Under the pieces are notes generated by a model that worked only from the letters and a program-made list of their open reading frames with translations, searched no databases and was not told the origin of the DNA. The position numbers were made by a program, and so were the translations under genes. A stretch of 64,000 bases of DNA from Psychroserpens ponticola (GTDB lineage: Bacteria; Bacteroidota; Bacteroidia; Flavobacteriales; Flavobacteriaceae), in the NCBI RefSeq assembly GCF_023556315.2, contig NZ_CP116221.1:992001-1056000 (forward strand), written 5' to 3'. Below are positions 1 to 64,000 of the stretch, one piece after another (positions within the stretch are counted from its first letter, which is position 1; each line of letters opens with the position of its first letter).

Positions 1-2473
1 CCACTAAAGGCAATCCAAGAATGGTAATTGTAAAACTCGTTTCGTTAGTACAAATATCAGGAGCCGTTCCGATTTGATTGTAAATGAATATGGTTTGCGT
101 TGTATTTATGACATCACCAGCATTAAATGCTGTTCCATTTCCACCAGTAAGAGAAAAGTAGTTTCCGTTAGTAAGTGTAGGCAAGGTATAATCGACACAT
201 ACATTCTGATTTGCAATGGTGTCTACTAAAGGCGTTCCAACAACAGTAACCGTAAAACTCGTTTCGTTAGTGCAAATATCAGGAGCCGTTCCAGTTTCAT
301 TGTAAATGAATATGGTTTGGGTTGAATTAATGACATCACCAGCGTTAAACGTTGTTCCATTTCCACCAGTAAGAGAAAAATAAGTTCCATTGGTAAGTGC
401 AGGCAAGGTATAATCTGTACACACAATTTGATTGGCAATGGTATCTACCAAAGGCAATCCAAGAATGGTAATTGTAAAACTCGTTTCGTTAGTACAAATA
501 TCAGGAGCCGTTCCGATTTGATTGTAAATGAATATGGTTTGCGTTGCATTAATGACATCACCAGCATTAAATGCTGTTCCATTTCCACCAGTAAGAGAAA
601 AGTAGTTTCCGTTAGTAAGTGTAGGCAAGGTATAATCGACACATACATTCTGATTTGCAATGGTGTCTACTAAAGGCGTTCCAACAACAGTAACCGTAAA
701 ACTCGTTTCGTTAGTGCAAATATCAGGAGCCGTTCCTGTTTCATTATAGATAAAAATAGTCTGATCAGAACTGATTACATCACCAGCATTAAACGTTGTT
801 CCATTTCCACCAGTAAGAGAAAAATAGTTTCCATTGGTTAGTGCAGGCAATGTGAAATCCGTACACACATCTTGATCAGCAATTGTATCTACCAAAGGCA
901 GCGGAAGAATTGTGATCGTAAAACTACTCTCATTAGTACAGGTATCTGTAGTGACTCCATTTTCATTGTAAATAAATATGGTTTGCGTTGTATTGATAAC
1001 ATCACCAGCATTAAATGCTGTTCCATTTCCACCAGTTAAAGAGAAATAGTTTCCGTTGGTGAGAGGAGGTAAGGTGTATTCTGAACAAATATTTTGGTCA
1101 GGTATTGTATCTACTGCAGGTATACCAGTTATGGTTACTAAAAAACTAGATTCGTTATAACATATATCAGGAGCAACTCCGGTTTCGTTATAAATATAGA
1201 TTGTCCTTGTAATTCCAACACCATCTCCAGCAAATAAAATTGCTCCACCACCATTAGGAGCTAAGAAATAATTACCATTAGTAAGAGGAGGTAAGATATA
1301 TTGTGTACAAAACGTTTGATCTGCTAATGTATCAACTTCAGGATTGTTAACTACAAGTTGTACAGCAACACTTAACAAATCGCAATTACCAGAAGTCATC
1401 TCACAATAATATTGATTGCCATCAAAATTTCCAGGTATATTGTTTAGCATTAATGTCGCTGTAGTCGCACCTGAATAGTTTGCATTGTTAATAATATCTA
1501 TCCAGTTTCCAGAAGCATCAAGAACTTTCCATTGATAGGTATAGGTTCCTGTGTCAACAGAAACAGTAAACATTGTGTTTCCATTCACACAAACATTCTG
1601 AGATACAGGTTGTGTTATATTTGGCAAGATGAAAGGATCTTCTGTATGCGTATTAAGATTTGAACAAATTTCATTATCTGAAAATGCCCAATCGTTAATG
1701 TCAAATGTACTTGAAGGTACAACAGCATCAGGATTTCTAACATATGTATAACCAATATTAACATCAGTATATAAAACATCAATTTGAATACCATTTTTAA
1801 GAAGTACTATTTCATCATTTGCATTAATACCAGCGCCAAGACTTAAATCAGGAACTATGCCAGGACATACATTTCCTGTGCTTCCCATTTCAATTATAAA
1901 TGTATCAAATGGATTTATAGTACCTGTTAACAGAATTGAATAACTTGGTGTAGCGTTTCCAATATCACCATATCGATCAATTTGATAAACTCCATCTAAA
2001 GTGATGATATTATTTGTTGGATTATAAAGTTCAATAACACCATAACTACCACCATCAGAGTCATATACTTCAGAAATGTAGATTTCTCCACTACTTGTAC
2101 TGCATTCAGATTCGGTTACAGTAAATGCATTTGCTGAAACACCTATACATCCACCAGAACTAATAAGATTTATTTGAGAAGATGCTGATAATGTCGCTGG
2201 TGCAACAGCAGTGATTTCGTTATCATTAATAATTATGAATCCGATGTCCATACCTTCTAATTGTACAGAAACAACATCTGTAAAATTAACTCCAGTTATT
2301 GTTATAAGCGTATTTTCAGGTCCTGTCGAAGGAGAGAAAACTGAAACAATTGGAGCAGGACATAATCTATTAACAGTTGTACTTGCGTTATTTTTAATCG
2401 CATTAAATGAGAAACTTTGATTAGACGCAAAAAGCGCACAAAAAAAAGCAGATATAAAAATAAAACGTTTCAT
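1..2473 (-). CDS. Secreted TIG/LTD repeat protein, partial (3' end beyond window)
   Basis: This reading frame is open from an ATG at 2471-2473 to the left edge, so the C-terminus is missing. It begins with a signal peptide (MKRFIFISAFFCALFA). An IPT/TIG-like segment follows (ENTLITITGVNF, then ITAVAPATLSASSQI). Next comes a lamin-tail-like segment (GEIYISEVYDSDGGSYGVIELYNP), an Ig-like segment, and at least six 74-residue repeats containing 'TLPxLTNGxYF', 'NAGDVI' and 'CTNETSF'. The order matches the gene immediately upstream (2521-5040), which ends in a type B T9SS sorting domain. By inference this protein is also a T9SS-exported cell-surface or adhesin-like protein. The spacing of 47 bp and the same strand suggest tandem duplication and co-transcription. 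The exact function is unknown. Confidence 0.85.
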   Translation of the reverse strand, partial: MKRFIFISAFFCALFASNQSFSFNAIKNNASTTVNRLCPAPIVSVFSPSTGPENTLITITGVNFTDVVSVQLEGMDIGFIIINDNEITAVAPATLSASSQINLISSGGCIGVSANAFTVTESECSTSSGEIYISEVYDSDGGSYGVIELYNPTNNIITLDGVYQIDRYGDIGNATPSYSILLTGTINPFDTFIIEMGSTGNVCPGIVPDLSLGAGINANDEIVLLKNGIQIDVLYTDVNIGYTYVRNPDAVVPSSTFDINDWAFSDNEICSNLNTHTEDPFILPNITQPVSQNVCVNGNTMFTVSVDTGTYTYQWKVLDASGNWIDIINNANYSGATTATLMLNNIPGNFDGNQYYCEMTSGNCDLLSVAVQLVVNNPEVDTLADQTFCTQYILPPLTNGNYFLAPNGGGAILFAGDGVGITRTIYIYNETGVAPDICYNESSFLVTITGIPAVDTIPDQNICSEYTLPPLTNGNYFSLTGGNGTAFNAGDVINTTQTIFIYNENGVTTDTCTNESSFTITILPLPLVDTIADQDVCTDFTLPALTNGNYFSLTGGNGTTFNAGDVISSDQTIFIYNETGTAPDICTNETSFTVTVVGTPLVDTIANQNVCVDYTLPTLTNGNYFSLTGGNGTAFNAGDVINATQTIFIYNQIGTAPDICTNETSFTITILGLPLVDTIANQIVCTDYTLPALTNGTYFSLTGGNGTTFNAGDVINSTQTIFIYNETGTAPDICTNETSFTVTVVGTPLVDTIANQNVCVDYTLPTLTNGNYFSLTGGNGTAFNAGDVINTTQTIFIYNQIGTAPDICTNETSFTITILGLPLV
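6..1337 (-). repeat. Six tandem 222-bp in-frame repeats
   Basis: Units start at about 6, 228, 450, 672, 894 and 1116, each exactly 222 bp (74 codons). Units alternate in type, so a 444-bp pair (6-449 and 450-893) is repeated almost without change; only a few differences are visible by eye, for example around 101-106 versus 545-550. The units encode one domain of the partial surface protein. Confidence 0.9.
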
Positions 2474-2520
2474 TAAGTGTTATTAGGGATTAAAAATAAT
2501 AATATTTAATTGGTTCTATT

Positions 2521-5040
2521 TTACTTGTTTAGATATACCCAACCAATATATTCGTTTTTAGTTGCATTAGTATCATTAAGATTTAAAACGTAAAAATAGG
2601 TGCCTACAGGAAGTACGTTACTGGTTTTCATTAGACCTTTATTTGCGATTCCATACCATTTGTTGTTGTTATTTCCTTCAAAAATTAAAGCACCATAGCG
2701 ATTGTAGATTTTTAATTCATGATTTTGGTAATTATCATATAGCCCTTGGATGTTAAACCAATCGTTTTTTCCATCATTATTTGGTGAAAACCCTTCAGGA
2801 ATTATTAACTCTCCAAGGTCAACTGAAATATCAAAAGTTAAAGACTTTGTTACACAGCCATTATTATCACTTACGTATAACGTGTGTTGTCCATTTGAAA
2901 GGTTTGTAAACATAAAGTCAGACTGAAATACTCCATTATCAATGGCGTATTCATAAGGTATTGTGTTGTCTGTCATTGTTACAGTTATAGAGTCTTCATC
3001 TATTGTAATATTACTTTCGGTTAAAGAAAAATCAACAGCAGGATAAATTGTGATATCAAAACTAGATTCGTTAGAACATATATTTGGAGAAGTTCCTATT
3101 TCATTATAAATATAAATGGTTTGCGATGCTGAAATTAAATCACCAGCATTTAATTGTGTTCCTGCGCCATTAGTTGAAGTGAAATAGTTTCCGTTGGTTA
3201 ACATTGGAAGCGTATAATCAGAGCAAATGTCTTGACTAGAAATTATATCAACTATGGGAACTTGGTTGATGGTGATATCAAAACTACTTTCATTCGAGCA
3301 TGTATCAGGCGCAGTTCCTATTTCTATATATATGTAAATTCTTTGGGATGTAGTAATCACATCACCAGCATTTAAAGATGTGCCGTTTCCACCTGATGCA
3401 GTAAAGTAATTTCCATTGATTAATGCAGGTAAGGTAAATTCTGAACAAGCTGTGTCATCGTTTAGAATATCTACAGTAGGCGTTCCACTAATAGTAACCG
3501 TAAAACTAGATTCGTTAGAACATATATCAGGAGCAACTCCTGTTTCGTTATAAATATAAATTGTTTGTGTTGAAGAAATAACATCTCCAGCATTCAAAGT
3601 TGTTCCTGTGCCATTAGCTTCAGGAAAATAAGTACCATTGATTAATGTAGGTAAAATATATTCTGTACAAACGGTTTGATCTTCTATGGTGTCAACAGCT
3701 GGTGGATCTGTGATGGTAACTGTAAAACTAGACTCGTTAGTACAAGTTCCAACACTGTTGAAAATGAAAATTGTTTGTGTTGTAGTAATGACATCACCAG
3801 CATTTAATTGTGTTCCAGAGCCATTGGCTAATGTAAAGTAGTTGCCATTTGTTAAATCAGGAAGCGTATAGTTTTCACAAACATTTGCGTCTGCTAAATC
3901 ATCAACTTCTGAAGTAAAAACGAATAATTGTGCAGCATTACTAGCAAGCTCACAATTAGCAGAAGTTATTTCACAATAGTATTGGTTTCCGTTAAAAGTG
4001 ATAGGTACATTTATCAAGTTTAATGTATTAGTTGTTGCTCCAGAGTAAATAGCATTGTTAGTCACATTTACCCAGTTCCCCGAAGCATCAAGTGTTTTCC
4101 ATTGGTAAGAAAACGTTCCGCTATCTACAGAAACTGTAAATGATGTTGGATCGTTAGCACACATGTTTTGTGACATAGGATGTATGATTTCTGGTGTTTC
4201 AGAAGATGTCGGATCTGCAGTATGCATTCCTAAATCAGTACACATTTCAAAACTATCGATCAACCATTCTGTAGCATTAAAAGTGTTACTTGGAGCAACA
4301 GCATTAGCATTTCTTATAATCGTATACCCTTTTTCATCAGGAGCATGTACAATATCTATTAAAACATTGTTTTTAAGAAGTTTGAATTCATCATTTTCAT
4401 TAAACCCAGTAGCGGTTTCGAGATCAGTTGCAATACCACAATCAGTACCAGTATTTCCAAGTTGAATATTATATGTTTGTTGAGGACCAACAGTATTTAC
4501 AAGAGGAATTGTAATACTTGGAGCAGCGTTTCCAATATCGCCATATCGTTCTACAGTGTAGATACCATCTAGAGTAATTGTTGTATTTGTTGGATTGTAA
4601 AGTTCTATAATACCATAACTACCAGTTTCTGAATCAAAAATTTCAGAAATATATAATTCACCTGTAAAACATTCTGAAGAAATAAAAGTAAAATTAGTTG
4701 CAGCATCTCCAGTACAACCTCCAGTGCTAGTGATAGAAATGGTAGATGTTTCTGCTATTCCAGCAGGAACAAGTGCAGTAATTTCATTAGCATTAATGAT
4801 AGTGAATGACGCTTCTGTTCCGTCGAAAGTTACAGAAGCTGCGGTATCAAAATCACTTCCTTGTATCGTGATTAAAGTGTTTTCTGGACCACTACTTGGC
4901 TGGTAAGACGTTAAGATTGGTGCAGGGCACAATACATTAAGACTAGATGAGTCTGAAGAATTTGATAAATTTATTGCATCAATATGATTGATTGACAAAA
5001 AAAAATATAAAAGAATAAGAATTGAGGTGTTTGGTTTCAT
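2521..5040 (-). CDS. T9SS type B sorting domain surface protein with TIG, LTD and 74-aa repeats
   Basis: This is an 839-residue secreted protein. Residues 1-22 form a signal peptide. About 38-120 look like an IPT/TIG fold (ENTLITIQGSDF). About 125-250 resemble a lamin-tail domain (LYISEIFDSETGSYGIIELY), and about 290-375 an Ig-like domain. Four 74-residue repeats follow (VDTIEDQTVCTEYILPTL and variants). The last ~90 residues are a gliding-motility-type C-terminal domain (IPEGFSPNNDGKNDWFNI, then IYNRYGALIFEG and YIGWVYLNK), the type B signal for T9SS export and surface attachment in Bacteroidota. It lies directly upstream of a paralogue on the same strand. The role is probably adhesion or surface architecture; no catalytic motif was seen. 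Confidence 0.85.
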   Translation of the reverse strand: MKPNTSILILLYFFLSINHIDAINLSNSSDSSSLNVLCPAPILTSYQPSSGPENTLITIQGSDFDTAASVTFDGTEASFTIINANEITALVPAGIAETSTISITSTGGCTGDAATNFTFISSECFTGELYISEIFDSETGSYGIIELYNPTNTTITLDGIYTVERYGDIGNAAPSITIPLVNTVGPQQTYNIQLGNTGTDCGIATDLETATGFNENDEFKLLKNNVLIDIVHAPDEKGYTIIRNANAVAPSNTFNATEWLIDSFEMCTDLGMHTADPTSSETPEIIHPMSQNMCANDPTSFTVSVDSGTFSYQWKTLDASGNWVNVTNNAIYSGATTNTLNLINVPITFNGNQYYCEITSANCELASNAAQLFVFTSEVDDLADANVCENYTLPDLTNGNYFTLANGSGTQLNAGDVITTTQTIFIFNSVGTCTNESSFTVTITDPPAVDTIEDQTVCTEYILPTLINGTYFPEANGTGTTLNAGDVISSTQTIYIYNETGVAPDICSNESSFTVTISGTPTVDILNDDTACSEFTLPALINGNYFTASGGNGTSLNAGDVITTSQRIYIYIEIGTAPDTCSNESSFDITINQVPIVDIISSQDICSDYTLPMLTNGNYFTSTNGAGTQLNAGDLISASQTIYIYNEIGTSPNICSNESSFDITIYPAVDFSLTESNITIDEDSITVTMTDNTIPYEYAIDNGVFQSDFMFTNLSNGQHTLYVSDNNGCVTKSLTFDISVDLGELIIPEGFSPNNDGKNDWFNIQGLYDNYQNHELKIYNRYGALIFEGNNNNKWYGIANKGLMKTSNVLPVGTYFYVLNLNDTNATKNEYIGWVYLNK

Positions 5041-5108
5041 AGCTATAAAATGTGTAGCAAATTAAAGAATATTTCTATATTTCTATGTTATTCTAGTGTT
5101 ACTTTTAA

Positions 5109-6116
5109 TTAACAAAAGAAAATGTAATCGTTCATTACTGCCATATTTATAGATTCTAAATATAATTTGATGATTTCCTGTTCCTTTGAATTGGCAACAG
5201 TTATAATGCTTTGCGGATTTCGGAGCGTTTTTAAGTGTTCGAAATTGTATAATTTTACATCATAAATATGCTTGCCAATTTTTTTCGGATTATCACATAT
5301 CCATATAAAGTCGACACCAGCTTTTTGTAAAAGTTTTGCTGTAGTTTTTCCTTTTTGACCTGCTCCCCAAACTGTTAGAGGTCTTAAAGCATTGTAATTA
5401 AGTTCTAAAAAGTAATGTAATTTAATGCTAAGAAAATGATTGTCGGCATAATTACTATCAGTTCTTGAAGCTCTTGTACTATAATCTCTCCAGTAATGTA
5501 GAAGACTATTACTTGGAATGCATTTGATGTTGTTTTTATAGCATCGAAATGCCAAGTCATAATCTTCTGGATAGCGTTCAGGATTAAATGCGTCACAAGC
5601 GATTAAATCTTCTCGATGTAGCATCCAGCATGGCGATGGGATGACACATTCTTTGTAGATGTCAGAATAATTAGTTCCATTTTTTGTAAGTGTGTTTAAC
5701 CAAGATTCGTATTTGGCATACCCATTACCAATACCAGTTTCACTAAAGTATTTTACTAAGCCTAAAGCCATGTGTTTTTTGCCATGTGTTTGTAAATCAT
5801 TTAACATTATGGCTAATTTCTCGGGATGCATAAGATCATCACTATCCATTCTTGTGACGTAAGTTCCTGAGCTTTTATCAAAGGCTAAACGTAATGCATT
5901 TATAATTCCAGTATCTGAGTTTTTAAATAATTTGATACGCGAATCTTTTTGAACAAATTGATTTACAACAGCATAACTATTGTCTGTTGAGTTATCATCT
6001 ACTATTAATAATTCCCAATCTCTATACGTTTGTTGAATGATAGATTCTAAACATTCTGGTAAAAAAATAGATGAGTTTTTAAAAGGAGTAAGAATACTTA
6101 TAACTGGTTTAGACAT
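5109..6116 (-). CDS. Family 2 glycosyltransferase with C-terminal Rossmann-like extension
   Basis: I chose the start at MSKPVISILTPFKN (ATG at 6114-6116) rather than an in-frame ATG 18 bp upstream, because GT2 domains begin directly with this strand. The protein has 335 residues. The N-terminal ~220 residues show GT-A features: SILTPFKN, LLIVDDNSTDNS and the metal-binding VTRMDSDD. The last ~95 residues contain TVWGAGQKGKTTAKLL followed by ICDNPKKIG. This resembles a nucleotide-binding Rossmann start and is not part of a standard GT2. The protein probably transfers a sugar to a cell-surface glycan from the cytoplasmic side. Donor and acceptor cannot be told. It is divergent from the peptidase gene at 6203. 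Confidence 0.85.
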   Translation of the reverse strand: MSKPVISILTPFKNSSIFLPECLESIIQQTYRDWELLIVDDNSTDNSYAVVNQFVQKDSRIKLFKNSDTGIINALRLAFDKSSGTYVTRMDSDDLMHPEKLAIMLNDLQTHGKKHMALGLVKYFSETGIGNGYAKYESWLNTLTKNGTNYSDIYKECVIPSPCWMLHREDLIACDAFNPERYPEDYDLAFRCYKNNIKCIPSNSLLHYWRDYSTRASRTDSNYADNHFLSIKLHYFLELNYNALRPLTVWGAGQKGKTTAKLLQKAGVDFIWICDNPKKIGKHIYDVKLYNFEHLKTLRNPQSIITVANSKEQEIIKLYLESINMAVMNDYIFFC

Positions 6117-6202
6117 ACGGCTAAAATACAACATCTATTTTAACAAAACCTTTGCTAAATTAAGTATTGCCTATTGTAATTTTGTGCGTTAAAAAAAATA
6201 TT

Positions 6203-8137
6203 ATGAAGCACATTTTAGTTGTAGCAACATTTAGTATATTACTTTTTGCTTGCGGAACTTCCAAAAGCGACATTAGTGACTTAGCTTATAAAAACCCTGT
6301 AGCTGCATCAATTGATTTAACTAAAGTTGTAGATGATAAAGCTCCTGTAACTATAAATCCAGGCCGCTTCATATTAGATACAGTGATTTATAGAATGCCC
6401 AGAATTATTCAAGGCAGTTATGCTGTTGAAGATTTTGGGAAATATATTGAAGATTTAAAGGCCTTTGATTATAGTGGAACTATTTTGCCTGTTGTTAGAA
6501 TAAATGATAACACCTGGCAAATTGCTAATGCAACACGATTAGATAAACTAGAATACTTAGTTAATGATACATTTGACCTTGAAAATCATGCGAATTCTAG
6601 AGAAGAAATACCTTTTTCACCTGGAGGAACTAATATTTCACCAGAAAATTATGTATTGAATTTACACGGATTTATAGGTTATTTTGATGCACTTAAAAAT
6701 GCACAATATACATTAGATATAACAGCACCAGCAATTTTTGAACGTACATCAGCATTGCAAAGTACCAACTTAAAATCTAGTCCTGATGGCACAAAAATTA
6801 CAACAAGTTATTTTGCGCCTCGTTATTTTGACATCACTGATAATCCAATGATGTACGGTAACTTAGATGTTGAAGAATTTATGGTTGGAGATGTTAAAAT
6901 TGTTTTAAGTGTGTATTCGCCAAATAGTAAACATAAAGTATCGACTTTGAAAGCTACTGTTTCTAAAATGATGGAAGCTCAAATAGCGTATTTAGGAGAT
7001 ATGAATGCAACATCACGCTATGATATTTATTTGTATTTAACAGATAGGAGCGAAGGTCAGCCCAAAGGTATAGGCGCATTAGAACATCATACTTCAACAG
7101 TTGCCGTTTTGTTAGAAAATAGTACTGAAGAACGTTTGGCGAAATCTGTAATTGATATTGTTGGACATGAGTTTTTTCATATTGTAACACCTTTAACTGT
7201 ACATTCTGAAGATGTGCACTATTTCGATTATAATGAGCCAACCTTTTCTAAACATTTATGGATGTATGAAGGCGTAACTGAATATTTTGCGCAGCATTTT
7301 CAGGCGTATCAAGGTTTGATTACATCAGAAGATTATTATAAAGTAGTGAATTCAGAAATTCATAGGTCTAGAGGTTATTACGATGATGAAATGAGTTTTA
7401 CTGAAATGAGTGAGAATATTTTAGAAGAACCTTTTAAATCAAATTATGGTAACGTATATGAAAAAGGACCTTTATTAGGAATGTGTCTGGATATTTTATT
7501 GAGAGAAGAAAGCAATGGGAATAGAAGTATGCTTAGCTTAATGAAAGAATTATCAAACATATACGGAATAGAAAAACCGTTTAAGGATGATTTACTAATT
7601 GATGAAATTATTGATATGACATACCCTTCAATTGGTGAGTTTTTTAAGACACATATAGTTGGTGCAACTCCAATAGATTATAGCACATTTTTAGAAAAAG
7701 TTGGTTTGACCTTTGAAGAAACACGTGTTGAAATAGGGCTAATACAATCTGGAGCTGGATCAGTTTTCGAGGCAGATAAAGACAAAGGAATTGTGTTTTT
7801 CTCTTCTAATGTTAAAGATAATAGCTTTTGGGTGAAAAATGGTGTCAATGAAAATGATATTGTTAAATCTGTAAATGGAAAAGCAGCAACTATCGAAAAT
7901 GCTAGGGTTATTTTAATACAACTTTATGGTGCAAAAATTGGAGATGATATTCATTTGGTTATCGATCGCAATGGAGAAGAAATTATTATAAAAACAAAAT
8001 TGACTCAAGCGTATTCCACTAAAAAGAATATTGTAGAAAATAGCAAAGCTACTTCTGCTCAAATTAAGATTCGTAAAGCTTGGTTAAATAATGCTTCAAA
8101 TACAGAAATGCTTGATGAAAAAAGTAAATCCGAATAA
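6203..8137 (+). CDS. M61-type metallopeptidase lipoprotein with PDZ domain
   Basis: The ATG at 6203 gives a lipoprotein signal (MKHILVVATFSILLFAC, Cys17), so I prefer it to the TTG at 6167. The mature protein of 644 residues contains the gluzincin motif HEFFH (residues 322-326) and a downstream WMYEG with Glu356 as probable third zinc ligand. This matches the M61 glycyl-aminopeptidase family. The C-terminal ~110 residues (GIVFFSSNVKDNSFWVKNGV, then NDIVKSVNGK) look like a PDZ domain, as usual in this family. It is predicted to be anchored in the outer membrane or periplasm and to process peptides. It stands alone, divergent from a glycosyltransferase and convergent with the DUF2400 remnant. 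Confidence 0.85.
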   Translation: MKHILVVATFSILLFACGTSKSDISDLAYKNPVAASIDLTKVVDDKAPVTINPGRFILDTVIYRMPRIIQGSYAVEDFGKYIEDLKAFDYSGTILPVVRINDNTWQIANATRLDKLEYLVNDTFDLENHANSREEIPFSPGGTNISPENYVLNLHGFIGYFDALKNAQYTLDITAPAIFERTSALQSTNLKSSPDGTKITTSYFAPRYFDITDNPMMYGNLDVEEFMVGDVKIVLSVYSPNSKHKVSTLKATVSKMMEAQIAYLGDMNATSRYDIYLYLTDRSEGQPKGIGALEHHTSTVAVLLENSTEERLAKSVIDIVGHEFFHIVTPLTVHSEDVHYFDYNEPTFSKHLWMYEGVTEYFAQHFQAYQGLITSEDYYKVVNSEIHRSRGYYDDEMSFTEMSENILEEPFKSNYGNVYEKGPLLGMCLDILLREESNGNRSMLSLMKELSNIYGIEKPFKDDLLIDEIIDMTYPSIGEFFKTHIVGATPIDYSTFLEKVGLTFEETRVEIGLIQSGAGSVFEADKDKGIVFFSSNVKDNSFWVKNGVNENDIVKSVNGKAATIENARVILIQLYGAKIGDDIHLVIDRNGEEIIIKTKLTQAYSTKKNIVENSKATSAQIKIRKAWLNNASNTEMLDEKSKSE

Positions 8138-8143
8138 GGTTTT

Positions 8144-8404
8144 TTAAAAGCCTTCAAATACACCTAAACCAAATAAAGCAAAATCGTATTTGGTAGGATC
8201 AATTGCATCTAATTTGCGAAGAGAGATATCTAATTCAGCTAAAGCCTTACCATCATTTTGTTTGCGTTTTAGTAATCCTAATTTACGAGCTACATTACCA
8301 GAATGCACATCTAAAGGACAAGATAGAAGTGAAGGGTTGATGTGTTTCCAAATCCCAAAATCCACACCATTTTGATCTTGTCTTACCATCCACCTCAAGT
8401 ACAT
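8144..8404 (-). pseudogene. 3' fragment of host TIGR02757/DUF2400 gene, cut by the element
   Basis: This 86-codon frame carries the C-terminal third of the TIGR02757 (DUF2400) family, including SCPLDVHSGNVARKLGLL and KYDFALFGLGVFEGF. It starts exactly at the attachment core (8403-8409). The remaining 174 codons of the same gene lie 9.5 kb away at 17893-18416. Joining the two across the 7-bp core restores an in-frame gene reading KRFN|MYLRW. By hand count 67 of these 86 residues are identical to the complete copy at 15038-15802. A stop codon lies just upstream of the first ATG in this frame, so any product would be a fragment with no N-terminal domain. Confidence 0.9.
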
Positions 8405-8409
8405 GTTGA
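8403..8409 (-). repeat. Attachment site, integrase side (core ATGTTGA)
   Basis: The 7-bp core is shared with 17893-17899. The host DUF2400 3' fragment lies to its left and element DNA to its right. The serine recombinase gene ends 27 bp away (stop at 8436), which is the usual place for an integrase beside its att site. The true crossover is probably the central dinucleotide within this core. Confidence 0.8.
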
Positions 8410-8435
8410 TGCATATAAATTATGCAGCATAGTAT

Positions 8436-10166
8436 TTAATCAAAATGAAGCAATTCCTCTTTGTTAACTCTTATAGGCATACTGTGATGTTTGTAGAACT
8501 TATCAAAGTATTCATTAAAATTGGCATCTGATTTTAGGAAGTGTTTATTAGAAGACTTATACCCCTTCCAAACATTTAGACCTTCAGCATATTCATAAGA
8601 TTCAAGAGTATTTTCATAATTAACACATGCAAATCTGTCTAACTGTTGGGTGGCAGCATAAGATATATGTTCTTGAAACCCTTTATATTTAATTCTAAAG
8701 ATGAATCTGCCATTCTTTTTTAGCGGTCGGTATTCAACATCAACACGTTCTATAAGCTGTTGTACAGCTAGTTTAATAGCTTCAAATCCAGCGTTGAGGT
8801 TGAAACCCTCTATAGTTCTGTTAACTCTATTTAAGCGGTTGTTATCGGTTTGTATTTTCAATTCAGATTCAACTTGTTCCAAAGATTCTTTATACGAAAC
8901 AACTTTGTTTTTTGTTTCTTTGTATTTAGCTTTTAACCTAGTATCATCTGATAAATCATCGTCACCAAACAACAAATTAAACGCTTTTGTCTCTTGTTTT
9001 TCTGCTGTCTTAATCTTACTCTTTAACTCATTCTTTTTAAAAGTTAACGTATCTATTTCAACAGTGTCAACTTCAATGTTATTGAGATGTTTCTGAAGGT
9101 CTTTGCTAAGGAATAAATGCTTAATGATGAACGTTTCAAAACGAGGAATATTAAAACCTTTGCTGGTTTTACAAATATGAAGTGGTGCTTGTTTTCCAGA
9201 ACATATATACTGATTCCGCCTATCGGATAATCTCCTTTTGCCTTTGTACATCTTACTACAATCATGACAATAAATCAGACCATTCAATAAGTATTTGTAA
9301 ATAGGTTTCTTGCCTGATTTAGTCCTTTTGTTTTTTTTCAAATTCTCCTGGACTTTATCGAATTCATCTAGTGTGACTAAAGCTAGATGTGGCAACTCTA
9401 TTTCTTCCTTATTCCAAACATGGAAACCAGCATATAACTTTTTCTTTAAGATTCCATGTACTGTTGAACCCCACCAAACCTTATTCTTTTGTTTAACTTT
9501 TCTACCAGTACTCGAATCTATGGTGGTGGTGCTTTTATCAAGTGTAGCAAACCTTGTTGGTATATTCAAATCATTTAATTTTTTGGCAATGCTATATACC
9601 CCTAAACCCTCTAATGACCATTTAAATATATCTTTGACTACTTTTATCTCATTAGGCTCATGTATCATATAACCATCTTCATCTTTAGTAATTCCATATG
9701 GTCTTATGCCATGGACTTTACCTTTAAGAGCATTACGATAGAATGCAACCTTAACAGCATCAGAAGTTTTATCAGAATGCATTTCATTAAATATGGATAG
9801 TAAGTTTGCCATCGCTCTATTGGTTGTTGAATCAAGGTCATAAAATTTGCCATCAGGAAACCATTGAACACCAGCATTTAGAACTGTAGAAACGAAGTAA
9901 CGCCATGTATCTGGATTCCGTTCTATTCTGTCTTGATGTATTGCAAATACATGTGTGATTTTTCCAGATTTAACATCACCAATAAACCTATGAAACTCAT
10001 CACGAGCAATAATATCTGCTTTACCAGAAACATTTATGTCTTTATAAACCTCATAAAGCATGCCCATTTCATTTGCGAAACCAATACCACGTTCTTCTTG
10101 ATATTCTATACTGGTGTCTTTTCCTTCTTCTTTATCACCAGAAATTCTACAATAAATTCCAACCAT
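8436..10166 (-). CDS. Large serine recombinase (integrase)
   Basis: The protein has 576 residues. The N-terminal catalytic domain opens with MVGIYCRISGDKEE, where Ser9 is the expected nucleophile and Arg7 belongs to the active site. HVFAIHQDRIERNP supplies further family-typical arginines. A recombinase (Pfam 'Recombinase') domain follows at about 150-270 (KGKVHGIRPYGI; WWGSTVHGILKKKLYAG). A zinc ribbon has Cys300, Cys303, Cys322 and Cys332. A charged, probably coiled-coil stretch spans about 365-430, as in phage-type large serine integrases. It is located at the element end next to the att core, transcribed toward it. It should catalyse attP x attB integration into the DUF2400 gene. No separate directionality factor was recognised. 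Confidence 0.93.
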   Translation of the reverse strand: MVGIYCRISGDKEEGKDTSIEYQEERGIGFANEMGMLYEVYKDINVSGKADIIARDEFHRFIGDVKSGKITHVFAIHQDRIERNPDTWRYFVSTVLNAGVQWFPDGKFYDLDSTTNRAMANLLSIFNEMHSDKTSDAVKVAFYRNALKGKVHGIRPYGITKDEDGYMIHEPNEIKVVKDIFKWSLEGLGVYSIAKKLNDLNIPTRFATLDKSTTTIDSSTGRKVKQKNKVWWGSTVHGILKKKLYAGFHVWNKEEIELPHLALVTLDEFDKVQENLKKNKRTKSGKKPIYKYLLNGLIYCHDCSKMYKGKRRLSDRRNQYICSGKQAPLHICKTSKGFNIPRFETFIIKHLFLSKDLQKHLNNIEVDTVEIDTLTFKKNELKSKIKTAEKQETKAFNLLFGDDDLSDDTRLKAKYKETKNKVVSYKESLEQVESELKIQTDNNRLNRVNRTIEGFNLNAGFEAIKLAVQQLIERVDVEYRPLKKNGRFIFRIKYKGFQEHISYAATQQLDRFACVNYENTLESYEYAEGLNVWKGYKSSNKHFLKSDANFNEYFDKFYKHHSMPIRVNKEELLHFD

Positions 10167-10605
10167 AAATAATATTTACTTTAAAGATAATTAAATAAAT
10201 TAATTGTAGAGTTAAGGCTGCTTAAAACATTTGCTCTAGCACGTATCCGCTAGAATGATTCTACGGTAGGACACTTCCTCTTATTATCCTAAAAACCCAA
10301 GTTCTCATTGCGCTAACTGTATATGGCCAACAACGTATCGCACCTTGCTATGTATATATAGGTGCTCCCTCTCGATTGCAAACCGACCTATATTTAATTT
10401 GTGCACCATTTACAAGTATTTAAAAGAAGTGTGTCATCTGCGGTTCACCTTTATTTTACTGGAAATTAAAATTTTTTTCTAAAAATGTGTGTCACAGGTG
10501 AACTTTTAGGTTTTCGATGATATTTAAATTATAGAGGGTTGTAATTAACATCTCTTTATATGGGACAATTATGTTCAAATAACAAATGCACTAAATATAA
10601 ATATT
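10167..10605. other. Non-coding region between integrase and rep; candidate origin/regulatory region
   Basis: These 439 bp hold no ORF I can support and separate two divergent genes. Visible structure: a hairpin at 10247-10266 (CCG-C-TAGAAT, 1-nt centre, ATTCTA-CGG); a direct repeat GTGTGTCA at 10429-10436 and 10487-10494; and an 8-bp inverted repeat GTTCACCT (10443-10450) / AGGTGAAC (10496-10503). The repeats sit just upstream of the Rep-like gene. They could be Rep-binding or nicking sites, or a promoter/operator pair. This role is inference from position and symmetry only. Confidence 0.45.
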
Positions 10606-11271
10606 ATGAAATATGAAACAATTAAAAAGTTTACTAAATCAGTTAATAAAAGTAGAAGTTCTATCTATCGTTTTTATGTTAAACGTCCTGACCTATTTAC
10701 TGAAACGAAACTCCAAAACAGAAAAAGGTTAATTCCTGAATCACACCTAAAATATTTTGATATTGAAATTATGCACGATGAGTATAATCAAGTTTGTAAT
10801 GAAAATAAAAGTATGCGTAACCTCATCGATGGTTTAATGGATAAAGATTCATTGTGTAAAGAACTATGGTATATGCCTTGGTCATACTTTGTAACAATTT
10901 CCTATAAATTAGATAGAGACCAAAAATCTTGTAGTAGGCTGATAAGAGCATTAAATGATGACCTTGTAGAAAGATATCCAGAAACAACAATTAGAATGTT
11001 TTTCACAACAGAAACTTATAATAATCGTAATGGTCATCACAACCATTTAGCCTTATATGTTGGGGATGAAAGTTTACACTTAGATGTTATACAAGATATT
11101 CTACAATTCTTTTCTTTTGATAGAGTGGATTACGGAAAGTACGACCCATTTAAAGCTGGACTGTTTTATATGAGCAAAGATGGATTGGTTAATGAAGATT
11201 GGGATTTATTTGGTAACGACATAGAATTAAAAATTAAAAATGAAAATACGAGTCACACAACAACAGTTTGA
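10606..11271 (+). CDS. HUH-endonuclease Rep-like replication initiator
   Basis: The protein has 221 residues and shows the three motifs of rolling-circle Rep proteins in order. Motif 1 is FVTIS (95-99). Motif 2 is GHHNHLAL with the metal-binding pair His145 and His147. Motif 3 is YMSK (188-191), where Tyr188 would be the nicking tyrosine and Lys191 the partner. An N-terminal segment (TKSVNKSRSSIYRFYVKRPD) looks like a helix-turn-helix. No helicase domain is present, so the host helicase would be needed. Its upstream region holds inverted and direct repeats. It probably nicks and replicates the excised circular element. The family assignment rests on motifs, not on overall similarity; a mobilisation relaxase is an alternative. 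Confidence 0.65.
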   Translation: MKYETIKKFTKSVNKSRSSIYRFYVKRPDLFTETKLQNRKRLIPESHLKYFDIEIMHDEYNQVCNENKSMRNLIDGLMDKDSLCKELWYMPWSYFVTISYKLDRDQKSCSRLIRALNDDLVERYPETTIRMFFTTETYNNRNGHHNHLALYVGDESLHLDVIQDILQFFSFDRVDYGKYDPFKAGLFYMSKDGLVNEDWDLFGNDIELKIKNENTSHTTTV

Positions 11272-11365
11272 ACTGCTAATAAAGAACATGCACCTAATTA
11301 AAGGCTTACAACTTACTATGAGTGGTAAAACCGCTAAACGGGTGTTGCCTAAAAAGCTAGATTAA
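11240..11365 (+). CDS. Short hypothetical protein overlapping the end of rep
   Basis: A 41-codon ORF (MKIRVTQQQFELLIKN..., ending PKKLD) starts inside the last codons of the Rep-like gene, in another frame, and overlaps it by 32 bp. The composition is basic. The overlap would allow translational coupling. No family was recognised; it may be chance. Confidence 0.35.
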   Translation: MKIRVTQQQFELLIKNMHLIKGLQLTMSGKTAKRVLPKKLD

Positions 11366-11373
11366 TCTTCATG

Positions 11374-11436
11374 TTAGCGTATCAAAATCCAAAGTGTATC
11401 ATTTTAAATCTATTAACACATTAAATGATACGCTAA
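11374..11436. repeat. Inverted repeat between convergent genes
   Basis: A perfect 11-bp inverted repeat, TTAGCGTATCA (11374-11384) and TGATACGCTAA (11426-11436), is separated by 41 bp. A related 'TGTATCATTTT' occurs at about 11395-11405 and 11441-11451, so the motif is also directly repeated. It lies between the rep cluster and the convergent surface-protein gene. It may be a weak bidirectional terminator or a binding site for an element protein. Confidence 0.5.
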
Positions 11437-11449
11437 TAATGTATCATTT

Positions 11450-13846
11450 TTAGTCTTTGATTATTTTTATTACAGTAGTTATAGAATCAAAAGATAGTTC
11501 AAGAAAATAAACTCCTGAATTCAATGATGATAAATCAATGCGACTACTATGCTGTAATGTAATAACTTCCTCTCCTAATAGATTGAATATTCTAATTTTT
11601 GTATTAGTGTTACCGTTGTGAATAAAAAGGTGGTTTGTCACAGGGTTTGGATAAACTTTAAGACCATCCAATTCATTATCGACTAAATCTAATGTTGAGC
11701 AATCTAAACCATCATCCGTAATAGTCCAATTAAAGTCATTTATAATTGAATTTCTTGCATTTTCTCCATTACAATAGTTTGATAACCCCCCATCGAAGAG
11801 TACATTAGTTTGTAGATTTTGCGACGCCCATCCTATTAATATACTATCATAGATTGATGTTGAAAGTTCCACTCCTTCAAACATACGATTCATATCTTGA
11901 ACATTAGAAACATCCCAATCTCCTATATTTTGGTTAAATGATAAAGCAGTATCAAACATTCTAGCCATAGTAGATACAGTGCTTGTGTCCCAACCTCCTA
12001 TATCTTGGTTAAATGATTCGCATTTATAAAACATTGAAGTCATATCTATTAAAGAGGTTGTATCCCAACCTCCTATATCTTGGTTAAATGATTCAGCTAA
12101 AAAAAACATTAAGTATGTAGTTGTGACAGTGCTTGTATCCCAACCTCCAATATCTTGGTTAAATACAGTTGCGTTAGCAAACATTCCCGCCATGTCTTGA
12201 ACATTAGAAACATCCCACCCTCCAATATCTTGATTAAATACATCAGTAAAACTCAACATATTTCTCATATCTGTAACAGTTCCTGTATCCCAACCACCAA
12301 TATCTTGGTTAAACGCTCTAGCCCCAGTAAACGTAGAATTCATACCTATAACAGAGCTTGTGTCCCAATCTCCAATATCTTGGTTAAATACAGTAGCATC
12401 TCGAAACATAGAATTCATATTTGTAATGGCGCTTGTATCCCAACCACCAATATCTTGATTAAATGTATTAGCACCGTTAAACATATTCTGCATACCTGAA
12501 CCTATAACAGAGCTTGTGTTCCACCCTCCAATATCTTGGTTAAATGCATTAGCACCCCTAAACATTGATTCCATATTAGCAACCGAGCTTGTATCCCAAT
12601 CTCCAATATCTTGATTAAATGCACTAGCACCACTAAACATTGATTCCATATTTGTAACCAAATTTGTATCCCAACCACCAATATCTTGATTAAATGTATT
12701 AGCACCGCTAAACATATTTCTCATACTTGTAACCGAACTTGTGTCCCAACCTCCGATATCTTGGTTAAAAGATTGACGACCAGAAAACATAAAACTCATA
12801 CTTGTAATGGTGCTTGTGTCCCAGTTTGAAATATTGCCATAAGTAGCTTCTGCCAAATTCGTTTGAGTAAACCACAAACTAACAGCAGCGTATATATTGC
12901 TGTCAGTAATAGGAGTTAAAGGGCAGTCCAAACCACCATCTGTAATATTCCAATTAAAGTCATTTATAATAGAGTTTCTTGCTGTTTCTCCATTACAGTA
13001 GCTTGATACCCCCCCTTCGAAGGGTACATTAGTTTGCAGAGTTTGCGATGCCCATCCGATTAATATACTATCATAAATTGATGTAGAAAGTTCCACTTCG
13101 TCAAACATGAAACTCATATCTTGAACATTAGAAACATCCCAACTACCTATGTCTTGGTTAAATGAGTAAGTAGCATCAGGGTCAGTAAATTCGTCGAAAT
13201 AGAATTGAAACATTCTACTCATATCTGTAACGGAGCTTGTATCCCAACCTCCAATATCTTGATTAAAAGCTCTGGCATCAGAAAACATTTCACTCATATT
13301 TGTAACAGAGCTTGTGTTCCAACTTCCTATATCTTGATTAAAAGTAAAGCACTCACCAAACATATATGTCATATTTGTAACTGAGCTTGTATTCCAACCT
13401 CCTATATCTGGAATAAAGCCACCCGAAAAGATAAACATTCCACTCATATCTGTAACGGAACTTGTGTCCCAACTTTCAATTCCTAAAGCTATGGCACTAC
13501 TTTCAAACATAAAACTCATATCTGTAACCGCGCTTGTATTCCAACTTCCAATATCTTGATTAAATGATTCAGCATTCCGAAACATATCACTCATATCCGT
13601 AACGGAGCTTGTATCCCAATTACCAATATCTTCGTTAAATGATTCAGCAAATAAAAACAACTCACTCATATCTGTAACCGAACTTGTATCCCAGTTTGAA
13701 ATATTGCCATAAGTAGATTCTGCCAAGGGCTGGTCAGAAAGCCACAAATCAACAGCTTCGTTTATGTTGGCGTCAGTAATGGGTGTCTGTGCTTGTAGAA
13801 AAGTAATTGTGAATAATAATATTAATGTAGCTAATAAATTTTTCAT
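11450..13846 (-). CDS. BspA-like surface protein with T9SS type A sorting domain
   Basis: I chose the ATG at 13844-13846 ([20 protein letters not shown], a clear signal peptide); an in-frame upstream ATG gives a poor leader. The 798-residue product is built of ~25-residue repeats of the type [20 protein letters not shown], the BspA/DUF285 'bacterial surface protein' repeat. There are two blocks. Each starts with a 'PITDxNIxxAVxLW' segment and ends with a '[14 protein letters not shown]' plus '[11 protein letters not shown]' cap, showing an internal duplication. The C-terminal ~75 residues ([14 protein letters not shown], then [11 protein letters not shown] and SGVYFLEL) are a type A T9SS sorting signal. 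It is probably an exported adhesin-like cargo of the element. No enzyme motif was seen. Confidence 0.88.
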
Positions 13847-13968
13847 ATTGATTAATTCAAAGTTATTTGATGTGGTCTTATAAGTCACTAAAAACATGTA
13901 AATTAAACAAAATTATTAAATATTATTAAAGGTTTCCCGTAATACACAATTACTAATTAATAGATTAA

Positions 13969-14010
13969 AACTATAATAATTGTAATTATAATAGTTTTTA
14001 GCTATATTTG
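13969..14010 (+). promoter_or_regulatory. Promoter with overlapping palindrome upstream of the small resolvase
   Basis: A Bacteroidota-type promoter is visible: TTG at 13980-13982, a 20-bp spacer and TATATTTG at 14003-14010, 18 bp before the start codon. A 28-bp imperfect palindrome (13969-13996, arms AACTAT/ATAGTT, 12 of 14 positions paired) covers the -33 element and part of the spacer. Binding there by the resolvase or another protein would repress the gene; it could also be a res site. Confidence 0.5.
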
Positions 14011-14028
14011 ATATGTAAATTTTAAGAT

Positions 14029-14655
14029 ATGGAAATAGCATTAATCATTAGTAGGTGTTCTACTACCGAGAGTAAACAAGATGTTACTCGTCAGAGTGAA
14101 GAGTTGAGGTGTAATTATGGTAACACTTACCAAATCATTAAGGAGTTTAGCTACTATAAAAGTGGAACTAAAAATGATGCGGTTAATGATGATATATTGG
14201 AATATGCTATTACCAACAATGTGAAGCACATAATAGCATCAGAAACATCCAGGATATCACGTAAAATATCATCATTTGCCTTGTTCCTAGAGAAGTGCAA
14301 TGAAAACAAAATAAATATTATTATCGACAATTATAAGCTACATACACTGCTTGAAAATGGAGAGGTGAATGGCATGGTCCAAACGATGCTAAGTATTGCA
14401 TCTACCTTTGCTATGGCTGAATTAAGATTAATTAAGAGTCGTCTTGATAGTGGTAGAGCCAAATATATTAAAGAAGGTGGTAAGCTTGGTCGTAGAGTAA
14501 ATTCCACAAAAAATTCCAAACAATTATTGACCGAGCATTCAGATATCGTAAAGTTTGTAAAGCAGAATCAGTCCATAAGAAACATAATGACCCTAACGGG
14601 TAAGTCTAGCGGTACAGTTCAGAAAGTCCGAAAACTGGTGTTAGAACCTGCTTAA
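14029..14655 (+). CDS. Small serine recombinase (resolvase/invertase family)
   Basis: The protein has 208 residues. Its start, MEIALIISRCSTTESKQDVT, carries the family signature with Arg9 and nucleophile Ser11. HIIASETSRISRKISSF matches the conserved 'SRLSR' helix. A long helix (about 120-145) leads into KSRLDSGRAKYIKEGGKLGRR, the usual linker. The C-terminus (SIRNIMTLTGKSSGTVQKVRKL) is a helix-turn-helix, so length and layout match resolvases and DNA invertases rather than integrases. It may resolve multimers of the circular form or act as a regulator. Two short ORFs follow on the same strand. It is clearly distinct from the 576-residue recombinase at the element end. Confidence 0.85.
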   Translation: MEIALIISRCSTTESKQDVTRQSEELRCNYGNTYQIIKEFSYYKSGTKNDAVNDDILEYAITNNVKHIIASETSRISRKISSFALFLEKCNENKINIIIDNYKLHTLLENGEVNGMVQTMLSIASTFAMAELRLIKSRLDSGRAKYIKEGGKLGRRVNSTKNSKQLLTEHSDIVKFVKQNQSIRNIMTLTGKSSGTVQKVRKLVLEPA

Positions 14656-14677
14656 TTAAATATAAAAAATTGCTAAT

Positions 14678-14827
14678 ATGATAATGTACAAAGGGAAAAT
14701 ACGAATAGAGGGTGTTGGAACGGCAGTTGAAGTTTCAACCTCAGCAAGTAGTCCGTCTTCAGCTAAGAAAATCATCGAGAATCTTTACCGAGTGAAACAT
14801 TGGGTGAAGCAAATGAGCAGATATTAA
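14678..14827 (+). CDS. Short hypothetical protein in the resolvase cluster
   Basis: A 49-codon ORF (start MIMYKGKIRIEGVG; a second ATG lies at 14684) begins 22 bp after the resolvase stop on the same strand. It has a basic C-terminal helix (SSAKKIIENLYRVKHWVKQ), suggesting a small nucleic-acid- or protein-binding factor. No family was recognised. Tight spacing to both neighbours supports an operon. A recombination directionality factor is conceivable but unproven. Confidence 0.45.
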   Translation: MIMYKGKIRIEGVGTAVEVSTSASSPSSAKKIIENLYRVKHWVKQMSRY

Positions 14828-14845
14828 AAATAAATATTATAAAAA

Positions 14846-15004
14846 ATGAATACACAAGAATTAGCAAACGTGATTAGAGTATTGAATGATAACATTGTAG
14901 GACTTACCGATGAAATAAATTATTTAAGAAATGATTTAGAGAAAAATATTGAAGAAGGTGAAAAATTAAGATTTAGATTATCTGAATTAGAATCTACCTT
15001 ATAG
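14846..15004 (+). CDS. Short coiled-coil hypothetical protein
   Basis: A 52-codon ORF starts 18 bp after the previous small ORF. The product (MNTQELANVIRVLNDN..., ending RLSELESTL) is acidic, almost wholly helical and has heptad spacing of Leu/Ile typical of a coiled coil. No homologue was recognised. It probably belongs to the resolvase transcript and is followed by the convergent DUF2400 copy. Confidence 0.5.
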   Translation: MNTQELANVIRVLNDNIVGLTDEINYLRNDLEKNIEEGEKLRFRLSELESTL

Positions 15005-15037
15005 ACAAAAGCTTTATTAAAAATAATAGAGTAATCA

Positions 15038-15802
15038 TCAAAACGCCTCAAATACACCCAACCCAAATAATGCAAAGTCGTACTTTACAGGGTCCATCGA
15101 GTCTAATTTACGTAACGATGTATCAAGTTCAAGTAAGGCTTTAGCATCATTTTGCTTTCGTGTTAATACACCTAGCTTTCTGGCAACATTACCAGAATGC
15201 ACATCCAAAGGACACGACAGAATTGACGATGGAATAGTTTTCCAAATCCCAAAATCCACACCAGAATTATCTTTTCTAATTAACCACCTGAGCATCATAT
15301 TTATTCGTTTACATGCCGAACCTTTATTTGGGTCACCAACATGTTTTTGGGTTCTTACTTGATGGTCCAATGAAAAGAATATTTGTTTAAACTCATGAAT
15401 AGCTGGTTGGATACTATCCTGAGTCACATTCTTCTGGAATATAGACTCCATGCCACCATAATTAGTATATATATTATTTAGAGCTTTAATGAAATATTTA
15501 AAATCTTCTGCATTAAACGTACGGTGAACAAAGCCATCGAATTTATCTAAGTCCGAATCTTTATGATTCATAATAAAATCGAATGGTGAATTACTTAATA
15601 ACTGCATCATCCTGTCAGCGTTTTTAATTATCATTTTACGGTTTCCCCAAGCGATGGTAGCTGTTAGAAATGCAGATATTTCAATATCTTCTTTTAACTG
15701 GTAACGATGTGGTATTTGGATAGGGTCACTCTCAATAAACTTTGGGTTATTGTATATTGATACTTTGGATTCTAGGAATTCTTTTAGTTCGGATTGAATC
15801 AA
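15038..15802 (-). CDS. Complete TIGR02757/DUF2400 family protein carried by the element
   Basis: This 254-residue protein aligns over its full length with the two fragments of the split host gene. Shared blocks include ESDPIQIPH, FLTATIAWGNRK, FVHRTFN, SCPLDVHSGNVARKLG and KYDFALFGLGVFE. It lies inside the element in the same orientation as the broken gene, so it can replace its function. At the position of the host integration core (host codons CGC TTC AAC ATG) it reads CGA ATA AAT ATG, which destroys the core. The family has no established function. The pattern PLDVHSGNVARKLG, after an N-terminal FLTATIAWGN helix, loosely resembles HhH-GPD DNA glycosylases; this is my inference only. It is a divergent homologue, not a recent copy of the resident gene. 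Confidence 0.9.
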   Translation of the reverse strand: MIQSELKEFLESKVSIYNNPKFIESDPIQIPHRYQLKEDIEISAFLTATIAWGNRKMIIKNADRMMQLLSNSPFDFIMNHKDSDLDKFDGFVHRTFNAEDFKYFIKALNNIYTNYGGMESIFQKNVTQDSIQPAIHEFKQIFFSLDHQVRTQKHVGDPNKGSACKRINMMLRWLIRKDNSGVDFGIWKTIPSSILSCPLDVHSGNVARKLGVLTRKQNDAKALLELDTSLRKLDSMDPVKYDFALFGLGVFEAF

Positions 15803-15857
15803 TTATCAAATTATTTTTTATGGATGTTTTATAGCTATTGAAAATTTAACAAGTTAG

Positions 15858-17645
15858 CTAATCTCTTATACAGCGTACAGACATACCATAATTTTGTGGA
15901 TATTGGCCCCCATAGAAGTCATCATGAAATGTCGATAATAAATGAAACCAATTGTGCTGAGGATTCATATTGTCCAACGTAGAACTCCAAAACCAACCCG
16001 ATTTTCCTTTTAAATTAAAGACAAAGCCATTAGTTCCGTCGACTAATCCAGCTGGAAGACCAGTAAAACCACTACTGTTGGTAGCACCTGTGTTTTCTAA
16101 ATCCCATAAAGACGACGTGCTTTTTAATTTACCTCCCGCTTCAGAAGCCCCTCCTAAATATTCACTTAAAACTTCCCACTCTGTGTCACTTGGTACATGC
16201 CAACCTTCAGGAGCTAAACCTCGTGAGTCATTTACTGCGTAGGCGTTGTATAATTTACCATAAACTAAACCGTTTGTAGAATTATTAGCATAATAGCACC
16301 AAGCGCCTGTAGTAAGGTTTGACCAAGTTGTTAGGTCTGTTACTTGTGGGATAGGGTCACCATTTCGATACATACTAACATCAAGGTTTTTTAACATCCA
16401 TTCTTGTGTCCCTATAACCACCGTTTCTATATCGTTATTTACAATTACTGCATTCCCAATACCGGTGCAACCAGCTTCGTCTGAAACTGTAACTGTATAA
16501 GTTCCTTCTGTTAAATTAGTTATTGAATTGTTGGTGCTTCCATTATTCCATAAATAAGTATAGGGCGGCTGTCCGCTAGAAATTATTGCCGTTGCACTAT
16601 TACTAGTAGTGGTTGTGGTAACCTCTAAACATTCCCTTTGCAGTGTAACATAGCGACATGTAATGCATCCATTGGCGTCTCTTAAACAAACTTCATAACC
16701 ACCATCTTCGTAATTATTAGGGAATATTGGGTAAGTTCTAATCTCTGTTTCAACCAAATAAAGATAAGGGCTTATACCTTCATTAATATCTTCTATCACA
16801 ATTGTTCCATCATATTGCATTACTGGTGTAAACGCAATAAAAGTTGCAGAACAATCAAATGGTGTGAGATTTGGCGTTGGGTCTTCTTCTGAAGTAACTG
16901 GGTTTAATATAGGTGTATCTTCAGGGTAAGGTAAATCCGAAGGTAAAAGCTCTGATGAAAAGGCATCTGAAGGTATGAAAGCTGAAGCTATTGCTAAAGC
17001 GAATGTAGTCGCTATTAATGGAGCTGCAATTGCCGCAGCTGCAACTGTTCCTATTCCTGCAAATATACCTATAGTAACTCCGCCTGCGATAGCACTTCCA
17101 GCTTCAACAATAAGAATACCAGATAACAAAGCTCCAATATTCCAACCTACATCAGAAGAAAATCTATTCTCACTATTAAAAGGAGTTTCCAGATTTACTC
17201 CATAAATAATCTCAGAGCTATTATTGCTCCAATCATATTGATGAAAAGAAACGCTCATATGAGTATTACTAGGATAGTCATATTTTATAACAACATCCGA
17301 TTTCACCCCATTAACCGAGGTGTAAGCATTAGTAATTCTACTTGTTAATGGGTCAACAATTAAATTTACAATAGTATCGTTATTAACCTTTTGATACGTT
17401 AGTGTATTTATCGTCGTTGGATTATTGTCTCCATCAAAATGACCATAAAAATTAAAAGTCCCATTAGAATCTTTATGTTGTGCTTGTAATGCATCTGCAT
17501 TAAAATCGCCAGTTTGATTCTTATAAACAGTTAAATTAGAGTTTGTTGATTCATCAGTACTATCAGTACTATCATCTTTTGAGCATGATAGAACTATTAT
17601 AAAAATTGAAATTACTAATAATGCTAATCTAAATAATTGCTTCAT
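15858..17645 (-). CDS. FISUMP-domain lipoprotein with SprB-like repeat
   Basis: The protein has 595 residues. A lipoprotein signal ends at Cys21 (FIIVLSCSKDDSTDST). Residues ~30-160 are of unknown fold. About 167-225 is a long Gly/Ala-rich hydrophobic stretch (SAIAGGVTIGIFAGIGTVAA), unusual in a surface lipoprotein and possibly membrane-inserting. About 340-405 resembles a SprB/PKD-like repeat (PPYTYLWNNGSTNNSITNL). About 408-595 is the Fibrobacter succinogenes major paralogous (FISUMP, TIGR02145) domain: GTQEWMLKNLDVSMYRNG, APEGWHVPSDTEWE, GMSVRCIRD. It has no T9SS C-terminal domain, so anchoring is by lipid. It is the last gene before the att site and a probable surface cargo of the element. 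Confidence 0.85.
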   Translation of the reverse strand: MKQLFRLALLVISIFIIVLSCSKDDSTDSTDESTNSNLTVYKNQTGDFNADALQAQHKDSNGTFNFYGHFDGDNNPTTINTLTYQKVNNDTIVNLIVDPLTSRITNAYTSVNGVKSDVVIKYDYPSNTHMSVSFHQYDWSNNSSEIIYGVNLETPFNSENRFSSDVGWNIGALLSGILIVEAGSAIAGGVTIGIFAGIGTVAAAAIAAPLIATTFALAIASAFIPSDAFSSELLPSDLPYPEDTPILNPVTSEEDPTPNLTPFDCSATFIAFTPVMQYDGTIVIEDINEGISPYLYLVETEIRTYPIFPNNYEDGGYEVCLRDANGCITCRYVTLQRECLEVTTTTTSNSATAIISSGQPPYTYLWNNGSTNNSITNLTEGTYTVTVSDEAGCTGIGNAVIVNNDIETVVIGTQEWMLKNLDVSMYRNGDPIPQVTDLTTWSNLTTGAWCYYANNSTNGLVYGKLYNAYAVNDSRGLAPEGWHVPSDTEWEVLSEYLGGASEAGGKLKSTSSLWDLENTGATNSSGFTGLPAGLVDGTNGFVFNLKGKSGWFWSSTLDNMNPQHNWFHLLSTFHDDFYGGQYPQNYGMSVRCIRD

Positions 17646-17795
17646 AATATCTTACATTTAGAGTGTTAGGTATATTCTAAAGATATAAAAAACGAATTAA
17701 TATGATAATAAAATTGGGTAATTATCGTTCATTCAATTGATTTAATAAAAAATAAACTTAAACACTCTGAATATAGTTCTATTTATATCACTTTC

Positions 17796-18416
17796 TTATA
17801 AGTTATGAGTATTGCATATGCATAGCTTATAATTATTCCTAAAAAGAATAAAGAACATTAACAAGTAAGCAGTACTTATTAAACGTAAAAAAATGTTGAA
17901 GCGTTTTGCTGCAGAGTTTTTTAAAGGATCACTAATATGTTTTTGTGTTCTTTGCAAATGATTAATCTCAAAAAAATGGGATTTAAATTGATGAATTGAA
18001 TACTGAAGGGATTGCTCTTTAGTATTCTTAGAAAACACAGCTTCTAATCCGTTATGATTTTTATAAATATGTTTTAAACTTTTTATAAACTGAATAAAAT
18101 CATGTCCATTAAAAGTGCGATGTACAAAGGTGGATAGTTTTTCTAAATCTGATTCTTGATGGTTGGTAACAAAATCGTAAGGAGATTGTTCTAAAAGCTG
18201 CATCATTTTATGAGCATTTTTAATAATGCTTTTTCGATTTCCCCAAGCAATGGTAGCTGTTAAAAATCCAGCGATTTCAATATCTTCTTTTTTAGAAAAC
18301 TGATGAGGAATTTGTATTGGGTCACTCTCAATAAATCTTGGATGATTGTATTGTATTACTTTTTCATCAAGAAATCCTTTGATTTCTTTTTTAGATAGTT
18401 TTAAAGTTTTGGCCAA
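17796..18416 (-). pseudogene. 5' fragment of host TIGR02757/DUF2400 gene, reading into the element
   Basis: The first 174 codons (ending KRFN at 17895) are the N-terminal two thirds of the DUF2400 family protein: ESDPIQIPHQF, GFLTATIAWGNRKSIIKNA, FVHRTFNGHDF. At the att core (17893-17899) the frame enters element DNA and adds about 32 foreign codons (LISTAYLLMFFILFRNN...) before a stop at 17796-17798. The C-terminal third lies at 8144-8404. The host promoter is kept, so a truncated protein with a hydrophobic tail may still be made. It starts 12 bp downstream of ridA's stop, so both probably share a transcript. Confidence 0.9.
17893..17899 (-). repeat. Attachment site, distal side (core ATGTTGA)
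   Basis: This is the second copy of the 7-bp core. Host DUF2400 sequence (5' part) lies to its right and element DNA to its left. Together with 8403-8409 it fixes the element boundaries and permits in-frame reconstruction of the target gene. Confidence 0.8.
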
Positions 18417-18428
18417 AATAGTGTTGCG

Positions 18429-18809
18429 TTATTTTACAGCAATCATGCTAATTTCAACATTAACAAATTTTGGTAAATTAGCAACTTCAACGGTTTCACG
18501 TGCAGGAGCTGTATCAACATTAAAATATTGAGCGTATACTTCATTTATTTGAGAAAAATTATGCATATCGCTGATAAAAATAGACGTTTTAATCACATTG
18601 TTAAACGTCATTTCGGCAGCTTCTAATACAGCTTTTAAATTTTCCATAACCTGTTTGGTTTCATCTTGTATAGAACCCATAACAAGTTCTCCAGTATCTG
18701 CGTCTAATGCAATTTGGCCAGAAGTATATAATGTGTTTCCTGATAAAATAGCTTGGTTGTATGGTCCAATTGGTGCTGGTGCTTTTGTAGTGTTTATGAT
18801 CGTTTTCAA
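18429..18809 (-). CDS. ridA: RidA/YjgF family enamine/imine deaminase
   Basis: The protein has 126 residues, the normal length of the family. Family features: APAPIGPYNQAI near the N-terminus, LYTSGQIALD, and TAPARETVEVANLP, which contains the conserved arginine that binds the carboxylate of the substrate. RidA hydrolyses reactive 2-aminoacrylate and related enamines made by PLP enzymes, protecting cytoplasmic enzymes. It lies just upstream of the split DUF2400 gene on the same strand, so insertion of the element may also affect the end of this transcript. Confidence 0.93.
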   Translation of the reverse strand: MKTIINTTKAPAPIGPYNQAILSGNTLYTSGQIALDADTGELVMGSIQDETKQVMENLKAVLEAAEMTFNNVIKTSIFISDMHNFSQINEVYAQYFNVDTAPARETVEVANLPKFVNVEISMIAVK

Positions 18810-19017
18810 AATAGAATGGTATTTAAATGTCTGAAACGAAATTAGTAAAAGTATAAAGAACCTGTAGAGAATTTGTTAAATTTTCTATGAATAACACTTT
18901 TGGAAACAATTGTTCAAACTAATTTAATATGGTTGATTTTTAGTTGTAATCGATAATGCCTATTGGTTGATTTAACTATTTAGTATATCTTCACTTTTTT
19001 TATGAATAAATTTTAAA

Positions 19018-20958
19018 ATGAAAAAAATTTTATTTTTAAAACCAGTTTTCATGTTTTTTCTTTTAGGAATAATCATAACAACATGTAGCAGGTTTATACT
19101 TTTTATATGGTTCTCAGAGCGAGTTACAGAAATTGAAAACTATTGGCTTATCTTTCCTATTGGCTTAAGAATTGATGTAATACTCTTAAGTTATATTGCT
19201 GTGTTACCTACTGTTTTAATACTATTGTTACCAGATAATTGGTTGCCAAAAATCAACACGTTTATCAGGTTTTATTTTATTGCGTTTCTATTTTTATTGT
19301 TGTTTATGGAACTAGCAACACCTAATTTTATTTTACAATATGACACAAGACCAAATCGACTTTTTGTTGAGTATTTAGAATACCCAAAAGAAGTCTTTGG
19401 AATGTTACTCAAAAGTTTTTTAGGCATTATGATTTTTGCGGTTGTAGCGCTATCTATAATTGGATATGTTTTAGTAAAGTATTCAAAGAATTGGTTTAAA
19501 GTAGCATCTACTAGTTCATATTGGTTTAAGTTAATTTGTTTGCCATTTGTTGCTTCCTTATTGTTTTTAGGAGCACGTTCTAGTTTAACTTCAAAGCGAC
19601 CTATAAACGCAAGTGATGCAGTTTTTTGTACAGATCAGTTAACAAATAACCTAGCTTTAAATTCATTGTATACTGTAGGTTTTGCAATTTATTCTTTGAA
19701 AAATGAAGAAAACGCCATAGATATGTATGGAAAGTTGCCAATAGATAAGGCTTTAAAAAGGGTTAAAAAATATATGACACCTACAGAATCTGATTATCAT
19801 GATTCAGAAATTCCTTTGTTGCACTTACAAGAAAGCACACATAAAAGAGAAAAGCCCTATAACCTTGTTATATTTTTGCAAGAAAGCCTTGGAGCAGAAT
19901 ATGTTGGTTCATTGGGAGGATTACCATTAACACCAAACTTTGACGCTTTGTCAAAAGAAGGATTGTTATTTACAAATTTATATGCAACTGGAACACGAAG
20001 TGTAAGAGGAATTGAGGCTGTAACAACAGGTTTTTTGCCAACACCTTCAAGGAGTGTTGTTAAATTAGGAAAGTCACAAAATGGCTTCTTTACACTTGCA
20101 GATGCTTTAAAGCGGAAAGGATATCAAACAAGTTTTGTGTATGGTGGTTCTGCTAATTTTGATAATATGGCATCTTTTTTTAATGGTAATGGATTTGATA
20201 ATATTATTGATGAAAGAGATTACAAAAAGGAGGAATACGATTTTAAAGGAAATTGGGGTGTTTCTGATGAGTCTTTAGTGAAAAAAGGAAATCAATTATA
20301 TGCGTCTTATATTGAGAAACCATTTTTTTCTTTAATGTTTTCGAGTTCTAATCATGAGCCTTTTGAGTTTCCCGATGGAAAAATTGAATTATATGATGAA
20401 AAGAAAAGCACTGTAAATAATGCAATAAAATATGCCGATTATGCTATTGGAGAATTCTTTAAACTTGCAAAAAAAGAAGCATATTATAACAATACTGTTT
20501 TTATTGTAATTGCAGACCATAATACTAGAACTTGGGGAAAGGATTTAATTCCAGTAAATAAATTCCATATTCCAGCTTTAATAATAGCTCCTAATATAGA
20601 AGGAGGCATTACTTACGATAAACTTTGTAGTCAATTAGATATTCCGCCTACATTATTGGATTTAATTGGTATTGATATTGAAACTCCAATGGTAGGACGT
20701 AATATTTATGAATTAAATGAAAACACTAAAGGGCGAGCAATTATGCAATTTCACAGCACAAATGCATTTAGAGTTGGTGAAGAATTGATAGTACTTCAAT
20801 CAGGTAAAGAGCCAGTTCAGTTCAATATTGATGAGAATGATAGTTTAAGCCCAGCTGAACTTAATAAAGACTTAGCAAAAGATGCATTGAGTCACATTAT
20901 CACTGCTTCAGACCAGTATAATAAGAGAAAATATAAATTAAAACAAAAAGAAAAATAA
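19018..20958 (+). CDS. LTA synthase-like membrane sulfatase-fold enzyme
   Basis: The protein has 646 residues. The first ~190 contain about five membrane segments. From about 275 the alkaline-phosphatase/sulfatase superfamily domain follows: LVIFLQESLGAEYVGSLGG (metal-binding Glu), ATGTRSVRGIEAVTTG (candidate nucleophile Thr324 or Thr326), MFSSSNHEPFEFP and FIVIADHNTRTWG (metal-binding Asp-His). Family members (LtaS, OpgB-type) transfer glycerophosphate or phosphoethanolamine groups from phospholipids to polymers outside the inner membrane. Gram-negative Bacteroidota do not make classical LTA, so the acceptor is unknown. A diacylglycerol kinase gene starts 9 bp downstream, which fits an enzyme releasing diacylglycerol. 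Confidence 0.85.
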   Translation: MKKILFLKPVFMFFLLGIIITTCSRFILFIWFSERVTEIENYWLIFPIGLRIDVILLSYIAVLPTVLILLLPDNWLPKINTFIRFYFIAFLFLLLFMELATPNFILQYDTRPNRLFVEYLEYPKEVFGMLLKSFLGIMIFAVVALSIIGYVLVKYSKNWFKVASTSSYWFKLICLPFVASLLFLGARSSLTSKRPINASDAVFCTDQLTNNLALNSLYTVGFAIYSLKNEENAIDMYGKLPIDKALKRVKKYMTPTESDYHDSEIPLLHLQESTHKREKPYNLVIFLQESLGAEYVGSLGGLPLTPNFDALSKEGLLFTNLYATGTRSVRGIEAVTTGFLPTPSRSVVKLGKSQNGFFTLADALKRKGYQTSFVYGGSANFDNMASFFNGNGFDNIIDERDYKKEEYDFKGNWGVSDESLVKKGNQLYASYIEKPFFSLMFSSSNHEPFEFPDGKIELYDEKKSTVNNAIKYADYAIGEFFKLAKKEAYYNNTVFIVIADHNTRTWGKDLIPVNKFHIPALIIAPNIEGGITYDKLCSQLDIPPTLLDLIGIDIETPMVGRNIYELNENTKGRAIMQFHSTNAFRVGEELIVLQSGKEPVQFNIDENDSLSPAELNKDLAKDALSHIITASDQYNKRKYKLKQKEK

Positions 20959-20967
20959 CGGACTTTT

Positions 20968-21327
20968 ATGAAAGAATTTATTGTAGGACGACTTAAAAGC
21001 TTAAAATTTGCAATTAAAGGTTGCTTTTTATTAATAACAACAGAACATAGCGTTATGGCGCAAACGAGTTTGTTCTCTATTATTGTTTTTTTAGGGTTTT
21101 ATTTTGATATTTCTAAGCAAGATTGGATCAATCAAACATTAGCAATGGCTTTGGTTTTAGGAATTGAAGGTTTAAATACAGCAGTAGAAAAAATGGCTGA
21201 TTTTATTCACCCAGATTTTCATTCTCGAATTGGATTTATAAAAGATATTGCTGCAGGTGCAGTTACTTTTGCAGTACTTGGGGCAGTTACAATATTTTTA
21301 ATTATCTATTTGCCTTACTTTCTATAA
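20968..21327 (+). CDS. dgkA: Diacylglycerol kinase family protein
   Basis: The protein has 119 residues with three membrane helices and the family core ALVLGIEGLNTAVEKMAD followed by GFIKDIAAGAV. The small integral-membrane kinases of this family phosphorylate diacylglycerol (or undecaprenol in Gram-positives) to recycle it. The 9-bp gap after the LTA-synthase-like gene shows an operon and suggests recycling of the diacylglycerol left by that enzyme. Confidence 0.9.
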   Translation: MKEFIVGRLKSLKFAIKGCFLLITTEHSVMAQTSLFSIIVFLGFYFDISKQDWINQTLAMALVLGIEGLNTAVEKMADFIHPDFHSRIGFIKDIAAGAVTFAVLGAVTIFLIIYLPYFL

Positions 21328-21363
21328 TGGCGCCATTTGTTTAAATGGTATTGATTGAAATGC

Positions 21364-22380
21364 TTATCCCGAAATATAATTGCCGAATTTCACCTTTCTA
21401 AGTACAAATATTATTAGTAAAGATATTAAGGCGCAAATACATGTTGTGAAAGGGATGCCAATTAATGGATGAATGGTATTCCAATTAATACCAATATTTT
21501 TTAATAAAATTAGGATTAAGATGTGAATTAAATATATACCATAACTATGATCACTAATTACAGTCATAAGTTTGTTGAAATGCTTATGTCTGAACTCCGT
21601 ATTTTTAAATAAAAGAAAAACACCAGTAGAGCTTAACAGTACATTTAGACTTAAATAACTATAGAAAAGGTTATCAAATTTATGGTTTTTTTCTGTGATG
21701 TATATGGTTCCTAAAATTGTAATGGTACATCCGATTATTATAAATAGAAATGGAATAAGTTGTTTGTTATATTCTATTTTAGATAAAAAATAACCAAGAA
21801 CTAAATATCCAATATAACCAGCGAAATAATCTAGATTTATATTTGGTATATAGGCTTTTAAATATGGAATGCTAAATATAATTGTGCAAAACCAAATCAT
21901 TAAAAAGTATAGAATTTCATTTCTTGAAGCGTTCTTAATCCATTTTCTTAAAATAGGAATTACTAAATACAAACCAAGTAATACATAAACAAACCATAAA
22001 TGAAACTTGCTTCCGTTTAATAACTTTGTTAGGAGTGTTTCTAAAAATGCAAATAGGGTAGTATCACTATTTGTTTTAGTAAAGTGATCATAAAGGATAT
22101 AAACTAAACTCCAAAAAATAAAAGGAGGTATTATTCGAAAAAAACGTTTTTTTAAATACACTTTTAGTTTGTAATCTTCATTTAAAAGCAGTGCACCTGT
22201 TATCATAAAAAATATAGGAACACACCATCTAACTATACCATCAAAAAAATTACCAATATGCCAATCTGTATTTGAAACCTTTCCATATTTATAAAGAATA
22301 GGAGCAGATACGTGCAAAAGAATAACAGCAATTGTTGCTACTGCTCTTAAGTTTGTCATCCAAATTGATCGTTTTTTCAA
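21364..22380 (-). CDS. Acyltransferase family 3 membrane protein
   Basis: The protein has 338 residues with about ten predicted membrane segments. The N-terminus (NLRAVATIAVILLHVSAPIL) has the conserved His of the Acyl_transf_3 family, and IVRWCVPIFFMITGALLL and KKRFFRIIPPFIFW are also typical. Such enzymes O-acetylate or succinylate surface polysaccharides, exopolymers or lipids in the inner membrane. The substrate cannot be inferred. It is convergent with dgkA and upstream on its own strand of no obvious partner. Confidence 0.85.
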   Translation of the reverse strand: MKKRSIWMTNLRAVATIAVILLHVSAPILYKYGKVSNTDWHIGNFFDGIVRWCVPIFFMITGALLLNEDYKLKVYLKKRFFRIIPPFIFWSLVYILYDHFTKTNSDTTLFAFLETLLTKLLNGSKFHLWFVYVLLGLYLVIPILRKWIKNASRNEILYFLMIWFCTIIFSIPYLKAYIPNINLDYFAGYIGYLVLGYFLSKIEYNKQLIPFLFIIIGCTITILGTIYITEKNHKFDNLFYSYLSLNVLLSSTGVFLLFKNTEFRHKHFNKLMTVISDHSYGIYLIHILILILLKNIGINWNTIHPLIGIPFTTCICALISLLIIFVLRKVKFGNYISG

Positions 22381-22399
22381 TTAAATATATTTTAAAGTC

Positions 22400-24265
22400 T
22401 TATTGGTTGTAATTTAACAATTCATCTATAGTGTTTGCTGTAACTGAGTGGTAATTTGCTCTAGATTTTTTATAAATAGCTAAAGCTTCTTCTGTTTTTC
22501 CATTTTTCTCAAAAGCTTTAAACAAGGTATTTACGTACCAACGTCTGCCGACTCTAATTAAAAAATCTTCAATATTTTGATCTACATTATTTCCATGATA
22601 ATCTAGGTTGATAGCTTGTTCAAACCAAACCATAGCAATATGTGAGTTAGTTGCGCTAGATAAATCAAAAGCTTCATCAAAACGCGTCATGTCTTTATTG
22701 GTCATTGTCTCTGGGAAGTTTCTAATAAAGTGTACCCATTCTAGCGTCGTCCAATCTTTTGTTAATGTGTCATCAATGGTCACATTTTCTAAAAAGTTGT
22801 GTAAGGTTTTTTCAACATTTGAAAACTTATTTGATGTAATAATCGCTTGATTTGTTGGAATACCTGGCTGATAAATCCATGCTTCAGTATTAAATATAAC
22901 GTTATTTGGTTCTAAAAGATTTGCATTTAGATAGTTTAGAAACTTTTCAGTTGTGATTGTAGAAAACGCATGTGTTTTAAAATAGTCTTTTAAGAAGATG
23001 TCAAATTTTTCACGACCGACAGTTTCTTCTAAAGTTCTTAAAAATAAATACCCTTTATCATACGCAATACTGTTCATGCCATCATCAGGATTTTTTCCTT
23101 TTAAATCCAGCTTCAGTTTTGTTCTGTAAGGCTCGTCTTTAAAGCTTTCAATCTCTTCGTCTAAATCTTGTCTGCCAATTAATGCAATCATGTTGGCTCT
23201 GTCTTTTCCGTAGACCGCCTCCATAATTCGTATTTCAAAGTAGACTGTAAAACCTTCATTCAACCAGAAATCATTCCAAGTAGCATTTGTTACTAAATTT
23301 CCAGACCAAGAATGTGCTAATTCATGTGCAATTAAAGATGTTAAACTTTTATCACCAGCAATAACGGTTGGTGTTGCAAAGGTTAAACGCGGATTTTCCA
23401 TACCTCCAAATGGAAAACTAGGAGGTAAAACAATGACATCAAATTGCTCCCAATCGTAATCACCATATAAGTTTTCGGCAGCTATAACCATCTTTTCCAT
23501 ATCTGAAAATTCAAAATGAGCTTTCTCTATCATCGATTTTTCAGCGTAAACTCCTGTACGCTCACTTACAGCTTTGTATTCAAGATCTCCAACAGCAAGT
23601 GCCATTAAGTATGGAGAAATGGGTTGTTTCATTTTAAATGAATACACTCCATCTGCAGTTTTCGCTTTCGGATTTTCAGCACTCATGACAGCCATTAGTT
23701 CTTTTGGAACTTTTACAGTCGCATCATAAGTAATTCGAATTTGCGGACTATCCTGAATTGGAATCCAAGTTCTGGTTAAAATTGCTTGACCTTGAGTGAA
23801 TAAAAAAGGATATTTCTTATCTGCTGTTTGTTGCGGAGTTAACCATTGTAAAGCTTCAGTTTTATTAGTTGTTCTGTAACTTATAGCTATTGTTTTAGTC
23901 GTGTTTTTTATTTCAATTGTAAGCGGTTGTCCTAACTGTTCATTAAATTCTCCAAGTTTAAAAGTCGTCTCTTTTCCATCAGCTTCTACCTTGTCAATTT
24001 TTAAAAATTTTGAATCTAATATAATGCTACTTGCATTGTTGTTTTCTATGGTATAAGTGGCTTTTCCACTAATGACTTCTGTTTTAAAATCTACAGTTAT
24101 ATCTAAATTTAAGTGCTTAATGGCAGAAATATTAGGTTTTGCATATGAATGTAATTCTTCAGCATAGTTTGTCGTCTTTTTTTCATCTTTAGTTTCTGTT
24201 TGGCAACCGAAAATTAACAGCAATAATAGAGGTGAGTAAAGTGCAACTTTTTTTGTAATGTTCAT
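22400..24265 (-). CDS. M1 family zinc aminopeptidase, lipoprotein
   Basis: The protein has 621 residues. A lipoprotein signal ends at Cys21 (YSPLLLLLIFGCQTE). The N-terminal beta domain spans ~40-240. The catalytic domain has the exopeptidase motif GGMEN, the zinc site HELAH (314-318) and WLNEG with Glu337 as third ligand. A C-terminal helical segment of ~180 residues follows, similar to leukotriene-A4-hydrolase-like M1 members. It removes N-terminal residues from peptides in the periplasm or at the outer membrane. It sits 15 bp before a small gene on the same strand (24281-24517), so an operon is possible. Confidence 0.93.
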   Translation of the reverse strand: MNITKKVALYSPLLLLLIFGCQTETKDEKKTTNYAEELHSYAKPNISAIKHLNLDITVDFKTEVISGKATYTIENNNASSIILDSKFLKIDKVEADGKETTFKLGEFNEQLGQPLTIEIKNTTKTIAISYRTTNKTEALQWLTPQQTADKKYPFLFTQGQAILTRTWIPIQDSPQIRITYDATVKVPKELMAVMSAENPKAKTADGVYSFKMKQPISPYLMALAVGDLEYKAVSERTGVYAEKSMIEKAHFEFSDMEKMVIAAENLYGDYDWEQFDVIVLPPSFPFGGMENPRLTFATPTVIAGDKSLTSLIAHELAHSWSGNLVTNATWNDFWLNEGFTVYFEIRIMEAVYGKDRANMIALIGRQDLDEEIESFKDEPYRTKLKLDLKGKNPDDGMNSIAYDKGYLFLRTLEETVGREKFDIFLKDYFKTHAFSTITTEKFLNYLNANLLEPNNVIFNTEAWIYQPGIPTNQAIITSNKFSNVEKTLHNFLENVTIDDTLTKDWTTLEWVHFIRNFPETMTNKDMTRFDEAFDLSSATNSHIAMVWFEQAINLDYHGNNVDQNIEDFLIRVGRRWYVNTLFKAFEKNGKTEEALAIYKKSRANYHSVTANTIDELLNYNQ

Positions 24266-24280
24266 TATTTAGATATTAAA

Positions 24281-24517
24281 TTAGTCTTGATATACTTGTC
24301 CTCGATGAGGTTTTAATGCATCTCTAATAGGTCTCATATCTTGTTCATCGACAACCATAAATGCTATGGCATGCATGTCATTTAAATTTTGAAAACCAGT
24401 AATGCTTATGTTTAATTTTTGGATTGCAATATATTCTTTTAAATGAATTGTATGGTGTTCTGCAGTTTTTAATGCGTTTGGACCACGAAAATCCCAAATG
24501 AGTTTTAGTTTACGCAT
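24281..24517 (-). CDS. Small conserved-looking hypothetical protein
   Basis: I chose the start at MRKLKLIWDFRGPNAL (ATG 24515-24517), which overlaps the end of the SRPBCC gene by 8 bp, a sign of translational coupling. The product has 78 residues, His-rich in the middle (AEHHTIHLKEY), with a fold-like pattern of alternating strands (HAIAFMVVDEQDMRPIRDAL). It resembles a small ferredoxin-like alpha/beta domain, but no family was recognised. Its partner is probably the SRPBCC protein. Confidence 0.75.
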   Translation of the reverse strand: MRKLKLIWDFRGPNALKTAEHHTIHLKEYIAIQKLNISITGFQNLNDMHAIAFMVVDEQDMRPIRDALKPHRGQVYQD

Positions 24518-24965
24518 TAGATACTGAAATTCCATTTTCAGCAAAATTTTTAAAATCTTGCATGTATTTTAAAGATTGTTTTTTAAATGCTCTTGGCATC
24601 AAAAACAGCATGACTCTCATTGAAAAACTAAGTGGTGTAAATTCATTTGTTGAAGTCCATTTAGTAAAGCCTTCTTCTGTTTCTTTAAAATGGTTTTTTT
24701 GAATATTATTCATTCCCTTAGTCTTGTAAGTCGCACAAAATTTGTTAGGGAAATCATTCTTAGTAATTGTTTCTATGATTTCCATGTCGCGTTTGTCGTA
24801 CTTATAATTGAGTTTTATTTTTGAGCCTAAGTCTCCTGGATTACCCGAAATGTGTTCGGTAGATTGCAGTCCTCTTTGCCAATGTTTTTTATTGTCGATG
24901 TTATTCATTTTTTTTACAAATGCATCAAGAGGAACTTTAACTATAATTTCTGTAGTATAAAGCAT
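24510..24965 (-). CDS. SRPBCC (START-like) family protein
   Basis: The protein has 151 residues. The pattern is that of a single helix-grip domain: an N-terminal strand and helix (TEIIVKVPLDAFVKKMNNID), a central beta sheet (GSKIKLNYKYDKRDMEIIET), a second sheet (GFTKWTSTNEFTPLSF) and a long C-terminal helix (RAFKKQSLKYMQDFKNFAE). Such proteins bind hydrophobic ligands or act as small enzymes or transcription partners. The gene overlaps the 78-residue gene downstream, so both are likely co-translated. Confidence 0.75.
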   Translation of the reverse strand: MLYTTEIIVKVPLDAFVKKMNNIDNKKHWQRGLQSTEHISGNPGDLGSKIKLNYKYDKRDMEIIETITKNDFPNKFCATYKTKGMNNIQKNHFKETEEGFTKWTSTNEFTPLSFSMRVMLFLMPRAFKKQSLKYMQDFKNFAENGISVSNA

Positions 24966-25072
24966 TACGAGGGATATATTTTATTGCTTTAAAGATACTT
25001 TCTTTTTTTAAAATAAAAGAGCGACTGAGAAGTTTCAATCACCATTTTAGATTACTGGTATGTTAAATCAGT

Positions 25073-25972
25073 TTAACGAATAACAATCTTCATTGTTTTG
25101 TTAAAATTTGAACCTTCAATATGCATAACATATAATTGATTTTTTGGTAAACCTAATGGCATTTTTAAAGTGTTTGAATCACTATATGCAGTTAAGGTTT
25201 TAATTTTTTTTCCAGTAATATCAACTACTGAAATATTTAAATCACCAATATAATTATTTATGAATAGTATATTATTAGCAACTTTAATATTGTTTTTAGT
25301 GTCAAATTGAGAAACACTTAGTGTATTACTGTATTCAAAGTTTGAAGTGAAAGTTAAGTCATTTCCAGCAACGTTTCCTCCAGCAATAGAAGAGCCAAAA
25401 GCTTCATCAGATGTATATCCATTTCCAGCATTAAGGTAGATGCCAATAAATTTAAAGCTATCAATAGACGTTAACCCTAATTCAGTCCAATCTACATCAA
25501 GCGTAAATGTCATATCGCTCGCTGCGGTTAAAGTTGAATTTAAAGATGTTTGATATACTAAACCATTATCTCCAATCATACCTGTCTCTGGGATTGACCA
25601 TAAACCACCAAAGTTAGTATCAATTGCCATGGCATAATCTGGTTCAAAACCTGCAGGAAAACTTAAAACAGAAGCATTGTCACCAGCACTAGAGATAGCT
25701 CTTCTTAAATCATCTCCTTGATCATTTACATCAGCGTCAATAGAGGTTCTACCTCCAGTTGATGTATCTAAATAAATCACTAGTGCATCATTAAATTCTC
25801 CAGATCCTCTAGTTACTTCAAGTGTTATTGTTGTTCCATCATCATTTATAGTTATTGATCCAGGACCAATCACACCTCCAAAACCAGTATTTCCGTTTCC
25901 ATTGTAGGTCGTTTGTGAAAAAGACAAAAATGCAGTTAGGCTAAATAAAATTAATAAGTAATTTTTCATCAT
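25073..25972 (-). CDS. T9SS type A sorting domain protein
   Basis: The protein has 299 residues. A signal peptide (MMKNYLLILFSLTAFLSFSQ) precedes a ~200-residue beta-rich domain starting TYNGNGNTGFGG and containing LVIYLDTSTGGRTSIDAD. The last ~75 residues (NNILFINNYIGDLNISVVD, then GKKIKTLTAYSD and MKIVIR) are a type A T9SS sorting signal. The protein is exported to the surface or medium. The function of the main domain is unknown. It stands alone, with its promoter in the 255-bp gap before the foldase operon. Confidence 0.85.
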   Translation of the reverse strand: MMKNYLLILFSLTAFLSFSQTTYNGNGNTGFGGVIGPGSITINDDGTTITLEVTRGSGEFNDALVIYLDTSTGGRTSIDADVNDQGDDLRRAISSAGDNASVLSFPAGFEPDYAMAIDTNFGGLWSIPETGMIGDNGLVYQTSLNSTLTAASDMTFTLDVDWTELGLTSIDSFKFIGIYLNAGNGYTSDEAFGSSIAGGNVAGNDLTFTSNFEYSNTLSVSQFDTKNNIKVANNILFINNYIGDLNISVVDITGKKIKTLTAYSDSNTLKMPLGLPKNQLYVMHIEGSNFNKTMKIVIR

Positions 25973-26147
25973 ATATATTATTTTGATTTAACCAAATCTA
26001 AGTATAAACTTGCTGATTTTGTAATTATTACAATTACTACATCGTTTTCGTGTTAATAACTTTGAGGAATAAAATATAGAATTCTTTTTAATAATGTATG
26101 ATTTACACGATAATTAAAAGAATATTTAACCGTTTAGTGAAAGCATC

Positions 26148-26177
26148 TTGCTAAATGTCTGAATTGTATTATTTTTG
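26148..26177 (+). promoter_or_regulatory. Promoter of the foldase operon
   Basis: TTG (26148-26150), a 19-bp spacer and TATTTTTG (26170-26177) match the Bacteroidota primary-sigma consensus (TTTG, 19-21 bp, TAnnTTTG). It lies 50 bp before the ATG at 26228. Confidence 0.6.
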
Positions 26178-26227
26178 CTGAAGTTTGATATAATCATATA
26201 ATATATTTAATTCATAATTATTACACT

Positions 26228-28168
26228 ATGAAACACTTTATTACTGCTATTTTCTTTTGTTTTTCAGTTACTGTTTTTGCACAAATTGATAAAAATGACA
26301 TCTTGTTTACTGTTGATGAAGAACCTGTTATGGCTTCAGAATTTGTTAGAGTTTACAATAAAAATTTAGATTTAGTGAAAGACGAATCACAAAAAGATGT
26401 AGATGCTTACCTAGAGCTTTTTATTAATTATCAGTTAAAAGTTAAAGAAGCTAGACGTTTAGAACTTGATAAAGATGCAAAATACATTAGAGAATTTACG
26501 AATTATAAATCACAGCTGACAAAGAATTTCTTATCGGATAGTAAAGTGACTGAAACTTTAGTGAAAGAAGCTTATGATAGATCTACAGAGGATATTAAAG
26601 CGTCTCATGTTCTTATTAGGATTGAAGAAACTAATACAGATACGACTCAAGTTTATAATAGATTATTAGAGTTAAGACAGCGTATAATGAAAGAAGGTTA
26701 TGATGTTGTTAAAAATGAAGTGCACAATGGAAAAACTGTGTTTGCTGAAGATTTAGGCTATTTCTCAGTGTTTAAAATGGTATATGCATTTGAAACAGCT
26801 GCTTATAATACAAAAATTGGAGAGGTCTCAATGCCATTTAGAACACGTTTTGGATTCCATATTGTAAATGTTACAGATAAACGTCCATCGTTAGGTGAAG
26901 TAACTGTTGCACACATTATGGTTGCAAATAACCAAAAAGATACTTTACTTGTTCCCGAAACACGTATCAATGAGATTTATAAAAAATTACAGCAAGGAGA
27001 AAAATTTGAATCTCTTGCTAAGCAATTCTCAGATGATAAGAGTTCTTCTAGTAAAGGCGGACAATTAGCTCCATTTACTGGTGGACAACTTGGCTCTCAG
27101 GAATTTGAAGATATGGCCTTCAGTTTAAAAGATAAAGGACAAGTGTCTGAACCATTTAAAACAGATTTTGGTTGGCATATTGTTAAATTAATTGGAAAAA
27201 GTAGCATTCAGCCTTATGAAAAAACTAAAGCAATTTTTGAAAATAAAGTGAAACGTGATTCTCGTTCTAAACTCATAAATACATCCTTAGCAAAACAATT
27301 AGACGAAAAGTATAAAGTTGTAGATAATAAAGATGCTTTATCGTATTTCGAAACTATAATTAATGATTCTTACTTTAAGCAAGCATGGATTGTGCCAGTA
27401 GATTTAGAGCAAGAAAAAATATTTTTGACCATTGGTACAAAAAAAATCACTTATGGTGACTTCGCGCAACATTTATTTAAAATCCAACGTACATATGCCA
27501 ATAAAAAAATGAGTACTAAGGCTCTTATTAATAGCATTTATAGTAAATACAAAGAAGATGAAGTGATTCTTTATAACAAAGAGAATTTAGAATTTGAGAA
27601 TGAAGACTTTGCTCATGTTTTAAAAGAATATAGAGATGGCTTGCTATTATTTGATCTTATGGAAAAGCAAGTTTGGAACGCAGCTTCTAAAGATACAGTT
27701 GGATTAAAAGCGTTTCATGCAAACAACAAAGATAATTATATGTGGGAAGATAGAGTAGAAGGTGTAATCTTATCTTCTGCTAATAAGAACATGATAGAAA
27801 AAGCAATTAAGTTATTAAATAAAGGAAAAACTATTGAAGCGATTGAAGCTGAACTTAATAAAGATGAAGCTCAAAATATAATTTCTACAAGTGATATTTT
27901 TGAGCTTGGTGATAAAGAATTACCAAAGGATTTTGAATTTAAAGAAGGAATTTCAAAAGTATATGAGCATAATGATGCTTATCATGTCATTATGGTTAAA
28001 ACAGTAATTTCTAAAAGCCATAAAACTTTAGATGCAGCTCGTGGTAAAATTGTTAGTGATTATCAAAATCAAATTGAAAACGATTGGATCAAATCACTTA
28101 ATGAACGCTATAACGTAAAAGTAGATCATAAAGTTCTAAAAAAGGTAAAATCCTTAATTCTAAACTAG
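26228..28168 (+). CDS. Periplasmic peptidylprolyl isomerase with two parvulin domains
   Basis: The protein has 646 residues. A signal peptide (MKHFITAIFFCFSVTVFAQ) is followed by an N-terminal helical chaperone segment. Two PpiC/rotamase domains follow: IKASHVLIRIEE to FGFHIVNVTDKRP, and VTVAHIMVANNQKD to FGWHIVKLIGK. A long C-terminal part contains a degenerate third repeat. It resembles SurA/PpiD-type foldases that assist outer-membrane protein assembly. It is the first gene of a three-gene cluster; the next gene starts directly after its stop codon. Confidence 0.9.
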   Translation: MKHFITAIFFCFSVTVFAQIDKNDILFTVDEEPVMASEFVRVYNKNLDLVKDESQKDVDAYLELFINYQLKVKEARRLELDKDAKYIREFTNYKSQLTKNFLSDSKVTETLVKEAYDRSTEDIKASHVLIRIEETNTDTTQVYNRLLELRQRIMKEGYDVVKNEVHNGKTVFAEDLGYFSVFKMVYAFETAAYNTKIGEVSMPFRTRFGFHIVNVTDKRPSLGEVTVAHIMVANNQKDTLLVPETRINEIYKKLQQGEKFESLAKQFSDDKSSSSKGGQLAPFTGGQLGSQEFEDMAFSLKDKGQVSEPFKTDFGWHIVKLIGKSSIQPYEKTKAIFENKVKRDSRSKLINTSLAKQLDEKYKVVDNKDALSYFETIINDSYFKQAWIVPVDLEQEKIFLTIGTKKITYGDFAQHLFKIQRTYANKKMSTKALINSIYSKYKEDEVILYNKENLEFENEDFAHVLKEYRDGLLLFDLMEKQVWNAASKDTVGLKAFHANNKDNYMWEDRVEGVILSSANKNMIEKAIKLLNKGKTIEAIEAELNKDEAQNIISTSDIFELGDKELPKDFEFKEGISKVYEHNDAYHVIMVKTVISKSHKTLDAARGKIVSDYQNQIENDWIKSLNERYNVKVDHKVLKKVKSLILN

Positions 28169-29023
28169 TTGTTGAAAAAATATAGCGTAATCATATTGTG
28201 TGTCATATCATTGTCTTCGTGTAGTTTTTTTAAAACAACTGATGATAAAATTCCTGTGGCAAAAGTTAACGATACTTATCTGTATCAAGATGATATTGAA
28301 GCCCTTGTTGCTGAAGGTATTTCTGAAGAAGATAGTACATTTGTTGTCAATGGATTTATCAATCGTTGGGCAACTCAATTGCTTCTTGTTGATGGTGCAG
28401 AACGTAATCTTTCAGAAGAAAAACAAGAGAATTTTCAAAAACTAGTCAATCAATACAAAAAAGACCTTTACACCAAAGCATATCTTGAAGCTTTAGTGAA
28501 AAAAAGTATCGATACAATAGTGAATGCTGATGAAGCACTACAGGTTTATGAAGCTAATAAAGAAACCTTTAAACTTAATGAAGAATTAGTAAGGTTTAGA
28601 TATATTACCATTCCTAATAATGCGATTAATGAAGACGAAATTAAAGAGCGGTTTAAAAGATATGATGTTGATGATAAAATTTACCTAGATTCTATTTCAG
28701 TTCAATTTAAATCCTACTCACTTAACGATTCCTTATGGATACAGACATCACAGATTGTAAACAAAATTTCTGCATTAAATTCGGAAAATAAAAAAGAACT
28801 GTTAAAAAAATCTAATTTTATACAACTCAAAGATTCATTAGACCTATATTTGGTGCAAATTAAAGATGTTTTATTTCAGAATGATTTAGCACCTTTAGAC
28901 TATGTAAAACCTACTATCGATCAGATAATTATCAATAAAAGAAAACTAGAGCTCATTAAAAAGCTTGAAACAGATATTACCAAAGATGCTATTAAAAATA
29001 AACAATTTGAAATTTATAAATAA
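28169..29023 (+). CDS. SurA-like lipoprotein without clear parvulin domain
   Basis: The protein has 284 residues. The only start giving a proper lipoprotein signal (MLKKYSVIILCVISLSSC, Cys18) is a TTG directly after the stop of the previous gene, so translation is probably coupled. The mature part begins KIPVAKVNDTYLYQDDIEAL, the typical N-terminal helical fold of SurA/PpiD proteins, but I see no complete rotamase domain. It probably acts as a chaperone rather than an isomerase, with its two neighbours, on outer-membrane protein or lipoprotein folding. Confidence 0.85.
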   Translation: MLKKYSVIILCVISLSSCSFFKTTDDKIPVAKVNDTYLYQDDIEALVAEGISEEDSTFVVNGFINRWATQLLLVDGAERNLSEEKQENFQKLVNQYKKDLYTKAYLEALVKKSIDTIVNADEALQVYEANKETFKLNEELVRFRYITIPNNAINEDEIKERFKRYDVDDKIYLDSISVQFKSYSLNDSLWIQTSQIVNKISALNSENKKELLKKSNFIQLKDSLDLYLVQIKDVLFQNDLAPLDYVKPTIDQIIINKRKLELIKKLETDITKDAIKNKQFEIYK

Positions 29024-30443
29024 CTCAAAACTAGTCGTTGCAATTGCCTTAGCTCTATGTACACAAATAGTTGTAGGACAAGAGATCATTGAAGACGAAG
29101 TTGCAAAATCTAAAACACATAAAGATACACTTAAAGCTAGTGATCGTGTGAAAGTCGATGGTGTGGCTGCTGTAATTGGAGATTTTGTAGTGCTAGATTC
29201 TGATATAGATAAAGAATTTATCCAACTTCAAGCCAGAGGTGTTTCTACAGCAGATATTACGCGTTGTCAATTATTTGGAAAACTGTTAGAAGATAAACTA
29301 TATGCACATCACGCCATTCAAGATAGTATTACAATAAATGAATTGGAAATTCGCTCAAGCATAGAGCAACAAATCAATGCATTTCTTGAAACTAAAGGTG
29401 GCACAATGGCAGAATTACTTGATTTCTATAATAAGGATAGTGAGCAAAGTTTACGAGATGAAATGTTTGAGATTAACAAAAATGCAAAGTTAGCATCAGA
29501 TATGCAACGTAAAATTGTTTCAGAAATTGAAGTAACTCCAGAAGAAGTGAGAGAATACTTTAATGATATTCCTGAAGATGAGCGTCCTACTTTTGGTACC
29601 GAATTAAAAGTGGCTCAAATTGTTATTATTCCTGAAATATCTGAAACTGAAAAACAAAAAGTTATTGATAAACTTAAAGAGTTTAAAGCAGATGTAATCG
29701 AAAATGGAGCAAGCTTCACAACTAAAGCCGTATTTTATTCTGATGATGTCGCATCTCGTAAAGATGGTGGTAAATATACCTTAAATAAAAAACGACCTCG
29801 TATGGTTAAAGAATTTAGAGATGTCGCTTTTGGGATGCAAGAAGGTGAAATTTCTGATCCTTTTGAAACTGATTTTGGATACCATATTGTAATGCTAGAA
29901 AAAATACGAGGACAAGAATATGATGTTAGACATATCTTACTTAGGCCTAGAGTTACTGAAGAAGCTAAAAACGAAGCAAAAGATAAAATCAATAAAATTA
30001 GAGAGCGTATCGTGGCTGGTGAACTAACATTTGCTGCTGCTGCTAAAGAGTTTAGTGATGAGAAGGAAACTAAAAATGATGGTGGACAATTAATCAATCC
30101 ATACACGCAAGATTTTAATTTTGAATTGACTAAAATGGATCCAGAATTATACGGACAAATTCAAGATTTAAAAGATAATGAAGTGAGTTTGGTTTTGCAA
30201 GATCAAGATAGAGTTAACGCTCTAAAATATAAATTACTAATTGTAACTGACCGAGTTGATGAGCATGAAGCCAATTTTGCAAAAGACTACTTGAAAATTA
30301 AAAACTTAACACTTCAAGATAAGCAAATTCAAGAAATAGCGAAATGGCAAGAAGAAAAAATTAATGATACTTACATTAAGGTTAATGGCGATTATAGAGA
30401 TTGTGAGTTTTCTAATAATTGGTTAAAAACAGAAAAACAATAA
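28986..30443 (+). CDS. SurA-like periplasmic peptidylprolyl isomerase
   Basis: The start is uncertain. ATGs at 28965 and 28986 both overlap the previous gene, and a TTG at 29007 would give the best signal peptide (MKFINNSKLVVAIALALC). The mature protein (~460 residues) has an N-terminal SurA-like domain (DRVKVDGVAAVIGDFVVLDS). Two PpiC domains follow: LKVAQIVIIPEISE to FGYHIVMLEKIRGQ, and YDVRHILLRPRVTE to the end of its repeat. It is the third foldase in the operon and probably the main SurA homologue, escorting outer-membrane proteins to the BAM complex. The MoxR gene follows after 3 bp. Confidence 0.88.
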   Translation: MLLKINNLKFINNSKLVVAIALALCTQIVVGQEIIEDEVAKSKTHKDTLKASDRVKVDGVAAVIGDFVVLDSDIDKEFIQLQARGVSTADITRCQLFGKLLEDKLYAHHAIQDSITINELEIRSSIEQQINAFLETKGGTMAELLDFYNKDSEQSLRDEMFEINKNAKLASDMQRKIVSEIEVTPEEVREYFNDIPEDERPTFGTELKVAQIVIIPEISETEKQKVIDKLKEFKADVIENGASFTTKAVFYSDDVASRKDGGKYTLNKKRPRMVKEFRDVAFGMQEGEISDPFETDFGYHIVMLEKIRGQEYDVRHILLRPRVTEEAKNEAKDKINKIRERIVAGELTFAAAAKEFSDEKETKNDGGQLINPYTQDFNFELTKMDPELYGQIQDLKDNEVSLVLQDQDRVNALKYKLLIVTDRVDEHEANFAKDYLKIKNLTLQDKQIQEIAKWQEEKINDTYIKVNGDYRDCEFSNNWLKTEKQ

Positions 30444-30446
30444 AGT

Positions 30447-31400
30447 ATGTCTGACGTTGCTGCAATAGAACAGTTTGTAAAAAAATATAATGCCTTAAAA
30501 ACCGAAGTTGCCAAAGTTATTGTTGGTCAGGATGAGGTCGTTAATCAAATACTAATTTCTATTTTTTCAGGAGGACACTCGTTGTTAATTGGTGTTCCTG
30601 GTTTAGCAAAAACCTTAATGGTTAATACTATTGCGCAAGCACTCGGCTTAAATTTTAAGCGTATTCAATTTACACCAGATTTAATGCCTAGTGATATTTT
30701 AGGTAGTGAAATCCTAGATGAAAGCAGACATTTTAAATTTATAAAAGGACCAATATTTGCTAATATTATTTTAGCAGATGAGATTAATAGAACACCACCA
30801 AAAACCCAAGCAGCTTTATTAGAAGCAATGCAAGAACGCGTGGTGACTGTTGCTGGTCATCAGTACAAACTGAATTTGCCTTACTTTGTTTTAGCTACAC
30901 AAAACCCAATTGAACAGGAAGGAACATACCCTTTACCTGAAGCTCAATTAGACCGTTTTATGTTCGCTATCAATTTAGAATACCCTTCTTTTGAAGAAGA
31001 AGTTCAAGTTGTAAAAGCTACAACGACAGATAAACAGGCTACAGTAAATTCACTGTTTACTGCTGAAGAAATTATTGGTTTTCAAAATGTTATTCGTCGT
31101 ATTCCTGTTGCAGATAATGTTATTGAATATGCCGTGAAAATGGTAAGTAAAACGAGACCAAAAGCAAATACGGCTTCAGAGATAGTAAGAGAGTTTGTAG
31201 ATTGGGGAGCTGGACCAAGAGCGTCTCAAAATCTTATTCTTGCAGCTAAAACACATGCCGCAATCAATGGTAAATTTTCACCAGATATTGAAAATGTTCA
31301 AGCGGTTGCTCAAGGAATTCTTCGTCATAGAATTATTAAAAACTACAAGGCAGAAGCTGAAGGAATTACTGATGAGCAAATCGTTAAGAGTTTGTTTTAA
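30447..31400 (+). CDS. MoxR family AAA+ ATPase
   Basis: The protein has 317 residues, the usual length. Walker A is GVPGLAKTLM, Walker B is ILADEINRTPPKTQAALLEAM, and sensor 1 lies in LATQNPIEQEGTYPLPEAQLDRF, a typical MoxR signature. MoxR ATPases work as chaperones, usually with von-Willebrand-factor-A proteins. None of those genes is next to it here, since the gene ends the foldase cluster. Its 3-bp distance from the SurA-like gene suggests co-transcription and a link to envelope protein assembly. Confidence 0.92.
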   Translation: MSDVAAIEQFVKKYNALKTEVAKVIVGQDEVVNQILISIFSGGHSLLIGVPGLAKTLMVNTIAQALGLNFKRIQFTPDLMPSDILGSEILDESRHFKFIKGPIFANIILADEINRTPPKTQAALLEAMQERVVTVAGHQYKLNLPYFVLATQNPIEQEGTYPLPEAQLDRFMFAINLEYPSFEEEVQVVKATTTDKQATVNSLFTAEEIIGFQNVIRRIPVADNVIEYAVKMVSKTRPKANTASEIVREFVDWGAGPRASQNLILAAKTHAAINGKFSPDIENVQAVAQGILRHRIIKNYKAEAEGITDEQIVKSLF

Positions 31401-31492
31401 GTTAAAAAAAACATCACTTTTTAATTTTTAATGGTATCTTAAATTCCTCTTAGTATTTTAAAACTGCATTAAAGTTGAATAATCAAAAAGGA

Positions 31493-32560
31493 ATGTTTCT
31501 GAATCTTAAACTAGACAAACTCTTTTGGGTGAGGCTTCTCGCGTTTCTCGCAATTTTAATTCCAATAGTAATGTCTCCTAGAATATGGTTTTCGGAGCGT
31601 TTATTTCCTTTGATTTCTCTTTTTGATGGTATTCCAATTCCTAGTTATTCGATTGATATTGTACTCTTGTCTCTATTTATAATCAGCTTTTTAAGCTTTG
31701 TTTTAAAACCCACTTGGGAATTCAGTATGCTTATAATTGGCATTTATATTTTTTGGATATTGCTTGACCAAAATAGAATTCAACCCTTTTATTTTGAAAT
31801 TATTTTTATGGTATTGGCATTGACGCAGTTCAGCAATAATCCTAAACGTGTTAAGCAATGTATTCTCTTAATTTTAGTTGGCACCTATTTCTGGAGCGGT
31901 ATGCATAAATGGAACGCGCTCTTTTTTGAAAAATGGGCTTTTGGTCTTAGTAAACGTATTCCGTTTGTTCCTGAATGGTTGCGATTAGCCTTTACTTATG
32001 CTGTTCCATTTTTAGAAGCATCGTTTGGAGCATTTTTAATTTTCCCAAAAACAAGAACAATTGGGATTTGGTCAATTGCGATAATGCACACTATTATTTT
32101 GACAACTTTTATTAAAGGAGGCTATGGCTATATTGTATTTCCAATGACATTCTTTAATGTATTTGTGTTGTTTTATTTGTTCTATAAATCAGCGTTTTCT
32201 CCTAAAGATTTGTTTAAGATTAATCATCCAAAAGTCATTGCCTTATTTCTCATTGCTATTGTATTTCCAGTATTAAATTTATTTGGGTTTTATGACCATA
32301 TTCTAGCGTTTAGTTATTTTTCTGGTAAACCGAAATACTGTAAGATTCATTTTAATAATCCGAATGATATTGAAGCCTTGCCAGAGCATATCAAATTAAA
32401 CGTAAAGAACGAATATCAAGATTATTATATCGATTTAAACGATTGGTCAGGAAGAACCATTGGTGTAATTGTTTATCCTGAAGAACGCGTGTATTTAAAA
32501 GTTAAAAACTATATTGACACCTATCTTGATACTCCAAATACGACTATAGAATATTATTAA
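31493..32560 (+). CDS. Multi-pass membrane protein, DoxX/HTTM-like pattern
   Basis: I prefer the ATG at 31493 (MFLNLKLDKLFWVRLLAF) to the TTG at 31475. The 355-residue product has about eight hydrophobic segments up to residue ~270 and a soluble C-terminal tail rich in Asn and Tyr. TYFWSGMHKWNALFFEKWAF followed by FLEASFGAFLIFPKTR resembles the HTTM/vitamin-K-carboxylase-like and DoxX-like membrane folds, but I cannot assign a family firmly. No partner is clear. It follows the MoxR gene with a 92-bp gap. Confidence 0.75.
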   Translation: MFLNLKLDKLFWVRLLAFLAILIPIVMSPRIWFSERLFPLISLFDGIPIPSYSIDIVLLSLFIISFLSFVLKPTWEFSMLIIGIYIFWILLDQNRIQPFYFEIIFMVLALTQFSNNPKRVKQCILLILVGTYFWSGMHKWNALFFEKWAFGLSKRIPFVPEWLRLAFTYAVPFLEASFGAFLIFPKTRTIGIWSIAIMHTIILTTFIKGGYGYIVFPMTFFNVFVLFYLFYKSAFSPKDLFKINHPKVIALFLIAIVFPVLNLFGFYDHILAFSYFSGKPKYCKIHFNNPNDIEALPEHIKLNVKNEYQDYYIDLNDWSGRTIGVIVYPEERVYLKVKNYIDTYLDTPNTTIEYY

Positions 32561-32590
32561 TTAATTTTATTTATAAATTGAATGTTATAA

Positions 32591-32709
32591 TCAGTTGGAG
32601 TGAATTTCATGATTGAATATGAGTGAAATTAGTATCGTGAACAAGCTGATTTGATGGATTAAAAGTACTCGATATGATTTTTCGTATCTCAAAATCACTC
32701 GAACTGACG
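32591..32709. repeat. Intergenic repeat, degenerate copy
   Basis: The segment lies between convergent genes and is related to 39914-40033. Both have an outer inverted pair (TCAGTTGGAGTGA at 32591 and TCACTCGAACTGACG at 32695-32709), and 23 bp at 32691-32713 are identical to 40015-40037. The inner hairpin has decayed in this copy. Confidence 0.65.
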
Positions 32710-32745
32710 TTTCGAATTTGTATTGTGAGAAATAAATGAAAATAA

Positions 32746-33345
32746 TTACTTTAATAACTGTTTGATATCAATTTTTAAACGTTCAACGTCTTCCAGAACT
32801 AAGACATTATAAAAACCTCTAATTTGTTGTTTTTGATCTACTAAAGCTGCAAAACTACTATGATAAAAATCTGAACCATCTTCATTAGGTTTGAAATTCG
32901 TCATATACATTTCTGCTTGTAATTTGGTTTTTTCTTCGGAAGCTCTTATAAATTGCCATTTATTATCTGGAATTGCTGTCGCTTCAGAATACCCTTTTAA
33001 AACAGGAATTGAATCATGCTTTGGGTCTATCGTATGAGAGATTAACAGAATGTTCTCATCTACTGAAAATGCTTCAGCAATTGAAATTAATTCGGTTCGC
33101 ATTGGTGGACAAATACTTGGGCAACGCGTGAAGAAGAAATTAGCAATACAAATTTTGTTTTGAATGTCTTCCGTAGAAAAAGAATCTCCTAATTGATTTG
33201 TAAATCCTTGGTAAGTCATGTTGTAGAAACGTTGGTTTCCTGTAGCATCAATTTTATAACTTAAAATGGGTAACTCTTTTGAAGACGTATTACAATTCAA
33301 AACAAGTAAAAATAATGAACACACTAATAGTTTAAAGTTTGTCAA
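32746..33345 (-). CDS. SCO1/SenC family copper-binding protein
   Basis: The protein has 199 residues. The signal peptide has a lipobox-like end (LFLLVLNCNTSSKEL). The thioredoxin-like fold carries the Cu ligands in FFFTRCPSICPPM (CxxxC) and the conserved His in DFYHSSFAAL. SHTIDPKHDS matches the family 'DPxxD' segment. SCO proteins deliver copper to the CuA site of cytochrome oxidase or other copper enzymes in the periplasm. The gene overlaps the end of the 33342-34484 gene by 4 bp, so both are translated together. A functional link through copper is likely. Confidence 0.92.
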   Translation of the reverse strand: MTNFKLLVCSLFLLVLNCNTSSKELPILSYKIDATGNQRFYNMTYQGFTNQLGDSFSTEDIQNKICIANFFFTRCPSICPPMRTELISIAEAFSVDENILLISHTIDPKHDSIPVLKGYSEATAIPDNKWQFIRASEEKTKLQAEMYMTNFKPNEDGSDFYHSSFAALVDQKQQIRGFYNVLVLEDVERLKIDIKQLLK

Positions 33346-34484
33346 GGTTGATACGATTTTAGTTTGTCATGCATTTCCTTATCGTATAAAAACACAAACA
33401 TACTAGCCATCATATCTTGATTAATTTTGGTCGTATTATTGGTGTGAAGCACTAATTCGTAGTTGTGATCTGGATACAGCATAATGCCTTCTGTACTTGA
33501 AAAATAAGACACGCTTTTAAGTCCGATTTTATCCACATAATTTTCAGCTTTAGAAACAAATAATATCGAATCTGCTGTTTTATCTCGCAATGCTAAGGTT
33601 TCAGAAAAAGGATGTAAATGCGTTGCAATATGATGCATTGTCGTACTGTCTTTTAGTTGAAGTTGATGCGTAATATCATAATTATAAGTTTCTTTTCCAG
33701 GGAATATCACCCAATGACCAGATAACGATTCACCTTGGTCGTTTTTATAACTATGGTTATTAGTTTCTATCGGTAAACACATATTTGGACTATTGTCTGA
33801 TGGACCTTGAAACGGATTTTCAGAATCATAAGGCAGCATCACAAAAACGGTTTTGCTCATTAGAGGTTTCATGAGTTTGCTATGCGGTTTGAAACCTAAA
33901 TTCACTTCATGTTTAATATCAAACGGATCACCTTTAATATTGTGATTTAAAGATTGCGTTGCTAACAATAAATTTTCATTAGTAAACACAGGAAATCCAA
34001 ATCCTTCAGGAAATTTGTAGCTTTCAATACCATTACTCATAGACGTCAAACGTGGATATTGTTCACCAATTCTATCATTAAGTTGCCATCTAGAATAGTG
34101 TTCGCCTTCAAATAAATCAATATTTGTATGACATATGTAGTCGTTTGAAAGTTGATCGACTTCATTTGTACTTAATGCCTTTGTTTCAAAAGAGGTGATC
34201 CAAACCAATTCATTTTTGGTGTTATCTAACTGAATTGAACGTATAACTTTCGGACCTTCCATAGATTTGTAGATATTGTCGATAACTAAAGTTGGAGTAA
34301 TAACACGTATGGATGAGTCGTTGGATTGAATATTCCACTTCTCATCAACAATGCCTAAGCCATGATATAGCTTTGTTTTTACAATAGCTTTATGCCTGTT
34401 TGGAAGTCTTAAATAGTAAATGCCACCAACAATAGTTAATAAAACTATGAACAGCATTGTATATTTTAGTATTTTGGACTTCAT
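33342..34484 (-). CDS. Membrane-anchored His-rich protein, possible type II copper monooxygenase
   Basis: The protein has 380 residues with one N-terminal membrane anchor (TMLFIVLLTIVGGIYYL) and a large periplasmic part. No family was recognised with certainty. Candidate metal ligands appear in the order seen in peptidylglycine-hydroxylase-like copper enzymes: His119 (ICHTNIDL), His181 (LLLATQSLNHN), His289 and His291 (HHIATHLHPF), and Met359 or Met362 in MMASMFVF. The gene is translationally coupled (4-bp overlap) with a SCO copper chaperone. Function is therefore proposed as a copper-dependent redox enzyme; a plain structural protein is not excluded. It is divergent from the acyltransferase at 34521. 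Confidence 0.5.
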   Translation of the reverse strand: MKSKILKYTMLFIVLLTIVGGIYYLRLPNRHKAIVKTKLYHGLGIVDEKWNIQSNDSSIRVITPTLVIDNIYKSMEGPKVIRSIQLDNTKNELVWITSFETKALSTNEVDQLSNDYICHTNIDLFEGEHYSRWQLNDRIGEQYPRLTSMSNGIESYKFPEGFGFPVFTNENLLLATQSLNHNIKGDPFDIKHEVNLGFKPHSKLMKPLMSKTVFVMLPYDSENPFQGPSDNSPNMCLPIETNNHSYKNDQGESLSGHWVIFPGKETYNYDITHQLQLKDSTTMHHIATHLHPFSETLALRDKTADSILFVSKAENYVDKIGLKSVSYFSSTEGIMLYPDHNYELVLHTNNTTKINQDMMASMFVFLYDKEMHDKLKSYQP

Positions 34485-34520
34485 TATAAATGGACTACCT
34501 AAACAAAACTAAGGCTTTTT

Positions 34521-35660
34521 TTGATGCGAATAGATTATGAAAAACGAATTTTTGGCTTAGACCTCATGAGAGCTATGGCCATTATTATGGTCATGTGCTC
34601 ACATACGCTTTGGATAGTTCCTGAAATGAGAGGAATTACTCGAAAATTGTTTAGTGTTTGGGGGATTTTAGGTGTCGATGTTTTTTTTGTTTTGAGTGGT
34701 TTTTTAATCGGAAAGATTTTATATAAAATGTATGTCTCTAAAGATTTTACGTTTAAAGATATGAGTTATTTTTGGGTCAGACGTTGGTTTAGAACGCTGC
34801 CGAATTACTATCTGACTTTAATTATAAACATTCTTGTCTTTATTTATATTGGAAACCAATTGCCTGATCAATTATGGAAATATGCTCTTTTTCTACATAA
34901 TTTCACTACAGAATTACCTTGGTTTTATCCTGAGTCATGGAGTTTGTCAGTTGAAGAGTTTGCCTACATTTTAGGGCCTTTACTACTGTATTTGGTTTTG
35001 TTTTTCAGAAAAAAGACTGCTCGACCACGATTATTTCTAGAAGTGACACTTTTTATTTTAGTGTTGTTTATCATAAGTAAGTTGATGTATAATCATGAGG
35101 AAACAGTTCGTCATATGAGGCATTGGACGCTTAATGTGAAATCGATTGTAATTTACAGAATTGATGCTATTTATTACGGTGTTTTGGCTGCATATATTTC
35201 AATTGTAAAACCTAAGTTTTGGTATCGTATAAGGTATATAGCATGCGCTTTTGGAATTGTAGTTTTAATTAGTATGAATTTTTTGATTCCATTAAAAGGA
35301 TGGTTTATTACAGAATATCCTCAGTTTTGGAACGTATGGTATTTTATAATTAAATCTATAGCAATTGCTTGTACGTTGCCATTATTAAGTGTTGTAAAAT
35401 CTGCACCAAAATCAATCAGAATACCAATCACTTACATTAGCATTTTGTCATATGCAATCTATGTATTTCATTATTCAATAATTATGCAACTGATGAAATA
35501 TCTCATTCCTTCAGAACCCATGGAAGGATTAGACCTCGTTATTTATCTTTTAGTTTATGTACTTATAACATTTGTGGTAGCATATTTGGTGTATCGCATA
35601 TATGAAAAACCAATGACAGATTTAAGAGATTCTTCTAGAATAAAAAAGTATTTTAAGTGA
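34521..35660 (+). CDS. Acyltransferase family 3 membrane protein
   Basis: The protein has 379 residues and about ten membrane segments. LDLMRAMAIIMVMCSHTLW contains the conserved His, and GVDVFFVLSGFLIGKILY is the second family signature; PESWSLSVEEFAYILGP is also typical. An O-acyltransferase for surface polysaccharide is likely, substrate unknown. A second ATG one codon on gives MRIDYEKRIFGLDL, equally acceptable as start. It is divergent from the copper-related pair, with only 36 bp between. Confidence 0.9.
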   Translation: MMRIDYEKRIFGLDLMRAMAIIMVMCSHTLWIVPEMRGITRKLFSVWGILGVDVFFVLSGFLIGKILYKMYVSKDFTFKDMSYFWVRRWFRTLPNYYLTLIINILVFIYIGNQLPDQLWKYALFLHNFTTELPWFYPESWSLSVEEFAYILGPLLLYLVLFFRKKTARPRLFLEVTLFILVLFIISKLMYNHEETVRHMRHWTLNVKSIVIYRIDAIYYGVLAAYISIVKPKFWYRIRYIACAFGIVVLISMNFLIPLKGWFITEYPQFWNVWYFIIKSIAIACTLPLLSVVKSAPKSIRIPITYISILSYAIYVFHYSIIMQLMKYLIPSEPMEGLDLVIYLLVYVLITFVVAYLVYRIYEKPMTDLRDSSRIKKYFK

Positions 35661-35862
35661 GTTATATTGTCAATTTGGTATTTTACACTACTAAAAACTG
35701 ATGATAATGCAATTTTATGCAACAAAAATCATTATTCTTTGATATATTTTTAGCATTAAACTCATTTCGTTACACATTTTAAAATCTGACTAAAAATTCG
35801 TAATTTTGCAGTCCTTGTCTTCAAGGAAAATAAACTAATATTCACCCTTATTAATTACACAT

Positions 35863-38133
35863 ATGGCATTTGATATAGACATGATTAAAAAGGTTTACTC
35901 AAATATGGCTGAGCGCGTTGATGCTGCTCGTGATATCGTTGGTAAACCACTTACACTTTCAGAAAAGATTTTATACTCACACCTTTGGGATGGAACACCA
36001 AATAAAGCATTCACAAGAGGTAAAGATTATGTAGATTTTGCTCCAGATAGAGTAGCATGTCAAGATGCAACAGCACAAATGGCTTTATTGCAATTTATGC
36101 AAGCTGGTAAAACTAAAGTAGGAGTTCCAACAACTGTGCATTGTGATCACTTGATTCAAGCAAAAAATGGTGCAACTACAGATTTGCAACACGCAATTAA
36201 TACGAGTAATGAAGTCTTTAATTTCTTAGAGTCTGTCTCTAATAAGTACGGAATAGGTTTCTGGAAACCAGGAGCAGGTATTATTCACCAAGTAGTTTTA
36301 GAAAATTATGCATTTCCAGGAGGAATGATGATAGGAACAGATTCACATACAGTAAATGCTGGTGGATTAGGAATGGTTGCTATTGGAGTTGGTGGAGCGG
36401 ACGCTGTAGATGTTATGGCAGGAATGGCTTGGGAATTGAAGTTTCCAAAACTAATTGGTGTTAGATTAACAGGAAAATTATCTGGTTGGACTGCACCTAA
36501 AGATGTAATTTTAAAAGTTGCTGGTATTGTTTCTGCAAAAGGAGGAACTGGAGCAATTGTAGAATATTTTGGTCCTGGTGCAACTGCAATGTCTTGTACT
36601 GGAAAAGGAACCATTTGTAATATGGGAGCCGAAATAGGAGCAACCACATCTACGTTTGGTTACGACGAATCTATGGAACGCTATTTGCGTTCTACAGATA
36701 GAGCTGATGTTGCTGATGCTGCAAATCAAGTTAAAGAGTATTTAACAGGTGATGCTGAAGTATATGCAAATCCTGAAGACTATTTTGATCAGGTTATTGA
36801 TATTAATCTTTCTGAATTAGGACCTTTATTAAATGGGCCTTTTACTCCAGATTTATCTACTGAAGTCGGTTCTGCAATGGGAGAAAAAGCGAAAGCTAAC
36901 GATTGGCCAATAAAAGTAGAATGGGGTTTAATTGGGTCTTGTACCAACTCCTCTTATGAAGATTTATCTCGTGCTTCTTCTGTTGCGCAACAAGCAATAG
37001 ATAAAGGTGTGAAGATGAAATCTGAATTAGGAATTAATCCAGGTTCTGAACAAGTACGTTTTACTGCTGATCGCGATGGGATTCTTCAAATTTTTGAAGG
37101 ATTAGGCGCTAAAATATTTACAAACGCATGTGGACCATGTATTGGTCAATGGGCTCGTTATGATGATCCTAAAAATGCACCTAAGAATAGTATAGTGCAT
37201 TCGTTTAATAGAAATTTTGCCAAGCGTGCTGATGGAAATCCAAATACACATGCATTTGTGGCTTCACCAGAATTAACAGCTGCAATAGCACTTGCTGGTC
37301 GCCTAGACTTTAATCCAATGACTGATGCTCTAATCAATGAAAACGGAGAAGAAGTGATGTTAGATGAACCAACAGGATGGGAATTACCTCCTAAAGGTTT
37401 TGAAGTAAAAGATAATGGTTATTTAGCACCAATGGCTGATGGAAGTGGTGTTCAAGTTACTGTAGCTTCAGATTCTGAAAGACTACAATTATTAACGCCT
37501 TTTGAACCTATTGGAAACGATATTTCTGGCGCTAAATTATTAATAAAAGCGTTCGGTAAATGTACTACAGATCATATTTCTATGGCTGGACCTTGGTTAC
37601 GATTTAGAGGACATTTAGATAATATTTCTAACAACTGTTTAATTGGCGCTGTTAATGCCTACGGAAAGAAAACAAACTTCGTTAAGAATCAATTAACTGG
37701 CGATTTTGGTGGTGTTCCAGATACTGCAAGAGCATATAAAACGGCAGGAATTAAATCTATAGTTGTAGGAGATCATAATTATGGTGAAGGCTCATCTCGT
37801 GAGCATGCTGCAATGGAACCTAGACATTTAGGTGTTGTTGCTGTCATCGTAAAATCTTTTGCACGTATCCATGAAACAAACCTTAAAAAACAAGGAATGT
37901 TAGGATTGACATTTGCTAATGAAAGTGATTACGATTTAATTCAAGAGGATGATACATTTAACTTCTTAGATTTAAATGAATTTGCTCCTGGGAAACAATT
38001 AACAATTGAAATTGTTCATGCAGATGGAAATAAAGACACTATTAAAGTCAATCATACGTATAATCAATCTCAAATTGATTGGTATAATGAAGGTTCTGCT
38101 TTAAACTTAATTAAAAAGGAAAATGCAGCTTAA
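35863..38133 (+). CDS. acn: Aconitate hydratase
   Basis: The protein has 756 residues, matching the mitochondrial-type aconitase. The 4Fe-4S cysteines lie in [10 protein letters not shown] and [36 protein letters not shown] and the C-terminal swivel domain motif [14 protein letters not shown] are all intact. It converts citrate to isocitrate in the TCA cycle, in the cytoplasm. It forms a single transcription unit with a strong terminator just after it. A TAATTTTG -7 element is visible at 35801-35808, with a poor -33. Confidence 0.97.
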
Positions 38134-38158
38134 TAAACTGTATTATTAAATAAAAAAA

Positions 38159-38185
38159 GCCCTTGAAATCTCAAGGGCTTTTTTT
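38159..38185 (+). terminator. Rho-independent terminator of acn
   Basis: GCCCTTGA (38159-38166), loop AATC, TCAAGGGC (38171-38178), then seven T. The A-run before the stem makes it potentially bidirectional. Confidence 0.9.
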
Positions 38186-38252
38186 ATGATAAAAATGTAA
38201 GGATTAAAGGTTTAATACGACTTGAATATTATCTAACAATAAAATACTCAAA

Positions 38253-38924
38253 ATGCAATCCATTTGGTTCTTTGATGATGTCAATCTATTTAAGGTGCTT
38301 TGTCCTCATAAATTCAAAGCCTATAAAAAAGAACATGATTTTGATGCTTATAAAAAGAAGGATTACATCTACTTTGAAGAGGATTCAGCTAACAAAGTCT
38401 ATCTCATCGAAAAAGGTAAAGTAAAGATTGGTTATTACAACGACAATGGTGATGAAATTGTAAAAGCAATTTTATCGAAAGGAGAATTATTTGGTGAAAA
38501 GGCTATACTTGGTGATAATGTTAGAGATGAATTTGCGCAGTCTATTGATAATGCTACGTCTATTTGTCCAATAGGAGTAACCACATTGCATGAATTAATG
38601 CGTGATAATCAAACCTTCAGTTTTAAAATCTATAAGTTTATTGGATTTAAATTTAAAAAATTAGAACGCCGACTTCAACTGTTATTATTTAAAGATACTA
38701 AAACGCGATTAATCGAGTTTTTAGATGAGCTTTGTTCAGATTACGGCTATGATTGTGACAAAACAGGAGATCACGTTATTAAACATCCATACACTCAAAA
38801 AGATATCGCGTCTTTAATTGGTACTTCAAGACCAACACTTAATATTCTTCTAAACGAGCTTAAAGAAGAGAATTATATCGATTTCAACCGAAAAGAGATA
38901 AGAATTTTAAAAAAAAGTGCTTAG
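38253..38924 (+). CDS. Crp/Fnr family transcription regulator
   Basis: The protein has 223 residues. The cyclic-nucleotide-binding-like domain covers about 30-140 (DYIYFEEDSANKVYLIEKGK, SKGELFGEKAIL). The C-terminal winged helix has KDIASLIGTSRPTLNILLNEL. There is no Fnr-type Cys cluster, so it is not a typical oxygen sensor; the ligand is unknown. It stands between aconitase and a secreted lipoprotein, each with its own signals. Confidence 0.93.
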   Translation: MQSIWFFDDVNLFKVLCPHKFKAYKKEHDFDAYKKKDYIYFEEDSANKVYLIEKGKVKIGYYNDNGDEIVKAILSKGELFGEKAILGDNVRDEFAQSIDNATSICPIGVTTLHELMRDNQTFSFKIYKFIGFKFKKLERRLQLLLFKDTKTRLIEFLDELCSDYGYDCDKTGDHVIKHPYTQKDIASLIGTSRPTLNILLNELKEENYIDFNRKEIRILKKSA

Positions 38925-38946
38925 TGTTAGCTAGCTAACATTTTTT
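38925..38946 (+). terminator. Probable terminator after the Crp/Fnr gene
   Basis: A perfect 16-bp palindrome TGTTAGCTAGCTAACA directly follows the stop codon and is followed by six T. The stem is short and has no real loop, so efficiency is doubtful. Confidence 0.5.
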
Positions 38947-38999
38947 AATAATGTCAAACTATAATTTTGAAGTATTAAATAACTTTAAAATTTTAAATG

Positions 39000-39884
39000 A
39001 TGATTAAAAAAATGTTTTTAGCAATTTTGGCACTAGGATTTGTAGCCACTTCATGCAGTAGTGATGACGATAACACAAGTAGTGCTCCAACAAATTCAGA
39101 TTTAGTTTTGAACTTAGCAGGTTTAGAAGCTTTAGGTAATGATTTTGTTTACGAAGGATGGATTATTGTAGATGGAGCGCCAGTTTCTACAGGAACGTTT
39201 ACCAGTGTGACGTTTCCTCAAACCTTTTCAGTCAATACTTCAGATTTAAATAGTGCAACAACCTTTGTACTTTCTATTGAACCAGCAGTTGATTTAGATC
39301 CAGCGCCAGCTGCAACAAAAATTTTAGCAGGTGATTTTTTAGGAGCTTCTGCTAATGTGAATTCTGATGGTATTGTTGGAGATTTTAGTGCTTCGACAGG
39401 AACTTATATTTTAGCAACTCCTACTGATACAGATGATACTAATGAAGAAAGTGGTGTTTGGTTTTTAGATAATTCAAGTGGAACAGGAATGACAGGATTA
39501 GATTTACCTGTGTTAACTGAAGGTTGGAAATACGAAGGTTGGGCAGTTTTAGAAGGCACTCCAATAAGTACAGGAACATTTACTGATCCTGCTGCTGCAG
39601 ATGAAAATGCTGCAACTTCAATGTTTAAAGGTGATGCAGGAAATGGTCCTGGATACCCTGGAGAAGATTATTTACAAAATGCTCCAACAGGAATGACGTT
39701 TCCAACAGATTTAAGAGGTGCAACAATTGTGATTTCAGTTGAACCAAGCCCAGATAATAGTCCGATGCCATTTACCCTAAAACCTTTAGCTCATATGGTT
39801 CCTGCAACTGCAATGACACATACTGCTATTTCTATGGGAATGGGACCAGTAGCTACAATTTCAGGATCTGTAACTAGAAACTAA
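39000..39884 (+). CDS. Lipoprotein with RskA-like anti-sigma-factor C-terminal repeat
   Basis: The lipoprotein signal MIKKMFLAILALGFVATSCSSDDDN ends at Cys18 with the usual Bacteroidota 'SSDDD' tail; an extra Met sits one codon upstream. The 294-residue product has two similar halves. Each contains YEGWxxxxGxPxSTGTF, and the first also FVLSIEPAVDLDPAPAATKI. This resembles the periplasmic domain of RskA-type anti-sigma factors but without a membrane or sigma-binding region. The protein is probably outer-membrane anchored, function unknown. A metal or ligand role has no direct support. Confidence 0.75.
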   Translation: MIKKMFLAILALGFVATSCSSDDDNTSSAPTNSDLVLNLAGLEALGNDFVYEGWIIVDGAPVSTGTFTSVTFPQTFSVNTSDLNSATTFVLSIEPAVDLDPAPAATKILAGDFLGASANVNSDGIVGDFSASTGTYILATPTDTDDTNEESGVWFLDNSSGTGMTGLDLPVLTEGWKYEGWAVLEGTPISTGTFTDPAAADENAATSMFKGDAGNGPGYPGEDYLQNAPTGMTFPTDLRGATIVISVEPSPDNSPMPFTLKPLAHMVPATAMTHTAISMGMGPVATISGSVTRN

Positions 39885-39913
39885 TATAAGTCGTTGTTTG
39901 TTTTAATGAAATT

Positions 39914-40033
39914 CGTCAATTCGAGTGAATTTTACGATTGAAAATAAGTGAAAATAGTATCGAGAATAAGAATTTTAACTTAAAATTTGTTCTCGATACT
40001 ATTTATCGTACGACAAAATCACTCGAACTGACG
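39914..40033. repeat. Long intergenic palindromic repeat
   Basis: The 120-bp segment has outer arms CGTCAATTCGAGTGA (39914) and TCACTCGAACTGACG (40019-40033). Inner 14-bp perfect arms AATAGTATCGAGAA (39953-39966) and TTCTCGATACTATT (39990-40003) surround a 23-bp loop. A degraded copy lies at 32591-32709. It is a REP/MITE-like dispersed hairpin between genes and may act as a terminator or mRNA stabiliser. Confidence 0.75.
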
Positions 40034-40170
40034 TTTCATTGTGTTTTTGAAATTAAAATATACAAGGAGTTTGTCTAATTACTTATGAAAAAGAAAAATT
40101 TATTGATATTTTGATGTTAGATTTGAAACGCATTGCCGACTATGGTAATGCGTTTCTTTATTTTGTTATT

Positions 40171-40749
40171 ATGGCTAGATCTAAAAAATCAAAAATTTAC
40201 AATCTCATATTTTTAATTGTAATTGCGTTGCTACTTATTCCGCAGACAAGACAACCAATTCAGGTGTTTATAAATAAAGGCATTACTTTAATTGTAAAAC
40301 CTTCAGTAATTGATCACTCAGAACGAAAAATACTTTCCAGCTACGATTGGGAGCTTAGAGGTATTTCTGAAACTAATTTTGATTTTAATTCAGCTAAAGA
40401 AAAAGTGGTTGTCATAAACTTTTGGGCAACGTGGTGTCCACCATGTATTGCAGAAATGCCAAGTATGGAAGAACTTTATCAGAATTATAAAGACAATGAA
40501 GATGTCGTGTTTTTATTTGTATCAAATGAAGAGGTTTCAGTAATTGAAAAGTTTATGTCTAAAAAAGAGTATAGTTTTAATGTCTACCAATCAGTAACTG
40601 AACATCCTAAAGAATTTAATGTATCTTCAATTCCAAGAACATTCGTCATAAGTAAAACAGGAGAGATTGTAATTGATAAAACTGGTCCAGCAGATTGGAA
40701 TAGTGACGCTGTAACCAATACGATTGATGAGTTGCTTAAAGCGTTTTAA
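40171..40749 (+). CDS. TlpA-like membrane-anchored thioredoxin-fold protein
   Basis: I chose the ATG at 40171 (MARSKKSKIYNLIFLIVIAL), which gives a membrane anchor; an in-frame TTG/ATG 54-60 bp upstream has no support. The product has 192 residues with the redox motif in NFWATWCPPCIAEMPSMEEL and the cis-Pro region in SIPRTFVISKTGE. TlpA/ResA-like proteins reduce disulfides in the periplasm, for example during cytochrome c maturation. It is convergent with the crtY gene; their 3' ends overlap by 14 bp. Confidence 0.9.
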   Translation: MARSKKSKIYNLIFLIVIALLLIPQTRQPIQVFINKGITLIVKPSVIDHSERKILSSYDWELRGISETNFDFNSAKEKVVVINFWATWCPPCIAEMPSMEELYQNYKDNEDVVFLFVSNEEVSVIEKFMSKKEYSFNVYQSVTEHPKEFNVSSIPRTFVISKTGEIVIDKTGPADWNSDAVTNTIDELLKAF

Positions 40750-41881
40750 AAAAGGCTTTAATAAATGACCAAGAGAACAGCGAAGACATGATTTTTATAT
40801 CTTCTAAAAATGTGGAGTCTTCATCTAAAAATTTAAACATGGTTTGAACGGAGTTTTTGCTATAAAATTGCTCGAAAATCCATTCACCTTTATGATTATC
40901 ATCTTTAAGAGTTTTTAGAAAAATTTTGTCGTAAAATTTATATTTACTCTTAAATAAATTGTGAGAAGGTATTTTGTTGGCTTTAATATTCTCTATTATT
41001 TTTGCGACTTTCTTTTCAGTATGTTTGAAGGAATATCCTGTTGAGCCTTTTACCCAACCACCTCCTGTTCCAATTTTGGTTACTTTGTTGGTGTTAAATT
41101 TAGAGAAGTCATAGTTGGTCATTGGAATTTGACCAACTTCAGTTTCTACCATAGTGTAGTTGTCTATTTGTAAATAGTCTTTGATATATGTTTTAATGTA
41201 GGAATCATAAATAGTTTGATCGACCAAGTTTTCGGTAAAATATGTGAATTCTACTAAGGCTTCGGTTTTTGAAAAAGGCAAGACATACATAAATGTGGTT
41301 TGGTTTTCATCTTTCAAACGATAATCCATCATTGTGATTTTCGTGTCATCAAAACATTCACTATCAGTTTTTATAATCCAACCTTTAAAATGCTGAATGA
41401 TCGAAATATTATCGTTATTCTTAATAGAGAATTCTTCGGGAATCCGACTATCAAAAATATGTAATGCTGTGTAATTGTTTTTATCTGTTGACACTAAAAC
41501 TGTTTCATTAGCTTTAACAGAAGATGCTTTTTCAGTTATAAAATGAATGTTATCTTTTTCTCTAAGTTGAGTTTTAGCATAATTATAAAAATCGATTGCT
41601 TTTATTGCATGATAAGTATATGGGTTTAACTCTAAATTTATTTTCTTTTTAGAAGTGATTACAGATGCATTCTTCCAAGATTTATGAATGATAGAACTCC
41701 ATTGAGAAGTATCCTTTTGCCAAAAACTCCACGTTTTATCATTGGTGTTTTTTTCTGAAGGGTCGATAAGAGCAATTTGCTTATTCTTAAAATAGGAATC
41801 TTCAGACAATTTTAAAGCCAGTTGAAAACCAGCCAAACCATTTCCAATGATGATATAATCGAAATGGGAACTTTCAGTCAT
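40736..41881 (-). CDS. crtY: Lycopene beta-cyclase
   Basis: I chose the ATG at 41879-41881 (MTESSHFDYIIIGNGLAGFQ); a longer frame overlaps crtZ. The protein has 381 residues. The N-terminal FAD-binding motif IIIGNGLAGFQLALKL, KTWSFWQKD, VLPFSKTEALVEFTYF and GTGGGWVKGSTGYSF match CrtY-type cyclases. It cyclises lycopene to beta-carotene at the membrane. It is the last gene of the carotenoid operon. Confidence 0.93.
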   Translation of the reverse strand: MTESSHFDYIIIGNGLAGFQLALKLSEDSYFKNKQIALIDPSEKNTNDKTWSFWQKDTSQWSSIIHKSWKNASVITSKKKINLELNPYTYHAIKAIDFYNYAKTQLREKDNIHFITEKASSVKANETVLVSTDKNNYTALHIFDSRIPEEFSIKNNDNISIIQHFKGWIIKTDSECFDDTKITMMDYRLKDENQTTFMYVLPFSKTEALVEFTYFTENLVDQTIYDSYIKTYIKDYLQIDNYTMVETEVGQIPMTNYDFSKFNTNKVTKIGTGGGWVKGSTGYSFKHTEKKVAKIIENIKANKIPSHNLFKSKYKFYDKIFLKTLKDDNHKGEWIFEQFYSKNSVQTMFKFLDEDSTFLEDIKIMSSLFSWSFIKAFFKTL

Positions 41882-41891
41882 AAATAAATAC

Positions 41892-42341
41892 TTATTTTTT
41901 GAAATATTTGAAAGGTACGAATAACATTCCGAAGCATTCGCCATCAGCTTTTCCTAAGTGTTTATGATGCATTTTATGAGCACGTCTAACACCTTTTGCG
42001 TACCAATTATTAGCATTTCTAAACATTTTTAAACGTTGATGAATAAAAATGTCGTGAACTAAAAAGTAAGTTGCACCATAGGCCATAATGCCAAGAGCGA
42101 TTGGTAAGCAAAACCACATGTTTTCATAGCTCCATAAATAAAAACAAGTCATACTGACTAAAGCATAAAAAATAAAAAATGCATCATTTCGTTCAAACCA
42201 ACTGTTGTGATCTTTTTTGTGATGATCTTTATGTAAATTCCATAAAAATCCATGCATGACGTATTTATGAGTAAACCAAGCCATAAATTCCATAGTGCAA
42301 AAGACACCTAAAAAAATAAGAATCCACAATACAGTTTGCAT
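41892..42341 (-). CDS. crtZ: Beta-carotene hydroxylase
   Basis: The protein has 149 residues with several membrane helices. The di-iron histidine clusters are HKYVMHGFLWNLHKDHHKKD, HDIFIHQRLK and HKMHHKHLG, the CrtZ/fatty-acid-hydroxylase pattern. It hydroxylates beta-carotene to zeaxanthin. It lies between crtB (4 bp upstream) and crtY (10 bp downstream), so the product of this cluster is most likely zeaxanthin or a derivative. Confidence 0.95.
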   Translation of the reverse strand: MQTVLWILIFLGVFCTMEFMAWFTHKYVMHGFLWNLHKDHHKKDHNSWFERNDAFFIFYALVSMTCFYLWSYENMWFCLPIALGIMAYGATYFLVHDIFIHQRLKMFRNANNWYAKGVRRAHKMHHKHLGKADGECFGMLFVPFKYFKK

Positions 42342-42345
42342 ACGA

Positions 42346-43185
42346 TTATAATAGATTTAATTGATATTTGACATAGCTTCTGGTAAGTAACTCAAACTTC
42401 TTGTAGTTTGGTACTCTAATTCTTGTCGATTTTATATCTAAAGCTGGAGTTTTCTTTAATTTTTTCAGCAACTGACTATAATATCTATACGCCATAAATA
42501 CACCAAATTTAGCTTCTATAGGTAAGTTTTTGATGCCTTTAAGGCCTTTTTCAAAATCACGCTCTATGTCATCTATAATTGTTTTTTTAGAATCTTCATC
42601 TAAATGATTAAGATTTGTATTTGGAAAATAAGTTCTACTTAAATCTTCAAAATCAACTTTCAAATCTCTTAAGAAATTTACTTTCTGAAAAGCAGAACCT
42701 AAGCTCATTGCAGAATCTTTAAGAGCATCATATTTTTCTTGATCACCTTTAACAAACACTTTCAGGCACATTAATCCAACCACATCAGCAGAGCCATAAA
42801 TATAGTTTTTATATTCTGTATCTGTAAGGTAATTTTGTTTGTGTAAATCGAGTCGCATACTTTTCATAAATGCATCAACCATACTTTTTTCAATAGCATA
42901 TTTATGATAGGTTTCTTGAAACGAATTTAAAATTGGGTTCAGACTAATTTTATGTTCTAGCGCTAATTCTAAATCATTTGTAAACTTATTAAATAATAGT
43001 TCTTTGTCATAGTCATGGAAACTATCAACAATTTCATCGGCAAATCTTACAAATCCATAAATATTGTAAATGTCTTGGCGAATTGAACTTGCCAGCATTT
43101 TTGTTGCTAATGAAAATGACGTGCTGTAAGATTTGGTAACAACCTTACTACATTGGTAAGAAACGGTATCAAAAATGGCTTTCAT
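42346..43185 (-). CDS. crtB: Phytoene synthase
   Basis: The protein has 279 residues. The two Asp-rich substrate sites are FVRFADEIVDSFHDYD and NFLRDLKVDFEDLSRTYFP, and YCYGSADVVG-like 'NYIYGSADVVGLMCLKVF' is present. It condenses two geranylgeranyl diphosphates to phytoene. Its ATG overlaps the crtI stop by 4 bp, showing translational coupling. Confidence 0.96.
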   Translation of the reverse strand: MKAIFDTVSYQCSKVVTKSYSTSFSLATKMLASSIRQDIYNIYGFVRFADEIVDSFHDYDKELLFNKFTNDLELALEHKISLNPILNSFQETYHKYAIEKSMVDAFMKSMRLDLHKQNYLTDTEYKNYIYGSADVVGLMCLKVFVKGDQEKYDALKDSAMSLGSAFQKVNFLRDLKVDFEDLSRTYFPNTNLNHLDEDSKKTIIDDIERDFEKGLKGIKNLPIEAKFGVFMAYRYYSQLLKKLKKTPALDIKSTRIRVPNYKKFELLTRSYVKYQLNLL

Positions 43186-44651
43186 CTGTTGTTGTGGTGT
43201 TTTTTAATAAGTTCTGCGACTAACTTTCCTGAAATTAGTGAAGGCGGAACTCCTGGTCCTGGAACCGTTAGTTGTCCTGTAAAATAAAGATTGTTCACTT
43301 TTTTGCTTTTCAATTTTGGTCTCAAAAAAGCGGTTTGTAAAAGTGTATTTGCCATTCCATAAGCATTACCTTTATAGGAATTGTAATCTTGTATAAAATC
43401 ATTAACACAAAAGGACTCTTTAAAGATAATGCTTTTTTCAACGCTTTGAGAAGTGAGCATTTCAAATCGATTAATAATCTTGTTAAAATATTGTTCTCTT
43501 AATTCTGAAGTATCTTCTAGTCCTGGAGCTAATGGAATTAAGAAAATCCCAGCTTCTCTGCCTTCAGGAGCAGCATTGCTGTCTGTTATTGAAGGAAAAC
43601 TTGCATAAAACAATGGATTTTCTGGCCACTTCGGTGTATCATAAATATCTTTCGCATGAACGTCAAAATCTACATCAAAAAATAAGGTATGGTGGTTAAC
43701 ATTTTTTAGTTTTTTATCAAAGCCTACATAAAACAATAAGGAAGAAGGCGCAAAGGTTTTTTTCTCCCAATATGTTTCAGAATATTGCACATAATTAGAA
43801 TCTAAAAGTGTTTCAGTATGATGATAATCTGCTCCACTTAAAATAATATCGCTATTATATGTTATGTTATTTGCGATAATCCCAGTAGCTTTTCCATTAT
43901 CTACGATGATCTTATCGATTGGATTTTCAGTTTTAATAGTCACACCTAAGCTCTTTGCTAAAGTTTCCATAGCTAGAATAACTTGATACATGCCTTTTTT
44001 AGGATGAAATGTTCCAATTCCAAAATCGGCATAATTCATAAAGCTATAAAATGAAGGTGTATTATCAGGTTTAGCACCAAGAAAAAGTACAGGGAATTCA
44101 AGAATCATAGCTAATCTATCATTGCTAAATGCTTTCCTGACATCTTTTTTTATGGTACTAAAAAACTGATTGATTTTTTTTATGGTAACAGGTGTTACCA
44201 ATTCGAAAGGTGAAACTCCAGGTCTGTAAACTAAATCTTTTATTGCTACATCATAATTATCTTGTGCATTGTTAATGAATTTCATGAGCTTTTTTGAACT
44301 CCCTTTTTCTTCATTTTCAAAAGCGGCACAAATTTTATCTATAGTATCCTCAATAGTGATGTAATCATCTTTTCCGAAATAAACGCTATAGGCTGGATTT
44401 AGTTTTTCTAGTTTATAATAGTCTTCTGGGCTTTTATTAAAATCTGAAAAGAAGCGCTCAAAAACATCAGGCATCCAATACCATGTTGGACCAATATCAA
44501 AAGTGAACCCTTCTTTCTTTAGTTGCCTAGCACGACCACCAATAGTTTTGTTTTTTTCAAATATGGTAACACTAAAACCTGCTTTAGCTAAATAACATGA
44601 TGCTGCTAAAGCGGAAAATCCAGAACCAATAATTGAAACAGTTTTTTTCAT
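43182..44651 (-). CDS. crtI: Phytoene desaturase
   Basis: The protein has 489 residues. The FAD motif is IIGSGFSALAASCYLAKAG, followed by GGRARQLKKEGFTFDIGPTW, and the C-terminal signature is YFTGQLTVPGPGVPPSLISG. It desaturates phytoene to lycopene. It is the first gene of the crtI-crtB-crtZ-crtY operon. A palindrome and a TAATTTTG element lie just before its start codon (44651-44682). Confidence 0.96.
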   Translation of the reverse strand: MKKTVSIIGSGFSALAASCYLAKAGFSVTIFEKNKTIGGRARQLKKEGFTFDIGPTWYWMPDVFERFFSDFNKSPEDYYKLEKLNPAYSVYFGKDDYITIEDTIDKICAAFENEEKGSSKKLMKFINNAQDNYDVAIKDLVYRPGVSPFELVTPVTIKKINQFFSTIKKDVRKAFSNDRLAMILEFPVLFLGAKPDNTPSFYSFMNYADFGIGTFHPKKGMYQVILAMETLAKSLGVTIKTENPIDKIIVDNGKATGIIANNITYNSDIILSGADYHHTETLLDSNYVQYSETYWEKKTFAPSSLLFYVGFDKKLKNVNHHTLFFDVDFDVHAKDIYDTPKWPENPLFYASFPSITDSNAAPEGREAGIFLIPLAPGLEDTSELREQYFNKIINRFEMLTSQSVEKSIIFKESFCVNDFIQDYNSYKGNAYGMANTLLQTAFLRPKLKSKKVNNLYFTGQLTVPGPGVPPSLISGKLVAELIKKHHNNR

Positions 44652-44682
44652 TGTTTAACAAAATTACAAAAAAGTTAAACAA
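44651..44682 (-). promoter_or_regulatory. Operator-like palindrome at the crtI promoter
   Basis: A perfect 9-bp inverted repeat, TTGTTTAAC (44651-44659) and GTTAAACAA (44674-44682), flanks a minus-strand -7 element TAATTTTG (complement at 44659-44666). It lies between the MerR-type regulator gene and crtI. A similar TATTTTTGTTTAATC stands before the regulator's own start (complement 45620-45634). The layout fits repression by the regulator. Confidence 0.55.
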
Positions 44683-44705
44683 AAAATGGTTTTGATAACA
44701 AAATT

Positions 44706-45605
44706 TTATAGTTTTTTAACTAAATCTTTTATTGTTTTAAAAGGAACAATTTGTTTAGGTAGTGAGTTTAAATCAATTTCATCTAACTGTTTACCTAATA
44801 TCCAAAGTTTGGTAAGTTTATTTTTAAGGATGCTTTCGGAAAAGACTTTAATATAATTTTTAATATTTTCTTTTTCAGGTTTTACTGTAAAATAAGATAT
44901 AAACGTAATTTCGTCATAGTAATTTAAAATGTCCTTTAGGCTATCGGTTGGAACACTTTGACCTAAATAAATACTTTGATGTCCGTTTTCAATGATTTTA
45001 TAGTTTATCATCATAAGTCCAAGTTCATGGACTTCATTATCAGGTAAAAATAGAACAAACGTCTTTTTAGAGTTTACTTGATTTTGAGACTGAAGGATTT
45101 CAGTATTTATAAGAATTTTTTGCCGAATTAAAGTCGTAGCAAAATGTTCATGAGCAGGAGTGATGGTGTCTGTTTGCCAGAGCATTCCTATTTGATTTAG
45201 TAAAGGAATAAAGTCATCATAAAAAATATCTGTGAATGATTTTTCTTTTTCTAAATATGAATACGTGTCATAAAATAACTTTTGATCAAAATTAATCATT
45301 GAAAGTTTGAAGGCGGTCAATACATGGTTATTTGTACCATCATTTATAGCGACTTCTCTTACTAATTCTACGATTTCTGAAGTTTTAACAGTTGCTAATT
45401 TTGAGATTTTATAGCCATTATTGTTTAAATAGCTAATGTTTAACAGTTTTTGAAGATTACTCAAACTGTAATATCTAATATTTGTACCTGTTCTTTCTGG
45501 CTGTAGTAAGTTGTATCTTTTTTCCCAAATTCTAATGGTATGTGCTTTGATACCACTCAGATTTTCTAGGTCTTTTATACTAAACGTACTTTTTATGTTG
45601 TTCAT
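44706..45605 (-). CDS. MerR family regulator with B12-binding-like domain (CarH/LitR type)
   Basis: I chose the ATG at 45603-45605 (MNNIKSTFSIKDLENLSGI); a longer frame runs through the tRNA-Leu gene and is artificial. The 299-residue protein has an N-terminal MerR winged helix (HTIRIWEKRYNLLQPERTGT). A helical domain with PAHEHFATTLIRQKIL follows, where CarH proteins place their upper-ligand region. A Rossmann domain has the near-canonical cobalamin motif in DNEVHELGLMM and continues to YLGQSVPTDSL. Such regulators repress carotenoid genes in the dark and release DNA on illumination of adenosylcobalamin. Its place directly upstream of crtI fits this role. Glu replaces the usual Asp of DxHxxG, so B12 binding needs checking. 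Confidence 0.88.
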   Translation of the reverse strand: MNNIKSTFSIKDLENLSGIKAHTIRIWEKRYNLLQPERTGTNIRYYSLSNLQKLLNISYLNNNGYKISKLATVKTSEIVELVREVAINDGTNNHVLTAFKLSMINFDQKLFYDTYSYLEKEKSFTDIFYDDFIPLLNQIGMLWQTDTITPAHEHFATTLIRQKILINTEILQSQNQVNSKKTFVLFLPDNEVHELGLMMINYKIIENGHQSIYLGQSVPTDSLKDILNYYDEITFISYFTVKPEKENIKNYIKVFSESILKNKLTKLWILGKQLDEIDLNSLPKQIVPFKTIKDLVKKL

Positions 45606-45694
45606 TTTTAATAGAAAAAGATTAAACAAAAATAAACTTTTTTTATTTGAATATGTGGTTGAAGATTTTTTTTTAAGTAAACAAGGGATTAATG

Positions 45695-45778
45695 TGCGCA
45701 CGAGAAGACTCGAACTTCCACGGACTAATGTCCACCAACCCCTCAAGCTGGCGCGTCTACCAATTCCGCCACGTGCGC
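45695..45778 (-). tRNA. tRNA-Leu (anticodon GAG)
   Basis: The 84-nt gene has acceptor stem GCGCACG/CGTGCGC, a D-arm GGCGGAATTGGTAGACGC, an anticodon stem CCAGC/GTTGG around loop TTGAGGG (anticodon GAG), a long variable arm of leucine type and GTTCGAGTC in the T-arm. CCA is not encoded. Confidence 0.95.
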
Positions 45779-45834
45779 ATTATTTTAAGTAAAGATAAAA
45801 AAAAAGCTAAGCGAATGCTTAACTTTTTTTGTTG

Positions 45835-45907
45835 TGACCAGTCTGGGGCTCGAACCCAGGACCCTCTCCTTAAAAGGGAGATGCTCTGCCAACTGAGCTA
45901 ACTGGTC
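45835..45907 (-). tRNA. tRNA-Lys (anticodon TTT)
   Basis: The 73-nt gene has acceptor stem GACCAGT/ACTGGTC, D-arm TAGCTCAGTTGGCAGAGC, anticodon stem TCTCC/GGAGA around loop CTTTTAA (anticodon TTT) and T-arm GGGTTCGAGCCCC. It lies 56 bp upstream of tRNA-Leu on the same strand, probably one transcript. Confidence 0.96.
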
Positions 45908-46036
45908 ATTAAGTTTCTCTAACGAGGGTGCAAATATAAAACGTTTAATTAATATTCCAAACCTATTATTGGATATTTTTTTGTTTTTTTGTTATCTTGT
46001 TACTTATGTTTTTAATAATCAATTTATAAGAAGAAA

Positions 46037-46555
46037 ATGATGTTAATTTTAGTTGGATATATGGGGTCTGGAAAGTCTATTATTGGAAGGGAATTAGCGA
46101 AAGTTCTTAACTATGATTATGTGGACTTTGATGATTTTATTGAAATTCAAGAAAATGCATCAATTAAAACCATTTTTGAAACCAAAGGAGAAATATATTT
46201 TAGAAAGGCTGAAAGTAAATACTTAGACAAAATAATTAAGTTAAAAAAAACTATTGTTTCTCTTGGAGGAGGTACACCTTGTTATGGAAACAATATGGAA
46301 CGAATTTTAGATTCTAATGAGTCTACTAGTATTTACCTAAAAGCAAATATCCCAACATTATCTAAAAGATTGTTTGATGAGAGGTGTAAAAGGCCATTAA
46401 TTGCACATATAAATACAATTGAGCAACTAAATGAATTTATAGGGAAGCATTTATTTGAAAGAGCTGCTTTCTATGAAAGATCCAATATGAGTATCAAGAC
46501 TGATGATAAATCGGTTGAAGAAGTAGTAGAATCTATACTATTACAATTATTCTAA
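46037..46555 (+). CDS. aroK: Shikimate kinase
   Basis: The protein has 172 residues. Walker A is GYMGSGKSIIGREL; YVDFDDFIE binds Mg and shikimate, SLGGGTPC is the third signature, and RCKRPLI lies in the lid region. It phosphorylates shikimate in the chorismate pathway, in the cytoplasm. Its 3' end overlaps the convergent phosphoribosyltransferase gene by 9 bp. Confidence 0.95.
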   Translation: MMLILVGYMGSGKSIIGRELAKVLNYDYVDFDDFIEIQENASIKTIFETKGEIYFRKAESKYLDKIIKLKKTIVSLGGGTPCYGNNMERILDSNESTSIYLKANIPTLSKRLFDERCKRPLIAHINTIEQLNEFIGKHLFERAAFYERSNMSIKTDDKSVEEVVESILLQLF

Positions 46556-47050
46556 ATATGCTTTATGTGTTTTTCCTGATAGAATAATCTCTATATGTTC
46601 GTTAAGGGAAGTAGATAGTGATATGCCTTTAAAATCTGCTTTTACAGGATATTTTTTATGATTTCTATTAACAAGAACTGCAGTTTTAAATTGCTTAAGT
46701 GGGACATCTAAAAAGTGTTTTACACCATATATTAATGTACTGCCAGAATTTAGAACATCGTCAACAAGAACTATTGACTTATTGATGTATTCATCTTGAT
46801 TTAAAGATGTCATTATTGGAGCCTGCGGATTTTTTTTATCAATCTGGACTTTACATAGAATCGGTTTTAAATTTGAAATTTTCTCAAGGTTTTGTTTGAG
46901 TTTTTTTGCTAATATATAGCCATTACTTTCAATTCCAGCTAAAATGATATCTTCTTCGTACACATTGCTTTCATAAATTTGATAAGCAATACGTCTTATT
47001 TTATGCTGTATTTCCTGATGATTGAGAATTATATTTTTAGTAATGCTCAT
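46547..47050 (-). CDS. Phosphoribosyltransferase family protein
   Basis: The protein has 167 residues of type I PRTase fold. The PRPP-binding loop is SIVLVDDVLNSGSTLIYG, and EEDIILAGIESNGYILAKKL is the N-terminal strand-loop. It resembles PyrR or xanthine/hypoxanthine-type enzymes, but the base specificity cannot be read from the sequence. It is convergent with aroK, and an S4-domain gene lies upstream on the same strand. Confidence 0.88.
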   Translation of the reverse strand: MSITKNIILNHQEIQHKIRRIAYQIYESNVYEEDIILAGIESNGYILAKKLKQNLEKISNLKPILCKVQIDKKNPQAPIMTSLNQDEYINKSIVLVDDVLNSGSTLIYGVKHFLDVPLKQFKTAVLVNRNHKKYPVKADFKGISLSTSLNEHIEIILSGKTHKAYLE

Positions 47051-47105
47051 ACTATTTCCGATTTCTTCAAAGATAAAAAAGAGTTTGTTAATGATTGTTT
47101 AAATT

Positions 47106-47486
47106 TTAGATATCTTTATCTGGTGTGTCATAAAAATCATCAATATCTCTTCTGTCTTTTTTTGTAGGTCTTCCAACTCCTTTTTTTCTATAATAATCTT
47201 TTGAATATTTTAATAAGTCTTTAGCATCAAAGGCTTCTTTAGGTGTGATATCTTTTCTGTAAAGATCTACTAATTTTGCACCAACTCTACTCTCTGGTAA
47301 ATCATTTACGATAATGATATAATTAATTTGATCCTTTCGTAATTCAATTTTATCAGTTGCATAAACCTCTCTACTTGGTTTAACGGCTTTGCCATTTACT
47401 TTTACATGACCTTTTTTACATGCATTTGTTGCAATGCTTCTGGTCTTAAAATATCTAATACTCCAAAGGTATTTATCTACTCGCAT
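47106..47486 (-). CDS. hslR: S4-domain RNA-binding protein, Hsp15-like
   Basis: The protein has 126 residues. The S4 domain MRVDKYLWSIRYFKTRSIAT, GHVKVNGKAVKPSREVYATD covers the first ~65 residues, and a basic tail follows (KKGVGRPTKKDRRDI). This matches Hsp15, which binds 50S subunits with stalled nascent chains and helps recycle them. It is 55 bp upstream of the phosphoribosyltransferase gene. Confidence 0.88.
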   Translation of the reverse strand: MRVDKYLWSIRYFKTRSIATNACKKGHVKVNGKAVKPSREVYATDKIELRKDQINYIIIVNDLPESRVGAKLVDLYRKDITPKEAFDAKDLLKYSKDYYRKKGVGRPTKKDRRDIDDFYDTPDKDI

Positions 47487-47628
47487 ATTAAAGTTGTAAA
47501 AATGGCGTTAATTGTTTGATGCAAAAATATATATTATTGTATCTTGCACCCTAAAAATAAGCAATATTGTATCATTTAAAATAGGTCGCATTATTTTGAA
47601 TGTATGTTAAAGAAAAGAAATCTAAATT

Positions 47629-48570
47629 ATGACTTTTAGAAATACCATAGTAATTCTATTACTTTCAGTTTTGTGTTTTACCTCTTGTAAAGATGATGAA
47701 AGTGATTTTGTATCAATACCACCAAGAGATAGAACAGAGCAACAAGCAGCCGATAAAGATTCTTTATTAGATTACTTAAGCACACATTACTACAATTCTT
47801 CAACGTTTGAAACTCCAGGTAATTATACTTACGATGATATTGAAATATCGGAGCTTCCTATAGATGTGAATGGTAATTATGAAGATTTACCAAATCCTGA
47901 TATCAATACGTTATTAATTGATGCTATTGAAACATTTACTGCTGAATATAGAGATGTTGAATATGAATATTATACACTTAAACTAAATCAAGGAGGAGGA
48001 GATACTCCATATTCATCAGATACAGTTAATATTAATTATATTGGACTTTTAACTGATGGAGAAGATTTTGATAGTACAGCAAATTCAGAAGATTTAGATC
48101 TTATTACGCTTATTGAAGCTTGGCGATTGGTTTTGCCAAATTTTGGAACTACTACTGAGATTGTTGAAAACGAAGATGGTACATACTCTTACGATAATTA
48201 TGGTTTAGGAGTAATGTTTGTTCCATCTGGCTTGGCTTATTTTAATGCACCTCCTTTTGGTATTTCTTCATATTCAAACCTTATATTTAAGTTTGAATTA
48301 TATACGACTGAAGCTAATGATCATGACGGAGATTTAATCATGTCTTACATAGAAGACTTAAATAATGATGGTAATGTTTTTGATGATGATACCGATAATA
48401 ATGATTTACCTGATTTTTTAGACATAGATGATGATGGTGATGGTATATTAACGAAATATGAAGATCTCGATAATGATGGAGATCCTACTAATGATGATAC
48501 AGATGAAGATGGTATTCCTAATTATTTAGATTCGGGAACAGCAATTTCAAATCAAGAAGAAGATAATTAA
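47629..48570 (+). CDS. FKBP-type peptidylprolyl isomerase lipoprotein with calcium-type repeats
   Basis: The protein has 313 residues. A lipoprotein signal ends at Cys20 (LLLSVLCFTSCKDDESD). About 125-235 is FKBP-like (SDTVNINYIGLLTDGEDFDS, then GLGVMFVPSGLAYFNAPPFG). The last ~75 residues hold several DxDxDG-type repeats (DIDDDGDGIL, DLDNDGDPTND, DTDEDGIPNYLD), as in thrombospondin type 3 or dockerin-like calcium loops. It probably works in the periplasm or at the outer membrane. Several FKBP active-site positions look changed, so catalysis is not certain. Confidence 0.88.
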   Translation: MTFRNTIVILLLSVLCFTSCKDDESDFVSIPPRDRTEQQAADKDSLLDYLSTHYYNSSTFETPGNYTYDDIEISELPIDVNGNYEDLPNPDINTLLIDAIETFTAEYRDVEYEYYTLKLNQGGGDTPYSSDTVNINYIGLLTDGEDFDSTANSEDLDLITLIEAWRLVLPNFGTTTEIVENEDGTYSYDNYGLGVMFVPSGLAYFNAPPFGISSYSNLIFKFELYTTEANDHDGDLIMSYIEDLNNDGNVFDDDTDNNDLPDFLDIDDDGDGILTKYEDLDNDGDPTNDDTDEDGIPNYLDSGTAISNQEEDN

Positions 48571-48580
48571 ACAAAAAAAA

Positions 48581-48604
48581 GCCGTTTTTAACGGCTTTTT
48601 TTTT
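48581..48604 (+). terminator. Rho-independent terminator
   Basis: GCCGTT (48581-48586), loop TTT, AACGGC (48590-48595), followed by nine T, directly after the FKBP gene. Confidence 0.9.
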
Positions 48605-48684
48605 GTTTAATATTTTCTTATAAATAGCTTAAATGATTGAATAAATTAAACATCTTGATTATAGTTAATACTAAATCCAGATCT

Positions 48685-49641
48685 TTAATTTTTTCTCTTC
48701 AACACCTTATTTGATGCCTTTAGAATTGCATCAGCATTAAGACCATATTTATCCATAAGCTGAGCTGGAGTTCCAGATTCACCAAAAGTATCATTAGTTG
48801 CTACAAACTCTTGAGGCGTTGGACGATGTTGAGCCAATACTCTAGCTACACTTTCACCTAAACCACCTAAATGATTGTGTTCTTCAGCAGTAACAATACA
48901 ACCCGTTTTAGCAACAGAATCTAAAATAGCTTTATCATCTAAAGGTTTGATGGTGTGAATATTAATAACTTCAGCAGATATTCCTTTTTCATTTAATTCT
49001 TTTGCAGCTTCAAGAGCTTCCCAAACCAAATGACCAGTAGCAACAATAGTAATGTCATCACCTTCAGTTAGACGAATTGCTTTGCCAATTTCAAAAGTTT
49101 GATCTTCAGGAGTAAAGTTGGCTACTTTTGGTCTTCCGAAGCGTAAATACACTGGTCCATGATGTTCAGCAATAGCAATAGTTGCAGCTTTGGTTTGATT
49201 GTAATCACAAGTGTTAATGACAGTCATTCCAGGCAACATTTTCATTAACCCAATATCTTCAAGGATTTGGTGTGTTGCTCCATCTTCACCTAAAGTTAAT
49301 CCTGCGTGAGATGCACAGATTTTTACATTCTTATCAGAATAGGCAACACTTTGTCTTATTTGGTCATAAACACGACCAGTAGAAAAGTTAGCAAATGTAC
49401 CCGTAAATGGAATTTTTCCACCAATAGTCATACCTGCGGCTAAGCCTATCATATTTGCTTCAGCAATTCCTACTTGAAAAAAACGTTCTGGATGATTCGC
49501 TTTAAAATCGTCCATTTTTAATGAGCCAATTAAGTCAGCACAGAGTGCTACAACATTTTCATTGGTTTGTCCTAATTCTGTTAGTCCAGCTCCAAAACCT
49601 GAGCGTGTATCTTTATTTCCTGTATTTGTATATGTTTTCAT
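48685..49641 (-). CDS. Transketolase, C-terminal subunit
   Basis: The protein has 318 residues and comprises the pyrimidine-binding and C-terminal domains of transketolase: FFQVGIAEANMIGLAAGM, GATHQILEDIGLMKMLPGM, TAEEHNHLGGLGESVARVL. The N-terminal half is encoded separately 19 bp upstream, a split arrangement usual in Bacteroidota. Together they interconvert pentose phosphates using thiamine diphosphate. Confidence 0.93.
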   Translation of the reverse strand: MKTYTNTGNKDTRSGFGAGLTELGQTNENVVALCADLIGSLKMDDFKANHPERFFQVGIAEANMIGLAAGMTIGGKIPFTGTFANFSTGRVYDQIRQSVAYSDKNVKICASHAGLTLGEDGATHQILEDIGLMKMLPGMTVINTCDYNQTKAATIAIAEHHGPVYLRFGRPKVANFTPEDQTFEIGKAIRLTEGDDITIVATGHLVWEALEAAKELNEKGISAEVINIHTIKPLDDKAILDSVAKTGCIVTAEEHNHLGGLGESVARVLAQHRPTPQEFVATNDTFGESGTPAQLMDKYGLNADAILKASNKVLKRKN

Positions 49642-49660
49642 TGTCTTTCTTGATTGATGA

Positions 49661-50506
49661 TTAATAGTCTCCTAAAGTTTCAGCATTTTGTGCTAATCCA
49701 TTTTCTAATTGCTCATCATTAGGCGCTTTACCATGCCAAGCGTGAGTATGCATCATAAAGTCAACACCATTTCCCATAATTGTTTTTAATAAGACACAAA
49801 CGGGTTTTCCTTTTCCTGTTAATGATTTAGCTTCAGCCATTCCTTTTAAAATCGCATCGATATCATTTCCGTTTTCAATATCTACAACGGTCCAACCAAA
49901 AGCTTCAAATTTAGCTCTGATACTTCCCATAGGCAAAACAACATCTGTAGAACCGTCAATTTGTTGTCCGTTTAAATCAATAGTAGAAATAATATTATCT
50001 ACATTGTTTCCAGCAGCATACATAATCCCTTCCCAATTTTGTCCTTCTTGTAATTCGCCATCACCATGTAAACTGTAAACGAGATGTTTATCGTTATTTA
50101 GTTTTTTTGTTTGAGCAGCACCTAAAGCAACAGAGAATCCTTGTCCTAAAGATCCTGAAGCGACACGAATACCAGGCAAACCTTCGTGAGTTGTTGGATG
50201 ACCTTGTAATCTTGTATTAATCAGCCTGAATGTATTTAATTCTTCTACAGGAAAATATCCTGATCTCGCAAGAACACTATAAAAAACTGGAGAAATATGT
50301 CCATTAGAAAGGAAGAAAAGGTCTTCACCAATTCCGTCCATATCAAACGTGTCTTTTCGATCCATAATATCTTGGTATAATGCGACGAAGAATTCAGCAC
50401 ATCCTAAAGAACCACCTGGATGGCCTGAGTTTACCTTGTGAACCATTCGTAAAATATCTCTACGAACTTGAGTTGTAAAATCTTGTAATTGTTGTGTGTT
50501 TGGCAT
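49661..50506 (-). CDS. Transketolase, N-terminal subunit
   Basis: The protein has 281 residues: the pyrophosphate-binding domain of transketolase, with NSGHPGGSLGCAEFF, SLGQGFSVALGAAQ and the ThDP motif HGDGELQEGQNWE. It is the first gene of the two-gene transketolase operon. The length equals the N-terminal half of a single-chain transketolase, so this is a natural split and not a frameshift; each part has its own start and stop. Confidence 0.93.
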   Translation of the reverse strand: MPNTQQLQDFTTQVRRDILRMVHKVNSGHPGGSLGCAEFFVALYQDIMDRKDTFDMDGIGEDLFFLSNGHISPVFYSVLARSGYFPVEELNTFRLINTRLQGHPTTHEGLPGIRVASGSLGQGFSVALGAAQTKKLNNDKHLVYSLHGDGELQEGQNWEGIMYAAGNNVDNIISTIDLNGQQIDGSTDVVLPMGSIRAKFEAFGWTVVDIENGNDIDAILKGMAEAKSLTGKGKPVCVLLKTIMGNGVDFMMHTHAWHGKAPNDEQLENGLAQNAETLGDY

Positions 50507-50720
50507 ATAAATAGTGTGAGTAATTTCAGCATCAAAAATAAAGTTTTCATAAGCCTAATCAAAAATAGGAACCTGTCACTTATTAACGATTTTGGTCAGT
50601 TGCTAACAATTTGAAAGCGTTTTAAAATAATGAATCTGAGTTTTAAGTTTTTACTAGTATAATTTTATTAAATGTTTAAGACCATAATACGTCTAGATAA
50701 TTATCTTTGCTCACTGATGA

Positions 50721-51860
50721 ATGAACTTTATGAATTTTGAATTAAAAGCTAGTGATCCTCAAAGTAAAGCCAGAGCTGGAGTAATTACCACAGATCATGG
50801 CAAAATTGAGACACCAATATTTATGCCTGTTGGAACTGTTGCTTCTGTAAAAGGCGTACACCAAAGAGAACTTAAAAATGATATCAATCCTGATATAATC
50901 TTAGGAAATACCTATCATTTATTCTTGAGACCGCAAACACCAATTTTAGAAAAAGCAGGTGGTTTGCATAAGTTTATGAATTGGGATCGGAATATCTTAA
51001 CAGATTCAGGCGGTTATCAAGTATATTCATTATCTGCTAATAGAAAAATTAAGGAGGAAGGTGTAAAATTCAAATCACATATCGACGGAAGTTACCATGT
51101 ATTCACGCCAGAAAATGTGATGGAAATTCAGCGAAGTATAGGAGCCGATATCATTATGGCTTTTGATGAATGTACACCATATCCTTGTGATTATAATTAT
51201 GCTAAACGATCGATGCACATGACGCATCGTTGGTTAGAGCGTTGTTTAAAGCATTTAGATAAAACGCCATTCATGTATGATTATGAGCAAACATTTTTCC
51301 CTATTGTTCAAGGAAGTACCTATAAAGATTTAAGACAGCAATCTGCTGAATATATTGCCAACGCAGGAGCTCAAGGAAATGCAATTGGTGGTTTATCTGT
51401 TGGTGAACCAGCCGAAGAAATGTACGCAATGACAGATGTGGTATGTGAAATTTTGCCTTGGGATAAACCTCGTTATTTAATGGGAGTTGGAACACCAATA
51501 AATATTTTGGAAAATATTGCACTTGGTGTTGATATGTTTGATTGTGTTATGCCAACACGAAACGCTAGAAACGGAATGTTGTTTACAGCGCATGGAAGCA
51601 TTAACATTAAAAACCTTAAATGGGCAGACGATTTTTCTCCTGTTGATGAAATGGGAATAACGTTTGTAGATACCGAATATAGTAAAGCGTATCTTAGACA
51701 TTTGTTTACTGTAAACGAATTGCTAGGAAAACAAATTGCTACGATTCATAATCTCGGATTTTATATGTGGTTGGTAAGAGAAGCTAGAAAGCATATCTTA
51801 GCAGGAGATTTTAGAGAATGGAAAGACAAAATGGTTAAACAAATGGATAAGCGCTTATAA
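50721..51860 (+). CDS. tgt: tRNA-guanine(34) transglycosylase, zinc cysteines missing
   Basis: The protein has 379 residues. DSGGYQVYSLSANRKIKEEG holds the general-base Asp, AIGGLSVGEP and LMGVGTPINILENI the substrate loop and the second catalytic Asp lies in GVDMFDCVMPTRNARNG. It exchanges guanine at the wobble position for preQ1 on the way to queuosine. In the usual zinc site (CxCxxC then His) the region before YSKAYLRHLFTVNELLG has no Cys, while the His of TIHNLGFY remains. The start may be the second ATG (50730). The next gene starts in the stop codon (TAATG). Confidence 0.93.
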   Translation: MNFMNFELKASDPQSKARAGVITTDHGKIETPIFMPVGTVASVKGVHQRELKNDINPDIILGNTYHLFLRPQTPILEKAGGLHKFMNWDRNILTDSGGYQVYSLSANRKIKEEGVKFKSHIDGSYHVFTPENVMEIQRSIGADIIMAFDECTPYPCDYNYAKRSMHMTHRWLERCLKHLDKTPFMYDYEQTFFPIVQGSTYKDLRQQSAEYIANAGAQGNAIGGLSVGEPAEEMYAMTDVVCEILPWDKPRYLMGVGTPINILENIALGVDMFDCVMPTRNARNGMLFTAHGSINIKNLKWADDFSPVDEMGITFVDTEYSKAYLRHLFTVNELLGKQIATIHNLGFYMWLVREARKHILAGDFREWKDKMVKQMDKRL

Positions 51861-52933
51861 TGCTGAAAATATTAGATTGGTACATATTAAAACGCTATTT
51901 GTTCACATTTTTGATGATGTTACTTCTGTTTATTCCTATAGGTATAACAGTTAACCTTGCTGAAAAAATTGGAAAAATATTAGAACAGGAAGTTCCTTTT
52001 CCTGCAGTAGCCCAATATTATTTAGATTTTACAATCTATTTTGCCAATTTATTATTTCCTATTTTTTTGTTTTTATCTGTCATCTGGTTTACTTCTAAGT
52101 TAGCTAATAATACCGAAATTGTCGCTTTTTTAAGTTCTGGTGTGTCTTTTACAAGGTTTTTGAGACCTTATTTAATAGGAGCAACAATTGTATCAGCCTT
52201 TGCATTATTACTAGGATTGTATTTAGCTCCAAAAGCAAGTAAAGGATTTAATACGTTTAAATATAATTACTTGAAAAGTAATAAGGGTCTAGTGAAAACT
52301 CAAAATATTTACAGGCAAATAAATGATAACGACTTTATTTATGTGAGTAATTTTGATCCAAATTCAAAGCGTGGAAATAATTTTACGTTTGAACATTTTG
52401 AAGGTAATGAATTGAAATATAAAATTTCTGCGAATTCAATTACTTATATGGATTCAACGTATCGACTAGTAAATTATTCTAAAAGAATTGTTGGCGAACA
52501 TGATGATATTATTGAAACTACACGACGAAAAGACACCTTATTTTCATTTGATGTAGATGATTTGACACCAGTAGTCTACATTGCAGAAACCCTTCAATAT
52601 GGAGAGCTTAATAGGTTTATTGAAAAAGAAAAGCAAAGAGGTTCATCAAATATTGGTCGTTACGAAGTGGTAAAATATAAGAAATGGAGTTTGCCAGTAT
52701 CTGTATTTATTCTAACAATTATTGCTGTTGCTGTATCTTCTGTTAAAAGAAGAGGTGGAATGGGCGTAAATTTAGCCGTCGGAATTACAATTGCCATGGT
52801 TTATGTCTTCTTTGATAAAGTGTTTGGTGTGATGGCTGAACAATCTGATTTTTCGCCAATTGTAGCCGTTTGGTTTCCTAATTTGGTTTTTGGTATATTA
52901 GCTGGATATCTTCTGTATAATGCCAAACGCTAA
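51860..52933 (+). CDS. LptF/LptG family LPS export permease
   Basis: The protein has 357 residues with six membrane segments, three at each end, flanking a periplasmic jellyroll-like domain (about 110-270). WYILKRYLFTFLMMLLLFIP, NNTEIVAFLSSGVSFTRFLRP and VSSVKRRGGMGVNLAVGI are family-typical. LptF and LptG form the permease of the LPS transporter with LptB. The ATG overlaps the tgt stop by 1 bp; G rather than F is suggested by context only. Confidence 0.9.
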   Translation: MLKILDWYILKRYLFTFLMMLLLFIPIGITVNLAEKIGKILEQEVPFPAVAQYYLDFTIYFANLLFPIFLFLSVIWFTSKLANNTEIVAFLSSGVSFTRFLRPYLIGATIVSAFALLLGLYLAPKASKGFNTFKYNYLKSNKGLVKTQNIYRQINDNDFIYVSNFDPNSKRGNNFTFEHFEGNELKYKISANSITYMDSTYRLVNYSKRIVGEHDDIIETTRRKDTLFSFDVDDLTPVVYIAETLQYGELNRFIEKEKQRGSSNIGRYEVVKYKKWSLPVSVFILTIIAVAVSSVKRRGGMGVNLAVGITIAMVYVFFDKVFGVMAEQSDFSPIVAVWFPNLVFGILAGYLLYNAKR

Positions 52934-53834
52934 AACCAAGAATTATCTTCATCTTCATTTTTTAGTATTTATTGCTGGATTTACAGCTATTTTAGGAGAA
53001 TTAATTTCAATTGGTTCTACCGCTTTAGTATGGTATAGAATGTTAATAGCTGGTGTTTTAATGTTCGCCTATATTAAGATTATTAAATTAAAAATAAGAG
53101 TAGGTACCAAAGCAAAACTTAAGTTTTTTGGAGCTGGAATTATCATTGCTTTACATTGGATTACTTTTTTTGAAGCTATTAATCAATCCAATGTGTCTAT
53201 TACATTAGCCATGTTTTCTACAGGAGCTTTCTTTGCATCTTTTATAGAGCCATTAATTTACAAGCGTAGGATCATTTGGTATGAAATTATATTTGGAATT
53301 ATTGTTATTATTGGTGTATTTCTTATTACCCAAAGTGAAATTAAATATTTAAACGGAATTTTATTAGGCATATCTTCAGCATTGTTTTCAACTTTATTTG
53401 CGGTAATTAATGGTCGTTTTATTGAAGTGCATCAAGCGACTGTAATTTCGTTTTATGAATTTATAAGTGGTGTTGTATTCCTTACTCTTTTTATCCTTGT
53501 TTTTCATGATGGATTTAGTGTAGATTATTTTAATCTGAGTACCAAAGATTGGATTTACTTAATTATACTTGCCTCAGTATGTACTGCTTACGCATTTATC
53601 GGTTCAGTTGATGTCATGCGCCTAATCAGTCCTTATACTGTGATTTTGACCTATAATTTAGAGCCTATTTATGGCATTGCTTTGGCTTTATTATTGTTTC
53701 CTGAAACAGAAATAATGAGTACTCAATTTTATTATGGAGCCATTTTAATTCTAATTACTGTACTTATGGATGCCGTTATGAAGAACTTTAAACGTAAAAA
53801 AAAGGAGTCTTCTATATCAGATAAAACCACATAA
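52920..53834 (+). CDS. DMT/EamA family transporter
   Basis: The protein has 304 residues and ten membrane segments in two EamA repeats (AGFTAILGELISIGSTALVW, then NGILLGISSALFSTLFAVIN). ALVWYRMLIAGVLMF is the first repeat signature. The start overlaps the LptG gene by 14 bp. It is a drug/metabolite-superfamily exporter of unknown substrate. Confidence 0.9.
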   Translation: MPNAKTKNYLHLHFLVFIAGFTAILGELISIGSTALVWYRMLIAGVLMFAYIKIIKLKIRVGTKAKLKFFGAGIIIALHWITFFEAINQSNVSITLAMFSTGAFFASFIEPLIYKRRIIWYEIIFGIIVIIGVFLITQSEIKYLNGILLGISSALFSTLFAVINGRFIEVHQATVISFYEFISGVVFLTLFILVFHDGFSVDYFNLSTKDWIYLIILASVCTAYAFIGSVDVMRLISPYTVILTYNLEPIYGIALALLLFPETEIMSTQFYYGAILILITVLMDAVMKNFKRKKKESSISDKTT

Positions 53835-53960
53835 AATTTGTCTTCCTATGTTGATATTCGCTATTTTTGTTAAACCTCAAAATCGAACTTACCTTTCGCG
53901 TGTCTACAATCTAAAAAATATGTAGTTTTGTACGCTAACTAAAACTAAACAATTGTTTAA

Positions 53961-54914
53961 ATGGAATACTTAGAATTTGAACTTCCTATAAAAGAATTGC
54001 AGGACCAACTTTCAAAATGTCAAATCATCGGTGAAGAGAGCGATGTTGATGTTACGGAGACTTGCAAGAAAATTGAAAAAAAATTAGTTGAAACTAAAAA
54101 GGAGATATACAAAAACCTAACTGCATGGCAACGTGTTCAGTTATCTCGTCATCCAAATAGACCCTATACTTTAGACCATATTAATGCACTTTGTGGCGAT
54201 TCTTTTTTAGAACTTCATGGAGATAGAAACGTTAAGGATGACAAAGCAATGATTGGTGGTTTAGGTAAAATTGGCGATCAAAGTTATATGTTCATTGGAC
54301 AACAAAAAGGGTATAATACTAAAACAAGGCAATTTAGAAATTTTGGAATGTCTAATCCTGAAGGCTATCGTAAAGCTTTACGATTGATGAAGTCTGCCGA
54401 AAAATTTGGGATCCCTGTAGTTACTTTAATAGATACTCCTGGTGCTTATCCTGGTTTTGAAGCTGAAGAACGCGGACAAGGAGAAGCGATCGCTAGAAAT
54501 ATTTTAGAAATGACTCGCCTTAAAGTACCAATCATAACCATTATTATTGGTGAAGGTGCTTCTGGTGGAGCATTAGGAATTGGAGTAGGAGACAAGGTTA
54601 TGATGTTAGAGAATACTTGGTATTCTGTAATTTCTCCAGAATCTTGTTCATCTATATTATGGCGTAGTTGGGAATATAAAGAACAAGCAGCTGAGGCTCT
54701 AAAGTTAACAGCTCCTGATATGAAAAAATTGAAGCTCGTTGATGCCATTATAAAAGAACCTTTAGGAGGTGCTCATACAGATCGTGAAAAAACATTTTTA
54801 GCAGTTAGAGATGCAATTATCAAGACGCATGAAGATCTTAAAAACTTATCACCAAAAGAATTGGTAAAACAGCGTATGGATAAATATGCTGATATGGGAG
54901 TTTTTAAAGGTTAA
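53961..54914 (+). CDS. accA: Acetyl-CoA carboxylase carboxyltransferase subunit alpha
   Basis: The protein has 317 residues, full length for the family. [33 protein letters not shown] and [15 protein letters not shown] are the conserved core. With AccD it transfers carboxyl from biotin to acetyl-CoA at the start of fatty acid synthesis. A -7-like TAGTTTTG lies at 53923-53930. A terminator follows. Confidence 0.97.
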
Positions 54915-54940
54915 ACCTTATCTCATATAGGATTGAAAAA

Positions 54941-54968
54941 ACTGAAACTTTAGGTTTCGGTTTTTTTT
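54941..54968 (+). terminator. Rho-independent terminator of accA
   Basis: ACTGAAAC (54941-54948), loop TTTAG, GTTTCGGT (54954-54961, one G-T pair) and a run of T follow the stop by 26 bp. Confidence 0.8.
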
Positions 54969-55080
54969 ATCACTATTAACAATATAATCTAGTTATTAAC
55001 AGTTAAATTGTTGATGACCTGTTAAGATTGAAAATTTTGTAATTTCAGTTTTAGGTCACAATTGTTTTACATTCGCAGTT

Positions 55081-56619
55081 ATGAAGCAACCCAATCAAAT
55101 ACAAGGCTATAAAGTCGATAAAAGCACAATTATAAATTTAGAAAAAGGAAAAATACCTCCACAAGCAATTGATTTAGAGGAGGTTGTGCTTGGGGCAATG
55201 ATGATTGATAAAAAAGGTGTCGATGAGGTTATTGATATTCTTAGCGCTGATGCTTTTTATAAAGAAGCTCATAAACATATCTTTGAATCAATTTTCAAAT
55301 TATTTGAAAACAGTGAACCTATTGATTTATTAACCGTTTCTAGTCAGCTTAAAAAAGATGCCAAATTAGATTTGATTGGTGGCGATTTTTACCTGATTTC
55401 TTTAACGCAACGCGTATCTTCTTCAGCGCATATTGAATTTCATGCTCGTATCATTTTACAAAAATTTATTCAGCGTAGTTTGATTAAAATTTCAAACGAA
55501 ATTATTGAAGAAGCCTATGATGAAACCAAAGATGTTTTCGATTTATTAGATACGGCTGAAGCAAAACTTTATGAAGTTACTCAAGGTAACGTCAAGAAAT
55601 CTACTGAAACTGCTCAAAGCTTGGTGATTCAAGCAAAAAAGAAAATTGAAGAGATTTCAAACAAAGAAGGAATGAGTGGTATTCCTACAGGATTTACCAA
55701 ATTAGATAGATTAACATCTGGATGGCAACCTAGTGATTTAATTATTATTGCTGCACGTCCTGGTATGGGTAAAACTGCGTTAACATTAACAATGGCTAGA
55801 AATATTGCTGTTGATAGTAATATTCCTGTAGCATTTTTCTCTTTAGAAATGTCTTCTGTACAGTTAATTACGCGTTTAATCTCTTCTGAAACTAATTTGT
55901 CTTCAGAGAAATTAAGAACTGGTAAATTAGAAAAGCACGAATGGGAACAATTAAATGTTAAAGTAAAAACCTTAGAAAAAGCGCCTTTGTTTATCGATGA
56001 TACTCCATCGTTGTCTATTTTCGATTTACGTGCTAAGGCTCGACGTTTAGCATCACAATATGGTATAAAAATGATTATGATTGATTACCTGCAATTAATG
56101 ACAGCAGGTGGAAGTCAAAAAGGAGGGAATCGTGAGCAAGAGATATCAACCATATCACGAAACCTAAAAGCTCTAGCAAAAGAATTAGCCATTCCTGTAA
56201 TTGCCTTATCTCAATTATCTCGTGCAGTAGAAACTCGTGGAGGAAGTAAACGACCTTTATTATCAGATTTACGTGAGTCTGGAGCCATTGAGCAGGATGC
56301 AGATATTGTAAGCTTCATTTACAGACCCGAATACTATAAAATTGATGAATGGGATGATGATGATCGTTCACCTACCGAAGGTCAAGGAGAATTTATAGTT
56401 GCAAAACATAGAAATGGTGGTTTAGAAAATATCAGATTGAAATTTATTGGCCATTTAGGTAAGTTTGATAATCTTGATGATTTTGATACACCTTTTGGTG
56501 AATTTCATTCTAAAATGAATGCAGCTGCAAATGATGATACGTTCAAACCCGAAAATTTCCCATCACCTTCAGATGCATTTGGTGCTCCAGAAGAAGATGA
56601 TAACGATATACCTTTTTAA
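55081..56619 (+). CDS. dnaB: Replicative DNA helicase DnaB
   Basis: The protein has 512 residues. The N-terminal collar domain begins PPQAIDLEEVVLGAMMI, Walker A is AARPGMGKTALTLTMARN, MIMIDYLQLM is Walker B and ALSQLSRAVETRGGSKRP the DnaB-type loop with arginine finger region. It unwinds DNA ahead of the replication fork as a hexamer. A cytoplasmic single-gene unit. Confidence 0.98.
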   Translation: MKQPNQIQGYKVDKSTIINLEKGKIPPQAIDLEEVVLGAMMIDKKGVDEVIDILSADAFYKEAHKHIFESIFKLFENSEPIDLLTVSSQLKKDAKLDLIGGDFYLISLTQRVSSSAHIEFHARIILQKFIQRSLIKISNEIIEEAYDETKDVFDLLDTAEAKLYEVTQGNVKKSTETAQSLVIQAKKKIEEISNKEGMSGIPTGFTKLDRLTSGWQPSDLIIIAARPGMGKTALTLTMARNIAVDSNIPVAFFSLEMSSVQLITRLISSETNLSSEKLRTGKLEKHEWEQLNVKVKTLEKAPLFIDDTPSLSIFDLRAKARRLASQYGIKMIMIDYLQLMTAGGSQKGGNREQEISTISRNLKALAKELAIPVIALSQLSRAVETRGGSKRPLLSDLRESGAIEQDADIVSFIYRPEYYKIDEWDDDDRSPTEGQGEFIVAKHRNGGLENIRLKFIGHLGKFDNLDDFDTPFGEFHSKMNAAANDDTFKPENFPSPSDAFGAPEEDDNDIPF

Positions 56620-56690
56620 GATTATTATAGAAAAAGAACAACACAAAATAGCTTAAATTTGCTATTCAGCTAAAAAAGAGAAATTGACTC

Positions 56691-57734
56691 ATGTTAGATC
56701 AAAGACGAACAACTAATACACTCTTATTATTTATAGTAATTCCTTTAGTATTTTATTTGCTAAAGTTGTTGTCGTTTATATTTATCCCGTTATTCTCCTC
56801 CATGTTCATCGCCTTATTGTTTTTACCTTTAATGAGAGGATTAGGAAGAAGAAATGTACCAAGATTAGCAAGTATTATTATTGTGATTACACTTATTGCA
56901 ATTGGTGTTTTTATTGGTGTTGAATTAGTTCAACTCTCAAGCAGACAGATCTTAACAAATAATACAGGTTTTTTTGGTAAAGCTGAAATTAAAATCAATG
57001 ATTTAATGTTGTATTTACAAGATAAATTTGGAATTGTATACGATACTGAAGGCAGTTTATTATCTCAATTTTTTCAAAAAGAAAATATAGGATCTACTTT
57101 CGATTTTATCAGAAAATTTTTCACCAACATAATGATGATTATCTTTTTTACCATTTTATGGTTGTCAGAATCTATCAATATGCATAAAGTCATGAATAAC
57201 ACTATTTTAAAACGAAAGCATACGTCAATAAAAGCGTTTATGAAAATTGAAAAAGACTTAATTACTTTTATTAAAGTTAAGTTTTTAGTGAGCTTATTAA
57301 CTGGGATATTTACAGGTTTGGCTTGTGTGTTTTTTGATGTGAGTTTTCCGATTTTTTGGGGACTTTTCGCATTCTTAATTAATTTTGTTCAAATGGTTGG
57401 CTCGTTTATTTCTGTAATACTCTTATCAATATTTGCGTTTGTTGAACTTGATCCAACAAGTACTTTGTTCTTCTTTATTTTATCTATTTCTGGAGTTCAG
57501 GTTGTATTTGGAGCTATTTTAGAACCTATATTTATGGGGAAATCCTTTTCAATAAATGTGATAACTGTTCTAATTATGTTAATGCTTTGGGGATTTATTT
57601 GGGGAATTCCAGGTTTAATTATGTCTATTCCAATTACTGTATTTATTAAAATTATTTTAGAACAATTCCCTGGAACTAAAGTTATAGCGTCCATATTATC
57701 TGGACCAGAACGTTCGATAACTCCAAGGAAATAA
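56691..57734 (+). CDS. AI-2E family transporter
   Basis: The protein has 347 residues with about eight membrane segments. PLVFYLLKLLSFIFIPLFSS at the start and GIFTGLACVFFDVSFPIFWG, then LEPIFMGKSFSINV and WGIPGLIMSIPITV near the end, are typical of the AI-2E/PerM family. Substrates in this family are mostly unproven (AI-2, Na+/H+ or others). Confidence 0.92.
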   Translation: MLDQRRTTNTLLLFIVIPLVFYLLKLLSFIFIPLFSSMFIALLFLPLMRGLGRRNVPRLASIIIVITLIAIGVFIGVELVQLSSRQILTNNTGFFGKAEIKINDLMLYLQDKFGIVYDTEGSLLSQFFQKENIGSTFDFIRKFFTNIMMIIFFTILWLSESINMHKVMNNTILKRKHTSIKAFMKIEKDLITFIKVKFLVSLLTGIFTGLACVFFDVSFPIFWGLFAFLINFVQMVGSFISVILLSIFAFVELDPTSTLFFFILSISGVQVVFGAILEPIFMGKSFSINVITVLIMLMLWGFIWGIPGLIMSIPITVFIKIILEQFPGTKVIASILSGPERSITPRK

Positions 57735-57861
57735 TAAGTGATTTTATAAAGCGTTATCAAATTCCTTATATTGTTATGCCATTTTACTCACTGCTGTAGT
57801 AAAACCCTAAAACTATATTAAAGCATTTAGTTTGGTACTAATTTTTGAGTATCTTTCGATT

Positions 57862-59121
57862 ATGAAGAAGACATTTGCCCTTATCGTATTTTTATGTTTA
57901 GCCTTCAATAGCTATGCATCCTATATTCTAATTCCTATGGATGTAGAAAGTCAGCAAAATCATTTAAAAGCTTATGGTGTTACCTATTGGACGCTCGAAA
58001 AACAGACCAAAGTAAAATGGTTGTTAAACTATAAAGGTGGTTCTTTTTTATTACCTGATGCTGAAGAAATTCGTCGTGAATGCACTATTAGAGGCGTAAG
58101 TTTTGAAGTTGTTTCTAGTTCTAAAGCTGAAGAAATTCTTGATTTTATTGCAAGTCCATCACAAAATATGGAAGCAGTCGTTTTAGAAAAAGCACCTAAA
58201 ATTGCTGTCTATTCACCTAGCGGATTACAACCTTGGGATGATGCTGTAACGATGGTATTGACCTATGCTGAAATCCCATATGAAACGATTTATGATGAAG
58301 ATGTATTGAATGATGGTTTGTTATTATATGATTGGTTGCACTTACACCATGAAGATTTTACAGGACAATATGGTAAGTTTTATAGAGCCTATAAATCGGC
58401 CTCTTGGTATATAAATGAAAAGAAAGAAGCTGAAGCATTAGCTTTAAAATTAGGTTACGATAAGGTATCTCAAGAAAAATTAGCTGTGGCTAAAAAAATT
58501 CGTGATTACGTTATTGGTGGAGGTTTTATGTTTGCGATGTGTAGTGCCACAGATAGTTTTGATATAGCACTTTCTGCAGAAGGAGTTGATATATGTGAGC
58601 CTATGTTTGATGGCGATGGAAGTGATCCTAACTATCAAGGCAAAATAGATTATAATAGAACATTTGCATTTAAAGATTATTTGTTGGAACGCAATCCAAA
58701 CGTCTATGAATTTTCTTCAATAGATATGACTTCAAAACGTAGTATTCCTCCAACAACAGATTATTTTTCTTTAATGGAATTCTCAGCGAAATGGGATCCA
58801 ATTCCGTCGATGCTTTGTCAAAATCATACAGCTTTGGTTAAAGGGTTTATGGGACAAACAACCTCTTTTACTCGCGATGAAATTAAGTCGAATGTATTAG
58901 TCATGGGAGAGAACAAAACTAATGGTGAAGCAAAATATATTCATGGTATAAAAGGAAAAGGGTTCTTCACGTTTTATGGAGGTCATGATCCTGAAGATTA
59001 CACGCACAAAGTTGGTGATCCAAAAACAGAATTAGATTTACATCCAACGTCTCCTGGATATCGCTTAATTTTAAATAATGTTTTGTTTCCAGCAGCTAAA
59101 AAGAAGAAACAGAAGACTTAA
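57862..59121 (+). CDS. Secreted GATase-like protein (often labelled asparagine synthetase B)
   Basis: I chose the ATG at 57862 (MKKTFALIVFLCLAFNSYAS), a clean signal peptide. The 419-residue mature protein is conserved in type but not a true AsnB: it lacks the N-terminal Cys and the synthetase ATP loop. GGGFMFAMCSATDSF resembles a class I glutamine-amidotransferase nucleophile elbow, and FFTFYGGHDPEDY gives a His in the expected place. The protein should act in the periplasm. Its substrate is unknown. It stands alone, between AI-2E and a convergent pair. Confidence 0.75.
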   Translation: MKKTFALIVFLCLAFNSYASYILIPMDVESQQNHLKAYGVTYWTLEKQTKVKWLLNYKGGSFLLPDAEEIRRECTIRGVSFEVVSSSKAEEILDFIASPSQNMEAVVLEKAPKIAVYSPSGLQPWDDAVTMVLTYAEIPYETIYDEDVLNDGLLLYDWLHLHHEDFTGQYGKFYRAYKSASWYINEKKEAEALALKLGYDKVSQEKLAVAKKIRDYVIGGGFMFAMCSATDSFDIALSAEGVDICEPMFDGDGSDPNYQGKIDYNRTFAFKDYLLERNPNVYEFSSIDMTSKRSIPPTTDYFSLMEFSAKWDPIPSMLCQNHTALVKGFMGQTTSFTRDEIKSNVLVMGENKTNGEAKYIHGIKGKGFFTFYGGHDPEDYTHKVGDPKTELDLHPTSPGYRLILNNVLFPAAKKKKQKT

Positions 59122-59505
59122 TCAAAAAGCGTTTTTATATACATTATTCATCGCTTTAGATCGCATTTCTTCATAAATCTTAAATTGAACTTGAGTTAAA
59201 ATTTGTTTTAATACTGCTTCTTTTTTATTTAAAAGATCTTTCATTTTAAAATATTTAGATATTTTACTTTTATTTGAAGAGATGATTTCTTTCTCTACTT
59301 CGTTAGCATATACCAAGTTTAAACTGTCAATAACTGGAATTTGAATATCAGTAAGATTCAGTTTTTGAGACATTTCCTTGGTCTGTAAAGTAGCTCTTTT
59401 TAAGGGTGTATTTAGACTGTCAGGAATTTGTTGGCTATAAACCAATGTCGTTAATACTAAGCTAAGCAGCAATAGATTTCTTTTTATTTTTACTTGTAAT
59501 GGCAT
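59122..59505 (-). CDS. Small periplasmic helical protein, Spy/CpxP-like
   Basis: The protein has 127 residues. A signal peptide (RNLLLLSLVLTTLVYSQ) precedes a helical charged domain with a LTxxQ-like pair: LNLTDIQIPVIDSL and ILTQVQFKIYEEM. This resembles Spy/CpxP periplasmic chaperones, but similarity is only motif-level. Its start overlaps the end of the hydroxylase gene by 44 bp; translation could be coupled. Confidence 0.65.
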   Translation of the reverse strand: MPLQVKIKRNLLLLSLVLTTLVYSQQIPDSLNTPLKRATLQTKEMSQKLNLTDIQIPVIDSLNLVYANEVEKEIISSNKSKISKYFKMKDLLNKKEAVLKQILTQVQFKIYEEMRSKAMNNVYKNAF

Positions 59506-60259
59506 AGAATTTTTTTTGATACTGTTTGTGATTAGTCTTCATTAATGTATCCCAGAAATTAAAATATAATCCATAGTTTGCATTTCCTTTTTGATGATGC
59601 ATATTATGATGCGTAGAGGTGTTAATCCATTTTAAAACAGGATGGTTTATAAACCAAGGCGGTAAAAATTCATATCCTAAATGTCCCATAATATTAAAAG
59701 CAAGTGAGATATTAAAAAAGATAAAAATTGCTAGAGGATGCACAGGTAAAACTAATATGATAATAGGAATGATTGCAGCTTCAATAATCGCTTCAGTTAT
59801 ATCAAAAGAAAATGCTGTAAATGGTGTCGGGTTTCTTGATTGGTGATGAATTTTATGAACTATTCCAAACAGTTTTGGATGATGTACAAGTCGATGCATC
59901 CAGTAAAAGTAAGTGTCATGAATGAGAAGCATAATCAGAATGGAAAAAATAAAATATTCCAATCCGTAGAGACTAAAGTCAGTATAAATTTTTGTAAAAC
60001 CATTAATTTTTAAAGCATATATGAATAATCCAATGCCTCCAAAAACAATAGCAGTAAAAAAGCTATGTTTTATTTCATTTTTAATTTTAATAGCTTTTGG
60101 ATAATTTTTTTGAATGCGTTTATGCTTAAGTGCTTTTTTTTTGAATAGGTAAAATACACTATACGTAATTCCCGAAAAAAACAGATATCTAATAAAAACA
60201 ATGCTAATGGCAATTACAAAAGCTTTAATCATTCCGAAATTTGAGATTAAATAGTCCAT
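59462..60259 (-). CDS. Sterol desaturase / fatty acid hydroxylase family protein
   Basis: I chose the ATG at 60257-60259 (MDYLISNFGMIKAFVIAIS). The protein has 265 residues, four to five membrane segments and the di-iron His clusters HDTYFYWMHRLVHH, HKIHHQSRNP and HHNMHHQ. Members hydroxylate or desaturate lipids, sterols or carotenoids with O2. The substrate is not clear; ornithine lipids or sulfonolipids are candidates in Bacteroidota. Confidence 0.88.
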   Translation of the reverse strand: MDYLISNFGMIKAFVIAISIVFIRYLFFSGITYSVFYLFKKKALKHKRIQKNYPKAIKIKNEIKHSFFTAIVFGGIGLFIYALKINGFTKIYTDFSLYGLEYFIFSILIMLLIHDTYFYWMHRLVHHPKLFGIVHKIHHQSRNPTPFTAFSFDITEAIIEAAIIPIIILVLPVHPLAIFIFFNISLAFNIMGHLGYEFLPPWFINHPVLKWINTSTHHNMHHQKGNANYGLYFNFWDTLMKTNHKQYQKKFYAITSKNKKKSIAA

Positions 60260-60359
60260 AATATAGTTTATTGTTAAATTATTAGGATGAAGATTGAGCC
60301 AATCAGAGCAAAGCACTCGGCACATTATTTTGCTTTGCCCATCATGGCTGCAAATCAAT

Positions 60360-61088
60360 CTACCCTAAATTAATTACATATGTGTTTTCGTTTATGATTA
60401 ACGTTGCTGTTTCATCATCATTGAAAACTAGGCTGCCTTCAAACGAAAAACTTTTATTCTTACTTGAGCCAGATAAAGTTAGTGTTGCTGTTCCTGAAGT
60501 AATACTGCTACTGCTTTTATCTATTATAATATCAGTTAAATCAACTGTTAAATTACTAATCACACTTCTGGTATTTACAATGGTTAATTCTTGCATGCCA
60601 TTTCTTTCATAATCTCCATTTAAAACCATTGAATTTGCAGTTGGCTGTAAACCTGTGATTTCAAAGTAAGATGTAGAATTGTCATTTGAAATAATTCGTT
60701 GTGAACTATAATTTCCATCCGTAGAAGAAGAAAATTCGACAGATTGAGAAATCCCGATGTTGTTACATGTCATTTCATAACTCCAATCTACAGTATATGA
60801 AGCTTGAACAACACTTTCATCATAATTAATAACAAATGTATCGTTGTAGATGACACTGCAATCTTCATTGATGGTAATGTCTGTTGTAAGACTTTCTGCA
60901 AATGTTTTGGTATTATCATTTAATCCACCAGTACTTTTTTTAAGTGATGATTCAATGAGTTCTACGGCTTCTTCTTCACTAAGCTCAGAAGTTTTTGTTG
61001 TATTATCATCATTCGTACTACATGAAGAAGTGACGATAATTAGATTAAATACAATAAGGCTGATTAAGAATAATTTTGAAATTTTCAT
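60360..61088 (-). CDS. Lipoprotein of unknown function
   Basis: I chose the ATG at 61086-61088 (MKISKLFLISLIVFN...SSC), giving a lipoprotein signal. The 242-residue product is Ser/Thr-rich with beta-strand-like segments (SVEFSSSTDGNYSSQRII) and resembles many Bacteroidota periplasmic lipoproteins without a known domain. It is not recognised. It lies 100 bp upstream of the hydroxylase gene on the same strand. Confidence 0.8.
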   Translation of the reverse strand: MKISKLFLISLIVFNLIIVTSSCSTNDDNTTKTSELSEEEAVELIESSLKKSTGGLNDNTKTFAESLTTDITINEDCSVIYNDTFVINYDESVVQASYTVDWSYEMTCNNIGISQSVEFSSSTDGNYSSQRIISNDNSTSYFEITGLQPTANSMVLNGDYERNGMQELTIVNTRSVISNLTVDLTDIIIDKSSSSITSGTATLTLSGSSKNKSFSFEGSLVFNDDETATLIINENTYVINLG

Positions 61089-61287
61089 AATATTAATGTG
61101 TTTTGGTTTATAATTATGAAGCAAATATTCTTGATTTTTAAATTTTGAGAAAAAGAGTTCAACCAAAGGCTTAAAAAAATCATCAAGTAGCGCAATTAGT
61201 ACTTTTTTACAGTTTGTTGAAGAAAATAAACCGTTGGTTTAAAAACCATTGTGTCAATAGACATTTAGATTACATTTGATACCAGAT

Positions 61288-62304
61288 ATGAGACATAAAA
61301 CACTAATATATAGTATGCATTTTTGCTTTTGGATTGGCTATTTGGCAATTCAAACATGGGTGTTTTCTTATTTTCTAGATTTCGCTACAAGTTTGCTAAG
61401 AGGTTGTATTAATGGTATTCCATTGATGCTTTTGGCATATACTAACATATGGGCAGTAAACACATTCTTTGAAAAGAAGAAGTATGTTTTATACACTATT
61501 GCAGTAGTATTTATAATGACACTAATTTCATTAATTAGGCTCTATGTTAATGTTGTGTTTTCTAGTTTTAATACTGATTTTGGGTTTTTAGAACAAGAAG
61601 AATCTCTTCTAATTGGCATAATCCTCAGTAATATTTTGTTTTTAATGTTTAGTGCATTCTATCAAATTTTGGTCAATAGATTTGTAAAAACAAGATTGCA
61701 AGCCAATGAGCTACAAGCACATCAAGAAGCACAATTACAGTATTTGAGGTCACAAATGAATCCGCATTTTTTATTTAATACGTTGAATAATATTTATGCC
61801 TTGGCGACTATTAAATCTGAAAAAACAGCTCCCATGGTATTGAAATTATCACATTTATTACGTTATATGGTTTATCAAGAAGATCAAACACTAGTATTAC
61901 TTAATAATGAATTGACATTGATTCAAGATTACATCGATTTATATAAACTAAAATCTGAAGGTAATTTAAATGTCTCTTTGTATATTCAAGGAAACATAGA
62001 TCATCAGATGATTGAACCAATGATCTTAATTCCAATTATTGAAAATAGTTTTAAGCATAGTGATCTTGAGACCAATGCAAATGCATTTATAAAAATTGAT
62101 ATAAAAGTTGAGGATACTAGTTTTATATTTAAAGTTGCAAATACCAAAAATGATACATTAAAACAGAAAGATGACATTGGAGGTGTTGGTTTAAGTAATA
62201 TTAAGAAACGTTTAAATATCTTAAATCCAGAACATTCCTTTATATTAAATGACACTGAAAAAATGTTTGTTGTAAATTTAAAACTGAAATTAACTCAACA
62301 ATAA
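61288..62304 (+). CDS. LytS-type sensor histidine kinase
   Basis: I chose the ATG at 61288 (MRHKTLIYSMHFCFWIGYL). The protein has 338 residues, four membrane segments in the first ~140, a coiled coil (NELQAHQEAQLQYLRSQ) and a His_kinase domain with phosphoacceptor His in MNPHFLFNTLNNIYALA. The ATP-binding part has LIPIIENSFKHSD (N-box) and GGVGLSNIKKRL (G-box). The LytTR regulator starts 1 bp after its stop, so they form a pair. The signal is unknown. Confidence 0.93.
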   Translation: MRHKTLIYSMHFCFWIGYLAIQTWVFSYFLDFATSLLRGCINGIPLMLLAYTNIWAVNTFFEKKKYVLYTIAVVFIMTLISLIRLYVNVVFSSFNTDFGFLEQEESLLIGIILSNILFLMFSAFYQILVNRFVKTRLQANELQAHQEAQLQYLRSQMNPHFLFNTLNNIYALATIKSEKTAPMVLKLSHLLRYMVYQEDQTLVLLNNELTLIQDYIDLYKLKSEGNLNVSLYIQGNIDHQMIEPMILIPIIENSFKHSDLETNANAFIKIDIKVEDTSFIFKVANTKNDTLKQKDDIGGVGLSNIKKRLNILNPEHSFILNDTEKMFVVNLKLKLTQQ

Positions 62305-62305
62305 T

Positions 62306-63016
62306 ATGTCTAAATTGAAAGTTTTAATCGTCGATGATGAATATTTAGCTCTGAATTTGCTGTCTGGTTTTGTTAAACAGATTTCAGATTTAGAGCTTGT
62401 TGATAGTATTAAAAATCCATTAGAAGCTTTACAAGTTTTAGGAGCAAAGCGTATTGATATTTTGTTTTTAGACATTCAAATGCCTGCACTTTCAGGTGTT
62501 AATTTATTGAAATCTTTGAAAAATCCTCCAGTAGTTATTTTTACTACAGCATATTCTGACTATGCACTTGAAGCATTCGATTTAAATGCCGTAGATTATT
62601 TGTTGAAGCCATTTAGTTTTGAGCGTTTTTTACAAGCGGTTAATAAAGCTAAAGAACTATGTTATACTGAAGATATAAGAGTAGCTGAACATACAGGTTT
62701 AGAAAAATCAGAATTTATTACTGTTAAAGCAGAAGGGAAAATTATTAAGATTTTTACTAAAGACATTTTGTATATTGAAGGTATGAAAGAATATATTAGA
62801 TTTCGTTGTAAAAACGACAACCATATGGTCTTTGAACGAATGAAAAACATTGAAAAATTACTGTCAAGCAATTTTATTAGAGTTCATAAATCTTTTATTA
62901 TAGCAAAAGATAAGGTGACTGCCTCTCATGGTAACCAATTAGAAATAGGAACTTATAAGATTCCAATAAGTAGAGATAAAAAGGAGGACGTAATTTCTGC
63001 TGTTTTTGGTGATTGA
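62306..63016 (+). CDS. LytTR-family response regulator
   Basis: The protein has 236 residues. The receiver domain has LIVDDEYLALNLL with acidic pocket, phosphoacceptor Asp in DILFLDIQMPALSG and the conserved Lys in VDYLLKPFSFERF. From ~140 a LytTR DNA-binding domain follows (ITVKAEGKIIKIFTKDILYI, then FIRVHKSFIIAKDKV). It is expressed with the LytS-type kinase. Targets are unknown. Confidence 0.94.
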   Translation: MSKLKVLIVDDEYLALNLLSGFVKQISDLELVDSIKNPLEALQVLGAKRIDILFLDIQMPALSGVNLLKSLKNPPVVIFTTAYSDYALEAFDLNAVDYLLKPFSFERFLQAVNKAKELCYTEDIRVAEHTGLEKSEFITVKAEGKIIKIFTKDILYIEGMKEYIRFRCKNDNHMVFERMKNIEKLLSSNFIRVHKSFIIAKDKVTASHGNQLEIGTYKIPISRDKKEDVISAVFGD

Positions 63017-63030
63017 TTATAAATAAAAAA

Positions 63031-63061
63031 GCCGATTCAAAACTGAATCGGCTTTTTTTTT
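63031..63061. terminator. Bidirectional terminator
   Basis: GCCGATTCA (63031-63039), loop AAAC, TGAATCGGC (63044-63052), T-run to 63061 and A-run 63025-63030. It serves the LytTR gene and the convergent amidohydrolase. Confidence 0.92.
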
Positions 63062-64000
63062 AATGAGATCCTAAATGGCATCCACAAGCATCACGTGTGA
63101 AACTTTGTGTCTCTTCATGCCAAGGAAACGCTTGGTTATAATTTGAGTTTTCCCAATAGAATTTTGAACGTTCTTTAGGTTCATTTCCAATTTCATTCAT
63201 GGTTTCTGTATCGTACATACGACCATTAATCATGGTGTAAATAATACTTTCAGAATTTCTAATATCTTCCAAAGGATTCTTGTCCATCACAATTAAATCG
63301 GCTAGTTTTCCCTTTTTAAGAGAACCAACATCATTTCCTATACCAATATAATTAGCGCCATTTATTGTTGCAGCTTTAAGCGTTTCATGATTTGATAGTC
63401 CACCTTGCTGTAACAACCATAATTCCCAATGTGCACCAAGACCTTGTAACTGTCCGTGAGCACCAAGATTAACTTTAACTCCAGCATCACTTAAGTCTTT
63501 TGCTGTTTTTGAAACGAGTATGTGTCCATTTTCGTATTCTTCATCTGGAACCATAATGCGATGTCTTGAACGTGAATCAATAATCCCTCTAGGTGTATAT
63601 TTTAAAAGTTTCTCATTCTCCCAAACATTAGTATTCTGATACCAATACATTTCACCATTCATTCCACCATAATTTACAATAAGTGTAGGTGTGTAACCAA
63701 CATTACTATTTCCCCAAAGATCTAGAACATCTTTATAAACAGGAGCCACAGGAATATTATGCTCAACACCAGTGTGTCCATCCATAACCATTGTGATGTT
63801 ATGATAAAAATTTGAACCACCTTCTGGAACCACAAATATACCTTCCTCACGAGCAGCTTGTAAAACTTGTTGTCTTTGTTCCCGTCTTGGCTGATTATAA
63901 CTCTTCACTGATAATGCACCAAACGCTTTTGTTCTTCTAATTGATGAACGTGCATCTTCTAAATTATTAATAACCGCTTTAAAATCACCATCAGCTCCAT
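63060..64000 (-). CDS. Amidohydrolase family protein, partial (5' end beyond window)
   Basis: The frame stays open to the right edge, so at least 313 C-terminal residues are seen; a GTG at 63908 is internal, not the start. The amidohydrolase pattern is clear: NLGAHGQLQGLGAHWELWL, LKAATINGANYIGIGNDVGS, KKGKLADLIVMDKNPLEDI (the usual C-terminal beta-sandwich motif). Such proteins in Bacteroidota often also carry an N-terminal TolB-like propeller and are secreted. The substrate is unknown. The extreme C-terminus is Cys/His-rich (RDACGCHLGSH). Confidence 0.9.
   Translation of the reverse strand, partial: GADGDFKAVINNLEDARSSIRRTKAFGALSVKSYNQPRREQRQQVLQAAREEGIFVVPEGGSNFYHNITMVMDGHTGVEHNIPVAPVYKDVLDLWGNSNVGYTPTLIVNYGGMNGEMYWYQNTNVWENEKLLKYTPRGIIDSRSRHRIMVPDEEYENGHILVSKTAKDLSDAGVKVNLGAHGQLQGLGAHWELWLLQQGGLSNHETLKAATINGANYIGIGNDVGSLKKGKLADLIVMDKNPLEDIRNSESIIYTMINGRMYDTETMNEIGNEPKERSKFYWENSNYNQAFPWHEETQSFTRDACGCHLGSH

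Follow-up and report, generated by a model that had tools for sequence, protein, structure and literature searches.

The window analysed here, a 64,000-nt stretch of the single-contig, 4.03-Mb genome of Psychroserpens ponticola, contains a 9.5-kb element (positions 8403–17899) that interrupts a DUF2400/TIGR02757 gene after codon 174. Both pieces of the host gene, placed by profile matches and the junctions, lie on the minus strand. The N-terminal 174 codons (17893–18416) belong to an open reading frame of 206 codons (17796–18416) whose last 32 codons are read from the element. The C-terminal 86 codons (8144–8404) lie 9.5 kb away, as the initial annotation had described. The pieces cover complementary parts of the profile model (1–151 and 148–227), and the N-terminal fragment groups in trees with genes of its own genus.

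Both breakpoints carry ATGTTGA, identified as the attL core (17893–17899) from the matching junctions in P. burtonensis, Lutibacter flavus and a further genome (G419) and as the attR core (8403–8409) from the sequence match between the breakpoints. Joining the flanks at this motif yields one open frame of 260 codons (174 + 86), which agrees with the earlier reading. The 7-bp match is weak on its own because ATGTTGA occurs four times on the plus strand of 8001–18500. Strong support for an insertion comes from the joined flanks, which align without gaps to the intact genes of three relatives, as expected of an empty site, together with the recurrence of the same breakpoint in four further genomes (P. 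burtonensis, L. flavus, G419 and G021).

Adjoining attR is a gene for a large serine recombinase or integrase of 576 amino acids (8436–10166, minus strand), with resolvase, recombinase and zinc-ribbon domains according to Pfam, NCBIfam and PHROGs. PF00239 and PF07508 score above their cut-offs and PF13408 reaches 22.4 bits against a cut-off of 25.3; the P. burtonensis homologue exceeds the cut-offs for all three. With this domain architecture and a match to the PHROG 95 integrase (E = 7.5e-80), the protein can be assigned to the large serine recombinases. The putative att sites are likewise of the serine-integrase kind, with a short core, distinct attP and attB arms and no long direct repeat. 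The two halves of a near-palindromic attP, both with approximate limits, are a P arm (17869–17892), recognized by its dyad matches with the P′ arm (14/28 in the window and 18–21/28 in three relatives), and a P′ arm (8410–8435), recognized by the similarity between five P′ arms (18–22 pairwise matches over 30 positions, the last five of which fall in the core; 0–25 of 20,000 shuffles were as good). The attP arms are common to the elements, including that of G021.

The cargo includes an 815-amino-acid DUF285 repeat protein with a Por secretion tail (11450–13897, minus strand) and a 595-amino-acid protein with a Fib_succ_major (FISUMP) domain and an SprB repeat match below cut-off (15858–17645, minus strand). 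The plus strand encodes a 221-amino-acid protein without a family match in profile searches (10606–11271), a small serine recombinase of the resolvase/invertase type (208 amino acids; 14029–14655) and a 52-codon frame with a weak YabA-like Pfam match (14846–15004; E = 0.0037, below cut-off). An open reading frame at a similar position to the 221-amino-acid protein in P. burtonensis has a REP_ORF2-G2P match below cut-off. Relaxase or conjugation genes had no match in the seven proteins of the window's element searched with Pfam, five of which were also searched partly with NCBIfam and PHROGs, and the 221-amino-acid protein resembles a rolling-circle Rep by eye only. Phage structural genes had no match in the seven proteins (Pfam) or in five of them (PHROGs), so that the window's element does not appear to be a temperate phage.

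The complete DUF2400 gene within the element

Between the 52-codon frame and the 595-amino-acid protein, and in the same orientation as the host pieces, lies a full-length DUF2400/TIGR02757 gene of 254 codons (15038–15802, minus strand; TIGR02757 226 bits against a cut-off of 139, DUF2400 292 bits). It is 78% identical to the host C-terminal piece, which fits the 67 of 86 residues counted initially. This gene and the two host pieces are the only three TIGR02757 matches in the genome at E ≤ 0.001. Neither junction rebuilds the target, as the host frame enters the element for 32 codons only and the other piece begins at the core; no gene end is supplied in cis. The window's element and those of three relatives instead carry, at a distance from the junction, an entire gene of the target's kind. 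The initial annotation had proposed a complete replacement of the target, and the gene is indeed full length; profiles, identities and the tree make it a homologue from a lineage other than the host's. A recent duplication of the host gene was considered and rejected, as N-region identity between the two is 60%, below the identity to genes of other genera. A PDB sequence search returned nothing at E up to 1 and a profile search returned insignificant matches only; a predicted structure of the copy had a mean pLDDT of 42 and was not used.

Across elements, the copies share 60–75% N-region identity with the fragment in their own host and fall into two groups that merged in none of 200 bootstrap trees. 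Their closest chromosomal genes are 73–78% identical, which makes them Flavobacteriaceae chromosomal in type, and the window's copy resembles those on genus g84 chromosomes more closely than it does the copies of the other three elements. The copies of L. flavus and G419 are 85% identical (N region) and their integrases 57%; such disagreement between copy and integrase histories is as expected if the pairing had been renewed instead of simply inherited. In the tree, the two Lutibacter-genus copies share a broad branch with Lutibacter genes, and would thus be distinct from the host group but not clearly foreign to it.

The copies look to be under purifying selection (dN/dS 0.09–0.15 where computable; pN/pS 0.14 for the window's copy against that of genome G394). 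Decay is not clearly evident in the N-terminal host fragments (dN/dS 0.037–0.154, compared with 0.046–0.121 for intact pairs); the insertions may therefore be too young for a long-term dependence to be visible. The residue after a conserved Asn-Met is Met or Trp in four of five element-type copies; in the 50 intact genes readable at this position, of 52, it is Phe or Tyr in 44 and Met or Trp in six. Because the nearest chromosomal kin of the window's copy (G311, G105 and G267) already carry Met there, recoding of the internal copy at the attB position is unproven.

Recurrence and fate of the insertion in relatives

Elements with a large serine integrase of this family, inserted at the same codon of the target and containing a complete copy, are also present in P. 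burtonensis (14.5 kb), L. flavus (39 kb) and G419 (34 kb), in line with the prediction of other elements that have both a DUF2400 copy and a serine recombinase. G419 belongs to the same genus as L. flavus, and in it the whole element is inverted, copy included. In all four genomes the copy is located within the att-bounded segment, close to a small serine recombinase. Among 61 genomes of two genera (23 + 38), integrase matches at E < 1e-200 occur in exactly the four that have an N-fragment, a C-fragment and a full copy. An uninterrupted gene in relatives had also been anticipated, and 20 of the 23 genomes of the window's own genus hold exactly one TIGR02757 match, which is full length; the relatives showed neither a split without an insertion nor an empty site at odds with the joined fragments.

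Farther afield, the integrase was found in its own genome only among 395 genomes of the order (E ≤ 1e-120), and in its own genome and G176 only among 299 family genomes (E ≤ 1e-60), the genomes searched being samples of the family. No match was found in plasmids (E 1e-40) or phages (1e-30), and viral contigs held one 25% relative. A scan of genome contigs for relatives relied on two short peptide patterns, with which diverged relatives would be missed; it did not return G419. Two distant integrase relatives (G016 and G176) interrupt yifB/comM without bringing a second copy; each of these genomes has one DUF2400 match, outside the yifB/comM element.

At two loci the target has fared differently. 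In G021 the same site is occupied by an element that supplies the 3′ end, completing the gene in cis with the host N-terminal part kept. In G394 a host fragment with a 44-codon deletion lies beside an element-type full copy, the only intact gene there, and the locus looks like a fossil composed of a decayed host fragment and an element-type copy. It is possible, but not proven, that this copy is a hybrid (best split P = 0.012; 20 of 300 shuffles were as good).

The target had been called a conserved gene. Though common, it is not indispensable, since 29 of the 397 family genomes lack a DUF2400 match (12 of 330 among near-complete ones) and some genomes (G289, G355 and G437) have apparently broken genes without a full copy; its loss may therefore carry only a small cost.

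A gene broken and probably replaced in trans

We consider it likely that the locus reflects site-specific integration in which the copy, with its putative function, replaces the whole target protein in trans. The 9.5-kb segment would be an integrated mobile element, and its large serine integrase would have joined a near-palindromic attP to an attB located at codon 174, thereby cutting the host DUF2400 gene in two. The full-length gene from another lineage would be expressed and substitute for the broken one, and integration into a conserved gene would hence cost the host little. Were the element to excise precisely, the host gene would be intact again; alternatively, the host fragments may decay and leave the element's copy as the only one, as the single locus in G394 suggests. 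We infer that the copy removes the fitness cost of integration because the copies seem to be under purifying selection and stem from two lineages, and because of the 3′-end repair in G021 and the locus in G394.

It is improbable that DUF2400 serves the DNA metabolism of the element itself, the match to the target being a coincidence or by-product. Homologues do occur in 14 phage and five plasmid records. Some Bacteroidales phages have distant DUF2400 genes; in the two inspected, these lie amid genes for replication and recombination, have no annotated integrase in their vicinity and show no link to integration. A pattern search of viral contigs gave 383 matching stretches, none of which was confirmed as DUF2400. 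Yet every one of the four elements with this integrase has a copy, whereas those of the distant relatives that target yifB/comM are without DUF2400, the copies are of chromosomal and not phage type (best identity to a phage homologue 42.5%), and G021 meets the same problem by repairing the 3′ end.

The insertion could also be an attack rather than damage control, if disabling the host DUF2400 (for example, a harmful DNA-repair-like activity) benefited an element whose own version is tolerant. That no copy duplicates the gene of its own host would suit this account, as would the weak HhH-GPD-like similarity of a phage homologue (E = 0.074), but no result pointed to host DUF2400 acting on the element, the N-terminal part is kept in G021, and the affinity of the window's copy to genus g84 leaves no element-specific type evident; we think it very unlikely. 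The small serine recombinase near the copy might indicate that some other insertion split the gene and that the intact copy arrived on its own, within a nested element or an adjacent one. We give such independent events hardly any credence, given that the copy lies inside the att-bounded segment in four genomes and was once inverted along with the whole element. An assembly error or chance frame break is scarcely conceivable in a single-contig genome with gap-free empty sites and recurrence in three other genomes.

Replacement in trans would give mobile elements another means of occupying a conserved protein gene, by bringing the whole gene, besides choosing dispensable targets or repairing the gene end. 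Because the rescue gene stems from another lineage, each insertion would swap the host's version, and the element would drive horizontal replacement of a conserved gene; the G394 locus suggests that the swap can outlast the element. More tentatively, and with some doubt, we propose that an integrase lineage specialized on one conserved protein gene has more than once acquired complete versions belonging to other lineages and that the element spreads by forced allele replacement, breaking the resident gene, substituting its own and becoming difficult to shed after the host fragments have decayed and its version is left as the only copy. If true, bacteria would have a natural drive-like strategy of ‘break and rescue’ that acts on a protein gene. 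Any genome collection can be scanned by the underlying rule, which is to check whether an insert contains an intact version of the gene that it splits. The integrase, together with its near-palindromic attP, an attB whose place in a conserved gene is defined, and the rescue gene, is a candidate integration tool for Bacteroidota.

Relation to known systems

SCC in rlmH, SXT in prfC and islands in guaA restore the gene end on integration, one end being supplied in cis at the junction. Target function would similarly be kept here after entry into a conserved gene, and the G021 element is of that kind; the window's element differs in that the whole gene appears to be replaced in trans.

Streptococcal integrative and conjugative elements share a large serine integrase, insertion within protein genes (rumA, hsdM and mutT) and very short direct repeats; their insertions disrupt or alter the target, and the available part of that report, in contrast to what we find in the window, mentions no complete replacement gene (PMC4701971). 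Phage WO sr1WO disrupts a magnesium chelatase gene, with no replacement described in the part of the account at hand (PMC9203015), and resembles our two control elements, in which a serine recombinase splits a conserved YifB/ComM-like protein gene. In a literature search judged mostly by title and the start of the abstract, we found no protein-gene precedent for replacement of a whole target in trans.

The initial annotation had inferred such replacement, which the comparison of genomes supports; as a principle it is already known for tRNA genes. In the tRNA-dependent lysogeny of mycobacteriophages, as the available sections of the report describe it, a tyrosine integrase enters a tRNA gene and the tRNA has been experimentally proven to be needed for lysogeny (Guerrero-Bustamante and Hatfull, mBio 2024, PMC10865867). 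The related phage Boilgate rebuilds the gene at the junction (PMC10865867), much like the cis repair in G021. The window's element would work in the manner of tRNA-dependent lysogeny, outside the narrow class defined by a tRNA target and a tyrosine recombinase: here a protein-coding gene is cut mid-frame by a serine integrase, the element has no recognized phage genes, and the case is known from comparison alone. On our best reading, the system would be a protein-gene counterpart of phage tRNA-dependent lysogeny.

A split DUF2400 gene and its uninterrupted counterpart

The host DUF2400/TIGR02757 gene of Psychroserpens ponticola lies in two minus-strand pieces within the window (G000:C1:992001-1056000, from a single-contig genome of 4.03 Mb): an N-terminal piece of 174 codons that ends at 17893, and a C-terminal piece of 86 codons at 8144-8404. 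Between them, on the same strand, lies an intact, element-borne homologue of 254 codons (15038-15802). ATGTTGA is present at both breakpoints, and fusion there produces an open frame of 260 codons; the split gene and the complete internal homologue described in the initial annotation were thus both seen. By itself the 7-base repeat is weak evidence because it occurs four times on the plus strand of 8001-18500, and the case rests on genome comparisons.

The two pieces and the full copy are the only TIGR02757 matches in this genome at E ≤ 0.001. Exactly one match occurs in 20 of the 23 genomes of the genus, with three in the genome of the window and in Psychroserpens burtonensis DSM 12212, and two in a further genome, G021. 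Alignment across the junction is gap-free between the window's joined flanks and the uninterrupted genes of G004, G011 and G006, and likewise between the joined P. burtonensis flanks and the genes of G017, G018 and G003; relatives thus do have the intact gene that was sought in them. Across the family sample, 368 of 397 genomes have a match (318 of the 330 near-complete ones) and 9 of 397 have more than one (our count from the listing); the gene is therefore common and normally single-copy, but not indispensable. The sole DUF2400 match in G437, from the genus of Lutibacter flavus, is a C-terminal piece containing a stop (L069:1212-1475), which reflects either decay without replacement or an assembly gap.

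Recurrence, attachment sites and cargo of the element

Further elements that pair a DUF2400 copy with a serine recombinase, as the initial annotation had predicted, were found in three genomes. P. burtonensis has the gene order of the window: C-fragment, large serine integrase, cargo, small serine recombinase, full DUF2400 and N-fragment. Lutibacter flavus DSM 27993, found by an integrase scan of named genomes, has the C-fragment, integrase, full copy and N-fragment across approximately 39 kb. In G419, found by searching 38 genomes of the L. flavus genus, the integrase lies towards the N-fragment and the copy, in reverse orientation, towards the C-fragment, so the whole element is inverted. 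The integrases are 71% (P. burtonensis), 74% (L. flavus) and 55% (G419) identical to that of the window. Among the 23 and 38 genomes of the two genera, exactly these four have an integrase match with E below 1e-200, exactly these four have both fragments and a full copy, and G016, from the genus of the window, has the only remaining match at E ≤ 1e-50. A 299-genome family sample added only a distant relative in G176, and a 395-genome order sample, searched at a stricter E limit, added no integrase.

All four elements have their junctions at one and the same codon. Five P′ arms, including that of G021, are pairwise identical at 18-22 of 30 positions, the last five being within the core, and 0-25 of 20,000 shuffles agreed as well. 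When the P arm is folded onto the P′ arm, dyad matches occur at 14 of 28 positions in the window, 19 in P. burtonensis, 18 in L. flavus and 21 in G419 (112, 0, 0 and 0 of 10,000 shuffles as good, respectively), centred on AT. Given the known behaviour of serine integrases, an attP that is nearly palindromic around a self-complementary AT would permit entry in either direction, in keeping with the inverted element of G419.

Each of the four elements has a small serine recombinase near its DUF2400 copy (window 14029-14655; L031:14719-15348; L056:1546-2268; L067:4220-6348), and those of the other three are only 20-37% identical to that of the window. The cargo of the window's element is a DUF285 protein and a FISUMP protein, and two P. 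burtonensis cargo proteins have no defence match in PADLOC. The L. flavus element (L054-L056) encodes BrxC and PglX (cut at the locus end) and the G419 element (L067-L068) BrxL and PglZ, all with strong PADLOC matches and three of the four with Pfam matches too; the DUF2400 integration site can therefore house BREX defence cargo.

The distant integrase relatives in G176 (approximately 31% identity) and G016 (E 2e-54) both lie in yifB/comM, split at one place, model positions ~275-278 of 499 (L107:11106-13641 with L108:7443-8309; L033:6962-9504 with 18276-18974). Self-comparison of the proteins in the examined stretches revealed no second yifB at either locus, so, on a control of two, integrases of this broader group sometimes come without a copy of their target. 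A phage WO group with a serine recombinase is also described in a magnesium chelatase gene (PMC9203015). Just outside the displaced C-fragment of G419 is a YifB fragment (L067:1284-1598) that starts at model position 278, the cut place of the yifB-splitting elements, in a frame ending in a small-recombinase-like tail (identified by eye); it is probably a remnant of another insertion.

Two loci depart from this plan. G021 has in the same site a 10.9-kb segment (L032:1947-13611) with CusA/CzcA-type and CusB-type metal-efflux genes; its ORF list contains no integrase, and the genome has no integrase match at E ≤ 1e-50. The 3′ part of a DUF2400 gene at its left end completes the host N-terminal part, and the displaced 3′ end (95% identity across 265 bp) is on the opposite side, where it follows a P′ arm of the same type. 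The segment may be a non-autonomous element that relies on an integrase acting in trans. The second locus is in G394, which belongs to another genus: a host-type N-fragment that lacks 44 internal codons adjoins a full copy 82% identical to that of the window; the genome has no C-fragment match, and no integrase was seen among the ORFs of 16 kb at the locus. The other six genomes of its genus have one TIGR02757 match each. Up to approximately codon 200 the G394 copy is element-like, and its final part resembles its own genus; on 48 informative sites, 20 of 300 shuffles did equally well. Such a pattern would be consistent with recombination of an element copy with a displaced 3′ end.

Origin of the copies and selection on them

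A tree of the region before the breakpoint (62 rows, 167 columns) included 11 element or split-site sequences, 20 other genes of the genus, 9 of the 10 loci from the L. flavus-genus search (the tenth being G419's own copy) and 22 of the 28 close family loci L073-L100; its 200 bootstrap trees are not fully settled. The N-fragments of the window and P. burtonensis group among genes of their own genus, and those of L. flavus and G419 belong to a branch (95/90) in which the sampled Lutibacter genes are found along with other genes. The element copies split into two groups, one of the window and G394 (100/92) near genus g84, and one of P. burtonensis, L. flavus and G419 (99/73, not a starred branch) within the Lutibacter-holding branch; none of the 200 trees unites them all. 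On these groupings, the copies are clearly foreign to the host in the window, P. burtonensis and G394. Those of the two Lutibacter-genus hosts, 69% and 75% identical to the host fragments, are a distinct line whose origin outside that group is not clear. Between L. flavus and G419, identity is 85% for the copies (before the breakpoint) and 57% for the integrases, and the copy of the window stands apart from the others in a way that its integrase does not. Copy and integrase thus have no single shared history, and the pairing of a DUF2400-targeting integrase with a full DUF2400 gene seems to have arisen, or been renewed, on more than one occasion.

Copy dN/dS is 0.132 for L. flavus and G419, 0.091 for P. 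burtonensis and G419, and 0.147 for P. burtonensis and L. flavus; synonymous sites are saturated between the window and G394 copies (pN/pS 0.143). Eight intact host pairs give 0.046-0.121. N-fragments give 0.087-0.112 (window), 0.037-0.073 (P. burtonensis), 0.154 (L. flavus) and 0.111-0.119 (G419), and the C-parts of the window and P. burtonensis 0.020-0.073. Relative to intact pairs, the fragments show no clear relaxation in dN/dS; therefore either the insertions are recent or excision frequently restores the genes.

DUF2400 has no relative of solved structure detectable by sequence. Homologues in two Bacteroidales phages (L101 and L102) lie among replication and recombination genes; one is annotated by its depositors as N-glycosylase/DNA lysase, and a phage homologue has a weak HhH-GPD match (E 0.074, below the cut-off). 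A role in DNA repair would be a guess.

Probable replacement in trans and known systems

The anatomy of the element and its recurrence are shown. With a full copy between the split pieces here and in three further genomes, replacement of the whole target protein in trans, as the initial annotation inferred, is the best explanation and a probable one. The element may also work as a break-and-rescue drive.

Titles and the opening lines of abstracts, mostly outside subscription journals, yielded no published protein-gene case, which does not prove absence. In streptococcal integrative and conjugative elements with serine integrases, targets are described as disrupted (PMC4701971). The close conceptual precedent is tRNA-dependent lysogeny, in which the tRNA gene used as target is lost and a tRNA from the phage takes its place; a related phage instead rebuilds the tRNA gene at the junction (PMC10865867). 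Here, by contrast, the target is a protein-coding gene and the enzyme a serine integrase, and the present case extends the idea to both.
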